From a candidate division KSB1 bacterium (GTDB lineage Bacteria; Zhuqueibacterota; Zhuqueibacteria; Residuimicrobiales; Krinioviventaceae), in the NCBI GenBank assembly GCA_034521575.1, contig JAXHMJ010000003.1, positions 496,001 to 560,000 of the forward strand: a stretch of 64,000 nt of DNA, read 5' to 3'. The translations under genes and the position numbers were made by a program. Positions 1 through 64,000 of this stretch are shown in pieces. The notes beneath the pieces are model-generated. The model was not told the origin of the DNA. It ran no database searches and saw only the letters and a list, made by a program, of their open reading frames with translations. Every line of letters starts with the position of its first letter. Position 1 is the first letter of the stretch.

Positions 1-1230
1 GTGATTGATAACCACGCCAAACGCAGTTTTTCCGGTTCAGATGTGAATACCGTGATTACGTTGTTTCATGCTCCTGACGCGAAAAGCAGATCACAAACGA
101 ATAAAACTGAATTGATGAGATTTGTAGCGTTCAAGCAGCCGTTTGAAGATGTGATCTTGACGGAGAATCTGCTCGAACTTGAGGATTCGGCTGCGATTAC
201 CACCAATGATCGGTTTCGGGTGTATCCGGTGACAGCAAAGCAGTTGTTGAGAGATGGAACGGAATTCAAAGATGATCTGGACAGCGGCACCTATATCGGC
301 GATAAATGGGGCGGGAAATATTTGCGCGCGCCGGATATCTTTTTTACGATTTTGAAAAAAGGTGCAGGGAAACTGGTTAAATTGAAAGATGTTGCGGAAG
401 TGCGACGTGGTATTACAAGCGGTGCCAATGATTTTTTCTATTTAAAACCGCTGGGACCAGGATCAAAATCGGGATTAACACGGGTGATAAACGGTGCCGG
501 TTGGGAAGGTGAAATTGAGGATAAATTTTTAAAACCGGTAATAAAAAGTCCTAGAGAATGTAGTAGTAATTTAGTAATTCCTGAAGATTTACAATTTAAA
601 TTGTTCATGTGTAATAAAACTAAAGACAAGTTGCAAAATACTTATGTGTTAAAATATATTGAATGGGGTGAAGAAAATGGATTCAATAATGTAACTAGTC
701 TTAGAACAAGAAGATTATGGTGGAGTTTACCAAATAAAGAAAGATGGAAGTATCTTTGGCCAATGGTTCATAATGAACGCATTGCGATATTTTATAATAA
801 GCATTCGGTTTATGTCGATCATAATTTATTTGAAATAAATTTTAAGGATTTTCCTATATCATTTTTTTCGGTATTTGTCTTATTTAGTAGAGAGCTTTTC
901 GGACGATCGAATTTAGGAGAAGGTGCGCTAAAGACTGAAGGAATCGATATTAAAAAATTTTTAATTGTAGATCCAACTTTGATATCAAGTAAATATAATT
1001 ATCATCAATATTTTAAAACTAACATAAATTCAATATTTTTTGATTGCGGCATTAATCCTGAATCTGACATTCCGATAGCCCAACAGGAACCTGAGCCTCT
1101 GCCGGATCGCGCTCAATTGGACAATATTGTCTTTGATGTTTTGAATTTAACAGTAGAGGAGCGAAAAGAAGTATATCGGGCGGTGTGTCAGCTGGTGTGG
1201 AACCGGATACAGAAGGCAAGGAGCGTATAG
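1..1230 (+). CDS. Eco57I-like adenine DNA methyltransferase, C-terminal part (cut by window edge)
   Basis: The frame is open from the first base, so the true start and most of the catalytic half lie outside the window. The 409 residues seen match the end of long N6-adenine methyltransferases of Eco57I type. First comes the tail of the methylase fold (DVNTVITLF, then FRVYPV), then the linker YIGDKWGGKYLRAPDIFF near residue 100. A TaqI-like target-recognition domain follows, opening with VRRGITSGANDFFYLKP near residue 135. Such proteins modify, and sometimes also cut, DNA at a specific site. No NPPY motif is visible because it would lie upstream. An ATPase gene follows after about 80 bases on the same strand, so it is probably the first known member of a defence operon. 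Base composition becomes clearly AT-rich through the recognition domain (about 520-1060), as is common in transferred specificity modules. Confidence 0.8.
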   Translation: MIDNHAKRSFSGSDVNTVITLFHAPDAKSRSQTNKTELMRFVAFKQPFEDVILTENLLELEDSAAITTNDRFRVYPVTAKQLLRDGTEFKDDLDSGTYIGDKWGGKYLRAPDIFFTILKKGAGKLVKLKDVAEVRRGITSGANDFFYLKPLGPGSKSGLTRVINGAGWEGEIEDKFLKPVIKSPRECSSNLVIPEDLQFKLFMCNKTKDKLQNTYVLKYIEWGEENGFNNVTSLRTRRLWWSLPNKERWKYLWPMVHNERIAIFYNKHSVYVDHNLFEINFKDFPISFFSVFVLFSRELFGRSNLGEGALKTEGIDIKKFLIVDPTLISSKYNYHQYFKTNINSIFFDCGINPESDIPIAQQEPEPLPDRAQLDNIVFDVLNLTVEERKEVYRAVCQLVWNRIQKARSV

Positions 1231-1311
1231 ATAACTCCAAATTATTCCAGATTGATTTCTTGTTTATCTGGGATATTTTATTTATTTTGATGAAAATTGG
1301 AAAGAAAAACT

Positions 1312-3963
1312 ATGAAAGAATTTTTTAAATACGGCAGTCGCTGGCTGCGTTCTGATTTTCATTTGCACACCAAAGCGGACAAAGAGGCGTTTCGCGGATG
1401 GGATGATAATAACTTTTTCAACATCTCATTTGTTCAAAAATTGAACAATGAAAAAATCCGTGTCGGGGCTATCACGAACCACAACAAATTTGCTCAAAAA
1501 GAATACAAGACCCTTATGCAGCAGGCCAGGAAACAGGAAATCTGTCTTTTGCCCGGTGTCGAATTATCTGTGGGCGAAGGCAATGGTATACATACTTTGA
1601 TCGTTTTCCATCCTGAACCCTGGTTGTCTCAACATGATGATTTTATCAACCGGTTTTTGGATGAGGCGTATCCGAATTCACCGCGCCAGGACAGGGAAAA
1701 TAATAATGCGCGTGCATCCTGGAATTTTAATCAGCTATTGGACAAACTTCAGGAACATAAAATCAGCAAACGCGATAGTTTTGTCATCCTTGCACATGTG
1801 GATCAACCAAATGGATTTTGCAAGGAGCTTAATGCGGGTCGTCAAAAAGAATTGGTGAAGAATCCGCTTTTCAGGGAATTTGTACTGGGAATACAAAAAT
1901 GCACATCTCATCAAAGTCGGGAAAATATCAACAATTGGTTTGATTCTCATGTACCTGCTTTTGTCCAGGGCAGCGATAATAAAGATATTGATTCTATTGG
2001 TAAATGTCGAGGTGAAAATGGAAAACGGTTAAAAAGTTATATCAAAATTGGTGATTTTAGTTATCATGCTGTTAAATATGCCTTGATGGATCAACAGCGA
2101 AATACAGAAGCGGAAAAAAAACCAGGTGCACAAAACGCGTATATTACATCTCTTGCTCTGCAAACCAAGAAGGATGCGCCGCTGGCTGGACAGCAGATGT
2201 TCTTTAACTCGAGTATGAACAACCTCATTGGAATACGGGGGAGTGGAAAATCTACCATACTGGAGTTGGTAAGATATGCACTGAATAAAAAATTTGATCA
2301 ATCGGCAAAAGATACGGATTATAAAGAACAACTCGTTGAACATGCGCTGGGCAGCGGTGGAAAAATAATTTTAAACCTACAGGATAAACACGGAACACCT
2401 TATCGAATAGAGCGTGTTTTAGGTGAAAAACCTGTCATCTTTCGTGATCATGATGTTCGTCTGCCGCAGTTTTCCGTTGATGAATCATTATTAAGTGTCC
2501 TTTATTTTGGTCAAAAAGATTTATCAGAGGTCGGAAGCACTGGGTTCAGCCAGACACTTATGGAAAAATTTTTTGGCGCCCAGGTGGGGCCGATCCGGGA
2601 GAAAATCGCCTATAAAAGCAAACAAGTATTGCAAATCCTGGATCAACAAAAAAATTTAAAATCAGATACAGAGCGAAAACAAGACTATTTAGAAGAAAAA
2701 AATGTTTTAAAAGAAAAATTACGAATTTTTAAAGAAAAACAGGTAGATAAAAAACTGAACCGGCAGGTACAGTTTAAAAAAGATCGGGTAAAAATCAATG
2801 AAATGATTGATTCTGCAAAAGCGTTTCAAAAGGATTTATTTGATTTTGTGGACAATTATAAGAATATTTTTACTGACTATTTGGAGTATCAAAGTCAGGA
2901 AAATGATGATGTTTTTATTAAAGTTAAAAAAACATTGACAGAAATAAATAATAAACTTGAGATTATCATAGGCCTTGCTGAAGCCGTTACACCTGATTTA
3001 GACTCGCTAAAATCTTTCTTGAATAATATTGATACAAAAATAGAACAATTACAGAACGAATTTGCTGAAATAAAGCGTTCTATTGATCAGCCGGAATTAA
3101 ATCCTGATGATTATATTCAATCTAGTAGTAGAATGAGTATTCTCGAAAATAAATTGACAGAAATTGAAAAGATTGAAAAAAAATACAAAAGCCTCAAGAA
3201 TTCTCTTGATCTAAGTTTAGATGAACTGAATGAATTATGGCATTCTGAATATCAGACATTACAAAAATCCGTGGATCAGTTGAACGCCAAAACGCATTCT
3301 ATAAAAGTTGAACTCGAATACAAGGGCGACAAAAAGAACTTTAAAGAGTTCCTGAGTTCGATTATAAAGGGTTCAAATGTCACCAATAAAAATATCGAAT
3401 CAATTATTCAAAATTACAATGATTGTATTGCTATCTATAAAGATATTGTGAGCAACGAATCGAAATTAGAGGATTTGCTGACTGATTCTCAATTGCATAA
3501 ATTCAAAGACGCATTTATGCAAAATCTTCGGGATTTACTCGTATACCAGGTTCCAAATCTTTATATTTTAAAATACAGAGGTAAAAATATTGCAGAACAT
3601 TCATTGGGTCAACGGGCTTCTGCGCTTATTGTTTTTCTTTTAACCCGTCAGGAAAATGACTTGATTATAATTGATCAACCGGAAGATGATATAGACAATC
3701 AGTCGATTTATCAGGATGTAATTCGAGAGTTGAATGCATTAAAGGATAAAACACAGTTTATATTTGCCACCCATAATCCCAATATACCGGTTTTAGGTGA
3801 ATGTGAACAGCTTTTCTGTTGCCAGTATGAAAACGAAAAAATCAATATAAAAGCAGGCAGTATAGACCGACCGGATATACAACAATCTGTTATTGAAATT
3901 ATGGAGGGAGGTCGAGAGGCTTTTGAACAGCGAAAAAGAAAGTATAGTGAATGGAAGCATTAG
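1312..3963 (+). CDS. PHP-domain/SMC-like ATPase of TrlF (PPL) type
   Basis: Large protein (883 aa) joining a PHP metal-dependent phosphoesterase to an SMC/RecN-type ATPase. The N-terminal PHP domain shows the metal-binding HLH at residues 17-19, TNHN at 55-58 and PGVELS. Walker A is GIRGSGKST (307-315). A long charged coiled-coil region follows (about 440-720), then the ABC signature SLGQR (764-768), Walker B LIIIDQPED (784-792) and the switch histidine in THNPN (821). The architecture matches proteins named TrlF-family ATPases and the PPL class of reported phage-defence genes. The ATPase probably senses or loads on DNA and the PHP domain probably cuts nucleic acid, but that is inference. The start is set at ATG 1312 because GGAAAG lies 7 bases upstream; an earlier in-frame TTG at 1297 would overlap that site. 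The stop overlaps the next gene by 13 bases. Confidence 0.85.
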   Translation: MKEFFKYGSRWLRSDFHLHTKADKEAFRGWDDNNFFNISFVQKLNNEKIRVGAITNHNKFAQKEYKTLMQQARKQEICLLPGVELSVGEGNGIHTLIVFHPEPWLSQHDDFINRFLDEAYPNSPRQDRENNNARASWNFNQLLDKLQEHKISKRDSFVILAHVDQPNGFCKELNAGRQKELVKNPLFREFVLGIQKCTSHQSRENINNWFDSHVPAFVQGSDNKDIDSIGKCRGENGKRLKSYIKIGDFSYHAVKYALMDQQRNTEAEKKPGAQNAYITSLALQTKKDAPLAGQQMFFNSSMNNLIGIRGSGKSTILELVRYALNKKFDQSAKDTDYKEQLVEHALGSGGKIILNLQDKHGTPYRIERVLGEKPVIFRDHDVRLPQFSVDESLLSVLYFGQKDLSEVGSTGFSQTLMEKFFGAQVGPIREKIAYKSKQVLQILDQQKNLKSDTERKQDYLEEKNVLKEKLRIFKEKQVDKKLNRQVQFKKDRVKINEMIDSAKAFQKDLFDFVDNYKNIFTDYLEYQSQENDDVFIKVKKTLTEINNKLEIIIGLAEAVTPDLDSLKSFLNNIDTKIEQLQNEFAEIKRSIDQPELNPDDYIQSSSRMSILENKLTEIEKIEKKYKSLKNSLDLSLDELNELWHSEYQTLQKSVDQLNAKTHSIKVELEYKGDKKNFKEFLSSIIKGSNVTNKNIESIIQNYNDCIAIYKDIVSNESKLEDLLTDSQLHKFKDAFMQNLRDLLVYQVPNLYILKYRGKNIAEHSLGQRASALIVFLLTRQENDLIIIDQPEDDIDNQSIYQDVIRELNALKDKTQFIFATHNPNIPVLGECEQLFCCQYENEKINIKAGSIDRPDIQQSVIEIMEGGREAFEQRKRKYSEWKH

Positions 3964-4529
3964 ATCTTTTGGATATAATAGAACGCGGTGAAGATACACG
4001 TCATCAGTTCAAGCGGAATATTACGAACATGACCTCCCTTTCACAGGAACTCTGTGCTTTTGCGAATTCCAGGGGAGGAATGCTGATTATTGGGGTTGAT
4101 GATTTGGGTGAAGTCACTGGACTTTCTAATAATGATATTCATCGTCTTAATCAACTTGTTTCCAACGCGGCAAGCGAGGTTCGGAATCCCATCAACCCGG
4201 AAACCGAAAATATAAAAATCAGTGATAACCTGGTCATGGTGGTTCAGGTGCCGGAAGGAAAAGACAAGCCGTATTTTTCTCATGATGGAGCTATTTATAT
4301 CAAAACAGGCGCCGATAAACGCAAGATAACGTCCAAAGAAGAACTCAGGCGTTTGTTTCAGGAAGCGGATCTGCTGCATGCGGATCAGACCCCGGTAGAT
4401 GAAACGACCTTGAATGATCTGGATCGGGAATATTTTGATGAATTTTACCTGAAAGAAAATGGTCGCAGTCCCTCAAAAGAATCCATAAGTCTAATCAGAC
4501 CTTCTGACCAATTTGAATCTTGCAAGTAA
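3951..4529 (+). CDS. Schlafen/AlbA_2 ATP-binding protein, N-terminal part (frameshifted)
   Basis: Encodes the AlbA_2 (Schlafen AAA_4) domain found at the N terminus of many bacterial ATP-binding proteins linked to restriction and regulation. The hallmark segments are QELCAFANSRGGMLIIGVDD near residue 31, VTGL, and IYIKTGADKRK near residue 116. The start overlaps the stop of the PHP-SMC gene by 13 bases, so translation is probably coupled. The frame runs into a stop after ESISLIRPS. The natural continuation (SDLLTNLNLASNGLLNLAA) is in the next forward frame, so one extra base near 4492-4495 breaks the gene. Joined with the following piece the protein would be about 385 aa, a normal length for the family. 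A sequencing indel is as likely as a true mutation. Confidence 0.8.
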   Translation: MEALDLLDIIERGEDTRHQFKRNITNMTSLSQELCAFANSRGGMLIIGVDDLGEVTGLSNNDIHRLNQLVSNAASEVRNPINPETENIKISDNLVMVVQVPEGKDKPYFSHDGAIYIKTGADKRKITSKEELRRLFQEADLLHADQTPVDETTLNDLDREYFDEFYLKENGRSPSKESISLIRPSDQFESCK

Positions 4530-5115
4530 TGGATTGCTGAACCTGGCCGCTCTTTTGCTATTTGGCAAACAACCACAAATTTACAAACCTCAGTTTAACA
4601 TAAAAGCAGTTCATTTCAAGGGCAATTCGGACACTGTTAAGGAATATAGAGACAGTGAAGATATCAATGGAAAGCTTGCTCATCAGTATGTCAATGCGAT
4701 GGCGTTTATCAAACGGAATCTTCGCAAAGAGCAAAACGGCAGGAACAGAAATACCCTTGGAGAATCCAGTATCCCGGAAGACGTTTTTGAAGAACTGTTG
4801 GTCAATGCGTTGATCCATCGCGATTATTTTATCAGCGCGCCGATTCGATTGTTTATGTTTGATGGCCGGATCGAGATCATATCCCCTGGAACATTGCCCA
4901 ATAATTTGACGATTGAAAATGTAAAGAGCGGGGTTTCGAATCAACGCAATCCCATTATTGCTTCATATGCTACCAAACAGGAACCGCCCATGGGATTGCC
5001 TTACCGGGGGATTGGAACAGGTATAAAACGGGCTCTGTCTTTGTACCCGCATATAAAGTTTAAGAATGACACAGAGAATCATTTATTTCGGGTGTCCATT
5101 AAGGGGGCATTGTAA
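4513..5115 (+). CDS. Schlafen/AlbA_2 ATP-binding protein, C-terminal part
   Basis: Continuation of the preceding gene in the other frame. True coding in this frame begins near 4495, so the first ATG at 4513 is not a real start. It shows the C-terminal half typical of AlbA_2 proteins: LLLFGKQPQ, then a GHKL-like ATP-binding region (HATPase_c_4) with EELLVNALIHRDY, FDGRIEIISPGTLP and YRGIGTGIKRAL. NALIHRDY and the glycine-rich RGIGTG are the conserved nucleotide-binding elements. The PLD-helicase gene begins 42 bases further on in the same direction. In this setting the protein is probably an accessory or regulatory subunit of the defence operon; its exact role is not known from sequence. Confidence 0.78.
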   Translation: MNLASNGLLNLAALLLFGKQPQIYKPQFNIKAVHFKGNSDTVKEYRDSEDINGKLAHQYVNAMAFIKRNLRKEQNGRNRNTLGESSIPEDVFEELLVNALIHRDYFISAPIRLFMFDGRIEIISPGTLPNNLTIENVKSGVSNQRNPIIASYATKQEPPMGLPYRGIGTGIKRALSLYPHIKFKNDTENHLFRVSIKGAL

Positions 5116-5157
5116 ATTACAAAATTGAAATAATATAATGAGACAAGGTCTTTTTAT

Positions 5158-8100
5158 ATGAAACACAACGCCTTTATCACCAACCAAAAGACCAAAACCC
5201 TGAAAAAACGTATCCATCAACTGCTCGAATACAGCCAGGAACTCAAGTTTCTGGTGGGATTTTTCTATTTTTCCGGCTGGCAGGAATTGTTCGAAAGCAT
5301 CAGGGAGCGGGATGATCTGGTGATCAAAATTCTGGTGGGCCTGGATGTGGATCAGCGGTTGGGGCACACACTTGAGCTGGCGGCCACACAGGCGGATCAT
5401 TCCAATGATGAAAAAACCGATCGGTTTTTCGAATCCCTGAGCAACGCCCTGAATACCGAAGAAATGGACATCGAGGCGTTTTATCAGCAGGTGCAGGTCT
5501 TTGTTCAGCTTTTGCAGCACGATCGCCTGATGATTAGAAAAACAGAATCCCCCAGTCACGCCAAACTTTATGTGTTTAAATTCAAAGATGAGATCAAGGG
5601 ACTTACCGACTCTCGGTTCATTACCGGCAGCAGCAATCTGACACGCGCCGGAATATCGGAACAGAACGAATTCAATGTCGAAATCGGCGATTACGGCACA
5701 GAGGAAGCCGAGCGGTTTTTTGATGAGCTGTGGGCTGATGCCGTTCCCATCACCGAGCGGCCGGATGTCAAACAAACTCTGATCCGATTTATCCGCAATC
5801 GTTCTCAAGCTGCGCTGGTATCGCCGTTTGAAGCGTATCTGCTGGTGCTCAAGACCTATATTGATCTGATGCAGCAAACGTCTATAAAACCCCAGGTGGA
5901 ACGGCTCTTGGACAAACGCGGCTATGTAAATTATGCCTATCAACGCGATGCCGCAAATCAGGCGTTGACCGTTATTGAGCACTATAACGGAGTGATCATC
6001 GCCGATGTGGTCGGATTGGGAAAATCCATTATTGCCGGTATGGTGGCAAAGCATTTGGGACAACGCGGTATGATTTTGTGTCCGCCCGGTTTGATGGGCG
6101 ACAGCAAAGCCAAATCGGGCTGGCGCAAGTATCGGCATGATTTTGAATTATATGACTGGGAAATACGGTCTTCGGGTGACCTGGAAAAAGCGGCGGACTA
6201 TCTAAAGGAACAGGGTGATGATATCAACGTGGTGATTGTTGACGAAGCGCACCGGTTCCGAAATCAGGATACGCAAAATTATGAATATTTGAGCACGATT
6301 TGTCGCAACCGCATTGTCATTTTATTAACCGCTACACCGTTCAATAACAGTCCGGCGGATATGTTTTCTTTACTCAAACTGTTCATTATTCCGGGCAAAT
6401 CAAAGATCACTTTGGACAACAACCTGGAAGCCCGGTTTGCCGCTTATGAACGTACATTTCAACGCTTATCCTATATCATCAAGAACCATAATTCCAAAGA
6501 ACCGGACAAGCGTGCCCGCGCTGAATCCTATTACAAAGCCTTGTTTGAAGAAGCATCTATTAATCTGGCCAAGGTTCATCGTCGTGCACAATATCTGGCA
6601 GCGCAAATCCGCAAGGTGTTGGAACCTGTGTTTATTCGCCGTAACCGCCTGGATTTAAGAAATGACCCCACCTACAGCCGCGAAGTTACACAATTATCGA
6701 CAGTGGCGAATCCGCGCGAGTTGTTTTACGAATTGACCCCGGAACAATCAGCCTTTTATGATGAGGTGACTCATGACTATTTTGGTGAAGACGGTCGATT
6801 TACGGGTGCAATTTATCAACCGTTCACTTATGAAAACCGCCAACAAATTGATAGCGGGAAGCTGGATCTGGCCGGGAACCGGGCTTTTCAACAGCAGCGT
6901 AACTTGTATGATTTTATGCGGCGTCTGTTGGTCAAGCGCTTTGAAAGTTCTTTTGGGTCTTTTATAAAAAGTATTGAAAATTTCAAGCGTGTTCATGAAC
7001 GTGTTTTGCAATTTATTGAAAAATCCGGCGGCAGATATATTCTCGACCGCAGTTTGCTGGAAAAAATCTATGATGCGGATTCAGATGAAATCGAGCAGGC
7101 TTTGGAGGAATTTGCCCAATACCTGCAGGAGAACAAAACACCGAAAAACAACCGTATTTACAATGTCTATGAGTTTGAACTTGCCGATGAATTTCTCCAG
7201 GATATTCGATCGGATCTCGAATTGATGAAAATTCTGGAAAAACGGATGCAGGACCTGAATTTGGTCTCTGCTGATCCGAAAGCGGTCTGTCTGGCAAAGC
7301 AGATCACCGACATTTTGAACAAACCACCCCGTGATCACGAACCCCGGCGCAAATTGATTATTTTTTCCGAATACATGGATACCGTACGCTATTTGCAACC
7401 GATTCTGGATCAGGCCTTTCCGGAGCAATTGCTTTATGTGGACGGTAATTTATCTGCTTCTCTGGTGCGGCAAATCCGGACGAATTTTGACGCCAGTGTC
7501 AAACCGGAGGAACAACAGGACGACTATCAAATATTGTTGACCTCGGACAAATTATCCGAAGGCTTTGATCTCAATCGCGCCGGAGCCATTATCAATTACG
7601 ACATCCCCTGGAATCCGACCCGGGTCATTCAGCGAGTGGGACGAATCAACCGGATTGGGAAAAAGGTGTTTGACCAATTGCATATTTACAACTTTTTTCC
7701 CACAGAACAGGGCGCGGATTTTGTCAAGAGCCGCGAAATAGCCGGACAAAAAATGTTTCTTATTCACAACACCCTGGGAGAAGACGCAAAAATATTTGAT
7801 GTGGATGAGACACCGACAGCTTCGGAACTGTACAATCGTATTAATACGCTGCCGGATGAGCAGGAACCGGAGAGTCTGCTCACGATGGTTCGTAAAACCT
7901 GGCGGCAATATGCCGAAAATTATCCAGAGATTGTTGAGCGCATCGAGCAATTGCCTGCGCGAATCAAGACTGCCAAAGCGTTTGAAAAAAATCAGCTTGT
8001 GGTGTTTCAAAAGAAGGGATTGGGCTTTTTTATTCAAAGCATTCCGGACACCCACCAGGACAAGCCGGATGTGGAATCCCTTTTATTTGAGGATGCGCTG

Positions 8101-8274
8101 TCCCTGATTCAATGCGATAAAGATGAACCGCGTCTTGATCCGAGTCCGCAGTTTTGGCCCTGTTATAAAAAAATCAAGACCTATACCGAACTGTTCAAAA
8201 CCAGCAAGAGCGAATTTCTCTGGAAATCAAGGCGCAGAATAATTTACAGAGCGCTTTGCGATTTTATCGGATGA
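5158..8274 (+). CDS. PLD-like nuclease fused to SNF2-type helicase
   Basis: Protein of 1038 aa in the present frame. The N-terminal 200 residues form a phospholipase-D-like nuclease domain with one HxK motif (SHAKLYVF, H134, K136) followed by TGSSNLTRAG. A full superfamily-2 helicase engine follows: Walker A GLGKS (286-290), DEAH box (362-365), LLTATPFNN, and motif VI QRVGRINR (825-832). The helicase core carries a long helical insert between its two lobes. Such proteins translocate on double-stranded DNA, and the PLD domain would cut it. They sit beside adenine methylases in DISARM-like and restriction-like systems, which fits the first gene here. The real protein is longer: the last residues (WKSRRRIIYR onwards) are out of frame and the conserved tail continues to about 8535. 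Confidence 0.88.
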   Translation: MKHNAFITNQKTKTLKKRIHQLLEYSQELKFLVGFFYFSGWQELFESIRERDDLVIKILVGLDVDQRLGHTLELAATQADHSNDEKTDRFFESLSNALNTEEMDIEAFYQQVQVFVQLLQHDRLMIRKTESPSHAKLYVFKFKDEIKGLTDSRFITGSSNLTRAGISEQNEFNVEIGDYGTEEAERFFDELWADAVPITERPDVKQTLIRFIRNRSQAALVSPFEAYLLVLKTYIDLMQQTSIKPQVERLLDKRGYVNYAYQRDAANQALTVIEHYNGVIIADVVGLGKSIIAGMVAKHLGQRGMILCPPGLMGDSKAKSGWRKYRHDFELYDWEIRSSGDLEKAADYLKEQGDDINVVIVDEAHRFRNQDTQNYEYLSTICRNRIVILLTATPFNNSPADMFSLLKLFIIPGKSKITLDNNLEARFAAYERTFQRLSYIIKNHNSKEPDKRARAESYYKALFEEASINLAKVHRRAQYLAAQIRKVLEPVFIRRNRLDLRNDPTYSREVTQLSTVANPRELFYELTPEQSAFYDEVTHDYFGEDGRFTGAIYQPFTYENRQQIDSGKLDLAGNRAFQQQRNLYDFMRRLLVKRFESSFGSFIKSIENFKRVHERVLQFIEKSGGRYILDRSLLEKIYDADSDEIEQALEEFAQYLQENKTPKNNRIYNVYEFELADEFLQDIRSDLELMKILEKRMQDLNLVSADPKAVCLAKQITDILNKPPRDHEPRRKLIIFSEYMDTVRYLQPILDQAFPEQLLYVDGNLSASLVRQIRTNFDASVKPEEQQDDYQILLTSDKLSEGFDLNRAGAIINYDIPWNPTRVIQRVGRINRIGKKVFDQLHIYNFFPTEQGADFVKSREIAGQKMFLIHNTLGEDAKIFDVDETPTASELYNRINTLPDEQEPESLLTMVRKTWRQYAENYPEIVERIEQLPARIKTAKAFEKNQLVVFQKKGLGFFIQSIPDTHQDKPDVESLLFEDALSLIQCDKDEPRLDPSPQFWPCYKKIKTYTELFKTSKSEFLWKSRRRIIYRALCDFIG

Positions 8275-8535
8275 ATTGACGGAATATATCCCGTTTATAC
8301 GCACCCTGATTCGTGACTTGCGCGATTATCGCACCCTGTCGCAATATACCCTGCGCCGTCTGGCCGAACATGATTAAAACCGGACAACCCCAAAATCGCC
8401 AAAGCCTTTGCCAAAACGGTTCGATACTTGCGAGGGTATCTGGGCGAGGATTATTTGCAAGTGATCAAAGAGCGGCTTCGGGATACAAAACGGGAGATTA
8501 TTGTGGCGGTGGAGAATGTGGGGGAGGGAGAGTAG
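8215..8535 (+). pseudogene. Frame-broken C-terminal tail of the PLD-helicase
   Basis: Three consecutive reading-frame pieces continue the helicase without a new start codon. About 8223-8260 reads EIKAQNNLQSALRF, about 8261-8373 reads LSDELTEYIPFIRTLIRDL and then DYRTLSQYTLRRLAEHD, and 8377-8535 reads KPDNPKIAKAFAKTVRYL and onward to a stop. Each junction can be healed by adding one base: T near 8262 and T near 8375, both in T runs, and one base near 8215. Three losses in about 160 bases suggest read or assembly error rather than evolution. With the repairs the helicase would be about 1125 aa and end at 8533-8535. Confidence 0.7.
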
Positions 8536-8617
8536 TGAAGTGGGAACCAAATATTACATTTATATTTCTAAATATATTTGTATAGCAAAATAGAGTAATA
8601 TTATCTGTTAAAGAAAT

Positions 8618-9316
8618 ATGAATTTATCAAAATTTATAGAATCAAAACGAAAATGTAGTGCGGATTACCATCTTTATATGGCAAAAAAATGGCGCAAATA
8701 TGGAGAACCAAATTTACTGCACACACCAATGATATATTCTGCATTTGAATTTCGTATGGCTATTGAAAGATTTGTATTTGAAATTTTCTATCTGATTAAG
8801 GAAGAGCAATTACTAGATTCAACTGAATTTACTGAAGAAAATATCAAAAAAATTGATCGTTTCAGTAATTTGCTAAAAGTTTTGTATGAAAATGTTGGCA
8901 ATAAAAAAATATTATTCAAGGCATTTTATTATAACAAAACTCATGTTCAAATATTTACAGAGGGGCATATCAAGTTATCTATTCCCGATCTGGGTAAATT
9001 ACATAAATATTGGGAAGAATTGAGCGAATTTTGTCATAGGCAACTTGTCCCTGGAAAAACCTGGGAAAATTATGAGTGGATTAAAAAAGCATATTTGAAA
9101 TTAAATAGAGTAGAACAATATTTCCATTTTTTACTAGTTGAAAATAATTTTGGATGGCTAAGAAAAAGCAGTTTGCCTCCAGAATTACTTGAATTAAGAA
9201 ATGAATTTTTAAATGACGAGATCGATATGGATCAACTGTGTAAACGAATGGAAATAGTAAAGCCACTACTGGAACATAAAAAGCATATTAGAGAACAGCT
9301 GGATTTAATAAAGTGA
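8618..9316 (+). CDS. Unrecognised alpha-helical protein in defence island
   Basis: A 232-aa protein I do not recognise. It is AT-rich, lysine- and glutamate-rich and predicted mostly helical, with no signal peptide or membrane segment. FEFRMAIERFVFEIFYLI near residue 45 and FCHRQLVPGKTW near 145 are the most distinctive segments. An early R/E-rich helix and a later conserved-looking H/R pair recall HEPN-type RNase folds, but no RxxxxH motif is seen, so I do not assign one. It lies 80 bases after the helicase tail and just before another unknown gene, on the same strand. This fits a defence accessory gene. Its low GC compared with the polysaccharide genes suggests transfer. Confidence 0.6.
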   Translation: MNLSKFIESKRKCSADYHLYMAKKWRKYGEPNLLHTPMIYSAFEFRMAIERFVFEIFYLIKEEQLLDSTEFTEENIKKIDRFSNLLKVLYENVGNKKILFKAFYYNKTHVQIFTEGHIKLSIPDLGKLHKYWEELSEFCHRQLVPGKTWENYEWIKKAYLKLNRVEQYFHFLLVENNFGWLRKSSLPPELLELRNEFLNDEIDMDQLCKRMEIVKPLLEHKKHIREQLDLIK

Positions 9317-9349
9317 GCTTTTAAAGCACGACTATTTTAATAGCTATGA

Positions 9350-10111
9350 ATGATAGAACTGTTACAAAAGAATTTGTTAACTACTTGCGGCAAAATGTTT
9401 ATCCGAATATTCCAAATGCAGAAATATCCCGAAGATAATAATAGAAACGAAAAGGAGATTGATGCTATAGCCGGACTTTTGGCTATTGAGCATACCAGTA
9501 TTGATACTATTACGAATCAACGTCTTGATTCATCAAGATTTATGAAGGCTATTGGTGATTTGGAGGATGAATTAAAAACTGAATTTCCTTATTATCTACG
9601 ATTAGTTATTCCATATGATGCTATTAAGAAAGGTCAGAATTGGAAAAAAATAAAAAATACAATGAGAAATTGGCTTTTAGAAAAGACTCCCGGATTACAG
9701 TATGGCAGAGAATATAATCGAATAGATATAAAAGAACTACCCTTTATATTTTGGATAAAAAAAGATAAAAACAGACACCATGGTTTATTTATTTGCAGGA
9801 ATGTTCCTGAAGATAAGTCATTATCTAAAAGAATAAAAAAACTTTTAGATAGGAAAGTAGACAAACTTTTAAAATATAACTCTGATGGCTATACAACTAT
9901 CTTGCTTATTGAATCTGATGATATTGCATTGATGAACGAAAATATATTAATAGCTTCAATTTGTGAATCTTATCATGGCAAGTTACCAGATAATGTTGAT
10001 CAAATTTGGTATGCTGATACAACTATTAAAGATAAATTGCTTTTTATAGACTTGACAGAAACCATAACTAACGATTGTGCGATGTATATAAATAATAAGG
10101 AATTTTGTTAA
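9350..10111 (+). CDS. Unrecognised protein, possibly nuclease-like
   Basis: A 253-aa frame with no family I can name. The segment NEKEIDAIAGLLAIEHTSID near residues 33-52 has the spacing of a PD-(D/E)xK-like core (acidic, acidic, then E-x-T after a hydrophobic strand). A nuclease is therefore possible but not shown. The likely true start is ATG 9346 in another frame. It reads TVTKEFVNYLRQNVYPNI, more protein-like than the overlapping in-frame N terminus, and joins the long frame if one base shifts near 9400-9410. The gene is AT-rich, follows the previous unknown gene after about 30 bases, and is followed by an ArdC-like fragment. Confidence is good that it is coding and low on function. Confidence 0.55.
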   Translation: MIELLQKNLLTTCGKMFIRIFQMQKYPEDNNRNEKEIDAIAGLLAIEHTSIDTITNQRLDSSRFMKAIGDLEDELKTEFPYYLRLVIPYDAIKKGQNWKKIKNTMRNWLLEKTPGLQYGREYNRIDIKELPFIFWIKKDKNRHHGLFICRNVPEDKSLSKRIKKLLDRKVDKLLKYNSDGYTTILLIESDDIALMNENILIASICESYHGKLPDNVDQIWYADTTIKDKLLFIDLTETITNDCAMYINNKEFC

Positions 10112-10170
10112 ACGGGAAAATAAAATCATATTAGTTTGTATTGTACTATTGTAAAGGGAGTATTTATCTG

Positions 10171-10524
10171 ATGGAGGAACAGGCCAATCTATTTCAGGAA
10201 CAGGAAGATAGGGAGATGCATACAAATTTGGCTCAATTATTCAGACAAAGCTTTGCATTGCAATCATCCAAAGAATATTTTGATATGCTGAATTTTATCA
10301 GCCGGTTTAAAAATTATTCTGCTTATAATAATATGTTGGTTTACATGCAGAATCCCAATGTAACTTTTTATGCAACAGCTAGAGATTGGTATAGGAAGTT
10401 TGGTCGCACCATAAAACGTTATGCACGCCCGATGGTTATTCTCGCACCAATGAGTTACATCATTTATTTCTGCTCATATTTTGCAGGATGCAGGGCTTGG
10501 AGGTTTACCTGTCCCACTATATAA
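10171..10524 (+). pseudogene. ArdC-like N-terminal domain protein, truncated
   Basis: The first 90 residues match the N-terminal ssDNA-binding-like domain shared by ArdC antirestriction proteins and related metallopeptidase proteins near restriction genes: ISRFKNYSAYNNMLVYMQNP, then ATARDWYRKFGRTIKRYARP and MVILAPM. Full proteins continue with a HExxH-type peptidase domain. Here the frame changes to unrelated residues after MVILAPM and ends about 25 codons later, so the peptidase part is gone. The start is ATG 10171, with GGGAG ten bases upstream; an upstream in-frame TTG at 10141 lacks a ribosome site. A deletion has apparently joined this fragment to the tail of another gene (next entry). 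Confidence 0.65.
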
Positions 10525-10660
10525 TCATTTGAGAAATCTCGATAAACGATGGGCAACTCGAGAAAATTTAGAAAAAGCTTATGAAAAATGGAAAGAGTAT
10601 AAAGATGAAGTATCCAGCTGGAAAGAACATTTACCTTGGCCTGCTGATTTTACATTGTAA
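10484..10660 (+). pseudogene. C-terminal remnant of an unidentified gene
   Basis: Frame 2 from 10484 reads QDAGLGGLPVPLYNHLRNLD, then KRWATRENLEKAYEKWKEYK and WKEHLPWPADFTL before TAA at 10658-10660. The composition and codon pattern look coding, yet there is no start codon and upstream sequence belongs to the ArdC-like fragment in another frame. It is probably the 3' end of a gene fused here by deletion. I do not recognise the family. Confidence 0.45.
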
Positions 10661-10720
10661 ATTATTAATATTCCTTTTTATTTCTGATACGCTCAATTTA
10701 TTTAATTCTTCAATCAAGAA

Positions 10721-11437
10721 TTATACTTTGTTATATTTTATAAAATCCTTAAAAAATCCTTTAAAATATGGGCTATTTTTAAAAGAATTTATGGGGATTT
10801 TTAGCTTTCCATCTTCAGTGAGAAAAAAATGTGTCAATTCAAGCGTGTCAGTATGACTTGAAACAAAAAAGATCCAAAAAGAGCCGCCCATAAAAAAACG
10901 ATATAAACGATGTCCTTCAAATTTTATGGAATCCGGTGGTAAAATCAAATCATCGAGAATTTCTTTTTTAGTAATTCTTAAAATAGCATATAGTAAGCAA
11001 GGATATTCAAGCCATCCACCTGGATTCTCTTCGATTAACATTTTCCTTATTTTTTCTTCATGGGGTCCTAAACTAATATTACTATAAAAAGTATTTGAAG
11101 AAATTGAAGCTCTCCATAAGATTGAAAGTTGAAATAATTTAAAATCTTTATAGTTTATATTTTCGATTGTCATAGGATTTCCTGGATTAACCAGTATTTC
11201 AGTCCCACCAAAAAAAACTTTTCTGACATGGTTTTCATATATACTCATCTGGTCTTCGCAATTTTTACACAGCAAATATTCTCTGATTCCCTTTTGTTCA
11301 TATCGCTGTCTCTGGTTCTCACTCAACGGTACAACATTTATCCTGTGTTTTTCATCATATAGTGGTTTAAAAAAAAATTCCGGTATAATATGGGAATTGC
11401 ATAGTTTTGTTTCTTTTTTACATAATTTACATTGCAT
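10721..11437 (-). CDS. HNH-like zinc-binding protein (putative endonuclease)
   Basis: A 238-aa protein that opens with MQCKLCKKETKLCNSHIIPE: a CxxC knuckle followed by C-x-SHIIPE. This is the signature of a group of HNH-like putative endonucleases. A second CxxC (LLCKNCED) lies near residue 58, so one zinc site made of two CxxC pairs is likely. The rest, including FFMGGSFWIFFVSSH, has no clear domain. It is transcribed towards the ArdC-like remnant (convergent) and is AT-rich. HNH proteins of this kind occur in defence islands and mobile elements. Whether it cuts DNA is not proven from sequence, and the second half of a full HNH motif is not obvious. Confidence 0.6.
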   Translation of the reverse strand: MQCKLCKKETKLCNSHIIPEFFFKPLYDEKHRINVVPLSENQRQRYEQKGIREYLLCKNCEDQMSIYENHVRKVFFGGTEILVNPGNPMTIENINYKDFKLFQLSILWRASISSNTFYSNISLGPHEEKIRKMLIEENPGGWLEYPCLLYAILRITKKEILDDLILPPDSIKFEGHRLYRFFMGGSFWIFFVSSHTDTLELTHFFLTEDGKLKIPINSFKNSPYFKGFFKDFIKYNKV

Positions 11438-11699
11438 AAAGGGGACCGTGTTGCGCGTTATTATTGGAGGTTAATATGATAAATTACTTTATTTTTTAGA
11501 CGACGGGAAACACAGTCTCGCGTTCAAAGGCGCCCGCACATACAATTGGGGTGCGAGGTTGTGAATTTGTTGAAGCTGAAATCACACATACCATCCCGCC
11601 TGTTAACTCGTGTAAAACGCTGCCCCGTTATGTACCTGGAGCCCCGATTGTTAAAACATACTAAATCCATAAATGGCATGCAAGCGATATTTACATTGT

Positions 11700-11894
11700 T
11701 CAGGCATCAGCCGGCTTGCCGGCGCACACCGACGCATAGTCTAAATCCGCTGATCTAATTTGATTGATGTACTGCTGAATGACAGGGCGTGATACGTTTA
11801 ACGGTCTTGAAATAGCGCGTTCACTAAGGTTTGCGCTTTCATAAATACGAATGATTTCCCGAATTTTTCTCATAGATATTCTCCTCATTGGCAT
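11700..11894 (-). mobile_element. istA: IS21-family transposase (IstA) N-terminal remnant
   Basis: A 64-codon piece starts MPMRRISMRKIREIIRIYE and continues through AISRPLNVSRPVIQQYI, the helix-turn-helix that opens IS21 IstA transposases. The frame leaves the family after SADLDY and stops. The DDE catalytic core and istB are absent, so the element is a dead fragment. It has a good ribosome site (GGAGG) upstream. Terminal repeats of the same element lie upstream at 11975-12039. Confidence 0.75.
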
Positions 11895-11974
11895 ATTTTT
11901 TCCTCCATTTGATGTTTCGAATAGAGGAAAATAAGAATTATGTTGAAATGTTTGGGAAATCTTTAAAATTAAAG

Positions 11975-12039
11975 TGGCAGGTTTCGATCGGAATGGGTGG
12001 CAGGTTTCAGCCGGAATGACCGGCAGTTTTCAGCGGAAC
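11975..12039 (-). repeat. IS21-type multiple terminal repeats (left end)
   Basis: Three imperfect direct copies of a 20-base unit lie head to tail: tggcaggtttcgatcggaat (11975-11994), tggcaggtttcagccggaat (11998-12017) and ccggcagttttcagcggaac (12020-12039). Serial terminal repeats upstream of istA are characteristic of IS21 elements. They mark the outer left end of the remnant. Confidence 0.7.
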
Positions 12040-12064
12040 AGTACGTACCGGGGTACGTACTGTT
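12037..12064. repeat. 13-bp inverted repeat, possible terminator
   Basis: Arms aacagtacgtacc (12037-12049) and ggtacgtactgtt (12052-12064) are perfectly complementary with a 2-base centre. The element lies between the IS21 end and the stop codon of the sugar isomerase-like gene (12083), so it could end that transcript. There is no U-tract, and it resembles the palindrome at 17926-17949. Confidence 0.5.
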
Positions 12065-12082
12065 TCCAATCCGGATGGTTTA

Positions 12083-12931
12083 TCAACTCTGCTTCAAATT
12101 CAGGAAATTCTCAAAGGCGTTTTCCACTGTTTGCATCGGCGGTGTATTTTTATTTTCTTCTTCAATGATAAACCATTCCGTGCCGCCCTCTGTCCGGCAG
12201 AATTCAATAACTTGCTGCCAGGGCACATCACCTTCTCCTACGATGGCGTTTTCGTTTTCTGCTGAATAGCCTTTACAATGCAGGGTTGTTGCGCGTCCCG
12301 GATATTTTTTCAGCGCTTCCATCACATTGGCGCCGCCGGCCATACCGTTTCCGGTATCCAGCTGCAGGATGACATTTTCTGTGGTATTGTCTGCAAACAC
12401 GTACCAGGGTATTTCACCGTCCAGTTCCTGGAATTCGTTTTTATGATTATGATAGCCAATGCGCAAATCAAATTGTTTGATAATTTCGGCAATTTTATTA
12501 AAGGTATCCGCCAGCTCTTTCCAGTCATCAATTGTCTGGCGTTGTTCTTCGGGGATTGAGGGGACGATCATGTTTTTGCAGCCGATGGTCAAACAATATT
12601 CAGCAGTGGCTTCCAGCTGCGCGCCGGTTACTTTGTTAAAATCGAGATGCGATCCGCAGCATTTTAACCCGTTGTCATCTAAAAATTTACGCATTTCTGT
12701 GGCCTGGTAACCAAAATAGCCGGCAAATTCAACGCCCTGGTAACCAATCTGCGCAACCTGTTTCAAGGTGCCCGGAAGGTCCTCTTCGACCTGTTCGCGC
12801 ACGGAATACAGTTGTAATCCGATAGGAATGCCCTTGATTTCAGGGGTTTGATCACAGGCAGAAATGCCCAAAGCCGCGGCAGCTGAAACGGCGCCTGTTG
12901 TTTTCATAAAATTCCGTCTTGATAAATTCAT
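12083..12931 (-). CDS. Tat-exported sugar phosphate isomerase/epimerase-like TIM barrel
   Basis: A 282-aa protein of the xylose-isomerase-like TIM-barrel superfamily (AP endonuclease 2 fold). The start is ATG 12931, preceded by GGAGG; the N terminus MNLSRRNFMKTTGA is a twin-arginine signal with a possible lipobox ending at C (GISAC). Barrel motifs include GLQLYSVREQ, GYQGVEFAGYFG, GYHNHKNEF (metal-ligand histidines) and LQLDTGNG. Family members isomerise or epimerise sugars or cyclitols; exported versions are common in polysaccharide-degrading FCB bacteria, but the substrate is unknown. It stands alone on the minus strand, about 280 bases downstream of the ATP-citrate-lyase pair and apparently not part of that operon. 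Confidence 0.85.
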   Translation of the reverse strand: MNLSRRNFMKTTGAVSAAAALGISACDQTPEIKGIPIGLQLYSVREQVEEDLPGTLKQVAQIGYQGVEFAGYFGYQATEMRKFLDDNGLKCCGSHLDFNKVTGAQLEATAEYCLTIGCKNMIVPSIPEEQRQTIDDWKELADTFNKIAEIIKQFDLRIGYHNHKNEFQELDGEIPWYVFADNTTENVILQLDTGNGMAGGANVMEALKKYPGRATTLHCKGYSAENENAIVGEGDVPWQQVIEFCRTEGGTEWFIIEEENKNTPPMQTVENAFENFLNLKQS

Positions 12932-13215
12932 TGTACAACCTCCGTTGATTTGTAATTTGCTGTTCAATTATTATAACAAAAAATGAACGTCTTTGCAATC
13001 CAAAAGTCTAAAGATTTGATGGGGTTCCCGGTTTTACGAGCGGGTATTTATCAAAAATCAGGCGTTTGTATTTCTGTTGATTTGTCCTCTCTGACTCGGT
13101 ACTCGGCAGATTTTGGTGCAAAAGTCGATTTTCCGGTTCAGGATCACATAAATCACAGGCGAAAGCCAGACCTTGATCTGGTCCGTCTGGTGATCCTTTT
13201 GTTGTTTGAAATGAT

Positions 13216-15933
13216 TTACAGCACAAACGTCAATTCACTTTGCGGCGTGCGGCAGTCCATGTCCTGGCCGCGATTGCGGTGATCGGCGATTTCGGCGGCC
13301 ACACCGATGGCTCGGCCGATTAGAAAGAGAATGAATACCAGGTCCTGCGCCTGGTGCATGCTGATCCGTCTTGATTTAAGATCATGCCAGATGAGTTTAA
13401 GCGTGATCACGGCGAGTACCGCATCTACATTGACACAAAATACATTGTTGGTGACGCCTTCATTGTGCAGTTCCTTGACCAGCTCGTGATAAAAGTCGAG
13501 GAAAATGTTGCGGATGCCCATTTTCTCGATTTGTTTTCTGATATAATCCTCGCGTGGATCAATATTTACCTGATTGCCTTTGAACACCGGGTGATTGATG
13601 CAGGGAATGCGTTTATAATTCAGGTGTCCCATCTCTTTTTGTTCTATTTTATAGGAACGGTAGGCCTTGGCTGCTTTATTGGCCAGCGCTGTCAGGTTAA
13701 TGCCAGAATTCAAATCCCCCGGATCGCCGAGCCCCGCTTTTTTGAACTGCTGCATGAGATAATCCACGGCTTCAAATCCGTTGCCGCCGTGCGCCAGACC
13801 CGTGTTGCAGAGAAATCCGGTGAACGCCAGTGAGATGTGGTTGCGGGCGCTGACTGATTCTTTGGCGCCTTTGGCGGAAAGGGTGCCGGGACCGTTGGTA
13901 ATGGTCAGACCGAGCAGCATCTTGAGTTCCGTCAATTCAGTTTCCGTGGGCTTGCGGTTCAGCAGAATTTTAAACACATTTTCTGTGAATGAAGTGGTGG
14001 GATGGAATTCTTTTGCAAGCGCCAGCTTTTTCCACATTTTATTTTTTTCAGGATCAATGACGCTGAACGCGACAAGACGTGCAACAATGAAAAAATAAAC
14101 CACTGCATCTTCCACATCCCGGCGGCTGATGCGTTTGCCCAGCATTGGATTCCAGAACAGACAGGTCAGGATGGAGGCCATAAGAAAAGCGTCGCGGTCT
14201 TTGATAAATTTTTTCTCAGAAGCAGCGATGGTCAGCACTTGCCGGCAGAAAAGCAGGGGAGGCCGTTTTTTGTCAGAATGCCCGACCTCTTTTAAAAGAT
14301 GATCGGTGAAATTGCCGGGCGCTTCCTCTTGCGCCGTAAGCAGTTCACGGATGATTTTTTTGCGCAGTGGTTCGGGCATCTCCGAGGCCCATCCGAATTC
14401 ACGCAAGGTGTCTATAATCCAGATCACTTTTTCGCGGACGGCTTTGAGAAGCGGGGCGTCTCCCAGCATGGCGATCTGCGAGCCAAGATAAGCGTTCGGC
14501 GTGCAGCCGCGTGCCTTGGCGATATTGATTTGTCCGATTTCACCATCGTCCAGTTTGAGAAAAGCGTTCAGCAGAAAATTTACCTTTCTGATATCTCTGG
14601 ACGCCGGCTGCACCTTGGCCAGTGCAAAAAACAGATTGTCCTCAACCGTGCGGGTGGACAAATCAAGTACGGGCGTCCCGTGCAGCTCTGCCACCAATGT
14701 TTTGGGATTGATGCGTGAAGCCGCTGATTTGTTGCGCATATTTTGCGTCAGACAGGTGGCGCCGACCTGTTTTGTGATTTCCTCAATCTGTTCTCCATAG
14801 GGGGACATGGCGCGTGTGACCGGCATATCCAGATTCGGCGGAAGTTTGAGCAGGTTGTCACTGACCCACAGCTTTAAGGAAAGATCGCCGGTCGATTTGA
14901 AATCCAGAGGTTCATCTATTTTTTTATAGACTGCTTTCATGGCATCGGGAAAATGCTGAATGGATGAAATGCGCACTCCTTTTTTGCCCACCACCGGATT
15001 GTCGGGGTCAAATACATCGCAGTCAAAATATTCGTCAAACCAGCGCTCTTTGGATTCCGCATCGTCGCCGCCGCCGGCCATGGCACCCGCATGTCCGCAG
15101 GCGCGCAGAATGTATTTTTTCCAGCGGCCGGTCACACAAACCACGATCGGTTTGTTGAATCCAAATCGGCGTGATCTGATCCATTCGATTGCCTGTTTTT
15201 CATAATATCCGCCGGGTTCTACGTAGAGCGCCACGGCTTTGGTACGCGGATCATTCTGCGCGGCATAGAGGAATTCCGGCAGTGCAAAATGGATATAAAC
15301 ATCTTTACCCGAACTGACAGCTGTACTGATACCGAATCCGCCGGTTTTCAGATATTCTGATATGGTGGTGGTGAAATTTCCGGAATTGGAGTGCAGAGCA
15401 ACCGAGCCTTTGACCAGCGACTCGTCGGGATGATCGCCTCCCAGGGCGCCGCCCACACGAACATGATCCCAGACATTCGCGACACCGAGACAGTTGGCGC
15501 CGACCACATCCACACCCGCTTCCTGGCAAATAAAACGGATATTGCGGGAGTCGCGGGTGGGTACTTTTTCCGTGATGATAATGATGCGCTTCAGGGCTTT
15601 ATTATAGGTCACCAGTTCCCAGGCGGCCTGACTCACAGCGGCCGGGGGCAGATAAATCACCCCGATATCAAACGGGATCTGATTTTTCACCACATCAAGC
15701 ACACTTCGGAATACGGGTATATTGCCCTTGTCGGTTTCCAGTCTGCCGAGACGGCCGTATTGAACACCGGCTACCACGTTGCCGCCGCTGTAAGTGTGTG
15801 AAACCGGCGTGACTTTGCGGCTTTCATTGCCGAGTATGTTGATCACACAGACGCGTGAATCCCGGGTTACCAGTTCTTCCAGTGAATAGATTCCGACATA
15901 ATAGGGAAACGGTTTTGTCATTTGACTTTTCAT
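13216..15933 (-). CDS. ATP-citrate lyase-like large subunit (SucD-like plus citrate synthase-like), extended
   Basis: 905 aa, well above the roughly 600 aa of known bacterial AclA. Residues 1-310 are a CoA-binding and ligase region like SucD/AclA, with the phosphohistidine motif ACGHAGAMAGG (H281) and NSGNFTTTISEY. The C-terminal region resembles the citrate-synthase lyase domain of ATP-citrate lyase, but divergently. NGPGTLSAKG has Asn680 where the first catalytic His is expected; NHPVFKG keeps a His (H781) but has Pro where Arg is usual; VNVDAVLAV keeps the Asp (D837). About 200 extra residues (430-650) precede this. With the partner subunit it should make or split citryl-CoA/citrate using ATP and CoA, in the cytoplasm. 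It overlaps the partner gene by 4 bases (translational coupling). Whether it cleaves citrate is uncertain because of the changed active site. Confidence 0.75.
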   Translation of the reverse strand: MKSQMTKPFPYYVGIYSLEELVTRDSRVCVINILGNESRKVTPVSHTYSGGNVVAGVQYGRLGRLETDKGNIPVFRSVLDVVKNQIPFDIGVIYLPPAAVSQAAWELVTYNKALKRIIIITEKVPTRDSRNIRFICQEAGVDVVGANCLGVANVWDHVRVGGALGGDHPDESLVKGSVALHSNSGNFTTTISEYLKTGGFGISTAVSSGKDVYIHFALPEFLYAAQNDPRTKAVALYVEPGGYYEKQAIEWIRSRRFGFNKPIVVCVTGRWKKYILRACGHAGAMAGGGDDAESKERWFDEYFDCDVFDPDNPVVGKKGVRISSIQHFPDAMKAVYKKIDEPLDFKSTGDLSLKLWVSDNLLKLPPNLDMPVTRAMSPYGEQIEEITKQVGATCLTQNMRNKSAASRINPKTLVAELHGTPVLDLSTRTVEDNLFFALAKVQPASRDIRKVNFLLNAFLKLDDGEIGQINIAKARGCTPNAYLGSQIAMLGDAPLLKAVREKVIWIIDTLREFGWASEMPEPLRKKIIRELLTAQEEAPGNFTDHLLKEVGHSDKKRPPLLFCRQVLTIAASEKKFIKDRDAFLMASILTCLFWNPMLGKRISRRDVEDAVVYFFIVARLVAFSVIDPEKNKMWKKLALAKEFHPTTSFTENVFKILLNRKPTETELTELKMLLGLTITNGPGTLSAKGAKESVSARNHISLAFTGFLCNTGLAHGGNGFEAVDYLMQQFKKAGLGDPGDLNSGINLTALANKAAKAYRSYKIEQKEMGHLNYKRIPCINHPVFKGNQVNIDPREDYIRKQIEKMGIRNIFLDFYHELVKELHNEGVTNNVFCVNVDAVLAVITLKLIWHDLKSRRISMHQAQDLVFILFLIGRAIGVAAEIADHRNRGQDMDCRTPQSELTFVL

Positions 15934-17198
15934 GCGACCCCTGCCTTTCTGCGGAACGCCTCAATGCCGTCCGTGCGCCACCATTTGTCCACGCGCAATG
16001 CGTAATTCAGCACTTCGATCATGGAGGTATCATACCCGAACATTTTATAGGGAAGTTTCAATCGGTCCAGAATGTCCTTGGCGTAAAACATCCCCCGGAT
16101 CAGGTTTGGGCCGCCGCGGCCGACGACCACGTACACGGGTTTGCGTCCGTGTTCGGCCATATGATCGCGCAGAGCATCGAACATGCCCTTGAATGTGACG
16201 AAGATATCCGTATTGTTGGCTTTGCCGCCGATGATCAGGATAGTGCTTGCCTTTTCCAGCCAGTGTTTGTAAACAATGCGACTGATTTTGTACATCTTGT
16301 CATAGGGCGGATTGCCGCCGAAATCGGATGAATAGATGGCTGCATCTCCCAGCGTTTCCGTGGCCGCACTGTTGGCGCCGCCGCCGAACATAAAGGGAAT
16401 GATTGATCCGTCGGGGTTCAATTCCAGGACATCACTTTGTCCCTGATAAGTGCGCAGTTGATTGATCTCGGATTCGAACGGCGTTAATTCCGACTGCAGG
16501 ATTGTATTGGGTAATTCCAGACGACGCCAGGCCGGATTGTCCTGGTCGAATGCTGCTTTGAAATCACAGGCCACCGGCAGCCAGCGGTTGCCCTGGCGTT
16601 TCAGGCGGATCGGATTGATCTCCAGCGTTGTCAGTCCGTAATTGTCATACAGCGCCCACAATTTGGGCAGATGTTGAACCAGAGGAGAAATATACTGCTC
16701 CGGACATCCGGTATCCACCAGGGCATTGGTAATGTCAAAGGATTTAATGCCGATAAACGGATCAATCCAGATTTCCTTTTTTTTATCAGGAGGAAGCTCC
16801 TCCACCTCCACACCGCCGTGCGGCGTGATGGTAAAAATGGGCTTTCGTTTTTGTGTGGATGTGGTGATACTGAAATAAACTTCAATCTCGGAGGGTACGT
16901 ATTCTTCAAAGATAACCCCGTTTGCTCTGACGGTGCGGCCTCCCCATTGATGTGAGACAAAATAGAGGTCCTCTTTTGCCTTCATGGCGTCCGCCAGGTT
17001 GTCCACAAATCGGATCAGCCCCGCTTTGCCTTTTCTCCCGACACCGCCGAAAAAGATGGGCTTGACCACCAGTTTTCCCGAGGTGTCCAGCATCTTTTGG
17101 ATCTCATCCATGACCACCCCGCTGCCGATGCATTTTACAACGGGAAATTCTACGAGTTTCAGCAGTTTGCTGCCGTAATACAAACCGGTGATTTGCAT
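15930..17198 (-). CDS. ATP-citrate lyase-like small subunit (ATP-grasp, SucC-like)
   Basis: A 422-aa ATP-grasp protein matching the small (AclB/SucC-like) subunit of ATP-citrate lyase. Recognisable pieces are KLVVKPIFFGGVGRKGKAGL (nucleotide-binding strand and glycine-rich loop), SHQWGGRTVRANGVIFEEYV, LTTLEINPIRL and FMFGGGANSAATETLGD (citrate-binding domain). VYVVVGRGGPNLIRGM near the C terminus fits the CoA-ligase region. It would phosphorylate and activate citrate together with the SucD-like subunit encoded directly downstream (4-base overlap). ATG at 17198 has a GGAG about 14 bases upstream. Length is close to the usual 400 aa. No other reductive TCA genes are in the window, so the physiological direction is open. 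Confidence 0.82.
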   Translation of the reverse strand: MQITGLYYGSKLLKLVEFPVVKCIGSGVVMDEIQKMLDTSGKLVVKPIFFGGVGRKGKAGLIRFVDNLADAMKAKEDLYFVSHQWGGRTVRANGVIFEEYVPSEIEVYFSITTSTQKRKPIFTITPHGGVEVEELPPDKKKEIWIDPFIGIKSFDITNALVDTGCPEQYISPLVQHLPKLWALYDNYGLTTLEINPIRLKRQGNRWLPVACDFKAAFDQDNPAWRRLELPNTILQSELTPFESEINQLRTYQGQSDVLELNPDGSIIPFMFGGGANSAATETLGDAAIYSSDFGGNPPYDKMYKISRIVYKHWLEKASTILIIGGKANNTDIFVTFKGMFDALRDHMAEHGRKPVYVVVGRGGPNLIRGMFYAKDILDRLKLPYKMFGYDTSMIEVLNYALRVDKWWRTDGIEAFRRKAGVA

Positions 17199-17992
17199 GG
17201 TTTCGTTACTCCATGAGTAAATGAACGCTTTATCGAGTTATGTATAAAGTATAATTGAAAGTCTGTTAATTTATTGTTGGAAAACAGCCTTGTCGCTATT
17301 GTCTTCTCAGACAGCGTTTCGCATGAGCAGATCAGATGAAGGATCATTCCTGAAGAATCGCGCAAGGGGATTTGCTCCAGTGAGCAGCAGCAAGCCGGGC
17401 CTGGCGGATGCGTGTTATTGAATGATAATTCCCAGGTATAAAGCGGCGTAAGACGGCAAGTGAACAAGGTGCTGCTGAATACTATCATGATGCCGGTGAA
17501 TAACAGGGGTATGCAGTTGGCGTATGATGTGAACGTCGTCAGGAACAATGTATATTCAGCTGTGGAAAAATATGCAGTGGAACGAGGGAGTGGACCGGTT
17601 TGGGGGTGTGCTGAAGAATGAGCGGCTTTGTTATTCCGACGGGCAGGGTTCATGAGCAGATAACCCCAAAACCCTGTGAACAGGAATGCCGATACAATAT
17701 TAACGAGATTAACAAAATCTGTCCAGATCATCAGAATCTCCATTGTACGGCAAGAGTATAGAAAGAATTGTTCTGATAGTCAAGGTAAAAATTGAAAATT
17801 AGGCAATTTCAGATGTTTTTTTTGAACTGTACATTGAATTCAGGAATTGCCCGCTTTGACGATTGAATCAACACCGATTTGGGTTAGTCTCAGTTAATTA
17901 GATACTTTTTAATTTATCGGATACTGCAAAACAGTATATACTGTTTTGCCAGAGTCCGATCGCTTCGCATAAACGGGACAAGCCTTTTTCTG
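17199..17992. other. Intergenic region, no supported gene
   Basis: About 800 bases between the AclB-like start and the stop of the PA14 glycoside hydrolase. A 194-codon minus-strand frame (17159-17743) runs through it and overlaps the aclB start. Its residue composition (rich in S, T, F, C, P without domain pattern) argues against coding. The region probably holds the promoter of the citrate-lyase pair. A perfect palindrome lies at 17926-17949. Confidence 0.5.
17926..17949. repeat. Perfect 24-bp palindrome
   Basis: gcaaaacagtat is followed directly by its exact reverse complement. It sits 44 bases beyond the stop of the minus-strand glycoside hydrolase. It could be a protein-binding dyad or the stem of a 3' hairpin; there is no loop or U-tract. 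Its AACAGTA ends are shared with the inverted repeat at 12037-12064. Confidence 0.55.
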
Positions 17993-20176
17993 CTACGGTT
18001 CATGAAACAGCATGTTTTGGGGAATGATCTCCCGGGACCGGGAAGAGCTTTGCCAGAACACCTCCAGCACCTCGTCCCCGGCGTGTTCGTAAAATTCCAC
18101 GCGTATAGTGTGATATCCTTTTTCCAGGCCGATTTCTCCGGATTTCAGCAGCGGTGCGTGATCGCCGTCATTATTAACCACCTGTTGCCCGTCAATCCAC
18201 AGTTTGGTGCCGTCATCCGAGTGGGTCGCAAATTTATAGATATCCGTGGCCGGAATGTTGATCAATCCCTCGTAAACAATTCCGAAATTATCCGGCTGCT
18301 GCTGCGGCGACAGATCGATTTGCGCGCTGACGCCCTGATCAACCGGTTCCAGCTCTGCAAACCGGGGCAGCATCTCCCATTCGCCATTGTACAGTTTGCA
18401 GCGGATTCCCGGCTGCCGGTTCTCTGTCTGCACGGACGGCAGTGGTCGTGTCTGCTCGTAGGTGACGGTTTTCAGTTTGCTGCTGCGCCCTTTTGCATCG
18501 ATGCACACGGTTTTCAGTTGTACTCCATCCTGAAAAATAATAATCGGTTGCCGGTAGCGGGGCGAGTCAACCGAGGGTACACTGCCGTCCAGGGTGTAAT
18601 AAACCGGGTCACCGGATTTGTGCGCCAGCTGGACCGTTTTCTTGTCGATAAACAGACTGCTCTGCGGTGATACCGCTACCGGCGGCGCCGGAAAGTTGAA
18701 ATCCACTGCGCGCACCCGCACCGCAATATAGGGCTGGTTCGGCAGGTCCAGTGTAAAGGAATCGAAATACGGCTGTTTAACCGGTTTGATGTTCATATTC
18801 CAGGCATCGATAATGTCGACTTTGTATTCCAGATACGGCGGTACTTTGAAGGTATACGAATCCGGTGTATCGGTGCTGAAATACCAGAGATAATATCGGT
18901 CCTTTACTCCTGCATGCAGGCTGTCAATATAGCACAGTCCTTCGGCCGGAGTTTCATCGAATATCTGTTTGAAAAAGGCGATGCGGGCCGGACTCTGGCC
19001 GTGCAGCACACCGCCCTTGGACCACCACAGGATATCATCCGGATGCTTGTAGGTTTCACCATGTCCCATATAGCACCCGGCTGCCGCGGCTTTCCAGAAC
19101 CGGTCAGTCATTTCTTGCGCAGTGATATTGCCCCAGCCCTGCGGGATATTTCCTTCATATCGTGATTCATCGTAAAGTATGGGTTTTTGATACAGCTGCT
19201 GCCAGTCCTGGATCCGGGAAAAATCCGAGCTCTGAATACTGCAGTGCGTCACCCAGGGTTTGCTGTGATCGTAAAATATACGGCCGTTGTGTATTCCGCG
19301 CAAATGATCGTAAGGATCGTTTTCCGTGATGATTTTGTAAAACCGGTCCCAATCAGCCATATCCTTGTCTGTCATAAAGTCGAATTCATTCGCCAGTGAC
19401 CACCAGACATTGCGAAACGCCGATAACCGTGCCAGCGCGTATTTCAGGTAAAAATCATCCTGTTCGTCCGTCATGTTTGCAAAATCCCAGCGGTCATAGG
19501 GATGAAACAGGATGAGATCCGCCTGAATCCCCAGATTTTGCAGATCCAGAATCCGCTGTTCCAGATGCGCCCAAAAGGCCGGATCAAAGCGGGAATAGTC
19601 GTTTTTACCGCTTTGATCGCGGACAAATGCGTATGATCCGGGTTCGTTTTGATTGTATACATAGTCTTTGGGGAAAATGCACATACGGATTTTGTTGAAT
19701 GCCGACTCTGAAAGAGTCTTAAGCGTTTGTTCCTGCAGCTGCTGTGTTTGATGAATCCATGCGTAGCAGGTTGTGCCGATTTGTTTGTAGGGTGTCCCGT
19801 CTGTATAGGCGAAATGAAAGGTATTGTGTACGCGCACCGGCCCATGATTGCCGTCTGATACCGGTATGCATACCATTTCTCCTGTTTTTCCATCCAGGGG
19901 TTCAACGGTGCTGCTGATATGCCAGCTCCAGGTGCCGGTCTTTTCCGGCATAAACCGGATTTTATAGACGCCGTCTCCGTCATAAAATCCGTGGACGGTG
20001 ACGATTGATTCAGCATTACGGAAATCAGCAGAGAGTTGAACATCGGTGAACGGATTGCCGGAGCGGGGACCCTGGAGAGTGATCTCGTACAATCCCCAGC
20101 GCTCAACATGTTCGGCTGCAAAAAGGACGGTGGTTATGATTAATTGAATCCAAAAACTCTTAATCAGATGTTTCAT
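17993..20176 (-). CDS. Secreted DUF5060/DUF4038 glycoside hydrolase with PA14 domain
   Basis: A 727-aa exported protein. Signal peptide (1-20), then a DUF5060 beta-sandwich (WGLYEITLQGP, to about 100). A DUF4038-type (beta/alpha)8 glycosidase domain follows (about 115-430), with likely catalytic glutamates in WWSLANEFDFM (acid/base) and ILYDESRYEGN (nucleophile). Further on are a chitobiase C-terminal-like domain (VYYTLDGSVPS, about 500-570) and a PA14 sugar-binding domain (THSDDGTKLWIDGQQVVNN, about 590-725). The family cleaves plant or algal polysaccharides, but exact specificity cannot be read. The start is ATG 20176, with AAGGAA 7 bases upstream, rather than a TTG six bases earlier. An AraC regulator is encoded divergently about 500 bases away and may control it. 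Confidence 0.85.
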   Translation of the reverse strand: MKHLIKSFWIQLIITTVLFAAEHVERWGLYEITLQGPRSGNPFTDVQLSADFRNAESIVTVHGFYDGDGVYKIRFMPEKTGTWSWHISSTVEPLDGKTGEMVCIPVSDGNHGPVRVHNTFHFAYTDGTPYKQIGTTCYAWIHQTQQLQEQTLKTLSESAFNKIRMCIFPKDYVYNQNEPGSYAFVRDQSGKNDYSRFDPAFWAHLEQRILDLQNLGIQADLILFHPYDRWDFANMTDEQDDFYLKYALARLSAFRNVWWSLANEFDFMTDKDMADWDRFYKIITENDPYDHLRGIHNGRIFYDHSKPWVTHCSIQSSDFSRIQDWQQLYQKPILYDESRYEGNIPQGWGNITAQEMTDRFWKAAAAGCYMGHGETYKHPDDILWWSKGGVLHGQSPARIAFFKQIFDETPAEGLCYIDSLHAGVKDRYYLWYFSTDTPDSYTFKVPPYLEYKVDIIDAWNMNIKPVKQPYFDSFTLDLPNQPYIAVRVRAVDFNFPAPPVAVSPQSSLFIDKKTVQLAHKSGDPVYYTLDGSVPSVDSPRYRQPIIIFQDGVQLKTVCIDAKGRSSKLKTVTYEQTRPLPSVQTENRQPGIRCKLYNGEWEMLPRFAELEPVDQGVSAQIDLSPQQQPDNFGIVYEGLINIPATDIYKFATHSDDGTKLWIDGQQVVNNDGDHAPLLKSGEIGLEKGYHTIRVEFYEHAGDEVLEVFWQSSSRSREIIPQNMLFHEP

Positions 20177-20682
20177 GATCAATTTCCTTTTGATTGAAAG
20201 TAATTGTTCTGCCGCTGTTGCGATATCAGCAGCGGCCGGATTGTAATTCCCTGAATTTGATGTTCAGCGGATCAATATTGCAGCTTTGACGCTCAGGACC
20301 GGTGAGCTGCAGACCGTTTTAATCTACCATGGCGAAAAGATTCTCCGGCTGTCCGGAAACATTGATATCAAGCGGTTTGTCAGCAGCGTCTTTGCCGACG
20401 TTGACCTTTGTTTTGATCTGTTTATTCGTGATGATACAGATTCCATCCCAGATAGAAGTCGACTGCTTCCTGCACAATATCTGACGGGGTTCCGTGCAGC
20501 GATGCACTGTATCGGTACTTCCGGTCACGATCCGTGCTTTGCGAACGCTGGTGCTTGGGGCAATCGCCGGGATAAGCGATACTTTTTTCTTAAAACTCTC
20601 TGAAAAAAATTTGCGATTTTCAGGAATTTTCATAAATTTAGTCTCGTAATACATGATATACTACCTTTATTCAGGTTCAAAT
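20177..20682. other. Divergent promoter region, no supported gene
   Basis: About 500 bases between the glycoside hydrolase and the AraC regulator. It has an interrupted inverted repeat gccgctg...cagcggc (about 20212-20237). Frames of about 105 codons exist on both strands (20286-20603 plus, 20319-20654 minus), but neither shows a domain, a ribosome site or a coding bias I can defend. Promoters for both flanking genes should lie here. Confidence 0.4.
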
Positions 20683-21555
20683 ATGACGAATACCGATAAA
20701 TTAAAAAGCTTTGACGCGTGGCGGCCGGAATTCAAACCCTATGGATTCACCGTCGAAGTGTGGACACCCAAGGTCATGCCGCGTGCTGACCGTCATAATG
20801 AGATTGAAATCAATCTGCTTACCGGCGGCTCACTCACCTATCTGATCAATGACCGCAGGATCAGGATCCCAGACCGTCAGCTGGCGGTGTTCTGGGCGCT
20901 GATCCCGCATCAGATTGTTCATTTTGATCATCAGGACTCATATTTTGTCTGCACTATCCCTTTTGCGCAGTTTATGGAATGGCAGCTGCCCGGTCATTTT
21001 GTAGAGCAGATTCTCGGCGGTGACGTGGTAATTTCGGGCGATACGGGTTCCTGTTCCTATGATCAACATCTGTTTGAGACCTGGCAAAAAGATATTAACG
21101 GCGGGGATTCGAAATACCGTAAAGTATTGATGCTGGAAATACGAGCGCGTTTGAATCGATTTGCAATAAATTCGGTCCGGGCGGAGAGTATGAATTCCGC
21201 AACGTCTGAACACAAAACCTTTCTACTGGACCTTGTGGAAAAAATGATCGTGTTTATTGCACGTAATTACACGCAGTCAATCAAGAATGAGGATATTGCG
21301 CGGGCGGTGGGACTGCATCCGGATTATGCCAATTCTGTTTTTAAAAAGTCTTTCGGTACAACGCTGAATGCCTGGGTGCTGCAGCAGCGCATCCTGCATG
21401 CACAACGGGAATTGTCTGTATCTCAAAAAAGTATCACGGAAATTGCCTATGAAGCGGGGTTCAATTCTCTGAGCCGCTTTAACGCCGCTTTTCGAAAAAA
21501 ATGTAATTGTTCTCCGAGAGAATACCGGAACCGGTACAGGTCAGTCAGCGGATGA
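20683..21555 (+). CDS. AraC-family transcriptional regulator
   Basis: A 290-aa regulator. The N-terminal cupin-like sensor half (about 1-150) has RADRHNEIEINLLTGGSLTY. The C-terminal double helix-turn-helix (about 195-290) shows IARAVGLHPDYANSVFKKSF, then ITEIAYEAGFNSLSRFNAAF and the AraC end motif SPREYRNR. Such proteins bind a sugar or signal in the cupin domain and activate nearby catabolic operons. It lies divergent to the PA14 glycoside hydrolase, its most likely target. Two ATGs are possible (20653 and 20683); I prefer 20683 because AGG lies upstream and the first ten residues of the longer form look non-native. The next gene pieces downstream are unrelated. Confidence 0.85.
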   Translation: MTNTDKLKSFDAWRPEFKPYGFTVEVWTPKVMPRADRHNEIEINLLTGGSLTYLINDRRIRIPDRQLAVFWALIPHQIVHFDHQDSYFVCTIPFAQFMEWQLPGHFVEQILGGDVVISGDTGSCSYDQHLFETWQKDINGGDSKYRKVLMLEIRARLNRFAINSVRAESMNSATSEHKTFLLDLVEKMIVFIARNYTQSIKNEDIARAVGLHPDYANSVFKKSFGTTLNAWVLQQRILHAQRELSVSQKSITEIAYEAGFNSLSRFNAAFRKKCNCSPREYRNRYRSVSG

Positions 21556-21600
21556 TGGGGGATGAAGATACGTGAAACAGGAACAGGATAACGGCATGGG

Positions 21601-21650
21601 CCGGGTGAACGGCAACGGGGAGCAGATAAAGAGGATACTGAGGGCAGAGC
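21601..21650 (+). repeat. Dispersed 50-bp repeat, copy 1
   Basis: About 45 of 50 bases match 22703-22752. Both copies read, in the same frame, VN-GEQIK-ILRAE. Copy 1 abuts the broken end of the HEPN fragment (21657). It may be a mobile repeat or a leftover of a duplicated gene. Confidence 0.6.
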
Positions 21651-21656
21651 CCTCTC

Positions 21657-21797
21657 TTATAACGCGTGACAGGGGCAGAAATGCAGCAGCCGAGCCCCCA
21701 GCACTGCATCTTTTGATAATTTTTTTGCAGAGTTTAGATCTATCTCTGCAAACAGAATCCAGTCTTTAGCCCGCTTTTTCATACAGTTTTTTCCCAT
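21657..21797 (-). pseudogene. HEPN-domain protein, N-terminal fragment
   Basis: The 46-codon frame from ATG 21797 reads MKKRAKDWILFAEIDLNSAK and KLSKDAV, the first helix of HEPN proteins that pair with MNT nucleotidyltransferases. After DAV the sequence becomes unrelated and stops at 21657-21659, right beside repeat copy 1. About 80 residues, including the RxxxxH motif, are missing, so the toxin-like partner is dead. It starts 3 bases after the MNT stop codon, the usual operon arrangement. Confidence 0.65.
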
Positions 21798-21799
21798 TT

Positions 21800-22114
21800 C
21801 TAATAATATCCAGAAAAAAAGCGTTTCCGTTTGACTTTGAGTTCAAATTCTTTTTTCGTATATACCAATAAATCTATAGGTACTTTTCTATTGATATCCC
21901 GTATTGCTTTTCGGAGTTCAAGTCTAAGATTCATTTTAACTTCGTAATTCTCTGGTATCCTGTCAATGTCCAGTATAACCAGCAAGTCAATATCGCTTTC
22001 ATTATTATATTTATCGCTATTCACTGATCCAAAAAGAAATATTTCTTTTATATCAAATTTTGTTAATGCCTGAACGATTTTGTTCAGATATTTATCCGGT
22101 GCAATTGTTTTCAT
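21800..22114 (-). CDS. MNT-domain nucleotidyltransferase (HEPN/MNT antitoxin type)
   Basis: A 104-aa minimal nucleotidyltransferase. The core IFLFGSVNSDKYNNESDIDL has the GSx(n)D-x-D pattern (GS, then SDID) that binds metal and nucleotide, and a third acidic residue lies in VPIDLLVYTKKEF. In MNT/HEPN modules this protein adds nucleotides to the HEPN RNase and neutralises it. Its HEPN partner, encoded directly downstream, survives only as a fragment, so the gene is probably an orphan. Length is normal for the family. Confidence 0.85.
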   Translation of the reverse strand: MKTIAPDKYLNKIVQALTKFDIKEIFLFGSVNSDKYNNESDIDLLVILDIDRIPENYEVKMNLRLELRKAIRDINRKVPIDLLVYTKKEFELKVKRKRFFSGYY

Positions 22115-22182
22115 AGTTTTTTCTCTATAATCAAAGTATATAATTTGCTGTTTAAATTCAATAAAAATATTTTATTTTTCAG

Positions 22183-22311
22183 ATGCTGATTGGACAATAT
22201 CCATTTATTCTTCTGGCCTCTAATTATGGCTTTTCAAGTAAAGAATTGAATAAATTCCATAAAAAAATAGAGTTAATAAGGAGCAGGTGGAATGACTACT
22301 TTGGCAATTGA
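22183..22311 (+). pseudogene. DUF4160-like C-terminal fragment
   Basis: Short frame of 42 codons: LASNYGFSSKELNKFHKKIE, then LIRSRWNDYFGN. GF-x-x-KEL and the ending W-x-x-YFG are typical of the C terminus of DUF4160 proteins, which are normally encoded just upstream of DUF2442 genes, exactly as here (20-base overlap). The N-terminal half is absent, so it is either a truncated gene or one beginning in another frame. Confidence 0.5.
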
Positions 22312-22558
22312 AGCGTCTGCCGTTAAGGTGTGGTTTGATGAATACAATATGTGGATCGCATTGGCTGATGGACGGAAATTATCGGTTCCGTTAGAATATT
22401 TTCCCCGTTTACTACATGCGACACCTTTTCAGAGGGAAAAGTATGTGCTGAGTGGAAATGGCACTGGCATTCATTGGGAAGAGCTCGATGAAGATATCAG
22501 TGTACCGGCGCTGTTGATGGGGAAACGGGATATGACATTACGAAACAATCTTGATTGA
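22292..22558 (+). CDS. DUF2442 domain protein
   Basis: An 88-aa protein of the DUF2442 family: VKVWFDEYNMWIALADGRKL, PLEYFPRLLHAT, then GTGIHWEELDEDISV. The WFDE...LADGR...P and HWEELDEDISV elements define the family. DUF2442 and DUF4160 form small two-gene modules suggested to be toxin-antitoxin-like; the biochemical role is not established. GGAG lies upstream within the end of the DUF4160-like frame. The fragmentary partner suggests the module no longer works. Confidence 0.8.
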   Translation: MTTLAIEASAVKVWFDEYNMWIALADGRKLSVPLEYFPRLLHATPFQREKYVLSGNGTGIHWEELDEDISVPALLMGKRDMTLRNNLD

Positions 22559-22702
22559 TTATTTGATTTTCTGTAACTATGGATTTACAAACCTGATCGC
22601 TCGGGATATCGATCTTTGCCGGATACTGTTCGGAGATGTACGGCGGGTGGGTTGCAAAAATTCGGTTTTCAGGTTTTGTCATCACGGGCAGGATGTCGGC
22701 TT

Positions 22703-22752
22703 CCGGGTGAACAGCAGCGGGGAACAGATAAAGAGTATACTGAGGGCAGAGG
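22703..22752 (+). repeat. Dispersed 50-bp repeat, copy 2
   Basis: Second copy of the repeat at 21601-21650 in the same orientation. Here the frame continues as ALQELQKQLGKSDGNIK without a known domain. It stands between the DUF2442 gene and the YoeB/YefM pair. Confidence 0.6.
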
Positions 22753-22893
22753 CCCTGCAGGAGCTGCAAAAACAATTAGGGAAATCAGACGGGAATATAA
22801 AAGCGCCACATGTTCTGTCGCTGCTGTATTCGCCAACCGACGGTCTCTTGCATGAAAAAACCTTGACGTGATTTTCTGACAATATGCATAAGG

Positions 22894-23148
22894 TCAGTAA
22901 TGAAAGCGGCAGGAGATGATTTGCATTTCATCATCTTTAATGCGATAAACGAGACGGTGTTCGAGGTTGATGCGTCTTGACCAACACCCCTGGAGCTGGA
23001 ATTTCAATGGTTCCGGTTTGCCAATGCCATCGAACGGCTCTCGATTGATATATTTTATGAGCTGATTAATTCTGTTCAGGATTTTTTTGTCCGTTTTTTG
23101 CCAGTAAAGATAATCAGCCCATGCTTCATCAGTAAATAATAGGTTCAT
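22894..23148 (-). CDS. yoeB: Txe/YoeB-family toxin
   Basis: An 84-aa ribosome-dependent mRNA interferase of the YoeB family. It has the full family pattern: FTDEAWADYLYWQKTDKKIL, then DGIGKPEPLKFQLQGCWSRR, and INLEHRLVYRIKDDEMQII near the end. The catalytic glutamate, arginine and C-terminal histidine/tyrosine (RLVYR..., SCRFHY) are kept. YoeB cuts mRNA in the ribosome A site when freed from YefM. Its start overlaps the antitoxin stop by 4 bases. Length is as expected and the gene looks intact. Confidence 0.92.
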   Translation of the reverse strand: MNLLFTDEAWADYLYWQKTDKKILNRINQLIKYINREPFDGIGKPEPLKFQLQGCWSRRINLEHRLVYRIKDDEMQIISCRFHY

Positions 23149-23399
23149 GACTCGACGAGTTCTTTTTTTGATATCTCACCCGCACGAGCATGATCAAGCG
23201 ATGATTGAAGCCGTTTTGCATTAGCTTCTGTCGATAGCAGATATTGGGTTTCTTTCATAGCATTATAATCATCAATCGAAATAAGAACACAATTCTCTCT
23301 ATTTTTTCTGGTAATGATCAGTGGTTCATGGGTTTCAAAAACTTGATCCATGTGTTCTTTTAAATGGTTTCTTAAATCTGAATAGGTCACGGCATTCAT
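23145..23399 (-). CDS. yefM: YefM/Phd-family antitoxin
   Basis: An 84-aa antitoxin partner of YoeB. MNAVTYSDLRNHLKEHMDQV and ITRKNRENCVLISIDDYNAM are the conserved DNA-binding half of YefM; the C-terminal half (ETQYLLSTEANAKRLQSSLD) binds the toxin. The start is ATG 23399, directly after AAGGAGG; a longer upstream frame runs through a different gene remnant. YefM-YoeB complexes repress their own promoter, and TGTAC-type sites lie just upstream. Confidence 0.92.
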   Translation of the reverse strand: MNAVTYSDLRNHLKEHMDQVFETHEPLIITRKNRENCVLISIDDYNAMKETQYLLSTEANAKRLQSSLDHARAGEISKKELVES

Positions 23400-23413
23400 A
23401 CAACCTCCTTTAT

Positions 23414-23431
23414 TGTACGATATAATGTACG
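23414..23431 (-). promoter_or_regulatory. Possible YefM operator
   Basis: Two tgtacg hexamers (23414-23419 and 23426-23431), six bases apart, lie 15-32 bases before the antitoxin start. Known YefM operators carry TGTACA cores, so this is a plausible autorepression site. The arrangement is a direct repeat rather than a palindrome. Confidence 0.35.
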
Positions 23432-23459
23432 TGATTCTGTTGTTAAAATCAAGAAAAAA

Positions 23460-23635
23460 TAAAAACAACATTTCCATTCTGATTCGATATAGCAGGTGAT
23501 ATTGCGTTCGATGCCGCGTGTCAGATACAATGTGCTCTGTTTTTTCTCCGGAAGGGCGGTGATTAACTGTGTGGAAATGACCAGTCTACCGCTTGTCTGA
23601 ATAGAGCGCAGATAGGTGCCAATGAGCATCAACAT
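23460..23635 (-). pseudogene. mraZ: Truncated mraZ-like gene
   Basis: From ATG 23635 the frame reads MLMLIGTYLRSIQTSGRLVI, then LYLTRGIERNITCYIESEW. This matches the first AbrB-like repeat of MraZ (F-I-G-x-Y...D-x-K-G-R-L...TRG...C...EEW). About 55 residues are recognisable; then the frame enters the YefM promoter region and ends at 23396. MraZ is normally about 145 aa and starts the cell-division cluster; here neither mraW nor any dcw gene follows. It is probably a relic or a short paralog interrupted by the toxin-antitoxin pair. Confidence 0.55.
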
Positions 23636-23872
23636 AACCCAAATATTCTTTTCTGTCTATAGCCGGTATTCATGCAAAACCGGGCATTCGATTTTTACCC
23701 GGACCGCCATCGAACGGCGTCATGAACAATAAGAACTTGGGATGAAGATCACTTGATTTTGTGTTTATGAAAAAAGCAGTCGAGTTGTTTCCCGTCGACA
23801 AATAACCGGTTCGTCTATTAATCGATTCATGGACACTGGAGTAGAATCCGCGTTTAAATGGGAGAAATGATC

Positions 23873-24835
23873 ATGGTTGTTCAAAGCAGGGACCTGCATG
23901 GGCGGACGTACGAGGAGGCCGTGAAGAAAGAAAGCGATTATTGGGGCGGAGAAGTCGTCAAAGCGGTTTCTCAGGGCATACCGTTTTCTGCTGATATGAG
24001 ACGGGCGGAAAAGATTTATGTCGACAGGGGGGAGGGACTGCCTCAGAAACAAGCCTTTGATCCCAAAGCGGAATGCATCATGAACGGAGAGTTGTACGAG
24101 TATATTTTCAGTGCGCTGTCGGATCGCGCCCGAATACTTGTTCTGACCTGTGGTCCCGGAAGCCTTTCGCTGGAACTGGCAAGACAGGGGCATCGTGTGA
24201 CCGGTATAGATGTCAGTCACAAAGTCATCGAGGTCGCGCGTCAATTTGCTAAAGAAAATCCCTATACTGAACATTTCGGATCACTTGATTATCAGGTAGC
24301 GGATCTCAACAAAATTCAACTGGGTATGCATAAATATGACTTTGTCATTGTCTGGAACGGGTTGCATCATATTATGTGCATTGATCGGTTATTTTCCAAA
24401 GTCAGGCAGGCATTAAAACCCGAGGGACGCTTTATTTTCTCGGATAATATCGGTATGCAGCGGCGCAGCAGGCTGCTGGGCGGTCTGCTTTATTTTTTGC
24501 TGCCGACCACTGTCGGGTATTCAACAAAACTGCGCTATGTTTTCGGAGGTGCAAAAAAGATAAAGTGGGAAATGTCCGAGAGATCACCCTTTGAAGAGGT
24601 CAGCACGGATGAAATTCCAAAACTTGCGCGGAAATCTTTCAGAATAGTGCAAGAAAAATATCACACCTGCATCGGGTACCGGGCTGCGATTGCGGGGGAC
24701 AGCCGGATTCCGGAATCTTTAAAATATCCGTTTTTGCGCTTTCTTAAAAAGATGGATGACTTTGCGGTACAGAACGGACTTTTCAGGGCGCATCACGTGT
24801 TGGTAACGGCCGAACCGAAATCTTTTGTCCGGTAG
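23873..24835 (+). CDS. SAM-dependent methyltransferase (class I)
   Basis: A 320-aa class I methyltransferase. Motif I ILVLTCGPGSLSLELARQGH (about 88-107) binds S-adenosylmethionine, GIDVSHKVIEVAR is the acidic-loop strand, VADLNKI and YDFVIVWNGLHHI follow, and LKPEGRFIFSDNI is the post-motif strand. A C-terminal extension (about 210-320) has a short hydrophobic stretch (LLGGLLYFLLPTTVG) that might bind membrane or a lipid-like substrate. The substrate is unknown; related proteins methylate sugars or lipids. The start is ATG 23873, with GGGAGA 7 bases upstream. It has no operon partner, lying between the toxin-antitoxin debris and an empty region. Confidence 0.82.
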   Translation: MVVQSRDLHGRTYEEAVKKESDYWGGEVVKAVSQGIPFSADMRRAEKIYVDRGEGLPQKQAFDPKAECIMNGELYEYIFSALSDRARILVLTCGPGSLSLELARQGHRVTGIDVSHKVIEVARQFAKENPYTEHFGSLDYQVADLNKIQLGMHKYDFVIVWNGLHHIMCIDRLFSKVRQALKPEGRFIFSDNIGMQRRSRLLGGLLYFLLPTTVGYSTKLRYVFGGAKKIKWEMSERSPFEEVSTDEIPKLARKSFRIVQEKYHTCIGYRAAIAGDSRIPESLKYPFLRFLKKMDDFAVQNGLFRAHHVLVTAEPKSFVR

Positions 24836-25637
24836 GTTTTTCGACTAATGATGCCGCTTACGGGGTCAAACCGACCGCTGTGATAAAACTAACGGGGTCT
24901 CTGATTTTTTGATGGTTTTCATTCGTATGACAGATTTGCCCTGGACATTATAAACATGCGGATGAACTGTGCCGTGAGCCCAACAGAATCTTTTGAAATC
25001 CGTAAATCCTGCTTTTGGTTTTTGGATTTGCGGTTCTCAGATTTTCCACCGCACCGATGGCCTGCATCCGCAGAATTGGAGGGTAGAGTAATGCAAAGTC
25101 TCGTATATAACTTTCCAACACCTCGCTTAAATTATCTTTGTCCTGTTTGTTGCTGAATCCCCTCCTGTCCGATTTCATTGAATCACAGAACCCACGATTC
25201 ACTCTAAATGTGATTTTTTGTCCCGATACTATGAATGCACAGCAGTGATCCCGATACGATGTGATCGTTAGTAATTAGTCAGCCTGGCCGGATGTGACCA
25301 GAAGACCGTGGAGCAGATAGGCGCAGGACGTTTTTCTCTATTTTGTGTGCTGGATTCAGCAGTACAATCGGATATGATCAGTCACTTATCTGATCCATGC
25401 ATTCATCTGGATCGGAAGTTTGTTCGGGATCTGGCAATAGAGACTATTGTCGATGATTCCAAAGCTTAGTAACGCATGCATCGCAAAATGCGGGCATCGT
25501 GGATGATGCAAATAAAGGCGGGATGTTTAAACAGGTATGACTTACCAGCCGGGCCTTTTGAATGATAAAAAAAACATTGTGTCAAGTGATTTCGTTTTGT
25601 ACTTTGGTGTTAATTAATTTCTACCTTGAGTACTCTG
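24836..25637. other. Long intergenic region, no supported gene
   Basis: About 800 bases before the sigma-factor gene. A minus-strand frame of 84 codons (24948-25202) has somewhat coding-like pieces (LSEVLESYIRDFALLYPPI) but no start signal or known domain, so it could be a relic. The last 100 bases are AT-rich and should carry the promoter of the sigma gene. Confidence 0.4.
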
Positions 25638-26210
25638 ATGAATGATTATAATACACAATCCAATATTTTTAATCTTGAGGCGGTAAACATTAAAGATGGA
25701 GATATCCAGGCATTTGAAAGATGTTACCGTTATTATTGCCAAAAACTGATTGAATTTGCCTGTTATTATGTAAAAGATATTTATTCAGCAGAAAATATTG
25801 TGCAGGATGTTTTTCTGAATCTCTGGCAAAACCGTGATAAAATTGATCCATCATCGAATCTAAAGAGTTATATCTACAAGGCCACAAAAAACAGAGCTCT
25901 CAAGGTTATTAGAAAACAAAACACCGAGCAAAAATACAGGAATGTTCAGGAAGAACGGATTATTTACGCCGAATTTTCCGATGCAAAGGTTTTAGAAAAA
26001 GAGCTGGACCTTCAATTGAACAACGCTATTGATGGTTTGCCGGAGAAATGCAGAATCATATTTTGTATGAACCGCTATAATCATCTCACCTATCGGGAAA
26101 TAGCCTCTGTCCTGGATATTTCGGTTAAAACAGTTGAAACACAAATGGGGCGCGCACTCAAAATCCTCCGCAGAAAATTAGCTCATCTCTTTGTATCTGT
26201 TTTTATCTAA
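25638..26210 (+). CDS. ECF RNA polymerase sigma factor (sigma-70 family, FecI type)
   Basis: A 190-aa extracytoplasmic-function sigma factor. Region 2 (AFERCYRYYCQKLIEFACYY, then AENIVQDVFLNLWQNRD) binds core polymerase and the -10 element. Region 4 (LPEKCRIIFCMNRYNHLTYR, then EIASVLDISVKTVETQMGRA) holds the helix-turn-helix for the -35 element. It matches the family adjoining FecR anti-sigma genes in Bacteroidota and relatives. ATG 25638 is preferred over an in-frame TTG 12 bases upstream, though neither has a strong ribosome site. It is followed after about 100 bases by fecR and then by the TonB receptor, the standard trans-envelope signalling set. Confidence 0.92.
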   Translation: MNDYNTQSNIFNLEAVNIKDGDIQAFERCYRYYCQKLIEFACYYVKDIYSAENIVQDVFLNLWQNRDKIDPSSNLKSYIYKATKNRALKVIRKQNTEQKYRNVQEERIIYAEFSDAKVLEKELDLQLNNAIDGLPEKCRIIFCMNRYNHLTYREIASVLDISVKTVETQMGRALKILRRKLAHLFVSVFI

Positions 26211-26308
26211 AAACAACAATTTTTTAAATAAATTTGTCAGGGTATCTGTAATCTGAAGGATACTAAATATGAGTTACAGATTATTAATGACTTGAACCGG
26301 GAAGGCTT

Positions 26309-27346
26309 ATGAAAAATCACATACCATGGACACTTGTCGCCAAATATCTGTCTGATGAATGCACCGCAAGCGAAAAAAACTGGATAGAATCCTGTATGCT
26401 TCAAAATTCTGATTTTTGTGATCAAATGCATCAGTATCAGAAATTATGGGATTCGAGATATCATCTATCTAAAACCAGATCAACCGAGGCTCTCTGGAGA
26501 GAACTGCGAGAAAAGATGCAGGTGGAAACCGATCATCGCACCCATGCATGGCATGCCAGTATTATCAAAACAGGGAAAATATTGCGGGTTGCTGCTGTTG
26601 CAGTGGTGATATTCATAGTATCCTATATTTATACACACGGTTTTACCGGATATCCGGGAACAGAAAATCCCATATCTTACCAGACGGTAAATGTTGATCA
26701 CACCGAAAGAATGCATGTCAAACTTTCAGATGGTACACGCATCACCCTCGATTCCGGCAGTGAACTGCGCTATCCGGATCATTTTTCCGAGCACAGGGAT
26801 GTTTATCTAAAGGGTGAGGCTTTTTTTAACGTGGCGCCTGATCCGAACAAACCTTTCCGTGTGCATGCCACTCATGCAGTTGTCAGTGTGTTGGGAACCA
26901 AGTTTAATGTGCGTGCATGGAACGAGAATCCGACTGTGGCTGTTGCTGTCCGGGAAGGCAAAGTTTCTCTTCGTCACAAAGATCCGCAACATGGTGGACA
27001 GGTCGTTCTAACAAGAGGGAAAAAGAGTTATTTGGGACAGGACGGAAGACCAACACCGCCCGTGACCGTGTCATCCAGCGACATTACTTCCTGGATGCAT
27101 AACGAAATGCATTTTGAAAATACGACAGTCAAAGAGGTTTTGAACCAACTGACACGCTGGTACGATCTGAAATTTGTTTTGGAGGATACCACCACAGCCA
27201 GTGAGCACCTGACCTGCGAGCTGAAGCGCTCGAACGTTGATGATATCTTTGAACTGATAACCGTATTAACAAAAACTGAAATGGTTCAAAAAGATAGTGT
27301 CATTAAACTGATTCCCGTCAAAGATATGCCGGGAAGAAAGGAGTGA
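26309..27346 (+). CDS. FecR-family anti-sigma factor
   Basis: A 345-aa inner-membrane protein. The cytoplasmic part (1-88) has the anti-sigma-like WTLVAKYLSDECTASEKNWI, and a single membrane segment lies near 92-110. The periplasmic FecR domain follows (MHVKLSDGTRITLDSGSELR, then VYLKGEAFFNVAPDPNKPFR, VLGTKFNVRAW, VAVREGKVSL). A C-terminal DUF4974-like domain (FENTTVKEVLNQLTRWYDLK) contacts the receptor signalling domain. It passes a ligand signal from the TonB receptor to the upstream sigma factor. The stop lies 8 bases before the receptor start, so the two are co-transcribed. Length and domains are as expected. Confidence 0.93.
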   Translation: MKNHIPWTLVAKYLSDECTASEKNWIESCMLQNSDFCDQMHQYQKLWDSRYHLSKTRSTEALWRELREKMQVETDHRTHAWHASIIKTGKILRVAAVAVVIFIVSYIYTHGFTGYPGTENPISYQTVNVDHTERMHVKLSDGTRITLDSGSELRYPDHFSEHRDVYLKGEAFFNVAPDPNKPFRVHATHAVVSVLGTKFNVRAWNENPTVAVAVREGKVSLRHKDPQHGGQVVLTRGKKSYLGQDGRPTPPVTVSSSDITSWMHNEMHFENTTVKEVLNQLTRWYDLKFVLEDTTTASEHLTCELKRSNVDDIFELITVLTKTEMVQKDSVIKLIPVKDMPGRKE

Positions 27347-27353
27347 GCTGAAA

Positions 27354-29372
27354 ATGAAAGTTCTGACTCTTACTGTGTTGATCCTTTTGCTGTGTACATT
27401 GCTGCCTCTGCAAGCGCAACAAAAGGATAGTTCGGATGAAATTGATTTGCGACAGTATGCCGGGTTGTTAATGCCCTCCGGCATGCAAAAGAAAATAGCT
27501 GTTAATTTCAAAAATGAAACATTTGAAGACGCGTTGTCCATCATATCCCGGGAAGCAGATATGATGATCAACTATAATCGCGATGACCTGCCTCTCGATT
27601 CAAAAATTTCTCTGGAAATGTATGATGTGCTTGCCCTGGAAGCCATTGTCAATGTGTTGAAAAAAACAAATACCGCTCTGCATTTTACTTCCGCAGGACA
27701 GGTTGCCATCGTACCGGCGGCTGACGCGCCTGCCGGTCGTTCCAGAAGAGGTACGGTCAAGGGCAAAGTTGCAGATGCTTCCTCCGGTGAGCCGCTGCCC
27801 GGCGCGAATGTTGTGATTGACGGAACGAGTATCGGAGCAGCGACCGATATTGACGGTGAATATGTGATCAGGAATGTCAAACCCGGTTCCTATACACTGG
27901 AAATTAGGTACATCGGTTATAAGAACGCTTCCTATGAAATTAAAGTCGAAAGTGATGAAACCCTGGTTCGAGACGCGCGTTTGTCCTATGCATCCGTTCA
28001 GACGGAAGAGGTTCACGTAACCGCGCAGCGGGAAGGTCAGCTGGAAGCTATCAACAAACAGCTGTCTTCACGTTCGATTCGTAATGTTGTGGCTTCGGAC
28101 CGGATTCAGGAGATACCGGATGCCAATGCCGCGGAATCTCTGGGGCGGCTACCCGGTATCAATGTGCTGCGTTCCGGCGGTGAGGGCACCAAGGTATCTA
28201 TTCGCGGTATGACCCCGAAATTTAATACGGTGAAACTGAACAATGTCGCCATACCTTCCACGGATACCGATAACCGGTCTGTGGATTTGACTATGATATC
28301 GCCGAATATGTTGTCCGAAATTGAGGTAATAAAGTCCCTGACTCCGGACCAGGACGCAGACGCGATCGGTGGTGTGGTCAATCTGCGCCTGAAAGAAGCT
28401 GAACCGGGGCTGCATACGGATATTCTGGTGCAGGGCGGTTATAATGAAAAAATGCAATCGTACAAACCGTATAAAATTCAGGCATCGATCAGCAACCGGT
28501 TTTTCAATGACAAACTGGGTGTGTCTCTGCAGGGAAATCTTGAACGTGCCGACCGCGGAACCCATTTGCTTGATGTGGACTGGGAAATTGTCAAGGAAAT
28601 GGGACTCGGAGAATCCCCCCTGGAGATGGACGTCTTTAAACTCCAAGACCGCGAGGACATTCGAAAACGTTATGGCGCCAGTATCATCATGGATTATCAG
28701 ATGCCCAACGGCCAATTGCAGTTCAATTCGATTTATACACAGTGGAATCGCGACAGACTGGACCGGACGGAGGAGTTTAGGTTCTCGGTTGTGGAGCATC
28801 ATTGGGATGTCAAAGGTGAGGAACATGAAATTAATACTTTTACCCATTCTCTGCAGGGTGAAAATGACTTTTCTTTTATGATAGTGGATTACGGTTTGGC
28901 CTATACGACATCGAACCGCAATCATCCCAGAGATTTATCACTTAATTTTATTGAACTTTCTGCTTTTGATCGGGGATATTCCAGCCTTCTGACAAAAGGC
29001 CCGAAAGCTCTTTTCGGATTTGCCAGGAACGATTACGAGGAGGCCTATGTCAAAGACCTTGATATTTGGCAAACCGAAATGCATGACAATAATTTTCAGG
29101 CCAATCTGGATTTTACAATACCAATGCAGGTCGGATCATTTTTGAGCGGTGATTTTCGGTTTGGCGGTAAATACACCTCTAAAGACCGGTTTTATGACAC
29201 CAACCGCTGGCTTGGTCCCATGGACTGGGATCTGTCCCTGTTAACGGACGAGACAAGAGATTATCTGCATTCCATTGGCTGGGGCGCCGGCAATCTGCAG
29301 CCGCCGTTCTTTTTCCCGCTATTGATGGATAAAGATTATGATGAAGGTGACTTTTTGGGAGTATCCGTTTGA
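27354..29372 (+). CDS. TonB-dependent receptor with STN signalling domain, N-terminal part (frameshifted)
   Basis: Outer-membrane transducer. Order: signal peptide (1-22, ending LPLQAQ), secretin/TonB N-terminal domain (STN, about 45-115, KKIAVNFKNETFEDALSII) that touches FecR, carboxypeptidase regulatory-like domain (about 133-220, GKVADASSGEPLPGANVVID), plug (about 237-345, IQEIPDANAAESLGRLPGIN and RGMTPKFNTVKLNN), and the first half of the barrel. It would import an oligosaccharide or siderophore-like ligand using TonB energy and signal its presence. The frame breaks at the GGG run 29357-29359: removing one G joins DFLEYPFELGP in the next piece. No SusD gene follows, unlike Bacteroides-type systems. 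The full protein would be about 1065 aa. Confidence 0.9.
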   Translation: MKVLTLTVLILLLCTLLPLQAQQKDSSDEIDLRQYAGLLMPSGMQKKIAVNFKNETFEDALSIISREADMMINYNRDDLPLDSKISLEMYDVLALEAIVNVLKKTNTALHFTSAGQVAIVPAADAPAGRSRRGTVKGKVADASSGEPLPGANVVIDGTSIGAATDIDGEYVIRNVKPGSYTLEIRYIGYKNASYEIKVESDETLVRDARLSYASVQTEEVHVTAQREGQLEAINKQLSSRSIRNVVASDRIQEIPDANAAESLGRLPGINVLRSGGEGTKVSIRGMTPKFNTVKLNNVAIPSTDTDNRSVDLTMISPNMLSEIEVIKSLTPDQDADAIGGVVNLRLKEAEPGLHTDILVQGGYNEKMQSYKPYKIQASISNRFFNDKLGVSLQGNLERADRGTHLLDVDWEIVKEMGLGESPLEMDVFKLQDREDIRKRYGASIIMDYQMPNGQLQFNSIYTQWNRDRLDRTEEFRFSVVEHHWDVKGEEHEINTFTHSLQGENDFSFMIVDYGLAYTTSNRNHPRDLSLNFIELSAFDRGYSSLLTKGPKALFGFARNDYEEAYVKDLDIWQTEMHDNNFQANLDFTIPMQVGSFLSGDFRFGGKYTSKDRFYDTNRWLGPMDWDLSLLTDETRDYLHSIGWGAGNLQPPFFFPLLMDKDYDEGDFLGVSV

Positions 29373-30555
29373 GCTCGGCCCCTCTATTATCTTTAAACAT
29401 GTGAAGAATATCGCCAAATATTCACGTCCCGAGATTCGTCCGCGCTGGAACGAGTCGCACGCCAATGATTATGACGGCTGGGAAGAGGTGAAAGCCTTTT
29501 ATGTGATGGGCGAATTCAATATCGGAAAGGATTTACTCATTATTCCGGGTGTGCGTTATGAACACGAATTTACCAGTTACAATGCCGTACAGGCAATTGA
29601 AATCGACAACTGGTCCGGTCAGACGTATGACCGACATTCCAAACGCAAATTTGACTATTGGTTCCCCAGTGTGAATGTCAAATACAGTCCGAGCAGCTGG
29701 ATGGATATCCGGTTTTCCAAAACCCGTGCGATTGCCCGGCCTGATTTTTTGTATTTTATCAATAAACTCGCATTGTATCCGACTTTAGGTAGTTTATCTT
29801 CAGGGAATCCGGATTTAAAGCCGGCTCTGTCTGACAACTGGGATGCCGGACTGGCCTTTTACGGTGATTATGTCGGCTTGCTGGGTATCAATGCATTTTA
29901 TAAAGAAGTCAGTAATATTTTTTGGAGAACCCAAAAGATCCTTTTGGATCCGACCAAAGTCGGGTTGAGTGAAAACAGTACCTATAAAAATCAGCCCTGG
30001 ACAGTCCCGGTCAATAACCCGTATGATGCCTATATCACGGGTCTGGAACTGGAATGGCAGACGAATTTCTGGTATCTGCCCAAGCCGTTCAATACTGTGA
30101 TTTTGAATCTCAATTACACAAAAATTAATTCTGAAACCAAATATCCGCAGTTCAAGGCGGAAACGGATTACAGCAGTTATCCGCCGCAAACCACACTCAT
30201 CGATACTTTTCGTACCGGCCGTATGCTGCATCAACCGGATGATATTGCCAATATGACATTCGGCTATGATTTAAAAGGGTTTTCACTGAGATTGTCCTGG
30301 ATGTTCCAGGGCGATGTGATTTACTCGATTGGCAGTCGTCCGGAGATGGATCAACACACAGAAGATTATTATCGTCTGGATCTGAACCTGCAGCAAAAGC
30401 TCCCCTGGGAGGGGGTTCAGATGTTCCTGAACGCCAGCAATCTGCTGGACAGCGAAGATGTGTTTTATCAGACGTCAGTTGTGGATCCGATACGCGTGAA
30501 CCGACGTGAGCTTTACGGGCGCGTGTTTGAAATCGGATTGCGTTATCGCATGTAA
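29338..30555 (+). CDS. TonB-dependent receptor, C-terminal barrel part
   Basis: Continuation of the receptor after the one-base shift; the ATG at 29338 is out of the family frame and true coding starts near 29360 (EYPFELGPSIIFKH). It contains the end of the 22-strand barrel: PGVRYEHEFTSYNAV, FPSVNVKYSPSSWMDIRFSK, SGNPDLKPALSDNWDAGLAF, and the C-terminal strand ELYGRVFEIGLRYRM ending in an aromatic-x-basic-M, typical of outer-membrane barrels. ARPDFLYFINKL recalls the TonB receptor family with 'iron complex' type barrels. A terminator-like hairpin follows at 30565-30598. Confidence 0.88.
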   Translation: MMKVTFWEYPFELGPSIIFKHVKNIAKYSRPEIRPRWNESHANDYDGWEEVKAFYVMGEFNIGKDLLIIPGVRYEHEFTSYNAVQAIEIDNWSGQTYDRHSKRKFDYWFPSVNVKYSPSSWMDIRFSKTRAIARPDFLYFINKLALYPTLGSLSSGNPDLKPALSDNWDAGLAFYGDYVGLLGINAFYKEVSNIFWRTQKILLDPTKVGLSENSTYKNQPWTVPVNNPYDAYITGLELEWQTNFWYLPKPFNTVILNLNYTKINSETKYPQFKAETDYSSYPPQTTLIDTFRTGRMLHQPDDIANMTFGYDLKGFSLRLSWMFQGDVIYSIGSRPEMDQHTEDYYRLDLNLQQKLPWEGVQMFLNASNLLDSEDVFYQTSVVDPIRVNRRELYGRVFEIGLRYRM

Positions 30556-30564
30556 AGTAATTTG

Positions 30565-30598
30565 ATCCTGCCTTTTCCACAGACGGAAAAGGCAGGAT
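30565..30598 (+). terminator. Hairpin after the TonB receptor gene
   Basis: Arms atcctgccttttcc (30565-30578) and ggaaaaggcaggat (30585-30598) pair perfectly over 14 bases around a six-base loop. It starts 9 bases after the receptor stop. The U-tract is weak (tttacg), so partial termination or mRNA stabilisation before the downstream T9SS gene is possible. Confidence 0.7.
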
Positions 30599-30722
30599 TT
30601 ACGAAAGGAGGTGAGAAAAACCTTTAAATGTTAAGAGCACAACATGAGAAGCTGAAAGAGAAAATTCATCCGCAGCAGAATCGTTCTGCTGCACAATTAT
30701 CCAACTTTTACGAGGAGGAGTT

Positions 30723-32501
30723 ATGAAATCGTATCGCTTCTATTTGGTTGTTTTGCTGAGTGCATTGTTTATACTGCCTGCACTCGTGGTCGCTCAGGAT
30801 CAAACCTGGGATGACGTGATTGAAGAGGTGGTCGGTGATACCGCAGTTGTGCTGCCCGGATTCGGAACTTTGAATACGGCTGTTGACGGAGATACCACGG
30901 AAACCGGTGAACGCGTTAATGAAGATCGTGTTTATAAACTGAAACGCGGCGCTTATTATTTTCTGTCTGGTGTCATCAGAGCCAGTGAATATGATCTGGT
31001 TTTGGTCGGTGAAAAAGATGATCCCGCAGCCCCCACGTTTCCTGCTGTTGTGGCTTCAGGGCTTGCCGAGGACGGCGACAAAGCAGCAAGCGAACTTGTT
31101 CGTACCGATGATGATCTGACGGTGAAGAATTTCGCAATGATTAACTATGCTCCCAACGGCGCCCAGCTTGCTCGTTGCACACGTTTAACCGGTGACAGCA
31201 CCACAGCGATTATTGACAATATGCTGATTGAACGCACGAATTGGCAGACGTTTGCCTTTTATGGCCAATGGCATACGGTGATTGCCACCAACAGCATGTG
31301 GAAGAATCTGGGCGTCAATCTATGGAACGGCCGCGCTCTGAACTGGGATGGTTCCGGTTTGGGTATTGAAAAACTTTATGTGGAAAACTGTTCCTTCCTC
31401 AACGTCAATGGTTTGACCATCAAACCCTGGGAAAATATGACCAAACTGTTATGGATCAATCACAACACCTTTGTCAACGGTATGCGCTTCCCGCTCATGC
31501 ATCGGGAGCATATTAATTCTTATATCACCAACAATATTTATCACAACATGAATCTCTATGGTGAAAGTGAAATTGAAGTTGTGACTAATGACTATGATCC
31601 GGTTCCGTTCGGCGACATTAATGTCGATACCATTACCACACGCGGTGTGCTGGAACCCTGGATTGGCGACTCGACCGCGGCATTTTATGAAGAAGCCGAA
31701 GCCGAACGCCGCATGCTGGTTCACAACAACCTGTGGCATCACAGCGAGGTGTTCTCAAACCTTCTGGCCACATTTGAAACCGATACCACCCCTTCAGGCT
31801 GGGTTGAGGACCCCTGGATGAACAGCGTGACCCTAAGCATTTTTGCGGATGATGAAACCTGGCCGCATATGGTTAACGGTACGTTGTATAACGAAGAGGT
31901 CATGTTCACCAATGAACAGACCAGCCGTGACTCTATGATGGCCTATATGATGGATCAAAAAACTGGAGCACCTGAACTGACCATGTACCACTGGGATCCG
32001 GACGGTGATCCGTTAGCCGTTGCCTGGCCGCCGGTTGAAGACCTGAGCTACAGCAATGCGAATCTTTTGGATGCTGCTTATGGCGATCTGCCGCTTGGTG
32101 ACTTGAACTGGTTCCCGGCAGAAAAACAGGCGTGGATGGCGATTAAGGATCAGGAAACGGCTGATTTTGAATCCATGGTCCAAAACGGCAGCACCGGCGT
32201 TGAAGACAAAGTGGCTTCACCCAGAGAATTTGACCTGAAACAGAACTATCCGAATCCGTTCAACCCGAATACAACCATCGAATTCAACCTGACGAAGGTG
32301 AATGATGTTGAACTGGGTGTTTACAATATGCTGGGTCAAAAAGTCAAGACACTGGTGAATGAACAAAAGATTGCCGGAACCCACAGAGTACAGTGGGACG
32401 GTACCAACAGTTTTGGTCAAAAAGTGGTGAGCGGTGTTTATTTTTACAAATTAAAGGCCGGTGATCATACTCAGACCATGAAGATGATGCTGATTAAATA
32501 G
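30723..32501 (+). CDS. Secreted beta-helix protein with T9SS sorting domain
   Basis: A 592-aa exported protein. Signal peptide (1-24, ending VVAQ), then a right-handed beta-helix region (about 60-300) with repeated short strands such as VENCSFLNVNG and INHNTFVNGM. The C-terminal sorting domain has FDLKQNYPNPFNPNTTIEF near 505, then VYNMLGQKVKTLV and SGVYFYKLKAGDHTQTMKM. This domain sends cargo through the type IX secretion system to the cell surface. The beta-helix fold is typical of polysaccharide lyases and carbohydrate-binding surface proteins; no catalytic motif is evident. It directly follows the sigma/FecR/TonB receptor set and may be a surface binding partner in place of SusD (inference). 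AGGAGG precedes the start. Confidence 0.85.
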   Translation: MKSYRFYLVVLLSALFILPALVVAQDQTWDDVIEEVVGDTAVVLPGFGTLNTAVDGDTTETGERVNEDRVYKLKRGAYYFLSGVIRASEYDLVLVGEKDDPAAPTFPAVVASGLAEDGDKAASELVRTDDDLTVKNFAMINYAPNGAQLARCTRLTGDSTTAIIDNMLIERTNWQTFAFYGQWHTVIATNSMWKNLGVNLWNGRALNWDGSGLGIEKLYVENCSFLNVNGLTIKPWENMTKLLWINHNTFVNGMRFPLMHREHINSYITNNIYHNMNLYGESEIEVVTNDYDPVPFGDINVDTITTRGVLEPWIGDSTAAFYEEAEAERRMLVHNNLWHHSEVFSNLLATFETDTTPSGWVEDPWMNSVTLSIFADDETWPHMVNGTLYNEEVMFTNEQTSRDSMMAYMMDQKTGAPELTMYHWDPDGDPLAVAWPPVEDLSYSNANLLDAAYGDLPLGDLNWFPAEKQAWMAIKDQETADFESMVQNGSTGVEDKVASPREFDLKQNYPNPFNPNTTIEFNLTKVNDVELGVYNMLGQKVKTLVNEQKIAGTHRVQWDGTNSFGQKVVSGVYFYKLKAGDHTQTMKMMLIK

Positions 32502-32525
32502 ATTAAGCGTTGTTTGTACTGGTTT

Positions 32526-32555
32526 ACCCTGTTCACCTTTTCAGGTGAACAGGGT
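32526..32555 (+). terminator. Rho-independent-like terminator
   Basis: Arms accctgttcacct (32526-32538) and aggtgaacagggt (32543-32555) form a perfect 13-bp stem with a four-base loop, followed by an A/T-rich stretch (atttattat). It lies 25 bases after the stop of the T9SS beta-helix gene. Confidence 0.75.
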
Positions 32556-32606
32556 ATTTATTATCAATTTGTATAGAGGTATTTTTTTAAAAGAGATTTT
32601 ACACTT

Positions 32607-32822
32607 ATGATGAGAACTATGGCAGCTAAACTTTTATATTGTATTTTTTTAATGTTTTTACTTGTCCTGGCATCCGGCTGTGGTGAACAATCAACCGATA
32701 CAGTTGCACGGGTGGAAGATACGGCAATTACTTATAAGGAATTTGGAGAGTTTTATCGGTATTATAAACCTTATGAAAATCCCGCATTCGAAAGAATTGC
32801 AGACCTGACCTTGAAAGGATGA
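32607..32822 (+). CDS. Parvulin-type peptidyl-prolyl isomerase lipoprotein, part 1 (frameshifted)
   Basis: N terminus of a SurA/PrsA-like chaperone. A lipoprotein signal with lipobox LVLASGC is followed by VARVEDTAITYKEFGEFYRY, the usual start of the SurA N-terminal domain. The frame stops at LTLKG*, while the family continues with MINNRLKFLEMMERG in another frame (next entry). One missing G near 32815-32818 explains the break. As a lipoprotein it would act in the periplasm or on the outer membrane, helping to fold exported proteins such as the T9SS and TonB-receptor products encoded nearby. Confidence 0.8.
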   Translation: MMRTMAAKLLYCIFLMFLLVLASGCGEQSTDTVARVEDTAITYKEFGEFYRYYKPYENPAFERIADLTLKG

Positions 32823-33643
32823 TCAACAATCGTCTCAAATTTCTGGAGATGATGGAGCGGGGCTATCATCAGGACCCACGGATTCAAAAGAAAATCAGGA
32901 TGCTGATCAACAGAAAACTGGTCCATTGGTATTTTGAAACAGAAATTGCAGATGTCTATGTGAACGAATCCTCGATACAACAATATTATAAAAACCTCGG
33001 CAAAAAAATACGTTACCGCCAGATTTATCTGCAAAACGAACAGAATCGTGATACATACGAGCAGCTTGTAAGAATTTGTCATTCCACTCTCAAGGGAGCG
33101 CCATTCGACAGTCTGGCAAAAGAATTTTCCGAACACCCATCCTCAGCTGAAAAAGGAGGCCTGATGCCGGTAAAACACTGGACAGGTCCTGAGAACAGAA
33201 AAGTGCGTACCCTGTTTCAACTCAAACCCGGAAGGGTTTCCGATATTATTGAATACAAAGACGGTTATGTTTTGCTCAAAGTGGAAGAAATAGAAACCGT
33301 TGAAAAAAAACCTCTCGCCGAAATGCGCGAAAAAATTGAACAACGGTTATTAACCCTTTACAAACCGCAAATGCGTCAAGCCAATGCAGACAGTATGGCA
33401 ACCTGTATGGATTCAACCACATTTGAATGGAATGAGAATGCATTAGAACAAATTGTCGAATGGGGAAATGTGGATCCCGACTTTTTTATGTTCAACTCTT
33501 CCGATACGTTGAGAAAAGCCATCGAATCCGGTCGGAACCGGGTGGTTCTTGAACACAATGCAGGGATGGTGGATTACAGTGATCTCTCGGCGTTATTTCC
33601 GGGATATGAAATCCCTAAAGCTTTTGGAATATCCGGACATTGA
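32819..33643 (+). CDS. Parvulin-type peptidyl-prolyl isomerase, part 2
   Basis: Middle piece carrying the rest of the SurA-like N-terminal domain (MINNRLKFLEMMERGYHQDP) and one complete parvulin rotamase domain: KIRYRQIYLQNEQNRDTYEQ, FDSLAKEFSEHPSSAEKGGL, and LKPGRVSDIIEYKDGYVLLK. The pattern H/S-x-A-x-x-GG-L plus the late hydrophobic strand is diagnostic for parvulins. The frame ends at FGISGH* because of one extra A in the AAA at 33617-33619. The continuation KLLEYPDIEDLKN is in the next frame. Confidence 0.82.
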   Translation: MINNRLKFLEMMERGYHQDPRIQKKIRMLINRKLVHWYFETEIADVYVNESSIQQYYKNLGKKIRYRQIYLQNEQNRDTYEQLVRICHSTLKGAPFDSLAKEFSEHPSSAEKGGLMPVKHWTGPENRKVRTLFQLKPGRVSDIIEYKDGYVLLKVEEIETVEKKPLAEMREKIEQRLLTLYKPQMRQANADSMATCMDSTTFEWNENALEQIVEWGNVDPDFFMFNSSDTLRKAIESGRNRVVLEHNAGMVDYSDLSALFPGYEIPKAFGISGH

Positions 33644-34352
33644 GGATTTGAAAAACGCTGTTTATGAATATATGGGGTATGAATGTATGATCCATAAAGC
33701 CGGGAAACTCGGACTGGATAAAAATATTTATTATGAACAAGAAATCCGCGAACCGCTCGAGCGCGAGTTGGTGATTCTTTTCAATAAAACCATTCTCCGG
33801 GAATCATTACCGGAAATAACCGAGGAACGGCTGTCAGCCTTTTATAATGAACATAAAGAATCCCGATATTATAAAAAGGGCAGAGCTGTGCTGAATGTGG
33901 TGAGAGCCGACACCCGGGAGAAAGCCGAAGCCTTGGCTAAAAAACTTCAAGCATTCGATTCCTTCCGGCAGAGTGGTTTCCCCGTACTCATCCAGTCGTT
34001 TAGAATGGACAAAGACGGCGAGATCCTGCCCGCGCGCCAACCTGATATTGTTGAATTGGGCCGATATGCGTTCGAAATGCAATCAGGAGAAAGAAAAGGA
34101 CCGGTAGCTTTTAATCATCCTGAAGACGGCCGACAATTTGCCCTCCTGGAATGCAAGGAAAGGATTCAGGGAGGACAGCTGACCTTTGAACAGGCCAGGC
34201 ACGGTTCTCTCGAAAAGGATCTGGTGGCCTATCTAAAGCAAAAGAATGAACAAAAGCTGTTAAAGGATTTGAGAAAAAAGTACACCATTCGGCAGTATCC
34301 GGAATATCTGGAACAACGACTGCAAGAAAGTATAACAAAAACATCATCCTGA
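33549..34352 (+). CDS. Parvulin-type peptidyl-prolyl isomerase, part 3
   Basis: C-terminal piece of the same gene; true coding in this frame starts near 33618. It has a helical linker (YEYMGYECMIHKAGKLGLDK), then a second, degenerate rotamase-like domain (FYNEHKESRYYKKGRAVLNV, ARQPDIVELGRYAFEMQSGE) and a basic C-terminal helix. With parts 1 and 2 the repaired protein is about 570 aa, a common size for two-domain PPIase lipoproteins. The next gene starts 245 bases away, after an inverted repeat. Confidence 0.75.
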   Translation: MNTMQGWWITVISRRYFRDMKSLKLLEYPDIEDLKNAVYEYMGYECMIHKAGKLGLDKNIYYEQEIREPLERELVILFNKTILRESLPEITEERLSAFYNEHKESRYYKKGRAVLNVVRADTREKAEALAKKLQAFDSFRQSGFPVLIQSFRMDKDGEILPARQPDIVELGRYAFEMQSGERKGPVAFNHPEDGRQFALLECKERIQGGQLTFEQARHGSLEKDLVAYLKQKNEQKLLKDLRKKYTIRQYPEYLEQRLQESITKTSS

Positions 34353-34439
34353 TGGTTTTAACTATTGTGTCTGATTCGTTTGAATAAAATGTATCAATGA
34401 TGTATCAACTTCTTTTCTCTCCTTGCAGTACTGCGAAAA

Positions 34440-34497
34440 GGGTCCCAAATGAACCCGGCATCAAGGTGTCCGGCAACACTTAAATTCATTGGGACCC
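34440..34497. repeat. Imperfect inverted repeat between PPIase and GH51 genes
   Basis: Arms gggtcccaaatgaa (34440-34453) and ttcattgggaccc (34485-34497) match except for one missing base and enclose a 31-base centre with its own weak hairpin (aaggtgt...aacactt). Flanking gcagta tracts occur on both sides. It could be a terminator, but the long loop looks more like a small mobile repeat. Confidence 0.5.
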
Positions 34498-34597
34498 TGC
34501 AGTATTCAGACTATTGCATTCTATTGCTGCCACATTACTATAAATACAGATTCGGGTCTTTTTTATTCTGAAAGCTTTATTAACAGGTCTGAAACGC

Positions 34598-36577
34598 ATG
34601 ATGGACAGGATGAACAAAAAGTTTATATTTTTGATTATACTCTGGCAATGCTTGCATTTAAACGCTCAGGAGATGAGTATTACTGTGTCTCCTGATCCGC
34701 TTTTTTACATTGACCACAGTCTGTTTGGACATTTTCTGGAACGACCCAGCTGGGGCGGTGAGTTCGGAATTGAGGATGCCATATTGGATGATACCGGTGA
34801 GCTTGATCCCAGGGTAATGGATAAAATCAAGGGACTGGAGGTTCCGGTTCTTCGTTTTCCGGGCGGAACGGATGTAGATTACACGGACTGGACGGATATG
34901 ATCGATTTGCCGGGTCGCAGCGATAGACCGGTATCGATCGGTAATCAGGGTGATACGGTAACCAACCGGTTCGGTTATGATGAATTTGCTGAATTGACTG
35001 CTGAACTGAATTGCCGGGTAATTGTGCCCCTGAATTTTTTTGATGCCTATCTCAAGCGTCAGCCCCTGGATTCTGCGGTGCTGCACGCGGCCGGTCTGGT
35101 GGCTTATGCCAATGCGGATACAGGACAGGAATTGCCCGCCGGAATGCCCGACTGGCCCGGGATTCGTGCTGCGAACGGGCATCCTGAACCCTTTGATTTT
35201 GACTGTTTTCAAATCGGGAACGAAACCTGGGCGCTCTGGAGCTGGAAGCGGAAGCTCGTCGAACAAGCGGGCATCAAAACAAACCGTTATAGCCGTTACA
35301 TTGAATGTGTACGGCGTTATATTGATATGATTGAGAAAATTGATCCTGACGCAAAAATCATAGCAGATTATGTGGATGACAGCATGATGACAAGTCTGAC
35401 CGCAATATTAGGTGACCGTATCGATTATTATGTGTTTCACCAATATATGCCCTGGGCGATCACTAACAGTAATATCAGAAAACACGGCCGTAAAATATCC
35501 GCTCGGCATTTAACCCAAAGAGAAATCTGGAACGCTTTTGTCAGTGTACCAAATAAACAGGATCATTATTTCATGTCCGAAATAGGCAGTCCGCTCATTG
35601 ACCTGGCGAAACGTTATGATCTAAAAATAGCATTAACCGAGTGGAACTGGAACGGCTGGTGGCAATCGGTTCCCCTTGTTCCACTCAGATCTCAATACGC
35701 GCATGCCGTCGGTGTCGCCGGATTTCTTCATGGCATCATGCGGTCTGCGGATGTTATTGAAATGGCCTGTCAATCCATGCTGGTGGGCAGCAGATGGGGC
35801 ATTAACGGCATTCGGGTTGATAAACAGAGTGAAACAGAGCCATATTATTTACCGTCCTGTAAAATGACGGCATTTTACGCACAACATCATTGTGATTATC
35901 TCCTGAACATGACCATTGACAATCTACCTACCTTTGAACAGCCTCTGAAATTGAGCGGCATCCAGGCAAAGGAGCGGGTGGCAGTTGTGGATGTTCTGCC
36001 CACAGGTTCCAGAGATGGAATTGCAATTTTCCTCATTAATCGTCATTTTGATAAACCGTCACGTGTCACACTCGATTTGTTTGAATTTGCAAATCTGGAA
36101 TCCAAAGGCCGTTTGGTTACCCTGACCGGTGTGCTTGAAAATTCGGATGTCCATCCACCAAAAGACCCCTGGCTTTATGAACAATCGCAATCTATTTCCC
36201 TCATCAACCAATCTTTTACTCTCGATCTTTGTCCCCGATCTGTATCGGTGTTAACCTTTAAAGCCAAAGACACTGCGAATGTACTTGAGCGGCCTTGTCC
36301 GACAGAGCTGGAATTAAAACAAAATTACCCCAACCCGTTTAATACGAGCTGTTTTTTAGAGTTTTTTTTGAAAAAATCCGGAGATATTTCTTTGAATATC
36401 TATGATATCCGCGGCCGCAAAATCCGAACCCTGATAAATGCCAATCATGCAGCGGGTAAATACCGGATTTCCTGGGACGGATTGAGTGATAGCGGTGAAT
36501 CTGCTCCAAGCGGTGTGTATTTTTATCGTTTGAAAAAAAAGCAAATGATAACCGGAAAGATGATCAAACTGAATTAA
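34598..36577 (+). CDS. GH51-type alpha-L-arabinofuranosidase with T9SS sorting domain
   Basis: A 659-aa secreted enzyme. Signal peptide (1-23, ending LNAQ); catalytic TIM barrel about 30-450 with GHFLERPSWGGEFG, VLRFPGGTDVDY, acid/base glutamate in FQIGNETWALW (E209) and nucleophile in ALTEWNWNGWW (E348). A C-terminal beta-sandwich follows (about 460-560), then the type IX sorting domain (LELKQNYPNPFNTSCF, SGVYFYRLKKKQM). The GH51 pattern G-N-E and T-E-W is clear. Such enzymes remove L-arabinose side chains from arabinoxylan or arabinan. The sorting domain places it on the cell surface. It precedes a sugar symporter and GH3 gene in the same direction. GH39-like relatives share these motifs, so the exact family is likely but not certain. 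Confidence 0.85.
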   Translation: MMDRMNKKFIFLIILWQCLHLNAQEMSITVSPDPLFYIDHSLFGHFLERPSWGGEFGIEDAILDDTGELDPRVMDKIKGLEVPVLRFPGGTDVDYTDWTDMIDLPGRSDRPVSIGNQGDTVTNRFGYDEFAELTAELNCRVIVPLNFFDAYLKRQPLDSAVLHAAGLVAYANADTGQELPAGMPDWPGIRAANGHPEPFDFDCFQIGNETWALWSWKRKLVEQAGIKTNRYSRYIECVRRYIDMIEKIDPDAKIIADYVDDSMMTSLTAILGDRIDYYVFHQYMPWAITNSNIRKHGRKISARHLTQREIWNAFVSVPNKQDHYFMSEIGSPLIDLAKRYDLKIALTEWNWNGWWQSVPLVPLRSQYAHAVGVAGFLHGIMRSADVIEMACQSMLVGSRWGINGIRVDKQSETEPYYLPSCKMTAFYAQHHCDYLLNMTIDNLPTFEQPLKLSGIQAKERVAVVDVLPTGSRDGIAIFLINRHFDKPSRVTLDLFEFANLESKGRLVTLTGVLENSDVHPPKDPWLYEQSQSISLINQSFTLDLCPRSVSVLTFKAKDTANVLERPCPTELELKQNYPNPFNTSCFLEFFLKKSGDISLNIYDIRGRKIRTLINANHAAGKYRISWDGLSDSGESAPSGVYFYRLKKKQMITGKMIKLN

Positions 36578-36714
36578 TCCTGCATCGGTATTACGGTGTA
36601 CAGATAATATGTAATAGAGTATCAACTTTACTTTGCCATTCCTTTATATGAACGGCAGTTACAACGAGTCAGAAAAAGGATCAGAATCCTAATCTTTAAG
36701 AAAAGGAAAAACAA

Positions 36715-38136
36715 ATGAAAGCAAAGAACGGCCGCCTATCCTTTTTTGAAAAATTCGGTTACAGTCTGGGCGATGTTGCATCGAATTTCTATTTTCAAAC
36801 CTTTATTCTCTTTATAACCTATTTTTATACGGATGTATACGGCATTTCCGCAAGCGCCGTTGCCACTTTGTTTATGGTAACCCGGGTCTGGGATGCGGTT
36901 AATGATCCTCTAATGGGCATGATCGCGGACCGCACCAACACGAAAATGGGCAAGTTTCGGCCATTTATTCTGTGGTTTGCCATCCCGTTCGGCATCATAG
37001 GCGTGTTGACATTTACCACGCCGGATTTTGGTATGACCGGCAAAATCGTGTATGCTTATGTCACTTATATTTTGCTGATCATGTTATATACGGTGGTCAA
37101 TGTTCCTTATTCGGCATTGATGGGTGTGTTAACCGAGGACCCCAAGGAACGCACGGTGGTCGCATCATACAGACTGATCGCCGCGTTTGTTGCCGGGATT
37201 ATTGTACAGGTTTCCGTTATGACACTGGTGCGTAAACTCGGAGGCGATAATGAACAGCTGGGATGGCAATGGACCATGAGCATATTGTCCGGTGTCGCCA
37301 CCGTGCTCTTGTTTATCACATTTGCCGCGACCAAAGAGCGCGTTGTACCGCTGCACAGTCAGAAAACAACCATGAAGCAGGATTTTGCCGATCTGTTTAA
37401 AAATATTGCCTGGGTCTGTATTGCGGTCGTCAGTGTTTTTACACTGATTATGATTGTGGTGAGAAACGGAAGCATTATGTATTATTTTAAATATTATGTA
37501 AAGGTTGTTAATTTATCGTTTTTCGGCAGAGAGTTGTCCATTGAATTTGGTACCGCGGCCTCTTCCTTTATGATCATAGGTACGATTTTATCCATTGTTG
37601 GTGCCATATTGGTCGGTTCTCTGGCTAAAAAAATTGATAAACGCAAGTCTTATCTCTGGCTGCTGGGCCTGTTTGCCGTGACGTCCGTTGTCTTTTATGT
37701 GTTCAGTCCGGATGATTTTATTCTGATGGTCCTGTCTCAGATCATTGCAACGACATCCCTTGGCGCACTGGGTGTATTGCAATGGTCCATTTTCCCGGAT
37801 ACCGCGGATTATTCGGAATGGAAAACCGGACGCCGTGCGACCGGCCTGGTCATGGCCGCTTCGTTGTTTTCCATCAAACTGGGATTGGCACTGGGAGGCT
37901 CTATACTCGCGTGGCTGTTGGCGTTGTTCGGTTTCCAGCCCAATGTGGCGCAATCACCGGATACTCTGATCGGCATCAGACTGATTATCAGCGTATTCCC
38001 GGCGGTGTTTGCTGTGCTTGCGTTTATTGTCATGTGGCTGTATCCGCTTGATCAGTCTATACTGGATCAGGTGGAAAGTGCACTGCAGAAACGACGACAA
38101 CAAAAAGGAGGTGCTGATGCTGCAGTCGTGGAATAA
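36715..38136 (+). CDS. GPH-family sugar:cation symporter (MFS)
   Basis: A 473-aa integral inner-membrane protein with 12 predicted segments. It starts EKFGYSLGDVASNFYFQTFI and has the GPH signature RVWDAVNDPLMGMIADRTNT plus KMGKFRPFILW in the first cytoplasmic loops. Members (MelB, XynP-like) carry glycosides or xylo-oligosaccharides into the cell with Na+ or H+. Here it should import the products of the secreted xylan/arabinan enzymes. A good AAGGAAA lies upstream. The stop overlaps the next start by 20 bases, so it is the first gene of a tight operon with the UroD-like, GH3 and beta-helix genes. Confidence 0.92.
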   Translation: MKAKNGRLSFFEKFGYSLGDVASNFYFQTFILFITYFYTDVYGISASAVATLFMVTRVWDAVNDPLMGMIADRTNTKMGKFRPFILWFAIPFGIIGVLTFTTPDFGMTGKIVYAYVTYILLIMLYTVVNVPYSALMGVLTEDPKERTVVASYRLIAAFVAGIIVQVSVMTLVRKLGGDNEQLGWQWTMSILSGVATVLLFITFAATKERVVPLHSQKTTMKQDFADLFKNIAWVCIAVVSVFTLIMIVVRNGSIMYYFKYYVKVVNLSFFGRELSIEFGTAASSFMIIGTILSIVGAILVGSLAKKIDKRKSYLWLLGLFAVTSVVFYVFSPDDFILMVLSQIIATTSLGALGVLQWSIFPDTADYSEWKTGRRATGLVMAASLFSIKLGLALGGSILAWLLALFGFQPNVAQSPDTLIGIRLIISVFPAVFAVLAFIVMWLYPLDQSILDQVESALQKRRQQKGGADAAVVE

Positions 38137-39199
38137 AATAAAAAAACGTTTTACCGCACTCTGGAACAATGAAATTATTGATCGTTGCTGCGTGCGAGTG
38201 GTTGCCCGTAAAAATAATCAGCATTATCAGGCGCCGCCGCTTCCGGAAAAGTATGGGGAACGAGTGGCTTATTGGTTGGACGGTGAACGGATTCTCGCCC
38301 GTGAGACGGAGCGAATTGAAAAAACGTATTTTGCCGGCGAGTCGTTTCCACTCATATTTTCCAATTTTGGCGCGGCAGGGCACGCGGCATTTTTCAAGGG
38401 TATTGAAATAGATTTTCAAGACTCTATCTGGATGCGTCCCGCCGAACCAGTCGAGTCCGGGATGCCGTTTACAGTCGAGTATAATCCGGAAAGTCTGCTT
38501 TTAAAGAAAAATTTTGAGGTGATGAAATACCTGGTGGACGAGAGCCGGGGACGGTTTATGATTTCCATGCCGGATATTTCAGGAAATCTGGATGCATTGG
38601 CGCACCTTCGGCAGTCCGATAATCTGTTAATGGATATGGCTCTGCAGCCACAAGTGGTCCAGAAGGCTTTGAAGGAGATTATGCAGGTCTGGAAAAGCGT
38701 GACCCCGGAGCTTTACAGTCTGATCCGCGAAAACAATGACAGAGGCAGCACCATAGGATGGCTGGATACCTGGGCGCCCGGGCTGCACGCCCAGATGCAG
38801 TGCGATATTTCCGTGATGATTTCTCCGGATATGTATGAAACTTTTGCGGTACCGGAACTCGAGGAACAGTCAGAGTTCCTGGACTATCCCCTGTACCATC
38901 TTGATGGAGCCGAGCAGGTCCGGCATCTGGATCATATGCTCTCTCTTGAAAACCTGAAAATGATCCAATGGACCAATGTGGCCGGCCAGCCTTCGCCGGT
39001 CGAATTTATTCCTGTACTGCAGCGCATTCAGCAAGCCGACAAGTCTCTGCTGGTGCGTGTGAGTGATGTAAAGGATATCGAACCGCTCATGACCTCGCTT
39101 TCGTCCAAAGGATTATATATTTATGTGGAACCCATGCTGGAATCCGAGAACGAGGCGGATGATATTGTTAAACTGGTTGAAAACTTGACACACGATTAG
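38117..39199 (+). CDS. Uroporphyrinogen decarboxylase-like (UroD/MtaA fold) protein
   Basis: A 360-aa TIM-barrel protein of the uroporphyrinogen decarboxylase/methylcobamide methyltransferase superfamily. The start is ATG 38117, right after AAGGAGG (38104-38110), inside the end of the symporter gene. Recognisable pieces are FSNFGAAGHAAFFKGIEIDF, YHLDGAEQVRHLDHMLSLEN, and MIQWTNVAGQPSPVEFI. Heme-pathway UroD residues are not clearly present and no heme genes are near. UroD-like proteins of this kind recur beside glycoside hydrolases and may act on methylated or otherwise modified sugars, but the reaction is unknown. It is 12 bases before the GH3 gene. The extended upstream frame (from 38009) is not used. 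Confidence 0.8.
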   Translation: MLQSWNKIKKRFTALWNNEIIDRCCVRVVARKNNQHYQAPPLPEKYGERVAYWLDGERILARETERIEKTYFAGESFPLIFSNFGAAGHAAFFKGIEIDFQDSIWMRPAEPVESGMPFTVEYNPESLLLKKNFEVMKYLVDESRGRFMISMPDISGNLDALAHLRQSDNLLMDMALQPQVVQKALKEIMQVWKSVTPELYSLIRENNDRGSTIGWLDTWAPGLHAQMQCDISVMISPDMYETFAVPELEEQSEFLDYPLYHLDGAEQVRHLDHMLSLENLKMIQWTNVAGQPSPVEFIPVLQRIQQADKSLLVRVSDVKDIEPLMTSLSSKGLYIYVEPMLESENEADDIVKLVENLTHD

Positions 39200-39211
39200 A
39201 GGAGATTTAAC

Positions 39212-41332
39212 GTGGCACACGAAAAATTCAGAGATACTGATACGCCCGCAGATGAAAGAATCAAGGATCTGCTTTCCAAAATGACACTCGAAGAAAAGGT
39301 CTCACAAATGCTGCACGAATCCGCCGCCATACCCAAACTGGGTATCCCTGCTTATACGTGGTGGAACGAATGTCTGCACGGTGTGGCCCGCTCGGGACGA
39401 GCTTCGGTGTTTCCCCAGGCCATTGGTATGGCCGCTGCTTTTGATGATGATCTTGTTTACAGAGTGGCTGATGCAATCTCGGATGAAGCGCGGGCCATTT
39501 TTCACGCAGCCGAGGATAGAAAATCGTTGCCACGCTATAGCGGTCTGACCTTTTGGACGCCCAATATCAATATTTTCAGGGACCCGCGCTGGGGGCGGGG
39601 ACAGGAAACCTATGGGGAAGATCCGGTATTGACCGCCAGATTGGGGGTTGCCTTTGTGAAAGGGCTGCAGGGCGATCATCCGAAATATATGAAAGCCGCG
39701 GCCTGTGCCAAGCATTATGCTGTTCACAGCGGTCCGGAAGGCAACCGGCATCATTTTAACGCGCAAGCGGGGCTCAAAGATATGCAGGAAACCTATCTGC
39801 CCGCATTCAAGGCTCTGGTGGACGCCGGGGTGGAGGCGGTCATGTGTGCCTATAATCGCACCAATGATGAAGCCTGCTGCGGCAGTCAGGTGCTGATCCA
39901 GGATATACTTCGGGATCACTGGGGATTTGAGGGGCACGTGGTATCTGACTGCTGGGCGATCCGTGATTTTCATGAACATCACAACGTCACGAAAAACGCC
40001 GTCGAATCCGCAGCCCTGGCACTCAAGCGCGGTATTAATTTGAACTGCGGAGATGTGTATAAAAATCTGACACAAGCCGTGAATCAGGGACTGGTCGAGG
40101 AAAAAGAGATCGATAAATCTCTTGCCTATCTGTTGAAAACAAAGATTAAACTGGGGCTGTTTGATCCGCCCGAAAACAATCCCTATACTCAAATTGGAAC
40201 GGAGGTTATCGGTTGTGAAAAGCACCGGCAACTTTCAAGTGAAGTTGCACAAAAGTCCGTCGTTTTGCTAAAGAACGATGGCATACTGCCCCTGAAAAAG
40301 GATATCCGTTATTTGTTCGTCACCGGTCCCCAGGCGACGTCCACTGAAGTTCTGATGGGAAATTACTATGGTGTGAACGAGAAAATGGTCACCCTGCTGG
40401 AGGGTGTGGTGAATAAGCTGGAAGTTGGCAGTTTCATTCAGTACAAGCATGGTTGTCTGTTGGATCGGGATAATGCCAACCCCTTTGATTGGACCTCGGG
40501 TGACGCGACCGAAGCAGATGCGACAATCGCATTTGTGGGAATTTCTGCGTTGCTGGAAGGGGAAGAGGGAGAAGCCATTGCTTCGCCGACTCTGGGTGAT
40601 AGAATTCACATGGATTTTCCGGAAAACCAGATCAAGTTTTTGAAAAAACTGCGGAAAAAAAGTGACAAACCGATCATTGCCGTGGTCACCGGAGGCAGTC
40701 CCATGGAAATGCACGAGGTACATGACATTGCAGATGCGGTGCTCTGGGTGGGGTATCCGGGACAGGAAGGCGGCAACGCAGTGGCGGATATTCTGTTCGG
40801 GGACGCCTGTCCGTCCGGACGACTGCCCATTACCTTTCCCATGTCTGTAGAGGATTTACCGCCGTTTGAGAATTACGACATGACCGACCGGACCTATCGG
40901 TATATGTCCAAAAAACCCATGTACCCGTTCGGGTTCGGACTGAGTTACAGCCGTTTTGAATACTCGAATCTGGAACTGGAAAAAACACAAATCAGCAAAA
41001 AAGACAGCGTTCGTGCACAGGTTACAGTTAAAAACACCGGAGATCTGGCCGGTGATGAGGTGGTGCAGCTTTATGTATCCGATGTTGAGGCTACGGTTCG
41101 GGTGCCGAACTGGGCGTTGAAAGATTTTCGGCGCGTGTCCCTGGAAAGCGGGAAGAGTCAAAGCGTTACATTTGAGTTAACACCTGATATGTTTTCGCTG
41201 ATCGATGAAAAGGGCAATCATTTGATCGAGCCCGGTGATTTTCGGGTGTTGATCGGCGGCTGTTCTCCGGGTGAGCGCGGCGCTGAGCTGGGCGCTTGCG
41301 AACCGGCTGAAGCGGTCATCACTGTAAAATAA
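39212..41332 (+). CDS. GH3 beta-xylosidase/beta-glucosidase (cytoplasmic)
   Basis: A 706-aa GH3 enzyme. The start is GTG 39212 with GGAG upstream. No signal peptide is seen, so it works in the cytoplasm. The N-terminal barrel has WWNECLHGVARSGRASVFPQ, DPRWGRGQETYGEDP and KHYAVHSGPEGNRHHF; the nucleophile is Asp246 in VVSDCWAI. The alpha/beta sandwich (about 340-580) includes GEEGEAIASPTLGDR with the likely acid/base, and a fibronectin-III-like C-terminal domain ends the protein (KNTGDLAGDEVVQLYVSDVE). The WWNECLHGVAR pattern is typical of bacterial beta-xylosidases. It should release xylose from imported xylo-oligosaccharides. Operon with the symporter and UroD-like gene; 19 bases separate it from the next gene. 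Confidence 0.9.
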   Translation: MAHEKFRDTDTPADERIKDLLSKMTLEEKVSQMLHESAAIPKLGIPAYTWWNECLHGVARSGRASVFPQAIGMAAAFDDDLVYRVADAISDEARAIFHAAEDRKSLPRYSGLTFWTPNINIFRDPRWGRGQETYGEDPVLTARLGVAFVKGLQGDHPKYMKAAACAKHYAVHSGPEGNRHHFNAQAGLKDMQETYLPAFKALVDAGVEAVMCAYNRTNDEACCGSQVLIQDILRDHWGFEGHVVSDCWAIRDFHEHHNVTKNAVESAALALKRGINLNCGDVYKNLTQAVNQGLVEEKEIDKSLAYLLKTKIKLGLFDPPENNPYTQIGTEVIGCEKHRQLSSEVAQKSVVLLKNDGILPLKKDIRYLFVTGPQATSTEVLMGNYYGVNEKMVTLLEGVVNKLEVGSFIQYKHGCLLDRDNANPFDWTSGDATEADATIAFVGISALLEGEEGEAIASPTLGDRIHMDFPENQIKFLKKLRKKSDKPIIAVVTGGSPMEMHEVHDIADAVLWVGYPGQEGGNAVADILFGDACPSGRLPITFPMSVEDLPPFENYDMTDRTYRYMSKKPMYPFGFGLSYSRFEYSNLELEKTQISKKDSVRAQVTVKNTGDLAGDEVVQLYVSDVEATVRVPNWALKDFRRVSLESGKSQSVTFELTPDMFSLIDEKGNHLIEPGDFRVLIGGCSPGERGAELGACEPAEAVITVK

Positions 41333-41351
41333 CATAAAAAAGGAGTCTTGT

Positions 41352-43229
41352 ATGTTTCGAAAAAAGATATTTTTTTCTATTTTATTAGGATTTTGTCTTG
41401 GTTCAGGATATTTGCATACTGCCGCAGGCGATATCGCTCTTCCAGACGGGTCAAAATTTGCTTACTGGCGGGATCAAACCGAATATAGTCGGGTCTATCA
41501 TGTGAGTCAGGCGCATCCCGAGGCTTCTGATGAAAACAGCGGAACGCGCAGTCGGCCGTTCAGGACCATTAATCATGCGGCACAGGTCGTCAGGCCCGGA
41601 GAAAAAGTTGTGGTTCACAGTGGTGTGTACCGGGAAAAGATCGCGCCCAAACACGGCGGTTTGTCATCCCGGGCCATGGTCTGCTATACAGCGGCGCCGG
41701 GTGAGCATGTGGTTGTCAAAGGGTCTGTCGTTTTGAACGCTGACTGGGAAATGTCTGCCGATCCGAAAAGTCAAAAAGATCTGCGAGTGCGCAGTTATTC
41801 TCATAAATTGTGGCAGACCACTTTACCTCAGGATGTTTTCCCGAACAACTGCAATCCGTTCCTGATACCCAACGCCAGTGATGAGGAAATTCATGCGATG
41901 CACTGGGCGCATCAGTGGAAAGGCCGCATACCCTATACCCTTGGGCGCGGACTGGTGTTTCAGAACGGCAGGCGACTGACCCAGATGGGCATTTATGAAG
42001 ATTTGACGTCATTTCAGGGCACCTATTGGGTGGATACGGAAAATGCCGTTCTGCACGTTCATCCGTTCGGATCGTATCAACCGGATTCCAGCATTTTTGA
42101 GGTTACCGTGCATCAACAGTTGTTCAAACCCGAAACCATGGGGGTTGGATATATCAAACTGCAGGGTTTCATCTTTGAACATGCCGCCAATGGTTTTCCA
42201 CGTATCGGGACAGGTGCGGTTTACGTGAATAACGGACATCACTGGATCATACAGAATAATGTGGTTCGTCAGGTCAATTCTGTCGGAATAGAAACCGGAG
42301 CGCGTACGGCTGAATATCGCAGTCTTGATGATTCAGGCGCGGAACGCAGACGTTCCCGCGATCATAAAGGCGGATTTATGATCCGGGATAACGAGGTTTA
42401 TGAATGCGGCACCGGCGGCATTCAGGGACATACGGTGCGGCACTCTCTGCTTGAAAACAATCATATTCATCATATCGGCTGGCAGGATGTGGAGCGATAC
42501 TGGGAATGCGCCGGCGTCAAATGGCTGAGAAGTGAGCATAATCTTATTATTAACAATTATGTACATGATATCGAATCCGCCTGTGCGATCTGGCTGGATT
42601 GGGATAACCGCAACAGCCGGGTGACCCGAAATGTAATTCATGACATTGCCCCCTGTTATAACGGCGCTGTTTTCATTGAAGCGTCCAAGGTTCCGAACTG
42701 GGTGGATCATAATATTATTTGGAATGCCGACTGTATTGCAATCTCTTTATTCGATACGGACAACGCCCGGGTGATGCATAACCTCATCGGCGAGTCGAGA
42801 AATCCGGTGACCGCAATGATCAACACAGACCGGTCTCTGGACGGAGAGCCGCTGACATCTCTTGATAATTTGATCCGTAACAATATTTTTTACAACGTGC
42901 GGGAGCTGCCTATGATTAAGAATCCGCAGAATATCTGCGACCGCAATATCTATGTGGATCATAAAGGCAGACTCGATCTTGACCGCTGGTTTGAACAGTG
43001 GGAATGCGGAGGATCAGTAGAGCAGTTTGAGCTGCAGCTTTTACCGTGTACTCTGGAGTTAATATGGATGGCGGATGTGCCATTACCGGGTGTACCGATA
43101 GAGTCTGGCATGAGTATGGATATGACCAACAGTGAGAGACAGCATCCCACGACTGCGGGCCCTTTTCAGATAAAGGTGAACGAACGGGTGAAATTCTTAT
43201 TAAATGATATTCTTGAACTGACCGAATGA
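41352..43229 (+). CDS. Secreted right-handed beta-helix protein (DUF1565-like)
   Basis: A 625-aa exported protein with signal peptide (1-26, ending TAAG). It starts as many polysaccharide-active beta-helix proteins do: ASDENSGTRSRPFRTINHAA, then VRPGEKVVVHSGVYREKI. The helix (about 45-520) has N-rich turns (NNHIHHIGW, NNYVHDIESA). No T9SS domain is present, in contrast to the beta-helix protein at 30723. No conserved lyase lysine/arginine pattern can be assigned. Last gene of the symporter operon, so it probably binds or cleaves the same polysaccharide in the periplasm (inference). AAGGAG precedes the start. Confidence 0.8.
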   Translation: MFRKKIFFSILLGFCLGSGYLHTAAGDIALPDGSKFAYWRDQTEYSRVYHVSQAHPEASDENSGTRSRPFRTINHAAQVVRPGEKVVVHSGVYREKIAPKHGGLSSRAMVCYTAAPGEHVVVKGSVVLNADWEMSADPKSQKDLRVRSYSHKLWQTTLPQDVFPNNCNPFLIPNASDEEIHAMHWAHQWKGRIPYTLGRGLVFQNGRRLTQMGIYEDLTSFQGTYWVDTENAVLHVHPFGSYQPDSSIFEVTVHQQLFKPETMGVGYIKLQGFIFEHAANGFPRIGTGAVYVNNGHHWIIQNNVVRQVNSVGIETGARTAEYRSLDDSGAERRRSRDHKGGFMIRDNEVYECGTGGIQGHTVRHSLLENNHIHHIGWQDVERYWECAGVKWLRSEHNLIINNYVHDIESACAIWLDWDNRNSRVTRNVIHDIAPCYNGAVFIEASKVPNWVDHNIIWNADCIAISLFDTDNARVMHNLIGESRNPVTAMINTDRSLDGEPLTSLDNLIRNNIFYNVRELPMIKNPQNICDRNIYVDHKGRLDLDRWFEQWECGGSVEQFELQLLPCTLELIWMADVPLPGVPIESGMSMDMTNSERQHPTTAGPFQIKVNERVKFLLNDILELTE

Positions 43230-43265
43230 ATGTGATGGCTTACATGAAAGTTAGGCGGCAGTTTT

Positions 43266-43433
43266 ATGTCCGGATTATATCCATGTACCAGCGGCTATTT
43301 CGGGTATGATTTTGTGGAGGATCACTGGCGCAATAATCCGACCTTGAAATGAGCGGTCACATTTATGCAGCATTTCCGCAAAAGTGGTTATAAAGTCTAT
43401 CGCGCCGGCAAAATTGCTCATTAAAGCGACTGG
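43266..43433 (+). pseudogene. Sulfatase relic 1 (in-frame stops)
   Basis: One continuous frame reads MSGLYPCTSGYFGYDFVEDH, WRNNPTLK, stop, then FMQHFRKSGYKVYRAGKIAH, stop, SDW. It aligns with SGYFGYQQQQNHWRDNAVLK and FMEHFGAHGYKVYGTGKIFH of the intact sulfatase at 47071. Two stop codons within the frame, no catalytic motif and no ends mark it as a true relic. It lies just before the first sulfatase gene. Confidence 0.75.
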
Positions 43434-43458
43434 TGTGTAATAAAAAAAGAGGTGTCAT

Positions 43459-44280
43459 ATGGAATCGCGTAGATCATTTTTAAAAAAATCTTTATATTCC
43501 GGTGCGGCATTATCCGCAACAGGTCTGCTGTCTGTGTGCAGTGGCAGGAAAAAACCGAATGTGCTGTTTATCATTTGTGATGATCTGAATGATATGGTTG
43601 AGGGTATGGGAGGCCATCCTCAGGTAAAAACCCCCAACATCAAGCGTCTGATGAACAAAGGCAAGACATTCCTGAATGCGCATTGCAATTCGCCTCTGTG
43701 TGCGCCGTCGCGCGCCAGTATGCTGTCGGGATTGTATCCGCATACATCCGGTTACTATCGTATCCGCAACAATGAGGGCGACTATCTGGACTGGTGGGAC
43801 TATCCGGTGCTCAAACAATCTCACACCATGATGCAGCATTTCAAAAATTATGGCTACCATGTGATGGGAGCGGGCAAAATTTTTCACCAACATGAAGAGG
43901 ATTATTCGCATTTTCACGAATACGGCCCCAAACACAGCTGGGGACCCTATCCCTGGGACGGCAAAACCGAGAAAACCGGCTGGGGCGGCGCCGAGAGTTA
44001 TCCCGGTAATTACGGATCGTTTTCCATTGACGCCAATTATGCCCGCTTGAGTAATATTCCCGAGATCCTGCCCGATCCGGAAAAAGGGATTCCCGGATAT
44101 AAAGGTTGGCGTTTGTATGGTAAACCGTTTAAATACAACGGACCGGATGACCGCGATTTAATGCCGGATGAACTGAATGCCAAGTGGGCCGGTGAAAAAC
44201 TGGCGAAACAGTATGACAAACCGTTTCTGATGATGGTGGGTATCAACCGGCCGCATGCTGCCGCTTTTCGCGCCCGATGA
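43459..44280 (+). CDS. Sulfatase 1 (iduronate-2-sulfatase-like), N-terminal part (frameshifted)
   Basis: Exported type I sulfatase. The N terminus MESRRSFLKKSLYSGAALSA is Tat-like, with a possible lipobox at LLSVC. The metal-binding start NVLFIICDDLNDMVEGMGGH is followed by the formylglycine motif LCAPSRAS, where Cys81 is converted to the catalytic residue by a maturation enzyme. It resembles the iduronate-2-sulfatase-like group (S1_7). It removes sulfate esters from a polysaccharide, acting outside the cytoplasm. The frame leaves the family at GINRPHAAAFRAR*; the proper continuation PLFAPDEFFDLY is in the next frame, so one extra base lies near 44262. The next three sulfatases share its plan. 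Confidence 0.88.
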   Translation: MESRRSFLKKSLYSGAALSATGLLSVCSGRKKPNVLFIICDDLNDMVEGMGGHPQVKTPNIKRLMNKGKTFLNAHCNSPLCAPSRASMLSGLYPHTSGYYRIRNNEGDYLDWWDYPVLKQSHTMMQHFKNYGYHVMGAGKIFHQHEEDYSHFHEYGPKHSWGPYPWDGKTEKTGWGGAESYPGNYGSFSIDANYARLSNIPEILPDPEKGIPGYKGWRLYGKPFKYNGPDDRDLMPDELNAKWAGEKLAKQYDKPFLMMVGINRPHAAAFRAR

Positions 44281-45103
44281 GTTTTTCGACTTGTACAAGT
44301 TGGATGAGATCGAACTGGTTAAAATAAAAAAAGATGATTTGAACGATATTTTTCCACAGGGAAAAGAATCCTACACATCCAATACGATCCACTGGGGCTT
44401 TATGAAATACGAACGATTAACCCGAACCGATCGGGATCAGGCTTTGCGCGAGTGGACCCAGGCCTATCTTGCCAATGTTTCCTTCCTGGACGCGCAGATC
44501 GGGAAAATTCTGGATGCCCTGGAGAACAGCCGATACGCGGAAAATACCTTGGTCCTGTTTACCAGCGACCACGGTTATCACCTGGGTGAAAAAAACTGGT
44601 TGTTTAAAAATTCTGTCTGGGAAGAAAGCACACGTGTGCCTTTTGTGGCAGCCGGGCCCGGTCTTGAAGCCGGCAGTGAATGTCGGCAGCCGGTATCCTT
44701 GATCGATATATATCCCACATTAACCGATTATTGCGGTCTGCCGGGTAATCCACATGCACAAACTTCCGGATTTGAACTTGACGGCCAGAGTCTGGTCCCC
44801 TTGTTCAAGTCGAAACGCCCCGATGAGTTTGATGACTATTATGCTTTGACCGCTGTTGGCGGATTGAATCAGACAGAGGATACGCAAGTCAAGCTAAATC
44901 GCTCCCATTATACCCTGAGAACGGACCGGTATCGATATACCCGTCATGGAGACGGCATCCGGGAGTTGTATGATCATCGCAACGATCCCCATGAATGGAA
45001 CAACCTGGCCGGCAAGCCGGAATATAAGGATATCGAGAAACAACTGTCTGAGCGACTGCAATCGATCGTCTGGAATAATAAAAAGCCGGATTTTGGTTTA
45101 TGA
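44255..45103 (+). CDS. Sulfatase 1, C-terminal part
   Basis: Remainder of sulfatase 1 from about 44263 (PLFAPDEFFDLYKLDEIELV). It carries the second set of active-site motifs: VLFTSDHGYHLGEKNWLFKN (metal and substrate residues) and SVWEESTRVPFVAAGPGLEA, then VSLIDIYPTLTDYCGLPGNP and YDHRNDPHEWNNLAGKPEY. The stop overlaps the next sulfatase start (45100) by 4 bases, so both are one operon. The repaired enzyme is about 545 aa. Confidence 0.87.
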   Translation: MLPLFAPDEFFDLYKLDEIELVKIKKDDLNDIFPQGKESYTSNTIHWGFMKYERLTRTDRDQALREWTQAYLANVSFLDAQIGKILDALENSRYAENTLVLFTSDHGYHLGEKNWLFKNSVWEESTRVPFVAAGPGLEAGSECRQPVSLIDIYPTLTDYCGLPGNPHAQTSGFELDGQSLVPLFKSKRPDEFDDYYALTAVGGLNQTEDTQVKLNRSHYTLRTDRYRYTRHGDGIRELYDHRNDPHEWNNLAGKPEYKDIEKQLSERLQSIVWNNKKPDFGL

Positions 45104-46545
45104 AAAGGCGACAATTCATTAAAACTGCTGCTTGGGGATTAGGTCTGGCTGGTTTGGGCGGCTATTGCTGTTCTATATCCGTACGCCCGAATATCCTGTT
45201 CATAGCTGTGGATGACCTGAGACCGGAACTCGGCTGTTACGGCGAATCACATATCATTTCACCCAATATTGATAAACTGGCCAGAGAAGGGGTGCGGTTT
45301 GAAAACTCTCACTGTAACGTGCCGGTTTGCGGGGCTTCCCGCGCGAGTCTGTTGACCGGTGTGCGCCCCTCGCCTCAGCGATTCATTTACTGGCATACCT
45401 GGGCGGACAAGGATCTGCCGGGGCATTTGTCGCTGCCGAGATATTTAAAGCAAAACGGATATCACACCATTTCCAACGGCAAGATTTATCATCATCGCAC
45501 AGACGATATGGAAGCCTGGAGTGAGGAACCGTGGCATCCCAAAGGTGACTGGTTTGATAAAGGATATCTGGCTGAGGAAACTCGGGAAAAGATCATCCCC
45601 AATCCGCGCTCTGACCAGCCCAGTTCGACCATCGGTCCCGCCTGGGAGACGGCGGATGTGGATGATTCCAATTATCCCGATGGCAAAATTGCGGACAAAT
45701 CCATCCGGGATTTGGAAAGACTGGCAAAGTTGGATCAGCCCTTCTTTTTGGGCGTGGGGTTCAAAAAGCCGCATCTGCCGTTCAATGCGCCCAAGAAATA
45801 CTGGGACCTTTACGAACATGATGAAATTCAACTGACGGAGAATTCCTACATTCCTGAAAACGCACCGCCGGAATCGATTCACAATTCACCGGAATTGCGT
45901 TACAATTATTCCGGCGTACCCGAAGCCAAACCGCTTCCAGACGACTACGCTAAATGGCTGGTGCATGGGTATCAGGCCTGTGTAAGCTACATCGATGCCC
46001 TGGTTGGACGTGTCCTGGATAAATTGAAAGCCCTGAAATTGGCGGACAATACCATCGTTATCTTTTGGGGGGATCACGGCTGGAATCTGGGTGAGCACAC
46101 CATGTGGTGCAAACATTGCAATTACGAGACTTCTTTGAGCGCCCCGATCATCGTCAAGGCGCCGGGTATGGAGAGTGACAGGGTTTCAAATGCGCTGGTC
46201 GAATTTGTGGATATTTATCCGTCACTGGTTGAACTCTGCGGACTGCCGATACCGGAACATTGTCAGGGCTCCAGTTTTGTACCGCTGCTGAAAAAACCGG
46301 ATCGGGAATGGAAAAAGGCCACATTCAGCCGATATCATCAAGGCAACACCGTGACCACAGAGCGTTTCCAGTACACGGAATATAGAGATATGCAGACCGA
46401 TGAATTTTTGGCGCGGATGCTCTACGATCATGAGCGCGATCCCTATGAAAATATCAATGTGGCGGAATCGGCCGAGTACAAGGAAAAAGTTGAACAGATG
46501 GCCGCGCTGCTGCAGGAAGGCTGGAAACCGCATCAAAGGCAATAG
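45100..46545 (+). CDS. Sulfatase 2 (iduronate-2-sulfatase-like)
   Basis: An intact 481-aa exported sulfatase. Tat signal MKRRQFIKTAAWGLGLAGLG, metal-binding NILFIAVDDLRPELGCYG, and formylglycine motif VCGASRAS with Cys77; the third position is Ala instead of Pro, a variant seen in iduronate-2-sulfatase relatives. Later motifs are IFWGDHGWNLGEHTMWCKHC and FVDIYPSLVELCGLP, and it ends YDHERDPYENINVAESAEYK. It belongs to a different branch from the other three sulfatases here, so it likely removes sulfate from another position. Start codon overlaps the preceding stop (ATGA). Confidence 0.92.
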   Translation: MKRRQFIKTAAWGLGLAGLGGYCCSISVRPNILFIAVDDLRPELGCYGESHIISPNIDKLAREGVRFENSHCNVPVCGASRASLLTGVRPSPQRFIYWHTWADKDLPGHLSLPRYLKQNGYHTISNGKIYHHRTDDMEAWSEEPWHPKGDWFDKGYLAEETREKIIPNPRSDQPSSTIGPAWETADVDDSNYPDGKIADKSIRDLERLAKLDQPFFLGVGFKKPHLPFNAPKKYWDLYEHDEIQLTENSYIPENAPPESIHNSPELRYNYSGVPEAKPLPDDYAKWLVHGYQACVSYIDALVGRVLDKLKALKLADNTIVIFWGDHGWNLGEHTMWCKHCNYETSLSAPIIVKAPGMESDRVSNALVEFVDIYPSLVELCGLPIPEHCQGSSFVPLLKKPDREWKKATFSRYHQGNTVTTERFQYTEYRDMQTDEFLARMLYDHERDPYENINVAESAEYKEKVEQMAALLQEGWKPHQRQ

Positions 46546-47070
46546 CTGAACACGGGTATGATTCAGGAGGTTATATGTCAATCTATTTTGAGGAATGATT
46601 GAAGGTGCATTCGGGTATTTGCTATTTAAAGATATAATGCGAAATAGACAAATTTTCTGATTATAGACGAGGATTACATTTGAGAGAAACAGGTCCCTAA
46701 ATCAAACAAGACCGGCTCGAAAGAATGAGTAAAGACGGTTTTTATAAAATTTCAATATGCATGTCATGCAAGAAAAGTGAAATGTATTTACGAAATATGA
46801 AATTTGTATTATGTTTATCTCTGGTTCTGTCTTTACATTGCTTTCACCAGCCCTCATTGTACAAAAACAAACGGGTTCACGGGTATGCTCTGATCTGGCA
46901 CACATCTATATGTTTTCTGTTCTGGCAGCAGACAGGCTGTCAAGTGAGATGTAACGGATATTGGAAAAGAGGATTAACAATGATACCGGAGATCAAAGGC
47001 AGAGCACACACCAGCGAGCGGGTGCAGGTCGATTATCTCGAATTTTAACAGTGGAAAGCGAGTAACCCTT
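46546..47070. other. Intergenic region, no supported gene
   Basis: About 525 bases between sulfatases 2 and 3. A plus-strand frame of 107 codons (46725-47048) has no domain and no coding pattern. The region is AT-rich at its start and probably carries a promoter for sulfatase 3. Gene debris is possible, since other gaps in this cluster hold relics, but none is recognisable here. Confidence 0.4.
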
Positions 47071-48723
47071 ATGGTCAACCGACGAGAATTCATCCGCAAA
47101 ACGGCAATGGGTTTGACAATGTTTGGATTGTTCTCAACAGTCCAGAGTCGTACAGTCAATCAACCGAATGTTTTGTTCATTATTTGCGACGATCTTAACG
47201 ATTCCCTGGAGAAACTGGGCGGACATCCTCAGGCAGTAACACCGAACCTGAAGAGCCTGATGGATAAAAGTGTGCAATTTAATAACGCCCACAGCAATGA
47301 TCCGATCTGCGGACCGTCACGCGCCAGTTTCCTGACCGGAATCTATCCGCATACCAGCGGCTATTTTGGATATCAGCAGCAGCAGAATCACTGGCGCGAT
47401 AATGCTGTGTTAAAGAACGCGCGCACGTTTATGGAACATTTCGGGGCGCATGGATACAAGGTTTACGGAACAGGCAAGATATTTCACAATGATCATGAGG
47501 ATTGGGGGGTATGGAAAAACGGATTCGGCATCAAACCGACGTTCGGTCCGGTGGCCTGGGACGGCGGTTTCTGGGATGGACGGGAGGAACGGGGTACCCA
47601 TGATCATGATATGGGCCTTGCGCTGCCTTCGGTGACCGAAAATTGTCCGGAGGTACAGCGAAAACTCCGCTGGTACAACAGTTTTGGGTCTCTTGCCGAT
47701 GTTCCGGAATACTTTCCGGACCCGGAACATAGCGTCCCGGGATTCAAAGGCTGGATGTGTTACGGCAAACCGTTCCGATATGTGAGCGAAACCGACCGCG
47801 ATCTGACACCGGATGAAAAGAATGCGGAATATGCCGTCGATATTCTGAATCAAAATCACAGAGAACCGTTTCTGTTGTGTGTCGGTATGAACCGTCCGCA
47901 TACTCCACTGCACGCACCGCAAGAGTATTTTGATATGCATCCCCTGGAAGATGTCAAACTGCCGCCGTATCTTGAAAATGATCTGGCGGATTGTGCCAAA
48001 GCATTGTACGATCCGTCCACGACCTGGACGACGGACACGGGTTTCAAGAAATTCGAACTGTTGCAGACCTGTGACAACTGGAAACGCTGGGTTCAGGCCT
48101 ATCTGGCCTGTGTCAGTTTTGTGGACGATCAGATTGGCAAAATATTAGTGGCGTTGAAAAAAAGTGCCTGTGCGCATAATACTGTCGTTGTGGTGGTCAG
48201 TGATCATGGTTATCATATGGGCGAAAAGAATTATACATTCAAGAATACACTGTGGGAAGAATCCTCGCGAGTGCCGTTGATCATTCACAGGCCGGGAATG
48301 AAAGATGCCGGCATCTGTACTCATCCGGTGTCCTTGATCGATCTGTACCCCACCTTGTGCGATATCTGCAAGTTGCCGGAAAATCCCAATGAAACCGGCA
48401 ACGGTATTCAACTGGATGGGCACAGTCTGGTGCCGTTCCTGGAGAATCCTAATACCGCGGACTGGAATGGACCGGATGTGGCATTGACGTCAGTGGCCAG
48501 TAATGACCGATTGGAACCTGATCAGCCGGGGGAAATTGACCGGCAGCATTACGCGGTGTGGTCGGAGCGCTATCGATATATTTTGTGTAACAACGGCGAG
48601 GAGGAACTGTACGACCATAAAAAGGATCCGCATGAATGGCATAACCTGGCCGATGATCAAAATTATGGAAAAATCAAAGCCAACCTGAAAAACAAGTTGA
48701 ATATCTTCCTCTCGTCAAAGTAA
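47071..48723 (+). CDS. Sulfatase 3 (iduronate-2-sulfatase-like)
   Basis: An intact 550-aa sulfatase with Tat-type signal MVNRREFIRKTAMGLTMFG. Active-site motifs: NVLFIICDDLNDSLEKLGGH, formylglycine motif ICGPSRAS with Cys80, GTGKIFHNDHEDWGVWKNGF, VVVSDHGYHMGEKNYTFKNT and EESSRVPLIIHRPGM. YDHKKDPHEWHNLADDQNYG closes the chain. It is closely related to sulfatase 4 (about 250 bases downstream) and to the relic at 43266; the three arose by duplication. It should remove sulfate from polysaccharide in the periplasm or at the surface. The maturation enzyme that makes formylglycine is not in the window. Confidence 0.93.
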   Translation: MVNRREFIRKTAMGLTMFGLFSTVQSRTVNQPNVLFIICDDLNDSLEKLGGHPQAVTPNLKSLMDKSVQFNNAHSNDPICGPSRASFLTGIYPHTSGYFGYQQQQNHWRDNAVLKNARTFMEHFGAHGYKVYGTGKIFHNDHEDWGVWKNGFGIKPTFGPVAWDGGFWDGREERGTHDHDMGLALPSVTENCPEVQRKLRWYNSFGSLADVPEYFPDPEHSVPGFKGWMCYGKPFRYVSETDRDLTPDEKNAEYAVDILNQNHREPFLLCVGMNRPHTPLHAPQEYFDMHPLEDVKLPPYLENDLADCAKALYDPSTTWTTDTGFKKFELLQTCDNWKRWVQAYLACVSFVDDQIGKILVALKKSACAHNTVVVVVSDHGYHMGEKNYTFKNTLWEESSRVPLIIHRPGMKDAGICTHPVSLIDLYPTLCDICKLPENPNETGNGIQLDGHSLVPFLENPNTADWNGPDVALTSVASNDRLEPDQPGEIDRQHYAVWSERYRYILCNNGEEELYDHKKDPHEWHNLADDQNYGKIKANLKNKLNIFLSSK

Positions 48724-48757
48724 AGAATATTTGATTATGTAAACACGGAATGCATAT

Positions 48758-48883
48758 ATGAACCGATGTCACTTTATCCGAACCGCTGCTGTGGGTCTGA
48801 CGGCCACAATGTTTTATTAATTCGGAAAATCGCGCCACCCGAATACTGTTATTGTCGTGGTCGATGATGTGGGATTTTTCGAA
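48758..48883 (+). pseudogene. Sulfatase relic 2 (5' end)
   Basis: MNRCHFIRTAAVGLTATMFY, in-frame stop, then HPNTVIVVVDDVGFFE. It matches a Tat signal followed by the first metal-binding strand of sulfatases (PN-x-L-x-I-x-x-DD). The rest of the gene is missing and sulfatase 4 begins about 90 bases on. It looks like the leftover 5' end of a deleted sulfatase. Confidence 0.65.
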
Positions 48884-48976
48884 TGCAATTTTTTACAAAA
48901 AAGAATACTTTGAATATAAACATGGGCCCGGGAGACGGTCTGGCCCTGAAATTAAATTATGAATACAGGAGTAATT

Positions 48977-50041
48977 ATGGAAACAAGACGTCATTTTATC
49001 AAACAAAGCGCAGCCGGATTGGTTTCAGTCCTGGCCCTCAGTCAACTGAATTGCCTGATGACGGCAGGTAGACCAAAGAATGTATTATTTATCATTTGTG
49101 ATGATCTGAATGATTCCCTTGAAAATTTGGGCGGACATCCTCAGGCTGTAACACCTAACTTGGACCGGCTGATGCAAAAGAGCGTCCGGTTTACCAACGC
49201 GCATTCCAATGATCCCATATGCGGACCGTCGCGTGCCAGTTTTCTCACCGGCATTTACCCGCACAAAAGCGGTTATTTTGGCTACAAACAGCAACAGAAT
49301 CACTGGCGCAAAAATCCGGTGCTAAAAGGGGCGAAAACATTTATGGAACATTTCGGCGCGAACGGTTATGATGTGTACGGAACCGGGAAAATATTCCATA
49401 ATGGTCATGAAGACTGGAGCGTTTGGAAAGAAGACGACGGTTTTGGCATTGAACCCACATTCGGGCCGGTGGCCTGGGACGGCAGTTTCAAGCGCGGCAC
49501 CCATGATCACGATCTGGGTCTGGCCCTGCCGTCGGTGTCCAAAGATTGTCCCGACGGGCCGCAAAAATGGCGTTGGACGTCCAGTTTCGGATCGCTGGCC
49601 GATGTCCCGGCATACCCGCCGGAACCGGAAAAAGGCATTCCCGGATACAAGGGCTGGATCTGTTTCGGCAAACCGTTTCATTACGACGGACCGGATGACC
49701 GTGATCTGATGCCGGATGAACTGAACGCACAATGGGCATCGGCAATTCTGGATAAAAAGCACGACAATCCGTTCATGCTCTGTGTGGGCATGAACCGTCC
49801 GCACTCCTGCTGGCACGCGCCGCAGAAATATTTTGATATGCATCCGCTGGAATCTATCCAGCTGCCGCCTTTTCTTGAAAATGATCTGGAAGATTGCGCC
49901 AAAGCCCTGCGTCCTCCGGCAAAATTCTGGGCCGATTCCGGCTACCGTAAATACGAACGTATTATGCGCTGCGGCGGCGTGGACAACTGGGAAACGCCTG
50001 GCAGTACAGGCGTATCTGGCTTGTGTCAGTTTTGTAGATGA
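48977..50041 (+). CDS. Sulfatase 4 (iduronate-2-sulfatase-like), N-terminal part (frameshifted)
   Basis: The start is ATG 48977, with AGGAG five bases upstream; an earlier ATG at 48959 lies before that site. Tat-like signal METRRHFIKQSAAGLVSVLA, then NVLFIICDDLNDSLENLGGH and formylglycine motif ICGPSRAS (Cys82). The mid-region VYGTGKIFHNGHEDWSVWKE and RPHSCWHAPQKYFDMHPLES tracks sulfatase 3 almost residue by residue. The frame is lost at VDNWETPGSTG; dropping one G from GGG (49989-49991) restores VDNWKRLAVQAYLACVSF. It is a recent paralog of sulfatase 3. Confidence 0.88.
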   Translation: METRRHFIKQSAAGLVSVLALSQLNCLMTAGRPKNVLFIICDDLNDSLENLGGHPQAVTPNLDRLMQKSVRFTNAHSNDPICGPSRASFLTGIYPHKSGYFGYKQQQNHWRKNPVLKGAKTFMEHFGANGYDVYGTGKIFHNGHEDWSVWKEDDGFGIEPTFGPVAWDGSFKRGTHDHDLGLALPSVSKDCPDGPQKWRWTSSFGSLADVPAYPPEPEKGIPGYKGWICFGKPFHYDGPDDRDLMPDELNAQWASAILDKKHDNPFMLCVGMNRPHSCWHAPQKYFDMHPLESIQLPPFLENDLEDCAKALRPPAKFWADSGYRKYERIMRCGGVDNWETPGSTGVSGLCQFCR

Positions 50042-50645
50042 CCAGATCGGTACGATCCTGGATGCACTGGAGAACAGCCGCTATGCCAAGGATACTTTGT
50101 TGATCGTCACCAGTGATCACGGGTATCATATGGGTGAAAAAGAGTATATTTTTAAAAACACCTTGTGGGAGGAATCTTCGCGGATTCCTTTGATTATTCA
50201 TCTGCCGGGGACGACGAAATCCGCAGAAATCTGTCAGCATCCGGTGTCGCTTATCGATTTGTATCCCACCATGAACGATATATGCAGTCTGCCCAATGAT
50301 CCCAATGCACCTGGGAACGGACAGCCGCTGGACGGTTACAGTCTGCGTCCTTTTTTATCGGGTACACATACGGACGAATGGGAGGGACCTGAAGTGGCGC
50401 TGACTGCGATAAGCAGTGATATACCGCGTGAATTTTATCAGCCGGCGGACATTGACAATCAGCATTATTCGATTCGTTCCGAACGCCTGGCGCTAATATT
50501 TTGTGCAACAATGGTGAGGAGGAATTGTACGATCATGAACACGATCCACACGAAGTGGAAGAATCTCGCCAATGATCCGGAATATGCGTCAACAATCAAA
50601 GCCATGAAAGAAAAACTGATTGCCATGGTTGGTTTGAACCTTTGA
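49833..50645 (+). CDS. Sulfatase 4, C-terminal part
   Basis: The family frame begins near 49990 with KRLAVQAYLACVSFVDDQIG; the stretch before it is out of frame. It contains LIVTSDHGYHMGEKEYIFKN, EESSRIPLIIHLPG, and HPVSLIDLYPTMNDICSLPN. Near the end the frame is disturbed again: 50490-50553 reads nonsense here, but NILCNNGEEELYDHEHDPHE is found in another frame, then WKNLANDPEY returns. Two further shifts therefore flank that segment. The repaired enzyme would be about 550 aa. Confidence 0.82.
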   Translation: MICIRWNLSSCRLFLKMIWKIAPKPCVLRQNSGPIPATVNTNVLCAAAAWTTGKRLAVQAYLACVSFVDDQIGTILDALENSRYAKDTLLIVTSDHGYHMGEKEYIFKNTLWEESSRIPLIIHLPGTTKSAEICQHPVSLIDLYPTMNDICSLPNDPNAPGNGQPLDGYSLRPFLSGTHTDEWEGPEVALTAISSDIPREFYQPADIDNQHYSIRSERLALIFCATMVRRNCTIMNTIHTKWKNLANDPEYASTIKAMKEKLIAMVGLNL

Positions 50646-50742
50646 ATTCAAGATATGTCTTGACAACCGGGTTGGATCGCGGCTCAAACCATAATAAATT
50701 AACTTTTTTTGTAATAAAAAGACCGGGCTCGACATCTTTTAA

Positions 50743-51069
50743 GAGAATAATACCAAAGCGCGGATTATTGATTCCTCTTTTACATCGACTCGATCACAGG
50801 TGATCATGGACCTGAGTCAAGCCTATTATTTGGTCACTGAAAACGTCAGACGAACCATAACATTGAAAGAAAAAGATGTGTTTGTTCAGGATGATCTGCA
50901 GGGTTTATCCGATGGCGATAGCGTAAGATGGGGAATGCTGACCCGTGCGGATATTAAAGTAATGGACAATCAAGCTGTCTTGTGTCAGGATGGAAAACAG
51001 CTTTACGCCACAGCTCTGCAACCGGATAATGCATCGTTCGTTGTATTGCAACACCAGGAAATCCGGTGA
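50743..51069 (+). pseudogene. Heparinase II/III-type lyase, C-terminal relic
   Basis: The frame reads ARIIDSSFTSTRSQVIMDLS, QAYYLVTENVRRTITLKEKD, VFVQDDLQGLSDGDSVRWGM and LTRADIKVMDNQAVLCQDGK. This is the beta-sheet C-terminal domain of heparinase II/III-family lyases (DLS-x-AY, V-QDDL, RW-x-M-TRA). The N-terminal toroid with catalytic Tyr/His is absent and a stop sits directly upstream, so it is the remaining end of a deleted lyase. Such enzymes cleave uronate-containing sulfated polysaccharides, consistent with the surrounding sulfatases. Confidence 0.65.
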
Positions 51070-51079
51070 TCCGGATGAA

Positions 51080-51163
51080 AACAAACAACACCTCAATGTG
51101 CTGTTTGTCTGCGTAGGCGACCTGCGTCCCGAATTGGGGTGCTATGGAAAAGATTACATCCAT
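51080..51163 (+). pseudogene. Sulfatase relic 3
   Basis: NKQHLNVLFVCVGDLRPELG followed by CYGKDYIH matches the first strand of sulfatase 2 (NILFIAVDDLRPELGCYG). It has no start codon or further sulfatase motif. It lies between the heparinase relic and the GH10 start and happens to share the GH10 frame, which makes the upstream frame look longer than the gene. Confidence 0.65.
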
Positions 51164-51190
51164 TGCTGGAAAAAGGAAATACAGGATTAT

Positions 51191-52348
51191 ATGAATACAA
51201 ATACATTAATAACGGGTATAAATCTATGTTGCCTGTTGCTCTGGACAGCTAATCTTCGGGCCGAATTGCCGGAACCGTCCGGAAGACGGATCAAAACGAT
51301 TTTGAAAGAAAAGTATCAGAATCATAATATTCTGATTGGCGCAAATATGCGGACTGCTTTTATCGGAAAAGAATCCGGGAACCTTGTTGATCGTGAGTAC
51401 AATTACATTGTTACCGCAAATGAATTCAAGCAATCCCGTATTCATCCCAACAATAAAGAATGGGATTGGAGCGGATCCGATGCATTGATCCGGCATATGC
51501 ATGAGCAAGGCCAGTCGATGCGCATCCATGGACCTATGAGTCCGCAATGTTCCAACTGGGCCAAAGATGACAGACGCACAGCCGCTGAATTGGATACAAA
51601 TATGACAGAGTTTATGACCAAACTCTGTAAACGCTATAACGGCACAGCGGGTGTGTTGTATATGGATGTGATCAACGAGGTGATAAATAACGGCAAGTGG
51701 CATACGGATAAAGCCGGATATGACTGGGAATTGCCCTGGTTCAGGATCGGACAGGATACCAACACAATCAAAACCCCGTTATATATTATCAAGGCTTTTG
51801 AAATTGCTCAACAACACGCGCCGAATATAAAACTCGTCATTAATCACAATTCCTGGTCACCAGCAGACTGGGACCTGCTGAAAAAATTGATCCATGACTT
51901 GAGGAGCAGGGGGCTTCGGGTAGATGGCCTGGGCTGGCAGCAACACGTAGAAGTGGGCTGGGATACTGAACAGCATCTCGCAGAATTGGCGGATCTGATT
52001 GACTGGTGTCATGACAATGATCTTTCGTTTCATATCACCGAAGCTGATGTTTTTCTCAAGGAAAGTATGTTTATAATCCCGATACCAATAGCTGGATTGT
52101 TGACAAAGTCGATCGTGAAGATTTCGAAAAACAAGGGGATACCTATTACCGTATTTTCAAAACCATGTTTGATAAACGTGAGCAAGGTATGGTTGCCTAT
52201 CACACCTGGCATGTGGATGACGGGCATGGATGGCGACCGTACTGGTATCCTTCTCTTTTTGATACGACGTTTGCTGCAAAACCGGCATATTACGCGATTC
52301 AGGGTGTTCTTGAAGGCAATACTTTATTGCCGCCCACTAATTTTATGA
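51191..52348 (+). CDS. GH10 endo-beta-1,4-xylanase, catalytic part (frameshifted)
   Basis: The gene starts at ATG 51191 with signal peptide (1-27, ending LRAE). The GH10 barrel shows ILIGANMRTAFIGKES, acid/base Glu163 in MDVINEVINNG, DGLGWQQHVEVG and nucleophile Glu284 in FHITEADVF. Usual GH10 motifs are DVVNE and ITELD, so the changes are modest. The frame is lost at about 52064: one A is missing from the AAA at 52062-52064 and the proper continuation is YVYNPDTNSWIVDKVD in the next piece. The enzyme cuts xylan backbones outside the cell. Everything after about 52065 in this frame is noise. Upstream lie unrelated relics, so a longer N terminus is not real. Confidence 0.87.
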   Translation: MNTNTLITGINLCCLLLWTANLRAELPEPSGRRIKTILKEKYQNHNILIGANMRTAFIGKESGNLVDREYNYIVTANEFKQSRIHPNNKEWDWSGSDALIRHMHEQGQSMRIHGPMSPQCSNWAKDDRRTAAELDTNMTEFMTKLCKRYNGTAGVLYMDVINEVINNGKWHTDKAGYDWELPWFRIGQDTNTIKTPLYIIKAFEIAQQHAPNIKLVINHNSWSPADWDLLKKLIHDLRSRGLRVDGLGWQQHVEVGWDTEQHLAELADLIDWCHDNDLSFHITEADVFLKESMFIIPIPIAGLLTKSIVKISKNKGIPITVFSKPCLINVSKVWLPITPGMWMTGMDGDRTGILLFLIRRLLQNRHITRFRVFLKAILYCRPLIL

Positions 52349-53676
52349 TTAGCGCGCTTCAGGAACACAGCTTACATTTGGACTGGTATCATTATCCCTT
52401 TCCCGAGCTGGCTGGTTATCACATTTACAGGTCAATGGGATCTGATGATCATTTTACGCGAATAACGGATGACCTCGTTCCGGAATCAGAATACACAGAT
52501 TCATGCCTAATTGCCGGGAAAAGTTATTATTATCGCATAATCGTTTTGGACAGCATGGGTCATGAATCAAATTATATCCAGACACTTGGCAAACCCTGGG
52601 CTACCTCCCTTGCGCCTCAAAAACCTGCAGGCCTTGATGGCAGAGATGACAATGCTGTGGTTTTACTCAATTGGAATGCCAACTCGGAATCGGATATTCT
52701 TGGATATTATATTTCGAGATCAGAGCAATCTGGCGGACCCTATACCAGCCTGGATACATTGGTTAGCCATACAAACTTTATTGATACTAAATCTGAGATT
52801 GAAAAGACGTATTATTATGTCATACAGGCTGTTGATTCGACAAAAAAGGTTTCTGAATATAGTGCTGAATTTATGGTTTCTGTTCAGCCTACCGGCCAGG
52901 CTCCTTTTGGAGACCGTCCCTTTAGTATACCGGGGACCTTGTATCCGGGACGGTATGACACCGGTGGCCAGGGCATTTCATACCATGATACGGATTCTGT
53001 GAATGTTGCCAATAATGACTTTCGCGCTGATCAGGGTGTGGATTGCAGTGAGAATTGGGTCGCCTGGGTTAATGATGGGGAATGGCTTGAATACACCGTG
53101 AATGTGACGAAAGAAGGATATTATGATCTGGATATTCAATATAAAACGCCGAATGATGGTCGGTTTATCCGGATATATTTTGACTGGATCGACAAGACCT
53201 GTAGGATTGATTTGCCGAAAACCGGTGAGGAATGGAATTCGCGTCTGGCGGTAAAAAAGGTAACTTTCAGGGATATTCACCTGAAAGCCGGTATCCAGAT
53301 TATGCGCTTTGATATGGGACCGGGCCAGTATAATTTGGGCAAATGTGTGTTTACTCCCGCTCATACGGCGTCTGTTACAGGAAGTCATGCCGATGTGTCC
53401 CGCTATGTGCTGTATCCCAATTATCCCAATCCTTTCAATCCGGGCACGAGCATTCGGTTCAACCTGCCACAAACCTCTCGTGTCGAACTGGTCATATATG
53501 ATGTGCTCGGGAGGGAGGTGAATAAACTTTTGGATCAGAACATGATGTCGGGCATGCATCACGTAATATGGGATGCAAGGGACAAGAATGGAAAAAAGGT
53601 TGTATCCGGTTTATATTTTTGTCGGATGCGAGCCGGGGCATCTGTCAGGATACAAAAAATGATGTTGATGCGTTAG
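52165..53676 (+). CDS. GH10 xylanase, C-terminal part: Fn3, CBM6-like and T9SS domains
   Basis: Continuation of the GH10 gene; the family frame begins near 52065 and the first ATG (52165) is internal. Order: end of the barrel (GMVAYHTWHVDDGHGWRPYW), two fibronectin-III domains (from PPTNFMISALQ and from PQKPAGLDGRD), and a CBM6-like module (DTGGQGISYHDTDSVNVANN, WVAWVNDGEWLEYTVNVTKE, GIQIMRFDMGPG). The type IX sorting domain ends it (YPNYPNPFNPGTSIRF, VVSGLYFCRMRAGASV). The CBM6 would bind xylan chains and the last domain anchors the enzyme to the surface. The repaired protein is about 828 aa. GH43 follows 40 bases on. Confidence 0.87.
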   Translation: MFDKREQGMVAYHTWHVDDGHGWRPYWYPSLFDTTFAAKPAYYAIQGVLEGNTLLPPTNFMISALQEHSLHLDWYHYPFPELAGYHIYRSMGSDDHFTRITDDLVPESEYTDSCLIAGKSYYYRIIVLDSMGHESNYIQTLGKPWATSLAPQKPAGLDGRDDNAVVLLNWNANSESDILGYYISRSEQSGGPYTSLDTLVSHTNFIDTKSEIEKTYYYVIQAVDSTKKVSEYSAEFMVSVQPTGQAPFGDRPFSIPGTLYPGRYDTGGQGISYHDTDSVNVANNDFRADQGVDCSENWVAWVNDGEWLEYTVNVTKEGYYDLDIQYKTPNDGRFIRIYFDWIDKTCRIDLPKTGEEWNSRLAVKKVTFRDIHLKAGIQIMRFDMGPGQYNLGKCVFTPAHTASVTGSHADVSRYVLYPNYPNPFNPGTSIRFNLPQTSRVELVIYDVLGREVNKLLDQNMMSGMHHVIWDARDKNGKKVVSGLYFCRMRAGASVRIQKMMLMR

Positions 53677-53716
53677 AGCCGCAAATTAAACTAATTCAGG
53701 AACTCGTGAGGATCGT

Positions 53717-55060
53717 ATGCAGCTTTATCGTTTTGGAATGGTGTTATTAATAATCGTATTGGTTATATCCGTTACCGGACAGGACTTTGATTATGAATCA
53801 GCGGCAGCCGGTAATCCGTTGATACCGGGTTATTTTGCTGATCCCAGCATTGTCCGAATGAATAAAAAATTTTATATTTACGCCACGACGGTTTCAAAGT
53901 ATATGGAGCCTGTTGTCTGGGTGTCAGAGGATTTGAAGCACTGGGAGGTTCATCATCTTGGCATCACCGGAGAACACCGGTTCTGGGCGCCGAGCGTATT
54001 AAAAGGCAGAGACGGCAGGTATTATTTATACTATTCAAGCGGATTCGATTTCAAGTGTCATTTATACATAGGAGAATCACCGCTGGGTCCTTTTAAGAAA
54101 TATGGAAAAGTGGAAGATGGTTTCGACCTGCAGATTTTTCAGGATCCGGTTACCGGTAAGGTTTACGGAATATCTTCCAATCCTGAATCACGTCCCCGTC
54201 TGGTAGAGTTTAACAGCGATCCGGAATCCGCAGATTATCTGAAAAACGTAATCCGGGTCATCGGTGAACCGCAGGGAAGTTTTTTCGATTATACAGAAGG
54301 ATCTATGCTGCTGTATCGGAACGGCTGGTATTATCTCATGTATTCGGGCGGCAAATGCGGTGATGTGACCTATAGAATTCACTATGCAAAAAGCCGGAAT
54401 ATAGAGGGACCCTATATCAACGCACCTGATAATCCGATATTAAAATGGATGCCGGAAAAAGATGTCTTTGGTCCGGGACATCATTCCGTTTTACAGCTGG
54501 ACGATGAATACTTTATTTGTTACCACAGACAGGATAAATGGGCCGCGCCCACCTGTTCCGAGCGTCAAGTGTGCGTTGACAAACTCGAATTTGATGAACA
54601 GGGCTGGATCAAGCCGGTTATCCCGACGCACAGGGGTGTGGATTTTACCGCATATGTTGATGAAAAAGAACATGCATTGCGGAATTTGGCATTTCAAAAA
54701 ATGGTAACATCTTCCGGAAACCTTGTTCATCATGAACCCGCTGATGCTGTGGATGAAAATTTTGCCACGTTCTGGCAGGCCGGCGGCAGCGGTCATCTTT
54801 CAGTGGATCTCGAAAATGTATATTCGATACAAAAGGTTCAGCCTTTTTGGGGTCATTATGATTATTTTATCCTCTACAAGATAGAATATTCAACGGATAA
54901 TCGAACCTGGAAGGTATTGGTTGACCGCTCGGTAAAGGCTCAATTGGCTGCGGCTTCCGTGCAGCATGAGCGCATCGATGCCCGGTATATCCGGGTGAAC
55001 GTCATTAGAGGCGGAGGAGCCGCGGCAACATTATACGAGTTAAAAGTGTGGGGGAATTAA
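53717..55060 (+). CDS. GH43 beta-xylosidase/arabinofuranosidase with F5/8-type binding domain
   Basis: A 447-aa exported enzyme with signal peptide (1-22). Five-bladed propeller: general base Asp42 in YFADPSIVRMN, pKa-tuning Asp in LQIFQDPVTG, and acid Glu194 in FDYTEGSML. The family signatures WAPSVLKGRDGRYYLYYSSG and GPGHHSVLQ are clear. The C-terminal 130 residues are an F5/8 type C (CBM32-like) domain (FATFWQAGGSGHLSVDLENV, IEYSTDNRTWKVLVDRS). It removes xylose or arabinose from xylan fragments. Unlike GH10 and GH30 here it has no T9SS domain, so it is likely periplasmic. Probably co-transcribed with GH10. Confidence 0.9.
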   Translation: MQLYRFGMVLLIIVLVISVTGQDFDYESAAAGNPLIPGYFADPSIVRMNKKFYIYATTVSKYMEPVVWVSEDLKHWEVHHLGITGEHRFWAPSVLKGRDGRYYLYYSSGFDFKCHLYIGESPLGPFKKYGKVEDGFDLQIFQDPVTGKVYGISSNPESRPRLVEFNSDPESADYLKNVIRVIGEPQGSFFDYTEGSMLLYRNGWYYLMYSGGKCGDVTYRIHYAKSRNIEGPYINAPDNPILKWMPEKDVFGPGHHSVLQLDDEYFICYHRQDKWAAPTCSERQVCVDKLEFDEQGWIKPVIPTHRGVDFTAYVDEKEHALRNLAFQKMVTSSGNLVHHEPADAVDENFATFWQAGGSGHLSVDLENVYSIQKVQPFWGHYDYFILYKIEYSTDNRTWKVLVDRSVKAQLAAASVQHERIDARYIRVNVIRGGGAAATLYELKVWGN

Positions 55061-55257
55061 CATGACGGTCTTGAGACGGCGGGTATGGCATGGCGAAAAC
55101 AAGTTTGAGCTGCTTTCGGTTCCAAGTCCGGACGCAGAGGACGAAAAAAAACGGCAAAACTGGGATGAAATCCGCTGAATCCGTAGAATTTTTTCCCGGT
55201 ATAAAACAGTTAGTCAGGACTATAATGATAGAAACCATAGAGGTTACAAAAAAATAA

Positions 55258-55533
55258 AAAAACGCAATTCTGTTATGCACTCTGATTGTTTGCGTTTTGT
55301 TCTGCTCTCAAAACACAAAAAAGGACGTGGTCAAACCGCAGGTTGTCTCCGGTCCGCGGCCCGACGACCGTTACCCGATTCCTTATAACCCGGTGACCTA
55401 TAATCAGCACGTTAAAGCGCCGCTGCCCGGACTCTCTTACTGCTTTCATATGACCGACTGGGACAAAGACGGCCTGATTGATATTCTCGGACTGGCGCGG
55501 CGGGCTGCGGTTTATCAAAAACGTGGGCAGTAA
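55258..55533 (+). pseudogene. VCBS/FG-GAP repeat lipoprotein, N-terminal part (broken)
   Basis: The frame reads NAILLCTLIVCVLFC (a lipoprotein signal with lipobox VLFC), VVKPQVVSGPRPDDRYPIPY, then a calcium-type FG-GAP/VCBS repeat, DWDKDGLIDILGLAR. There is no start codon in frame: TAA precedes at 55255, in a poly-A stretch where the ATG-AAA-AAA start would be expected. The frame also breaks after LGLAR, and the continuation WRGGLRFIKNVGSKKQPLF is one frame over. Such proteins are surface-exposed and often bind or degrade polysaccharides. Confidence 0.6.
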
Positions 55534-55852
55534 AAAGCAGCCGCTGTTCCGGTCTCTGCAGCATAATGGCAAGCTGCTGGAAAGCGGGCCCATGACGCGC
55601 TGGTTTGCGATTTATGATCTGGATAACGACGGCCAAACCGAGATCATGGCGTTTGAACTCAATGATCCGGCCGAAAATGATTCCATAGTTGCCCTGCGGA
55701 TATACAAAAACACCGGAGTACTGGATTCGCCGCAATGGCAGGTCTCTGAGGCTGTGACCATTCAGGACTTTTATATTGACGGGCATAAAATTACCCATGC
55801 CGATGAACTGGACCTGTTTATTAAACAGGCTCAGGATGTGGTTATCAAATAG
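55478..55852 (+). CDS. VCBS/FG-GAP repeat lipoprotein, C-terminal part (short)
   Basis: Continuation in the next frame, true from about 55484: DWRGGLRFIKNVGSKKQPLF, then a second repeat YDLDNDGQTEIMAFELN with the D-x-D-x-DG calcium loop. It ends DELDLFIKQAQDVVIK. Full proteins of this type are usually far longer (several repeats), so the gene may be internally deleted as well as frameshifted. One extra base near 55490 separates the two halves. Confidence 0.55.
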   Translation: MIFSDWRGGLRFIKNVGSKKQPLFRSLQHNGKLLESGPMTRWFAIYDLDNDGQTEIMAFELNDPAENDSIVALRIYKNTGVLDSPQWQVSEAVTIQDFYIDGHKITHADELDLFIKQAQDVVIK

Positions 55853-56083
55853 TTTGTTGTGAAAATGTGGTCATTTTCACGCAAAGTGACAGTTCACATC
55901 GATTGTTCCTGGAAGCTCGTGGGCGCACCGTTGCTGATTAATTACGAAGAGCAGGCAGTAACCAATATCCTGAAATTTGTTTTGTGAGACCAGCGGAAAG
56001 TTCAGGCTTATCAATCGAATGTTGACTAACAGGTGATGAATTTGTATTTTTTTAAAACTCTTATTTAAGAAAGGATAATACCT

Positions 56084-57190
56084 ATGAATACTCTGAAATC
56101 AATACTGCTTATGCTACTTGTTATTGCTGTATCACCGATAAACGCTCAAAAATACCTGGACTATCAGCTGCGTCTGGAACCGGTCTGGTCGCGGGTGGCG
56201 GATGCGTTGGGTGAACCCGGATCCGTGGAGAGCGCCGAGTTTTCGCCGGACGGCAAATATATTGTGAGCGGCACAAAATATGACAATTCCGTGATCATGT
56301 GGCGTACGTCGGACGGAGCGGAACTGTGGCGGCAGTACACACTGGAAGAAGTGGAGCGCGTCGGCTGGTCAGCGGACGGTCAATACGTGGCCGCGGCCAG
56401 TGAGGATTTTCTGGTGACTGTATATGATGCGGAAAGCGGCGAGGTGTTTAAACTGTTGAAACACACCCAGGGTATAGACGGACTCACCTGGTCGCATCAG
56501 GGTCATCTGCTGGTCACCGGCGAGGAAAAGCAGGAACAGGACGACGGCACGACCCGGGGATGGATACGCGTGTTTGATATTTCCCGGGACAAAGAGATTC
56601 GTAAACTGAATTTCGGCAATACGGTGAACGAACTGTTTTTCACAAACGACGACCGTTACCTGCTTGCCGTGGGGCACGGCGCGGTTAAAGTATATGATAG
56701 CCGGGACTGGTCCCTGGCACAGACTCTGAAACCCGATTATTATGTGATCTTTACCAGCGGTGTGTTTTCACCGGACGGCAAGTATGTGTTTGCCGTCGGA
56801 CAGGGCGGCACCTCGCGCGGCAATGCCTATTTGTGGAACTGGCGCAGCGGTGAGCTGCTGAAAATGTTCAACCACACCGGCAAAAAGATCGAGTCCGTAT
56901 CCTGGCATTCCAATGGTGATTATATCGCTCACGCGGGACACGATCCGTATATCTATGTATACCGGGTGGCGGATATTTTGCGCTACGGCAATGACCACAT
57001 CCCGGTGGCGCACAAAGTCTGGGCGAGCGATCATGCGGAATTTGTCGATTTTAACACCGACGGCAGTTTTCTCGTCAGCGCTCATCAGAACGGTCTGATC
57101 AAACTCTGGGTCTGGATGGGTGAAGAATCCGATTTAAATGCCAGGCGTCACAGCTGGATCGGAACACAGCAGAAGGACGCCGGGAATTAG
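56084..57190 (+). CDS. Exported WD40 beta-propeller protein 1
   Basis: A 368-aa secreted WD40-like propeller. Signal peptide (1-21, ending INAQ), then a short lead with LEPVWSRVADALG and repeated blade motifs such as AEFSPDGKYIVSG, VGWSADGQYVAAASED, GVFSPDGKYVFAVG and VDFNTDGSFLVSAHQNG. About seven repeats close one propeller. No enzyme motif is present; it probably binds a partner or ligand in the periplasm or at the surface. It is a paralog of the proteins at 61470 and 63758, sharing the W-x-RVAD lead and blade order. No SusD-like or receptor gene is adjacent. AAGGA precedes the start. Confidence 0.85.
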   Translation: MNTLKSILLMLLVIAVSPINAQKYLDYQLRLEPVWSRVADALGEPGSVESAEFSPDGKYIVSGTKYDNSVIMWRTSDGAELWRQYTLEEVERVGWSADGQYVAAASEDFLVTVYDAESGEVFKLLKHTQGIDGLTWSHQGHLLVTGEEKQEQDDGTTRGWIRVFDISRDKEIRKLNFGNTVNELFFTNDDRYLLAVGHGAVKVYDSRDWSLAQTLKPDYYVIFTSGVFSPDGKYVFAVGQGGTSRGNAYLWNWRSGELLKMFNHTGKKIESVSWHSNGDYIAHAGHDPYIYVYRVADILRYGNDHIPVAHKVWASDHAEFVDFNTDGSFLVSAHQNGLIKLWVWMGEESDLNARRHSWIGTQQKDAGN

Positions 57191-57220
57191 AGGTGATTGA
57201 CCCGAATTAAAAACGTGATC

Positions 57221-57277
57221 GCGCAGGGGTTCAACCCCTGCGCGCCGAATTTCCGGAGATTCAACCTCCAGCCTGTG
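57221..57277. repeat. Intergenic hairpin repeat, copy A
   Basis: gcgcagggg-ttcaa-cccctgcgc (57221-57243) is a perfect 9-bp stem; it is followed by gccgaatttccggagattca and acctcc. About three quarters of the bases match copy B (57511-57560). A second hairpin, cagaggg-tggaa-ccctctg, lies at 57300-57318. It could serve as a terminator for the WD40 gene, and the shared sequence suggests a small dispersed repeat family. Confidence 0.6.
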
Positions 57278-57510
57278 ACGGTCTCGAGGTAGCGTGCATC
57301 AGAGGGTGGAACCCTCTGTTATTGGATGTGACGGAGGTAAAATCCCCGCACGATCCACGTCCAACGGCCATAAACAATGCGACTGCAGGACACTCACCCG
57401 CGCGCATGCCGGGTATCAGTACATACTATAGTACATACTGTTTTATGGCATTATAAGAATATTGTAAAAAATAACATGTTTTGCTGTATTTAACAAAATG
57501 CATAGGGATT

Positions 57511-57560
57511 GCGCAGGGGGCAACTCCTGGCGCCGCATTTCCGGAGGTTCAACCACCGAC
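57511..57560. repeat. Intergenic hairpin repeat, copy B
   Basis: gcgcagggggcaactcctgg, then cgccgcatttccggaggttc and aaccaccgac; it aligns with copy A but the hairpin has decayed. Same orientation, about 290 bases away. Confidence 0.55.
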
Positions 57561-57612
57561 ATGTTCTCCAATGACAAAGGTTGGAACCCTCGCACGGATC
57601 CAGATCCCCCGA

Positions 57613-58827
57613 TTAATCCAATCCAATCTCGTATAGCGCCAAAGGCGTTACAAACGTCTTTTCATCTACAAAGTTCACCTCCAGCAAAAGTTCAAATTGT
57701 TCCGGAAATCTACGTTTTTTCAGCAGCTCAATACGAATCCGGCTTAAAAAAGACGCGGAGAACAAATGCTCGGCCAGGGCGGTCGATGTGGCCGGAGAAA
57801 AGGAAGTGATGAACAGGGCCTGACGTCCTGATGCTGTGCGGCGTTTCAAAATCAAAGCATAGTCTTTTTTATAATAATAGTCCTGGTCAAATTCCACTGG
57901 ATCATAAACTATTGTATCGGTTGCAGAATCTGTATGGATGATTTGATGCGGATAATGCCGGTATCGGAAATGTACGGGTTGAAATTGCTGTTCCAGATTT
58001 ATCAGGGTTTTGAACGGCCCGATAAACAGGATATCCCGGCTGGTTGCTTGCTCCGGCATTATACGGGAAGCAAAACTAATTTCAAATTCTTTTCTGCTCT
58101 CAAACCAGCGGATCAGTTTTACAGCGCCGTTAACCACCCGGTTGGCGGTATACCGTCCGTAGGTGATCTCGTACTGATCTTTCAGATGCGGGTGCTTTTC
58201 AAGCATAGCGGCAAAGTCCCGGTCCGAGTTGATACCGCCGTCACGGATTTTACGCTCACCGCCGCTCTCGCTGTCTCCACCTTTGTAGATATAGTAATCA
58301 CCAATAACCAACAGCAGGGGGTGCGTGGATTGCACAAGGCTGTCGAAAACGGGGTGCGGCTGATTTACAGGGGCCGGCGGAAGCGGCTGATTCTGCGGTT
58401 CAGTGTATTGATAAAGCAGAAAAGTGGCGGTGTAGGAGACCGCAATCAGAAACAGAAAGCTCAAGGCAATAATCAGGCCGCGGGGTGCGAATGGGGTTTT
58501 ACGTGGTTTCCTGTTCTGAAATTCGACTTTATAATGTCCGCGGGGAATGACGAGCCGCACCGCATCCTCCGCGCCCTCACTCAGGTAATACGTCTCCAGT
58601 TTCTTGCGCAGTGTGTAGACATGGGTTCGTATGGTGGAATCTTCGGCGGGATTGTAACTGGCATCCTTGTCGAACAGATCAATGGCAATGGTGGTTTCTT
58701 TGGGCGTCTCTCCCTGCAGGGAACGGGACACCAGATAACGCAGCAATCTTTGATAGGATTCGGAATTGGAGAATTCCCTGCTTTCGCAGATGCGCTTTAA
58801 ATAATGTTGGATTTGTTTGTCAGGCAA
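57613..58827 (-). CDS. Membrane-anchored winged-helix transcriptional regulator
   Basis: A 404-aa one-component regulator. Residues 1-105 form an OmpR/CadC-like winged-helix domain: ESYQRLLRYLVSRSLQGETP, TTIAIDLFDKDASYNPAEDS and TIRTHVYTLRKKLETYY, a pattern used by a family of membrane-bound regulators. One transmembrane segment (about 117-138) is followed by a roughly 265-residue extracytoplasmic sensor domain with LLVIGDYYIYKGGDSESGGE and RDILFIGPFKTLINLEQQFQ. It would sense a periplasmic signal and bind DNA from the membrane. It is transcribed away from the GH30 gene (divergent, about 240 bases), a probable target, and converges on the WD40 gene. No kinase or receiver domain is present. 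Confidence 0.8.
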   Translation of the reverse strand: MPDKQIQHYLKRICESREFSNSESYQRLLRYLVSRSLQGETPKETTIAIDLFDKDASYNPAEDSTIRTHVYTLRKKLETYYLSEGAEDAVRLVIPRGHYKVEFQNRKPRKTPFAPRGLIIALSFLFLIAVSYTATFLLYQYTEPQNQPLPPAPVNQPHPVFDSLVQSTHPLLLVIGDYYIYKGGDSESGGERKIRDGGINSDRDFAAMLEKHPHLKDQYEITYGRYTANRVVNGAVKLIRWFESRKEFEISFASRIMPEQATSRDILFIGPFKTLINLEQQFQPVHFRYRHYPHQIIHTDSATDTIVYDPVEFDQDYYYKKDYALILKRRTASGRQALFITSFSPATSTALAEHLFSASFLSRIRIELLKKRRFPEQFELLLEVNFVDEKTFVTPLALYEIGLD

Positions 58828-59068
58828 TAAATGCTTTCTGTTATCTTACATTTCATTTTTTTGAACAGCGGTCTTTTTGATGCCGTTTACAGTGTGTTAA
58901 AGTAACAGAATCAGACAAATTTTGCAATAATATTTTAATTTGTGTTTGAATTTTTGTGTAAAAATGTCATTGACATGTTAAAAACTGTCTCTGACTTTTA
59001 TTTTTGCTGTATTTTGCCTTTATTGTAAAAATCATCCTTACTTGACCCTGCAAAAAAAATGGTCTCAC

Positions 59069-61204
59069 ATGAATAAAATCCTGTATATGCTGGTTCTTGC
59101 TGTTAGTACAGTCTCGCTGTATGCTCAGAATGTAATAATCGAATGGAATACGGTTCATCAAACGATAGACGGATTCGGCGGCAGTGATGCCTGGTTCGCG
59201 GATGATATTTCAATCCATCCGGACCGGGATGCACTGCTTGATTTACTGTTCAGCCGGGAATCCGGCGCAGGACTGTCAATTTACCGTCATCGCATTCCGC
59301 CCGGTGAATCGGATTGGCTGGATTTTCAGGTAGACCTGAACAGCAATGATCTGGATTTCGGTTCCCGCCCTGTGCATGGCGTGCGCTTTCAAAACGCAGG
59401 TATTCCGCGTGAGGTCGACATCGACAGCGCCTTTGTCCGGTTTACTGCCAAAGACAACGGTACGGCTGAATGCAATCTGCAAATTGACGGCCAATCATCC
59501 GGAGACGCCGAAGTGTTTGCTGACACCCCTGGAAATCTCTCAGGTCGCCTCCGGACAACGGCGGCAGTTTCCTGGCAGGTTCCGGCGTGGACAGGCGGAG
59601 AGCACGGTAAAAATCAGCGAACACCTGATTTGGACGCGGTTGTACAGGAGATTGTCAATCAGGAAGACTGGCAGAGCGGTAACAGTCTAGTGATATTTAT
59701 AAGAAACCTCACCGGTAAACGATCGGCTTCCACCTATGACCGGGATCCCAGTCAGGCGCCGGAACTTGTCGTTTATTATGACAACGACCGGAAACTCACG
59801 TGCAAAGTGAACACGGGTATTGATGATGCCGAGGAAAATAAAAAAAGCTACATCACCTATGCCGCTGAACTGACACAGGATGCGTTTGAGCTCGGTTGCC
59901 GGCGCGTATGGTCCGCGGCCTGGACCCCGCCGGCGGAATGGAAAACAAACAAAAAGCACAACAATGGCGGATATCTTGAATTTAAACATTATCAGGACTG
60001 GGCTGACCGCCTGGAACGATATCGGGACATATTCGAAACACGCAGCGGTATTCCACTTTACGGCATTTCTCCCCAGAATGAACCCGGAGAAAAACCCTGG
60101 GAATCATGTCAATGGACTGCAGAAAATTTTAAAAAATTTATCAAAAATAATCTGGGGCCCACGCTGGACCCGGCCTGTCAGATCATTGCACCGGAAGAAA
60201 CCAACTGGAATCGTGTGGACGAGTTTTATCAACCTGTGCATGAGGATGAACAGGCGCGGCAATATGTTGATATTCTGGCCGGTCATGTCTACGGCGGAAA
60301 TGCGGCGACATCCTATAATCACTTTGGCAAACCCGTCTGGCAGACGGAATGGTCTTATAATCTGGCAGATGAAGATTTGAGTATCAACAGCGGCCTGGTT
60401 TGGGCGAAAAATATCTGGACCATGCTGGTCAATGCCGAAATCCGGGCGTTTCATTACTGGTGGCTGGTAAACCTGACCGGAGACGATCGTCAACAGGGAC
60501 TGATTTCGGCAGACAAGAATCAATCCGGCTATTCTGTTTCAAAAAGACTCTGGACTATCGGTCAGTACAGCCGGTTTGTCAGGCCCGGATGGGTTCGCAT
60601 CAATTCCACCAAACAGTCGAATACCGATCTTTACACAGCTGCATTCCGGGACACCGGTTCGCAGCAGTTTGCTATAGTCGTTATTAATGAATCAAATACA
60701 TCCCGGACTCTGACTTTCCAGTTCAAGGATTTTACAACGGATTCTCTGATACCTTACAGGACTTCATCCACTGAGAACATTGTCCGGCAGCAAACGCTCC
60801 CCGCCGGAACCCATGTTCAGGCGAGCCTGCCGGAGAAAAGTGTCACCACCTTTACCGGTACTGCGGCATCCGTCAATACCGGGGTCACTGATGGCCACAG
60901 GGACGGTCCAGAGCTGTTCCGTTTGTATGACAATGCACCCAACCCGTTCAATCCCGTAACCCGTATACCGTTCCGGCTCTACTGTGATTCACGGGTTGTT
61001 CTGGATATCTATGACGTCACCGGATGCAGAATCCATACCCTGATCAATGCCCGTCTGGCATCCGGATTGCATACCGTGCAGTGGGACGCGGCGGATGAAA
61101 ACGGCAGTAAGGTGGCGAGCGGAGTATATTTTTACAGGCTTGACGTACGCAGCGGTTCACAATATCATGGTATACAGAATGGAAGCATGCTGTACCTCAA
61201 ATAG
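59069..61204 (+). CDS. GH30 (xylanase-type) with inserted beta-sandwich module and T9SS domain
   Basis: A 711-aa secreted enzyme starting at ATG 59069; signal peptide (1-19, ending LYAQ). The GH30 barrel has TIDGFGGSDAWFADDI, GAGLSIYRHRIPPG, acid/base Glu338 in ISPQNEPGE and nucleophile Glu427 in VWQTEWSYN; WSAAWTPPAEWKT matches the glucuronoxylanase subfamily 8. Residues about 95-238 interrupt the barrel after RIPP with a beta-sandwich module (VRFQNAGIPREVDIDSAFVR, TTAAVSWQVPAWTGGEHGKN, PELVVYYDN), normally found as a separate domain. The type IX sorting domain ends the protein (APNPFNPVTRIPF, VASGVYFYRLDVRSG). It should cut glucuronoxylan on the cell surface. It is divergent from the membrane regulator. 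Confidence 0.87.
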   Translation: MNKILYMLVLAVSTVSLYAQNVIIEWNTVHQTIDGFGGSDAWFADDISIHPDRDALLDLLFSRESGAGLSIYRHRIPPGESDWLDFQVDLNSNDLDFGSRPVHGVRFQNAGIPREVDIDSAFVRFTAKDNGTAECNLQIDGQSSGDAEVFADTPGNLSGRLRTTAAVSWQVPAWTGGEHGKNQRTPDLDAVVQEIVNQEDWQSGNSLVIFIRNLTGKRSASTYDRDPSQAPELVVYYDNDRKLTCKVNTGIDDAEENKKSYITYAAELTQDAFELGCRRVWSAAWTPPAEWKTNKKHNNGGYLEFKHYQDWADRLERYRDIFETRSGIPLYGISPQNEPGEKPWESCQWTAENFKKFIKNNLGPTLDPACQIIAPEETNWNRVDEFYQPVHEDEQARQYVDILAGHVYGGNAATSYNHFGKPVWQTEWSYNLADEDLSINSGLVWAKNIWTMLVNAEIRAFHYWWLVNLTGDDRQQGLISADKNQSGYSVSKRLWTIGQYSRFVRPGWVRINSTKQSNTDLYTAAFRDTGSQQFAIVVINESNTSRTLTFQFKDFTTDSLIPYRTSSTENIVRQQTLPAGTHVQASLPEKSVTTFTGTAASVNTGVTDGHRDGPELFRLYDNAPNPFNPVTRIPFRLYCDSRVVLDIYDVTGCRIHTLINARLASGLHTVQWDAADENGSKVASGVYFYRLDVRSGSQYHGIQNGSMLYLK

Positions 61205-61469
61205 TATAAAGAATGTTGCTATTACATTTATGATTCACCCGATCAAAGGTCGATAATGCGGCGTATAAAATTTCTAAATTCCGTATACTCCCGGCTTGAG
61301 CAGGATGGCCATATGCAGACGACAGCGGAAAACGATAAATGTTATAGAATTTCTCAAGAGTAAAGATGAAGGTTTGAGACAATCGGCGGATGATTGTTGC
61401 CGGATGACATGATATTTAACCGGATATAACATAGAGACCTTGATTAAAAAGAAAAAGGAAAGGAACACC

Positions 61470-62564
61470 ATGCAGAACAGCAGTCGAATCCCAAAATGCA
61501 TCATTCTAATGCTTTTCCTGGCAGTTGCGGCCTCGACAGGCAATGCTCAGATCATTTTCAGAACCGAAAAGCCGCTGGTTAAAACGGTCTGGCATCGGGT
61601 CGCGGATTTCAGTCCCACTCTGAGATCGGTTGAAGCTGCGGAGATTTCTCCTGACGGCAAACACGTCATTTCCGGTTCTAAATTCGGATATTATCTGATG
61701 TTGTGGCGGGTCGCCGATGGCGAGTTGGTGTGGGAAACGGTTATGGATGCCGAGATCGAGTGTGTGACGTTTTCACCGGACGGCAAATTAATCGCTGCCG
61801 GGGACGAAGCCTATACGGTCACTATATTTGATCTGAACGGCAATATTGTTCGTACCCTGCAACACGACGCCGCTTTTGACGGTATCACCTGGTGTCCTGA
61901 CGGTCAATATGTTGCCGGTGGATCGGAGAACGGCGAGGTGGTGTTGTGGAACACTCGGACCTGGGAAAAAGAACATATTCTTGACGCAGGCGCCACGGTC
62001 AATTCACTGCAGTTCACCCGTAATGCCGATAAATTGATTGCCGCCGGTAATCAAAACAATCCTGACCCCGATCATGACTGGGACCGCCATGGATTTGTCA
62101 AGGCCTGGGATGTCTCCAAAGACTGGGATGTGATTTTCGAGATTCGTGCTCAGGAAAAATCGTCCAAAAGTGTCAGATTCAGTCCGGATGAACAATCCTT
62201 TGCTGTCGCCGGATTTGCCAATCAGATCAAGGTGTTTTCTTTTCCGGAAGCGAAAGAGCTGGCTGTGATTGATGTGCCTGAGAAATTAGAGGCGATCGCT
62301 TTTCATCCCGAAGGTAATTTTATTTTTGCCGGCGGACATGGAGATGAGATGCGGGTTTACAAGGCGGGGTCTTACAAACAGGTCAGTACCTTTCCCTGTC
62401 GACGGGTGGAATATATACATTTTTCTCAAGATGGAAGGCTGATGGTGACGGGACATGAAGACAGCGGATTGCTGATCCTGCATATGTTGATTTCCAACGT
62501 GCAGAGCAGTGAGGATTATCACAAACTGTCGAATGAAATACTGCAAAATAAGGATTTAAAATAA
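61470..62564 (+). CDS. Exported WD40 beta-propeller protein 2
   Basis: The start is ATG 61470, after AAGGAA; a longer frame from a TTG at 61440 is less likely. A 364-aa protein with signal peptide (1-26, ending GNAQ). The lead KTVWHRVADFSPT and blades AEISPDGKHVISGSKF, VTFSPDGKLIAAGDE, TWCPDGQYVAGGSENGEVVL and VRFSPDEQSFAVAGF parallel the protein at 56084. A late blade reads FHPEGNFIFAGGHGDEMRVY. It is followed 17 bases on by the CapA-like gene, so they are one operon. It is likely a periplasmic or surface scaffold; function unknown. Confidence 0.85.
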   Translation: MQNSSRIPKCIILMLFLAVAASTGNAQIIFRTEKPLVKTVWHRVADFSPTLRSVEAAEISPDGKHVISGSKFGYYLMLWRVADGELVWETVMDAEIECVTFSPDGKLIAAGDEAYTVTIFDLNGNIVRTLQHDAAFDGITWCPDGQYVAGGSENGEVVLWNTRTWEKEHILDAGATVNSLQFTRNADKLIAAGNQNNPDPDHDWDRHGFVKAWDVSKDWDVIFEIRAQEKSSKSVRFSPDEQSFAVAGFANQIKVFSFPEAKELAVIDVPEKLEAIAFHPEGNFIFAGGHGDEMRVYKAGSYKQVSTFPCRRVEYIHFSQDGRLMVTGHEDSGLLILHMLISNVQSSEDYHKLSNEILQNKDLK

Positions 62565-62581
62565 CATCGAGGTGAAATGAT

Positions 62582-63736
62582 ATGAAAAAACCAATATCCA
62601 ATATAAAATGTTTCACTGGCATTTGTATTATAATGCTGCTGATCTTGTCTCCGATTCTGTATGTCAAAGCCGTATCACAGACCATAGAGGACAAATCGAA
62701 TCTTTCGATTCTGTTGTTCGGAGATACCAATATCCAAAACCGAAACAATCCGGTGGATGCCTTTCAGCATGTTTTACCCGTATTCCGCAAAGCAGATTTT
62801 CGGCTGTGTAATCTGGAAGGACCTTTTGCCGGCACGTCCGATGATCCGCTGCTGCCGGATATTCCGCACAAACACAACTGGACGCATTCTGAACCGGATA
62901 TGGTGCAGGGACTGGTCGATGCCGGCATCGATGCAGTGAGTGTGGCCAATAATGTCACCTATCCCTGGACAGCCCTGATGAAAAGCCTAAAGGTGTTGCA
63001 GGAGCACGGCATCCGCCACACCGGCGGAGGAGCGAACCTAAACGAGGCACACCGGCCCGTCATTCTGGAAAAACACGGGGTCAAGGTTGGTCTTCTGGCC
63101 TATGCCTGTACCGTTTTTCCCTTTCAGCACGCAGCCGATGAAACCACGCCGGGAATCGCTTCCATGCGTATCCATACCTATTATGAACCGCCGCATAAAT
63201 ATGATAAACCGGGCACACCACCGGTCGTCGTCACGGTTCCCTATGAGAATGAACTGCGGCGCATGAAACAGGATATCCGCGAGTTAAAAGCAGAAACAAA
63301 CATTGTCATTGTCTCCTATCACTGGGGGCGCTCGCATCATACCGAACTGATTGATTATCAGATCGAGGTCGCCTCTGCAGCCGTGGACGCCGGTGCCGAT
63401 GTCATTATGGGACACGGAAATCACGAGGTGGCTGCGGTTGAGGTATACAAAGACGCCAGCATTTTTTACGGATTGGGAAATTTTGTATTCGACTGGCCGC
63501 AAATTTCCGACCGGCCGTACGGTCTTTTGGCCAACATACATACGGCTGCAGGTCGGATAGACCGTGTGACTGTCCTGCCGGTAAAGCGGGATAATGATAA
63601 CAATCCTCGCATCCTTGATCCCGGTCATGGAGACGGCGCTGATCTGTACAGAGTCCTTAAAGAAAGAACCGCTGAACGCGCCTCGCTTCGTGTTGAAGAG
63701 AATGAAATTGTAATTCATCCTGCATCCGCTCAATAA
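62582..63736 (+). CDS. CapA-family metallophosphoesterase-like protein
   Basis: A 384-aa exported protein of the CapA/PgsA family. An N-terminal membrane/signal segment (about 8-28) is followed by LSILLFGDTNIQNRNN, FRLCNLEGPFAG, VSVANNVTYPWTALMKSLKV, GIRHTGGGANLNEAHRPVIL, NIVIVSYHWGRSHH, and GADVIMGHGNHEVAAVEVYK with the terminal metal-binding GHGNH. It ends FYGLGNFVFDW, the usual family close. CapA proteins belong to the calcineurin-like phosphatase superfamily and are tied to poly-gamma-glutamate or capsule formation, but many paralogs have no known substrate. Here it is flanked by exported WD40 proteins, 17 and 21 bases away, suggesting a joint envelope function rather than capsule synthesis. 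Confidence 0.88.
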   Translation: MKKPISNIKCFTGICIIMLLILSPILYVKAVSQTIEDKSNLSILLFGDTNIQNRNNPVDAFQHVLPVFRKADFRLCNLEGPFAGTSDDPLLPDIPHKHNWTHSEPDMVQGLVDAGIDAVSVANNVTYPWTALMKSLKVLQEHGIRHTGGGANLNEAHRPVILEKHGVKVGLLAYACTVFPFQHAADETTPGIASMRIHTYYEPPHKYDKPGTPPVVVTVPYENELRRMKQDIRELKAETNIVIVSYHWGRSHHTELIDYQIEVASAAVDAGADVIMGHGNHEVAAVEVYKDASIFYGLGNFVFDWPQISDRPYGLLANIHTAAGRIDRVTVLPVKRDNDNNPRILDPGHGDGADLYRVLKERTAERASLRVEENEIVIHPASAQ

Positions 63737-63757
63737 TTGAATATTGGGAGAGAGAAT

Positions 63758-64000
63758 ATGTTAAATTCCAAACATGTTAAAGTATGGTTTTTGATTTCCG
63801 GTTTCCTGGCCGCGGGTGTTCCGCTTTTTGCCCGGCAACCGGTTCCGGATTTTGAACCCGTTTGGATACGTGTCGGTGATTCATATGGTAAAGTTGATAA
63901 AGAAAGAAAGTCAGCTTCTGTTGAGGTCGCTGAATTCTCACCGGATCAGACGTTGATCGCGGCGGGCGCCAAACGCGGAGGAAATGTGACCTGCTGGACC
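63758..64000 (+). CDS. Exported WD40 beta-propeller protein 3, N-terminal part (cut by window edge)
   Basis: ATG 63758 follows GGGAGAG. The 81 codons seen encode a signal peptide (1-26, ending PLFAR), the lead DFEPVWIRVGDSYGKV and a first blade SVEVAEFSPDQTLIAAGAKR. The W-x-RV-x-D lead and the blade are shared with the proteins at 56084 and 61470, so it is a third paralog. It begins 21 bases after the CapA-like stop, in the same operon, and continues beyond the window. Confidence 0.8.
   Translation, partial: MLNSKHVKVWFLISGFLAAGVPLFARQPVPDFEPVWIRVGDSYGKVDKERKSASVEVAEFSPDQTLIAAGAKRGGNVTCWT

Follow-up and report, generated by a model that had tools for sequence, protein, structure and literature searches.

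What reaction is catalyzed by an ATP-citrate lyase (ACL)-like gene pair whose lyase half is enlarged and altered at its active site, and to which lineage of citrate-cleaving enzymes does it belong? We examined this question for a locus in a 64,000-nucleotide stretch of DNA from a candidate division KSB1 bacterium (the window). On the basis of sequence comparison and structural modeling, the pair probably encodes a type II ACL that performs ATP- and CoA-dependent citrate cleavage.

A two-gene system with a complete citrate-synthase fold

As originally predicted, the locus contains a genuine gene pair with a 905-residue large subunit, comprising two adjacent minus-strand open reading frames that lack internal stop codons. 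The features of the pair and its predicted active sites are as follows (rows are aligned family members):

15930..17198, minus strand: small subunit (SucC/CcsA-like), 422 aa, ATP-grasp_2 and citrate-binding domain; shares 4 bp with the start of the large-subunit gene
13216..15933, minus strand: large subunit, 905 aa, a fusion of SucD-like and citrate-synthase-like halves, from domain matches and fold comparison
15034..15873, minus strand: SucD/CcsB-like CoA-ligase part, residues ~21–300; match to 6hxq_A, E 2.4e-34, residues 25–301
15568..15570, minus strand: Glu122 codon, aligned with Glu of ITEG/ITEH in SucD and citryl-CoA synthetase (CCS); invariant in 26 rows
15091..15093, minus strand: His281 codon, phosphohistidine site (GHAGA) by alignment; invariant in 33 of 33 covering rows (34 total)
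13237..14757, minus strand: complete citrate-synthase-like fold, residues ~393–899, from the AF2 model and VIA
13894..13896, minus strand: Asn680 codon, where citrate synthase has its substrate-binding His (pig H238; human ACLY H900); Asn in 34/34 rows
13789..13791, minus strand: His715 codon, HGGNG motif, counterpart of the citrate synthase catalytic His (pig H274); His in 34/34 rows
13591..13593, minus strand: His781 codon (NHPVFK), followed by Pro782; counterpart of pig H320 and ACLY H975; His and Pro in 34/34 rows
13552..13554, minus strand: Arg794 codon, DPR motif, the substrate carboxylate-binding Arg of citrate synthase; Arg in 34/34 rows
13423..13425, minus strand: Asp837 codon (VNVDA), catalytic Asp (pig D375, ACLY D1026); Asp in 34/34 rows

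Domain profile searches matched the small subunit to Citrate_bind (PF16114) and ATP-grasp_2 and the large subunit to CoA_binding, Succ_CoA_lig and Citrate_synt, in agreement with the prediction of a normal small subunit and a SucD part that keeps H281. For both subunits, the best PDB sequence matches belong to the CCS/citryl-CoA lyase (CCL) system: the small subunit best matches the CCS large subunit (6hxq_B, E 1.7e-34), the large subunit matches CCS 6hxq (E 2.4e-34) far better than Chlorobium ACL (1.3e-16) or human ACLY (8.6e-9 at best), and the lyase core is closest to CCL 6hxp. Glu122 of the large subunit is presumably the counterpart of human ACLY E599. An Rfam search of the window returned no match.

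At the sequence level, the lyase half is only weakly similar to citrate synthase and CCL. The Citrate_synt (PF00285) match (E 9.5e-7, residues 642–886) lies 1.6 bits over the cut-off, and only 10 of 23 family members match PF00285 at E 0.01. A lyase-half profile searched against the PDB returned 6hxp (E 0.015), 2c6x (E 0.21) and two unrelated chains only. A profile comparison with E. coli GltA by hhalign gave an uninformative probability of 7. An AF2 domain model of residues 385–905 (pLDDT 80.5, pTM 0.85) reveals a full citrate-synthase fold spanning residues ~393–899, confirming the ~200 extra residues first noted in this part, and VIA aligns the modeled lyase half with 3hwk_A over 340 of 366 residues (Z 26.5, 3.7 Å). 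Methylcitrate synthases rank with citrate synthases at the top of the fold comparison, at a similar level; CCL and type I ACL are absent among the 50 VIA matches listed, a comparison that is uninformative on both enzymes as the VIA score is length-dependent. The modeled loops carrying N680 and H781 adjoin low-confidence stretches. A foreign insert in the lyase half was ruled out, as VIA on the AF2 model places the extra region within the completed fold.

An invariant active site with Asn at the substrate-binding position

The original prediction described Asn680 as a replacement of the first catalytic His. Asn680 is present, but the site it occupies is that of the substrate-binding His (DHG/DHE), and the catalytic His is kept as His715, which had been missed and aligns with pig H274 in the HGG motif. 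In citrate synthase, H238 acts in substrate binding and H274 in catalysis. Asn680, His715, His781, Pro782 and Asp837 are invariant in all 34 aligned relatives, bearing out the predicted Pro after H781 and the retained D837, and R794, R874, R888 and R895 are likewise invariant (34/34). These rows were drawn from the same phylum, other phyla and rhizobial/Burkholderiaceae plasmids; the count leaves out L012 and L030, which are only partial, fragments from G007 and G009 at contig edges, and loci that recur, and retains L006, L010 and L029 although they are near other rows. Because Asn680 is invariant across phyla, it is a family trait rather than a sign of decay.

Two artifacts could be discarded. 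The N680–H715 spacing of 35 residues equals both the His–His spacing of CCL 6hxp and the H900–F935 spacing of human ACLY, and with His at the first site in none of the rows, this agreement rules out a misalignment hiding a conserved His. Nor is the gene degraded or mis-assembled, since none of the 34 rows, which come from several phyla, departs from N680 or the catalytic residues. Earlier work names His274, His320 and Asp375 as active-site residues of citrate synthase (PMC8455617) and lists His238 and His274 in its active site (PMC4524684).

In the mechanism we propose, the small subunit would bind ATP and citrate, phosphate would be transferred via His281 of the large subunit to form citryl-phosphate, and CoA would displace the phosphate to yield citryl-CoA. 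The citrate-synthase-like half would then reverse the carbon–carbon bond step of citrate synthase, with His715, His781 and Asp837 cleaving citryl-CoA into acetyl-CoA and oxaloacetate, and we infer that Asn680 hydrogen-bonds the substrate in place of the His of citrate synthase, CCL and human ACLY. With the citrate-synthase fold and the His/His/Asp set in place, the enzyme most likely works like citrate synthase in reverse. Si-citrate synthase and 2-methylcitrate synthase share with it the complete fold (VIA Z ~23–26.5; 12–18% identity in fold alignments), the HGG His, the GH-type His, the DPR Arg and the NVD Asp, whereas the window protein differs by its CoA-ligase fusion, Asn for the substrate-binding His and Pro after the second His; citrate synthase (PF00285) is a stand-alone enzyme with a DHE His.

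Type I ACL (human ACLY, Chlorobium AclA) has the same domain order and would be expected to catalyze the same overall reaction, but its citrate-synthase module is short (~260–280 aa PDB constructs) compared with ~507 residues modeled here, and the His of its DHGP motif (the H900 site) is absent from the family, replaced by Asn in 34/34 rows. The two active sites are altered in opposite ways: ACLY retains the substrate-binding His (H900) and has Phe935 for the acid/base His, whereas the window protein has Asn680 and keeps the acid/base His715. The ACLY literature describes a dispute over whether the citrate-synthase module serves in cleavage or has an allosteric role (PMC10115795), so its part in catalysis may be allosteric rather than direct. 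Type II ACL offers a natural experiment on this module, as it retains the catalytic His missing from ACLY and has lost the one present there, and mutants in both enzymes would therefore give opposite predictions.

The same dispute bears on a different reading of the pair, as a citryl-CoA synthetase whose lyase module is dead or allosteric and whose citryl-CoA is cleaved elsewhere or released. Asn680 stands for the His (H900) that human ACLY uses around CoA, and PMC10115795 describes a D1026A ACLY that traps citryl-CoA and argues for an allosteric module. However, decay would not keep H715, H781, D837 and the four Arg residues invariant in 34/34 rows, and a profile search of the bacterium's own genome found no other PF00285 protein and hence no separate CCL. 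We consider such a non-cleaving module improbable, and the earlier suggestion that the reaction may stop at citryl-CoA is not upheld.

Probable membership in the type II ACL family

A citrate-cleaving lineage has already been proposed under the name type II ACL, to account for citrate cleavage in tubeworm symbionts and Magnetococcus, in two studies (PMC3522073, PMC6783814); the latter reports that Magnetococcus MC-1 carries type II ACL genes and that citrate is cleaved there in the absence of any other citrate-cleaving genes. The literature found on this family reports no purified enzyme. Type II ACL (Magnetococcus Mmc1_3638/Mmc1_3639, Endoriftia and other tubeworm symbionts) likewise consists of two genes with CoA ligase and lyase fused, and the window pair shows this arrangement as an adjacent citrate-binding/ATP-grasp small subunit and a fused SucD/citrate-synthase-like large subunit.

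We compared the two by description and by the peptides VAKEEWF and NGFEAIA, translated from the primers acl2F1/acl2R1 published for type II ACL; these peptides fall on the conserved motifs KExWF and NG(F/Y)E, ~1.3 kb apart in most rows. Both motifs occur at matching positions in the window protein, as ESKERWF at 293 (4/7) and NGFEAVD at 718 (5/7) with a predicted span of 1297 bp, a short test; relatives L010 and L011 carry NGFEAIA (7/7). The putative link to tubeworm and Magnetococcus type II ACL comes from these 14 primer-encoded residues and the literature. A tree built on the SucD-like part, with three CCS rows and one SucD row as its only other members, gathers 19 family rows in one clade (100/100) apart from those four, in line with the original idea of a separate lineage. 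The pair is most likely a new member of this already proposed but uncharacterized citrate-cleaving family. In the CCS/CCL system, by contrast, a stand-alone lyase of ~262–268 aa has two His residues (DHG, HGG), whereas the window lyase is fused, ~510 aa long and has Asn at the first site; separate genes of the CCS/CCL type do occur in the same phylum (L013–L015).

The window protein reaches the cut-off of no NCBIfam model, the NCBIfam tally over 23 members contains generic ligase and lyase families only, and plasmid members are annotated as 'CoA-binding protein' or 'hypothetical protein'; genome screens for the reductive TCA cycle can therefore easily overlook the family. We found no relatives on viral contigs. 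Instead of a tubeworm symbiont or Magnetococcus, the window host is a 5.3-Mb bacterium in which glycosidase-type genes lie near the pair, and many relatives are plasmid-borne in heterotrophs.

Substrate and direction

Within the bacterium's own phylum, no neighbors are conserved besides the pair itself, and no window gene points to citrate. Relative L123 sits between genes for a monomeric isocitrate dehydrogenase and SucC (one case). Among 13 plasmid loci fetched from 19 near-full-length hits, nine (a raw count) have a tri- or dicarboxylate transporter gene within ~12 kb: a TcuC-type symporter and DctA in five loci that are close relatives and not independent, TctA in three, and a citrate:cation symporter-family protein in one. 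Two plasmid loci carry the tricarballylate genes TcuA/TcuB. The transporter neighbors in plasmid relatives suggest citrate or a closely related tricarboxylate as the substrate.

These loci raise the alternative of an ATP-dependent lyase that applies the same chemistry to another tricarboxylic or hydroxy acid, such as methylcitrate, homocitrate or a tricarballylate-derived acid. The family-wide Asn at the substrate-binding site, the Tcu genes and the methylcitrate synthase fold matches, though these are level with citrate synthases, would fit such an enzyme. The tricarballylate neighbors fit citrate equally, because TcuAB catabolism of tricarballylate proceeds via cis-aconitate to citrate, and the small subunit retains the citrate-binding domain PF16114. 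The citrate cleavage reported for the type II ACL carrier Magnetococcus MC-1 (PMC6783814) further argues for citrate, and we regard a different substrate as unlikely.

A third reading is that the pair mainly runs in reverse in this organism, making citrate in place of a missing Si-citrate synthase. A further PF00285 match is missing in 8 of 15 carrier genomes of the phylum (this one and seven more) compared with 15 of 67 non-carriers (Fisher p 0.025, uncorrected for kinship), so loss of Si-citrate synthase is a weak tendency among carriers, and the 15 non-carriers lack a match without having the pair. Reversal would need conditions favoring ATP formation. The genome also encodes a 453-aa HMGL-like protein (L078:6729-8087) that we take to resemble Re-citrate synthase; the NCBIfam model that it matches best, nifV homocitrate synthase, scores far below its cut-off. 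A mainly citrate-making role is very improbable.

Returning to citrate cleavage, we tentatively suggest that type II ACL arose by separate assembly as a second kind of ATP-citrate lyase, built from a citryl-CoA synthetase and a full-length citrate-synthase domain and altered at its active site oppositely to human type I ACLY, and that the family may also serve citrate and tricarballylate use in heterotrophic proteobacteria besides carbon fixation. Its occurrence near citrate and tricarballylate transport genes cautions against taking the gene as proof of autotrophy. A search for fumarate reductase/SdhA yielded one candidate below the cut-off, at 394 of 567 bits.

An operon of the proposed type II ATP-citrate lyase family

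The two genes lie adjacent on the minus strand, overlap by 4 bp and form a real, ordinary-looking operon of a poorly studied family:

15930..17198, minus strand, small subunit, 422 aa, open reading frame without internal stop
13216..15933, minus strand, large subunit, 905 aa, open reading frame without internal stop

By Pfam, the small subunit matches ATP-grasp_2 and the ATP citrate lyase citrate-binding domain, and the large subunit matches CoA_binding, Succ_CoA_lig and Citrate_synt, the last over residues 642-886 (E 9.5e-7, 28.6 bits vs cut-off 27). The closest solved structures by sequence are both subunits of Hydrogenobacter citryl-CoA synthetase (CCS) 6hxq (E 2.4e-34 for the large and 1.7e-34 for the small subunit), with weaker large-subunit matches to Chlorobium ATP-citrate lyase (ACL; E 1.3e-16) and human ACLY (8.6e-9 at best).

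The citrate-cleaving enzyme of tubeworm symbionts is said to have been termed type II ACL by Hugler and Sievert in 2011. Thiel et al. 2012 (PMC3522073) likewise use this term, and the two primers given there encode the peptides VAKEEWF and NGFEAIA. Our family carries KExWF-type and NG(F/Y)E motifs at the places of these peptides, ~1.3 kb apart in most rows, with two exceptions (loci L009 and L008) whose best ungapped match to the primer peptides is located elsewhere. PMC6783814 describes Mmc1_3638/3639 as the postulated type II ACL of Magnetococcus MC-1, with citrate cleavage detected and genes for other citrate-cleaving enzymes absent, and PMC5459899 describes planctomycete enzymes intermediate between CCS/citryl-CoA lyase (CCL) and type II. 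On the basis of the primer-encoded motifs and these published reports, we file the window pair as a putative type II ACL. A search of one open-access collection, covered mostly as titles and abstract openings, listed no study that addresses the fold of type II ACL or the residues of its active site.

The lyase part is present in 15 of 82 genomes of the window's phylum and in 24 of 388 genomes of a wider set, 8 of the 24 lying outside the phylum. Among 107 matching plasmid records, 19 span 80% or more of the query with 40-44% identity; they come from Sinorhizobium, Microvirga, Paraburkholderia, Caballeronia, Aminobacter, Gemmobacter and Polymorphobacter. In a tree of the SucD-like part that covers this family, CCS and SucD, 19 of the 34 rows used for conservation form one clade (100/100) separate from three CCS rows and one SucD row.

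An Asn/His signature in the lyase active site

Reading the large subunit located H281, N680, H781 and D837 where the original prediction had placed them; its view that Asn680 replaces the first catalytic His assigned the wrong role. Alignment of the lyase core with CCL 6hxp sets N680 opposite the His of IDHG and H715 opposite the His of AHGG. A MAFFT alignment with three CCLs from this phylum (L013-L015) and, of 10 citrate-synthase loci, the five that passed a motif filter (including E. coli GltA) agrees: N680 corresponds to the His of DHG/DHE, H715 to that of HGG and H781 to that of GH(R), with R794 falling in DPR and D837 in NVD. In pig citrate synthase, the catalytic residues are H274, H320 and D375, and the substrate is bound by H238. 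The position taken for the first catalytic His is therefore that of the substrate-binding His, and the large subunit does have the catalytic one, as H715. Pig active-site residues are named in PMC8455617 and PMC4524684.

The first site and the HGG site are 35 residues apart in the window protein, 6hxp and human ACLY. CCL 6hxp has His at both sites, whereas the window protein combines Asn680 with His715 and human type I ACLY shows the reverse (H900 and F935); type II and human type I enzymes therefore depart from CCL in opposite ways. Across 34 aligned rows (the window, 12 from its phylum, 13 plasmid and 8 from other phyla), N680, H715, H781, P782, R794, D837, R874, H885, R888 and R895 are invariant, as is H281 in all 33 rows reaching that site. 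Asn680 with His715 is a family-wide signature, reached through a misassigned residue, and together with the full citrate-synthase fold described below it merits enzyme assay. Separately, a 7-residue insertion, SADGPxxPxR, lies in the N680-H715 interval of plasmid members (L033-L044 large subunits) and most members from other phyla, and is absent from window-phylum members and loci L117/L118.

A modelled citrate-synthase-wide fold

ColabFold modelled the whole large subunit poorly to middlingly (pLDDT 67.5); residues 385-905 alone, modelled with 13 sequences, reached pLDDT 80.5 and pTM 0.85. VIA-align of this model to 3hwk_A (Z 26.5, 3.7 Å, 340/366) and 1ixe_C (Z 26.4, 3.5 Å, 338/366) covers nearly the entire citrate synthase, and Foldseek gives TM-scores, relative to target length, of 0.52-0.71 among the 50 matches listed. 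CCL 6hxp has only 268 aa, and the model suggests that the extra residues are best read as the portion of citrate synthase that CCL is without. Confidence is low directly after N680 and in the loop carrying H781, where segments score below 50, and the pocket is therefore not established by this model.

Predicted activity and genomic context

The pair retains the phosphohistidine, the ITE-motif Glu and the citrate-binding domain and is therefore expected to form citryl-CoA; the retained citrate-synthase catalytic set predicts cleavage within the large subunit itself. Neighbours of relatives outside the phylum lend support to citrate as the substrate. At locus L123 a gene for monomeric isocitrate dehydrogenase (1258 bits) lies on one side of the pair and one for a SucC-type ligase on the other. 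A TcuC-type symporter gene adjoins the pair, with DctA also present, in 5 of 13 plasmid loci (762 bits in L034, to which the remaining four are 88-96% identical), Burkholderiaceae plasmid loci being near relatives that count as one or two events. TctA occurs in three loci, one also with DctA, and one carries a citrate:cation symporter family protein that scores below cut-off (413 vs 549 bits). TcuA/TcuB are also found in two loci and an acyl-CoA thioesterase in three; none of these transporters occurs in four (L032, L037, L038 and L042), L038 having a response regulator only. Elsewhere, a membrane H+-pyrophosphatase gene (PF03030) precedes the pair in two genomes of one family (L117:13162-15303, L118:4773-6926), and CBASS-type genes (nucleotidyltransferase, cGAMP-activated phospholipase) directly follow it on Aminobacter plasmid pUSP3 (L032:15465-18210).

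The source genome (5.26 Mb, 96% complete) has an AcnA-like aconitase and no match to the citrate synthase family PF00285 besides the pair. Of the companion enzymes that the original prediction proposed seeking, a KorA-type 2-oxoacid oxidoreductase is present (566 bits vs cut-off 411), its KorB-type partner scores slightly below cut-off (330 vs 364 bits), and fumarate reductase is represented only by an SdhA/FrdA match below cut-off. One further gene lies ~0.4 Mb upstream of the window, close to an isocitrate-dehydrogenase-like gene interrupted by a stop:

L078:6726-8087 (source genome C3), HMGL-like protein, 453 aa, homocitrate/Re-citrate-synthase-like

We take this protein to be a Re-citrate synthase candidate and, because a Si-citrate synthase was not found in this genome, it may be the cell's citrate maker; with the pair, the host could both make and cleave citrate. 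Other phylum members (L013-L015) have separate CCS and CCL genes in place of the pair, the large CCS subunit bearing an additional C-terminal Cys-rich, ferredoxin-like stretch.

Several source-genome genes are frame-split or TGA-interrupted (C4:78263-79070, C4:80940-81753, C3:85275-86021, C5:94737-97262; HMGL-like synthases beside an isopropylmalate-dehydrogenase-type gene, isocitrate dehydrogenase-like, oxidoreductase), which suggests residual indel errors of this assembly. Near the pair, the window encodes an Apiosidase-like/DUF5060 protein with PA14 and chitobiase-type domains (17993-20182) and an AraC-type regulator (20653-21555), which fit a polysaccharide-degrading host, and just downstream of the pair a TAT-signal xylose-isomerase-like TIM barrel protein (12083-12967).
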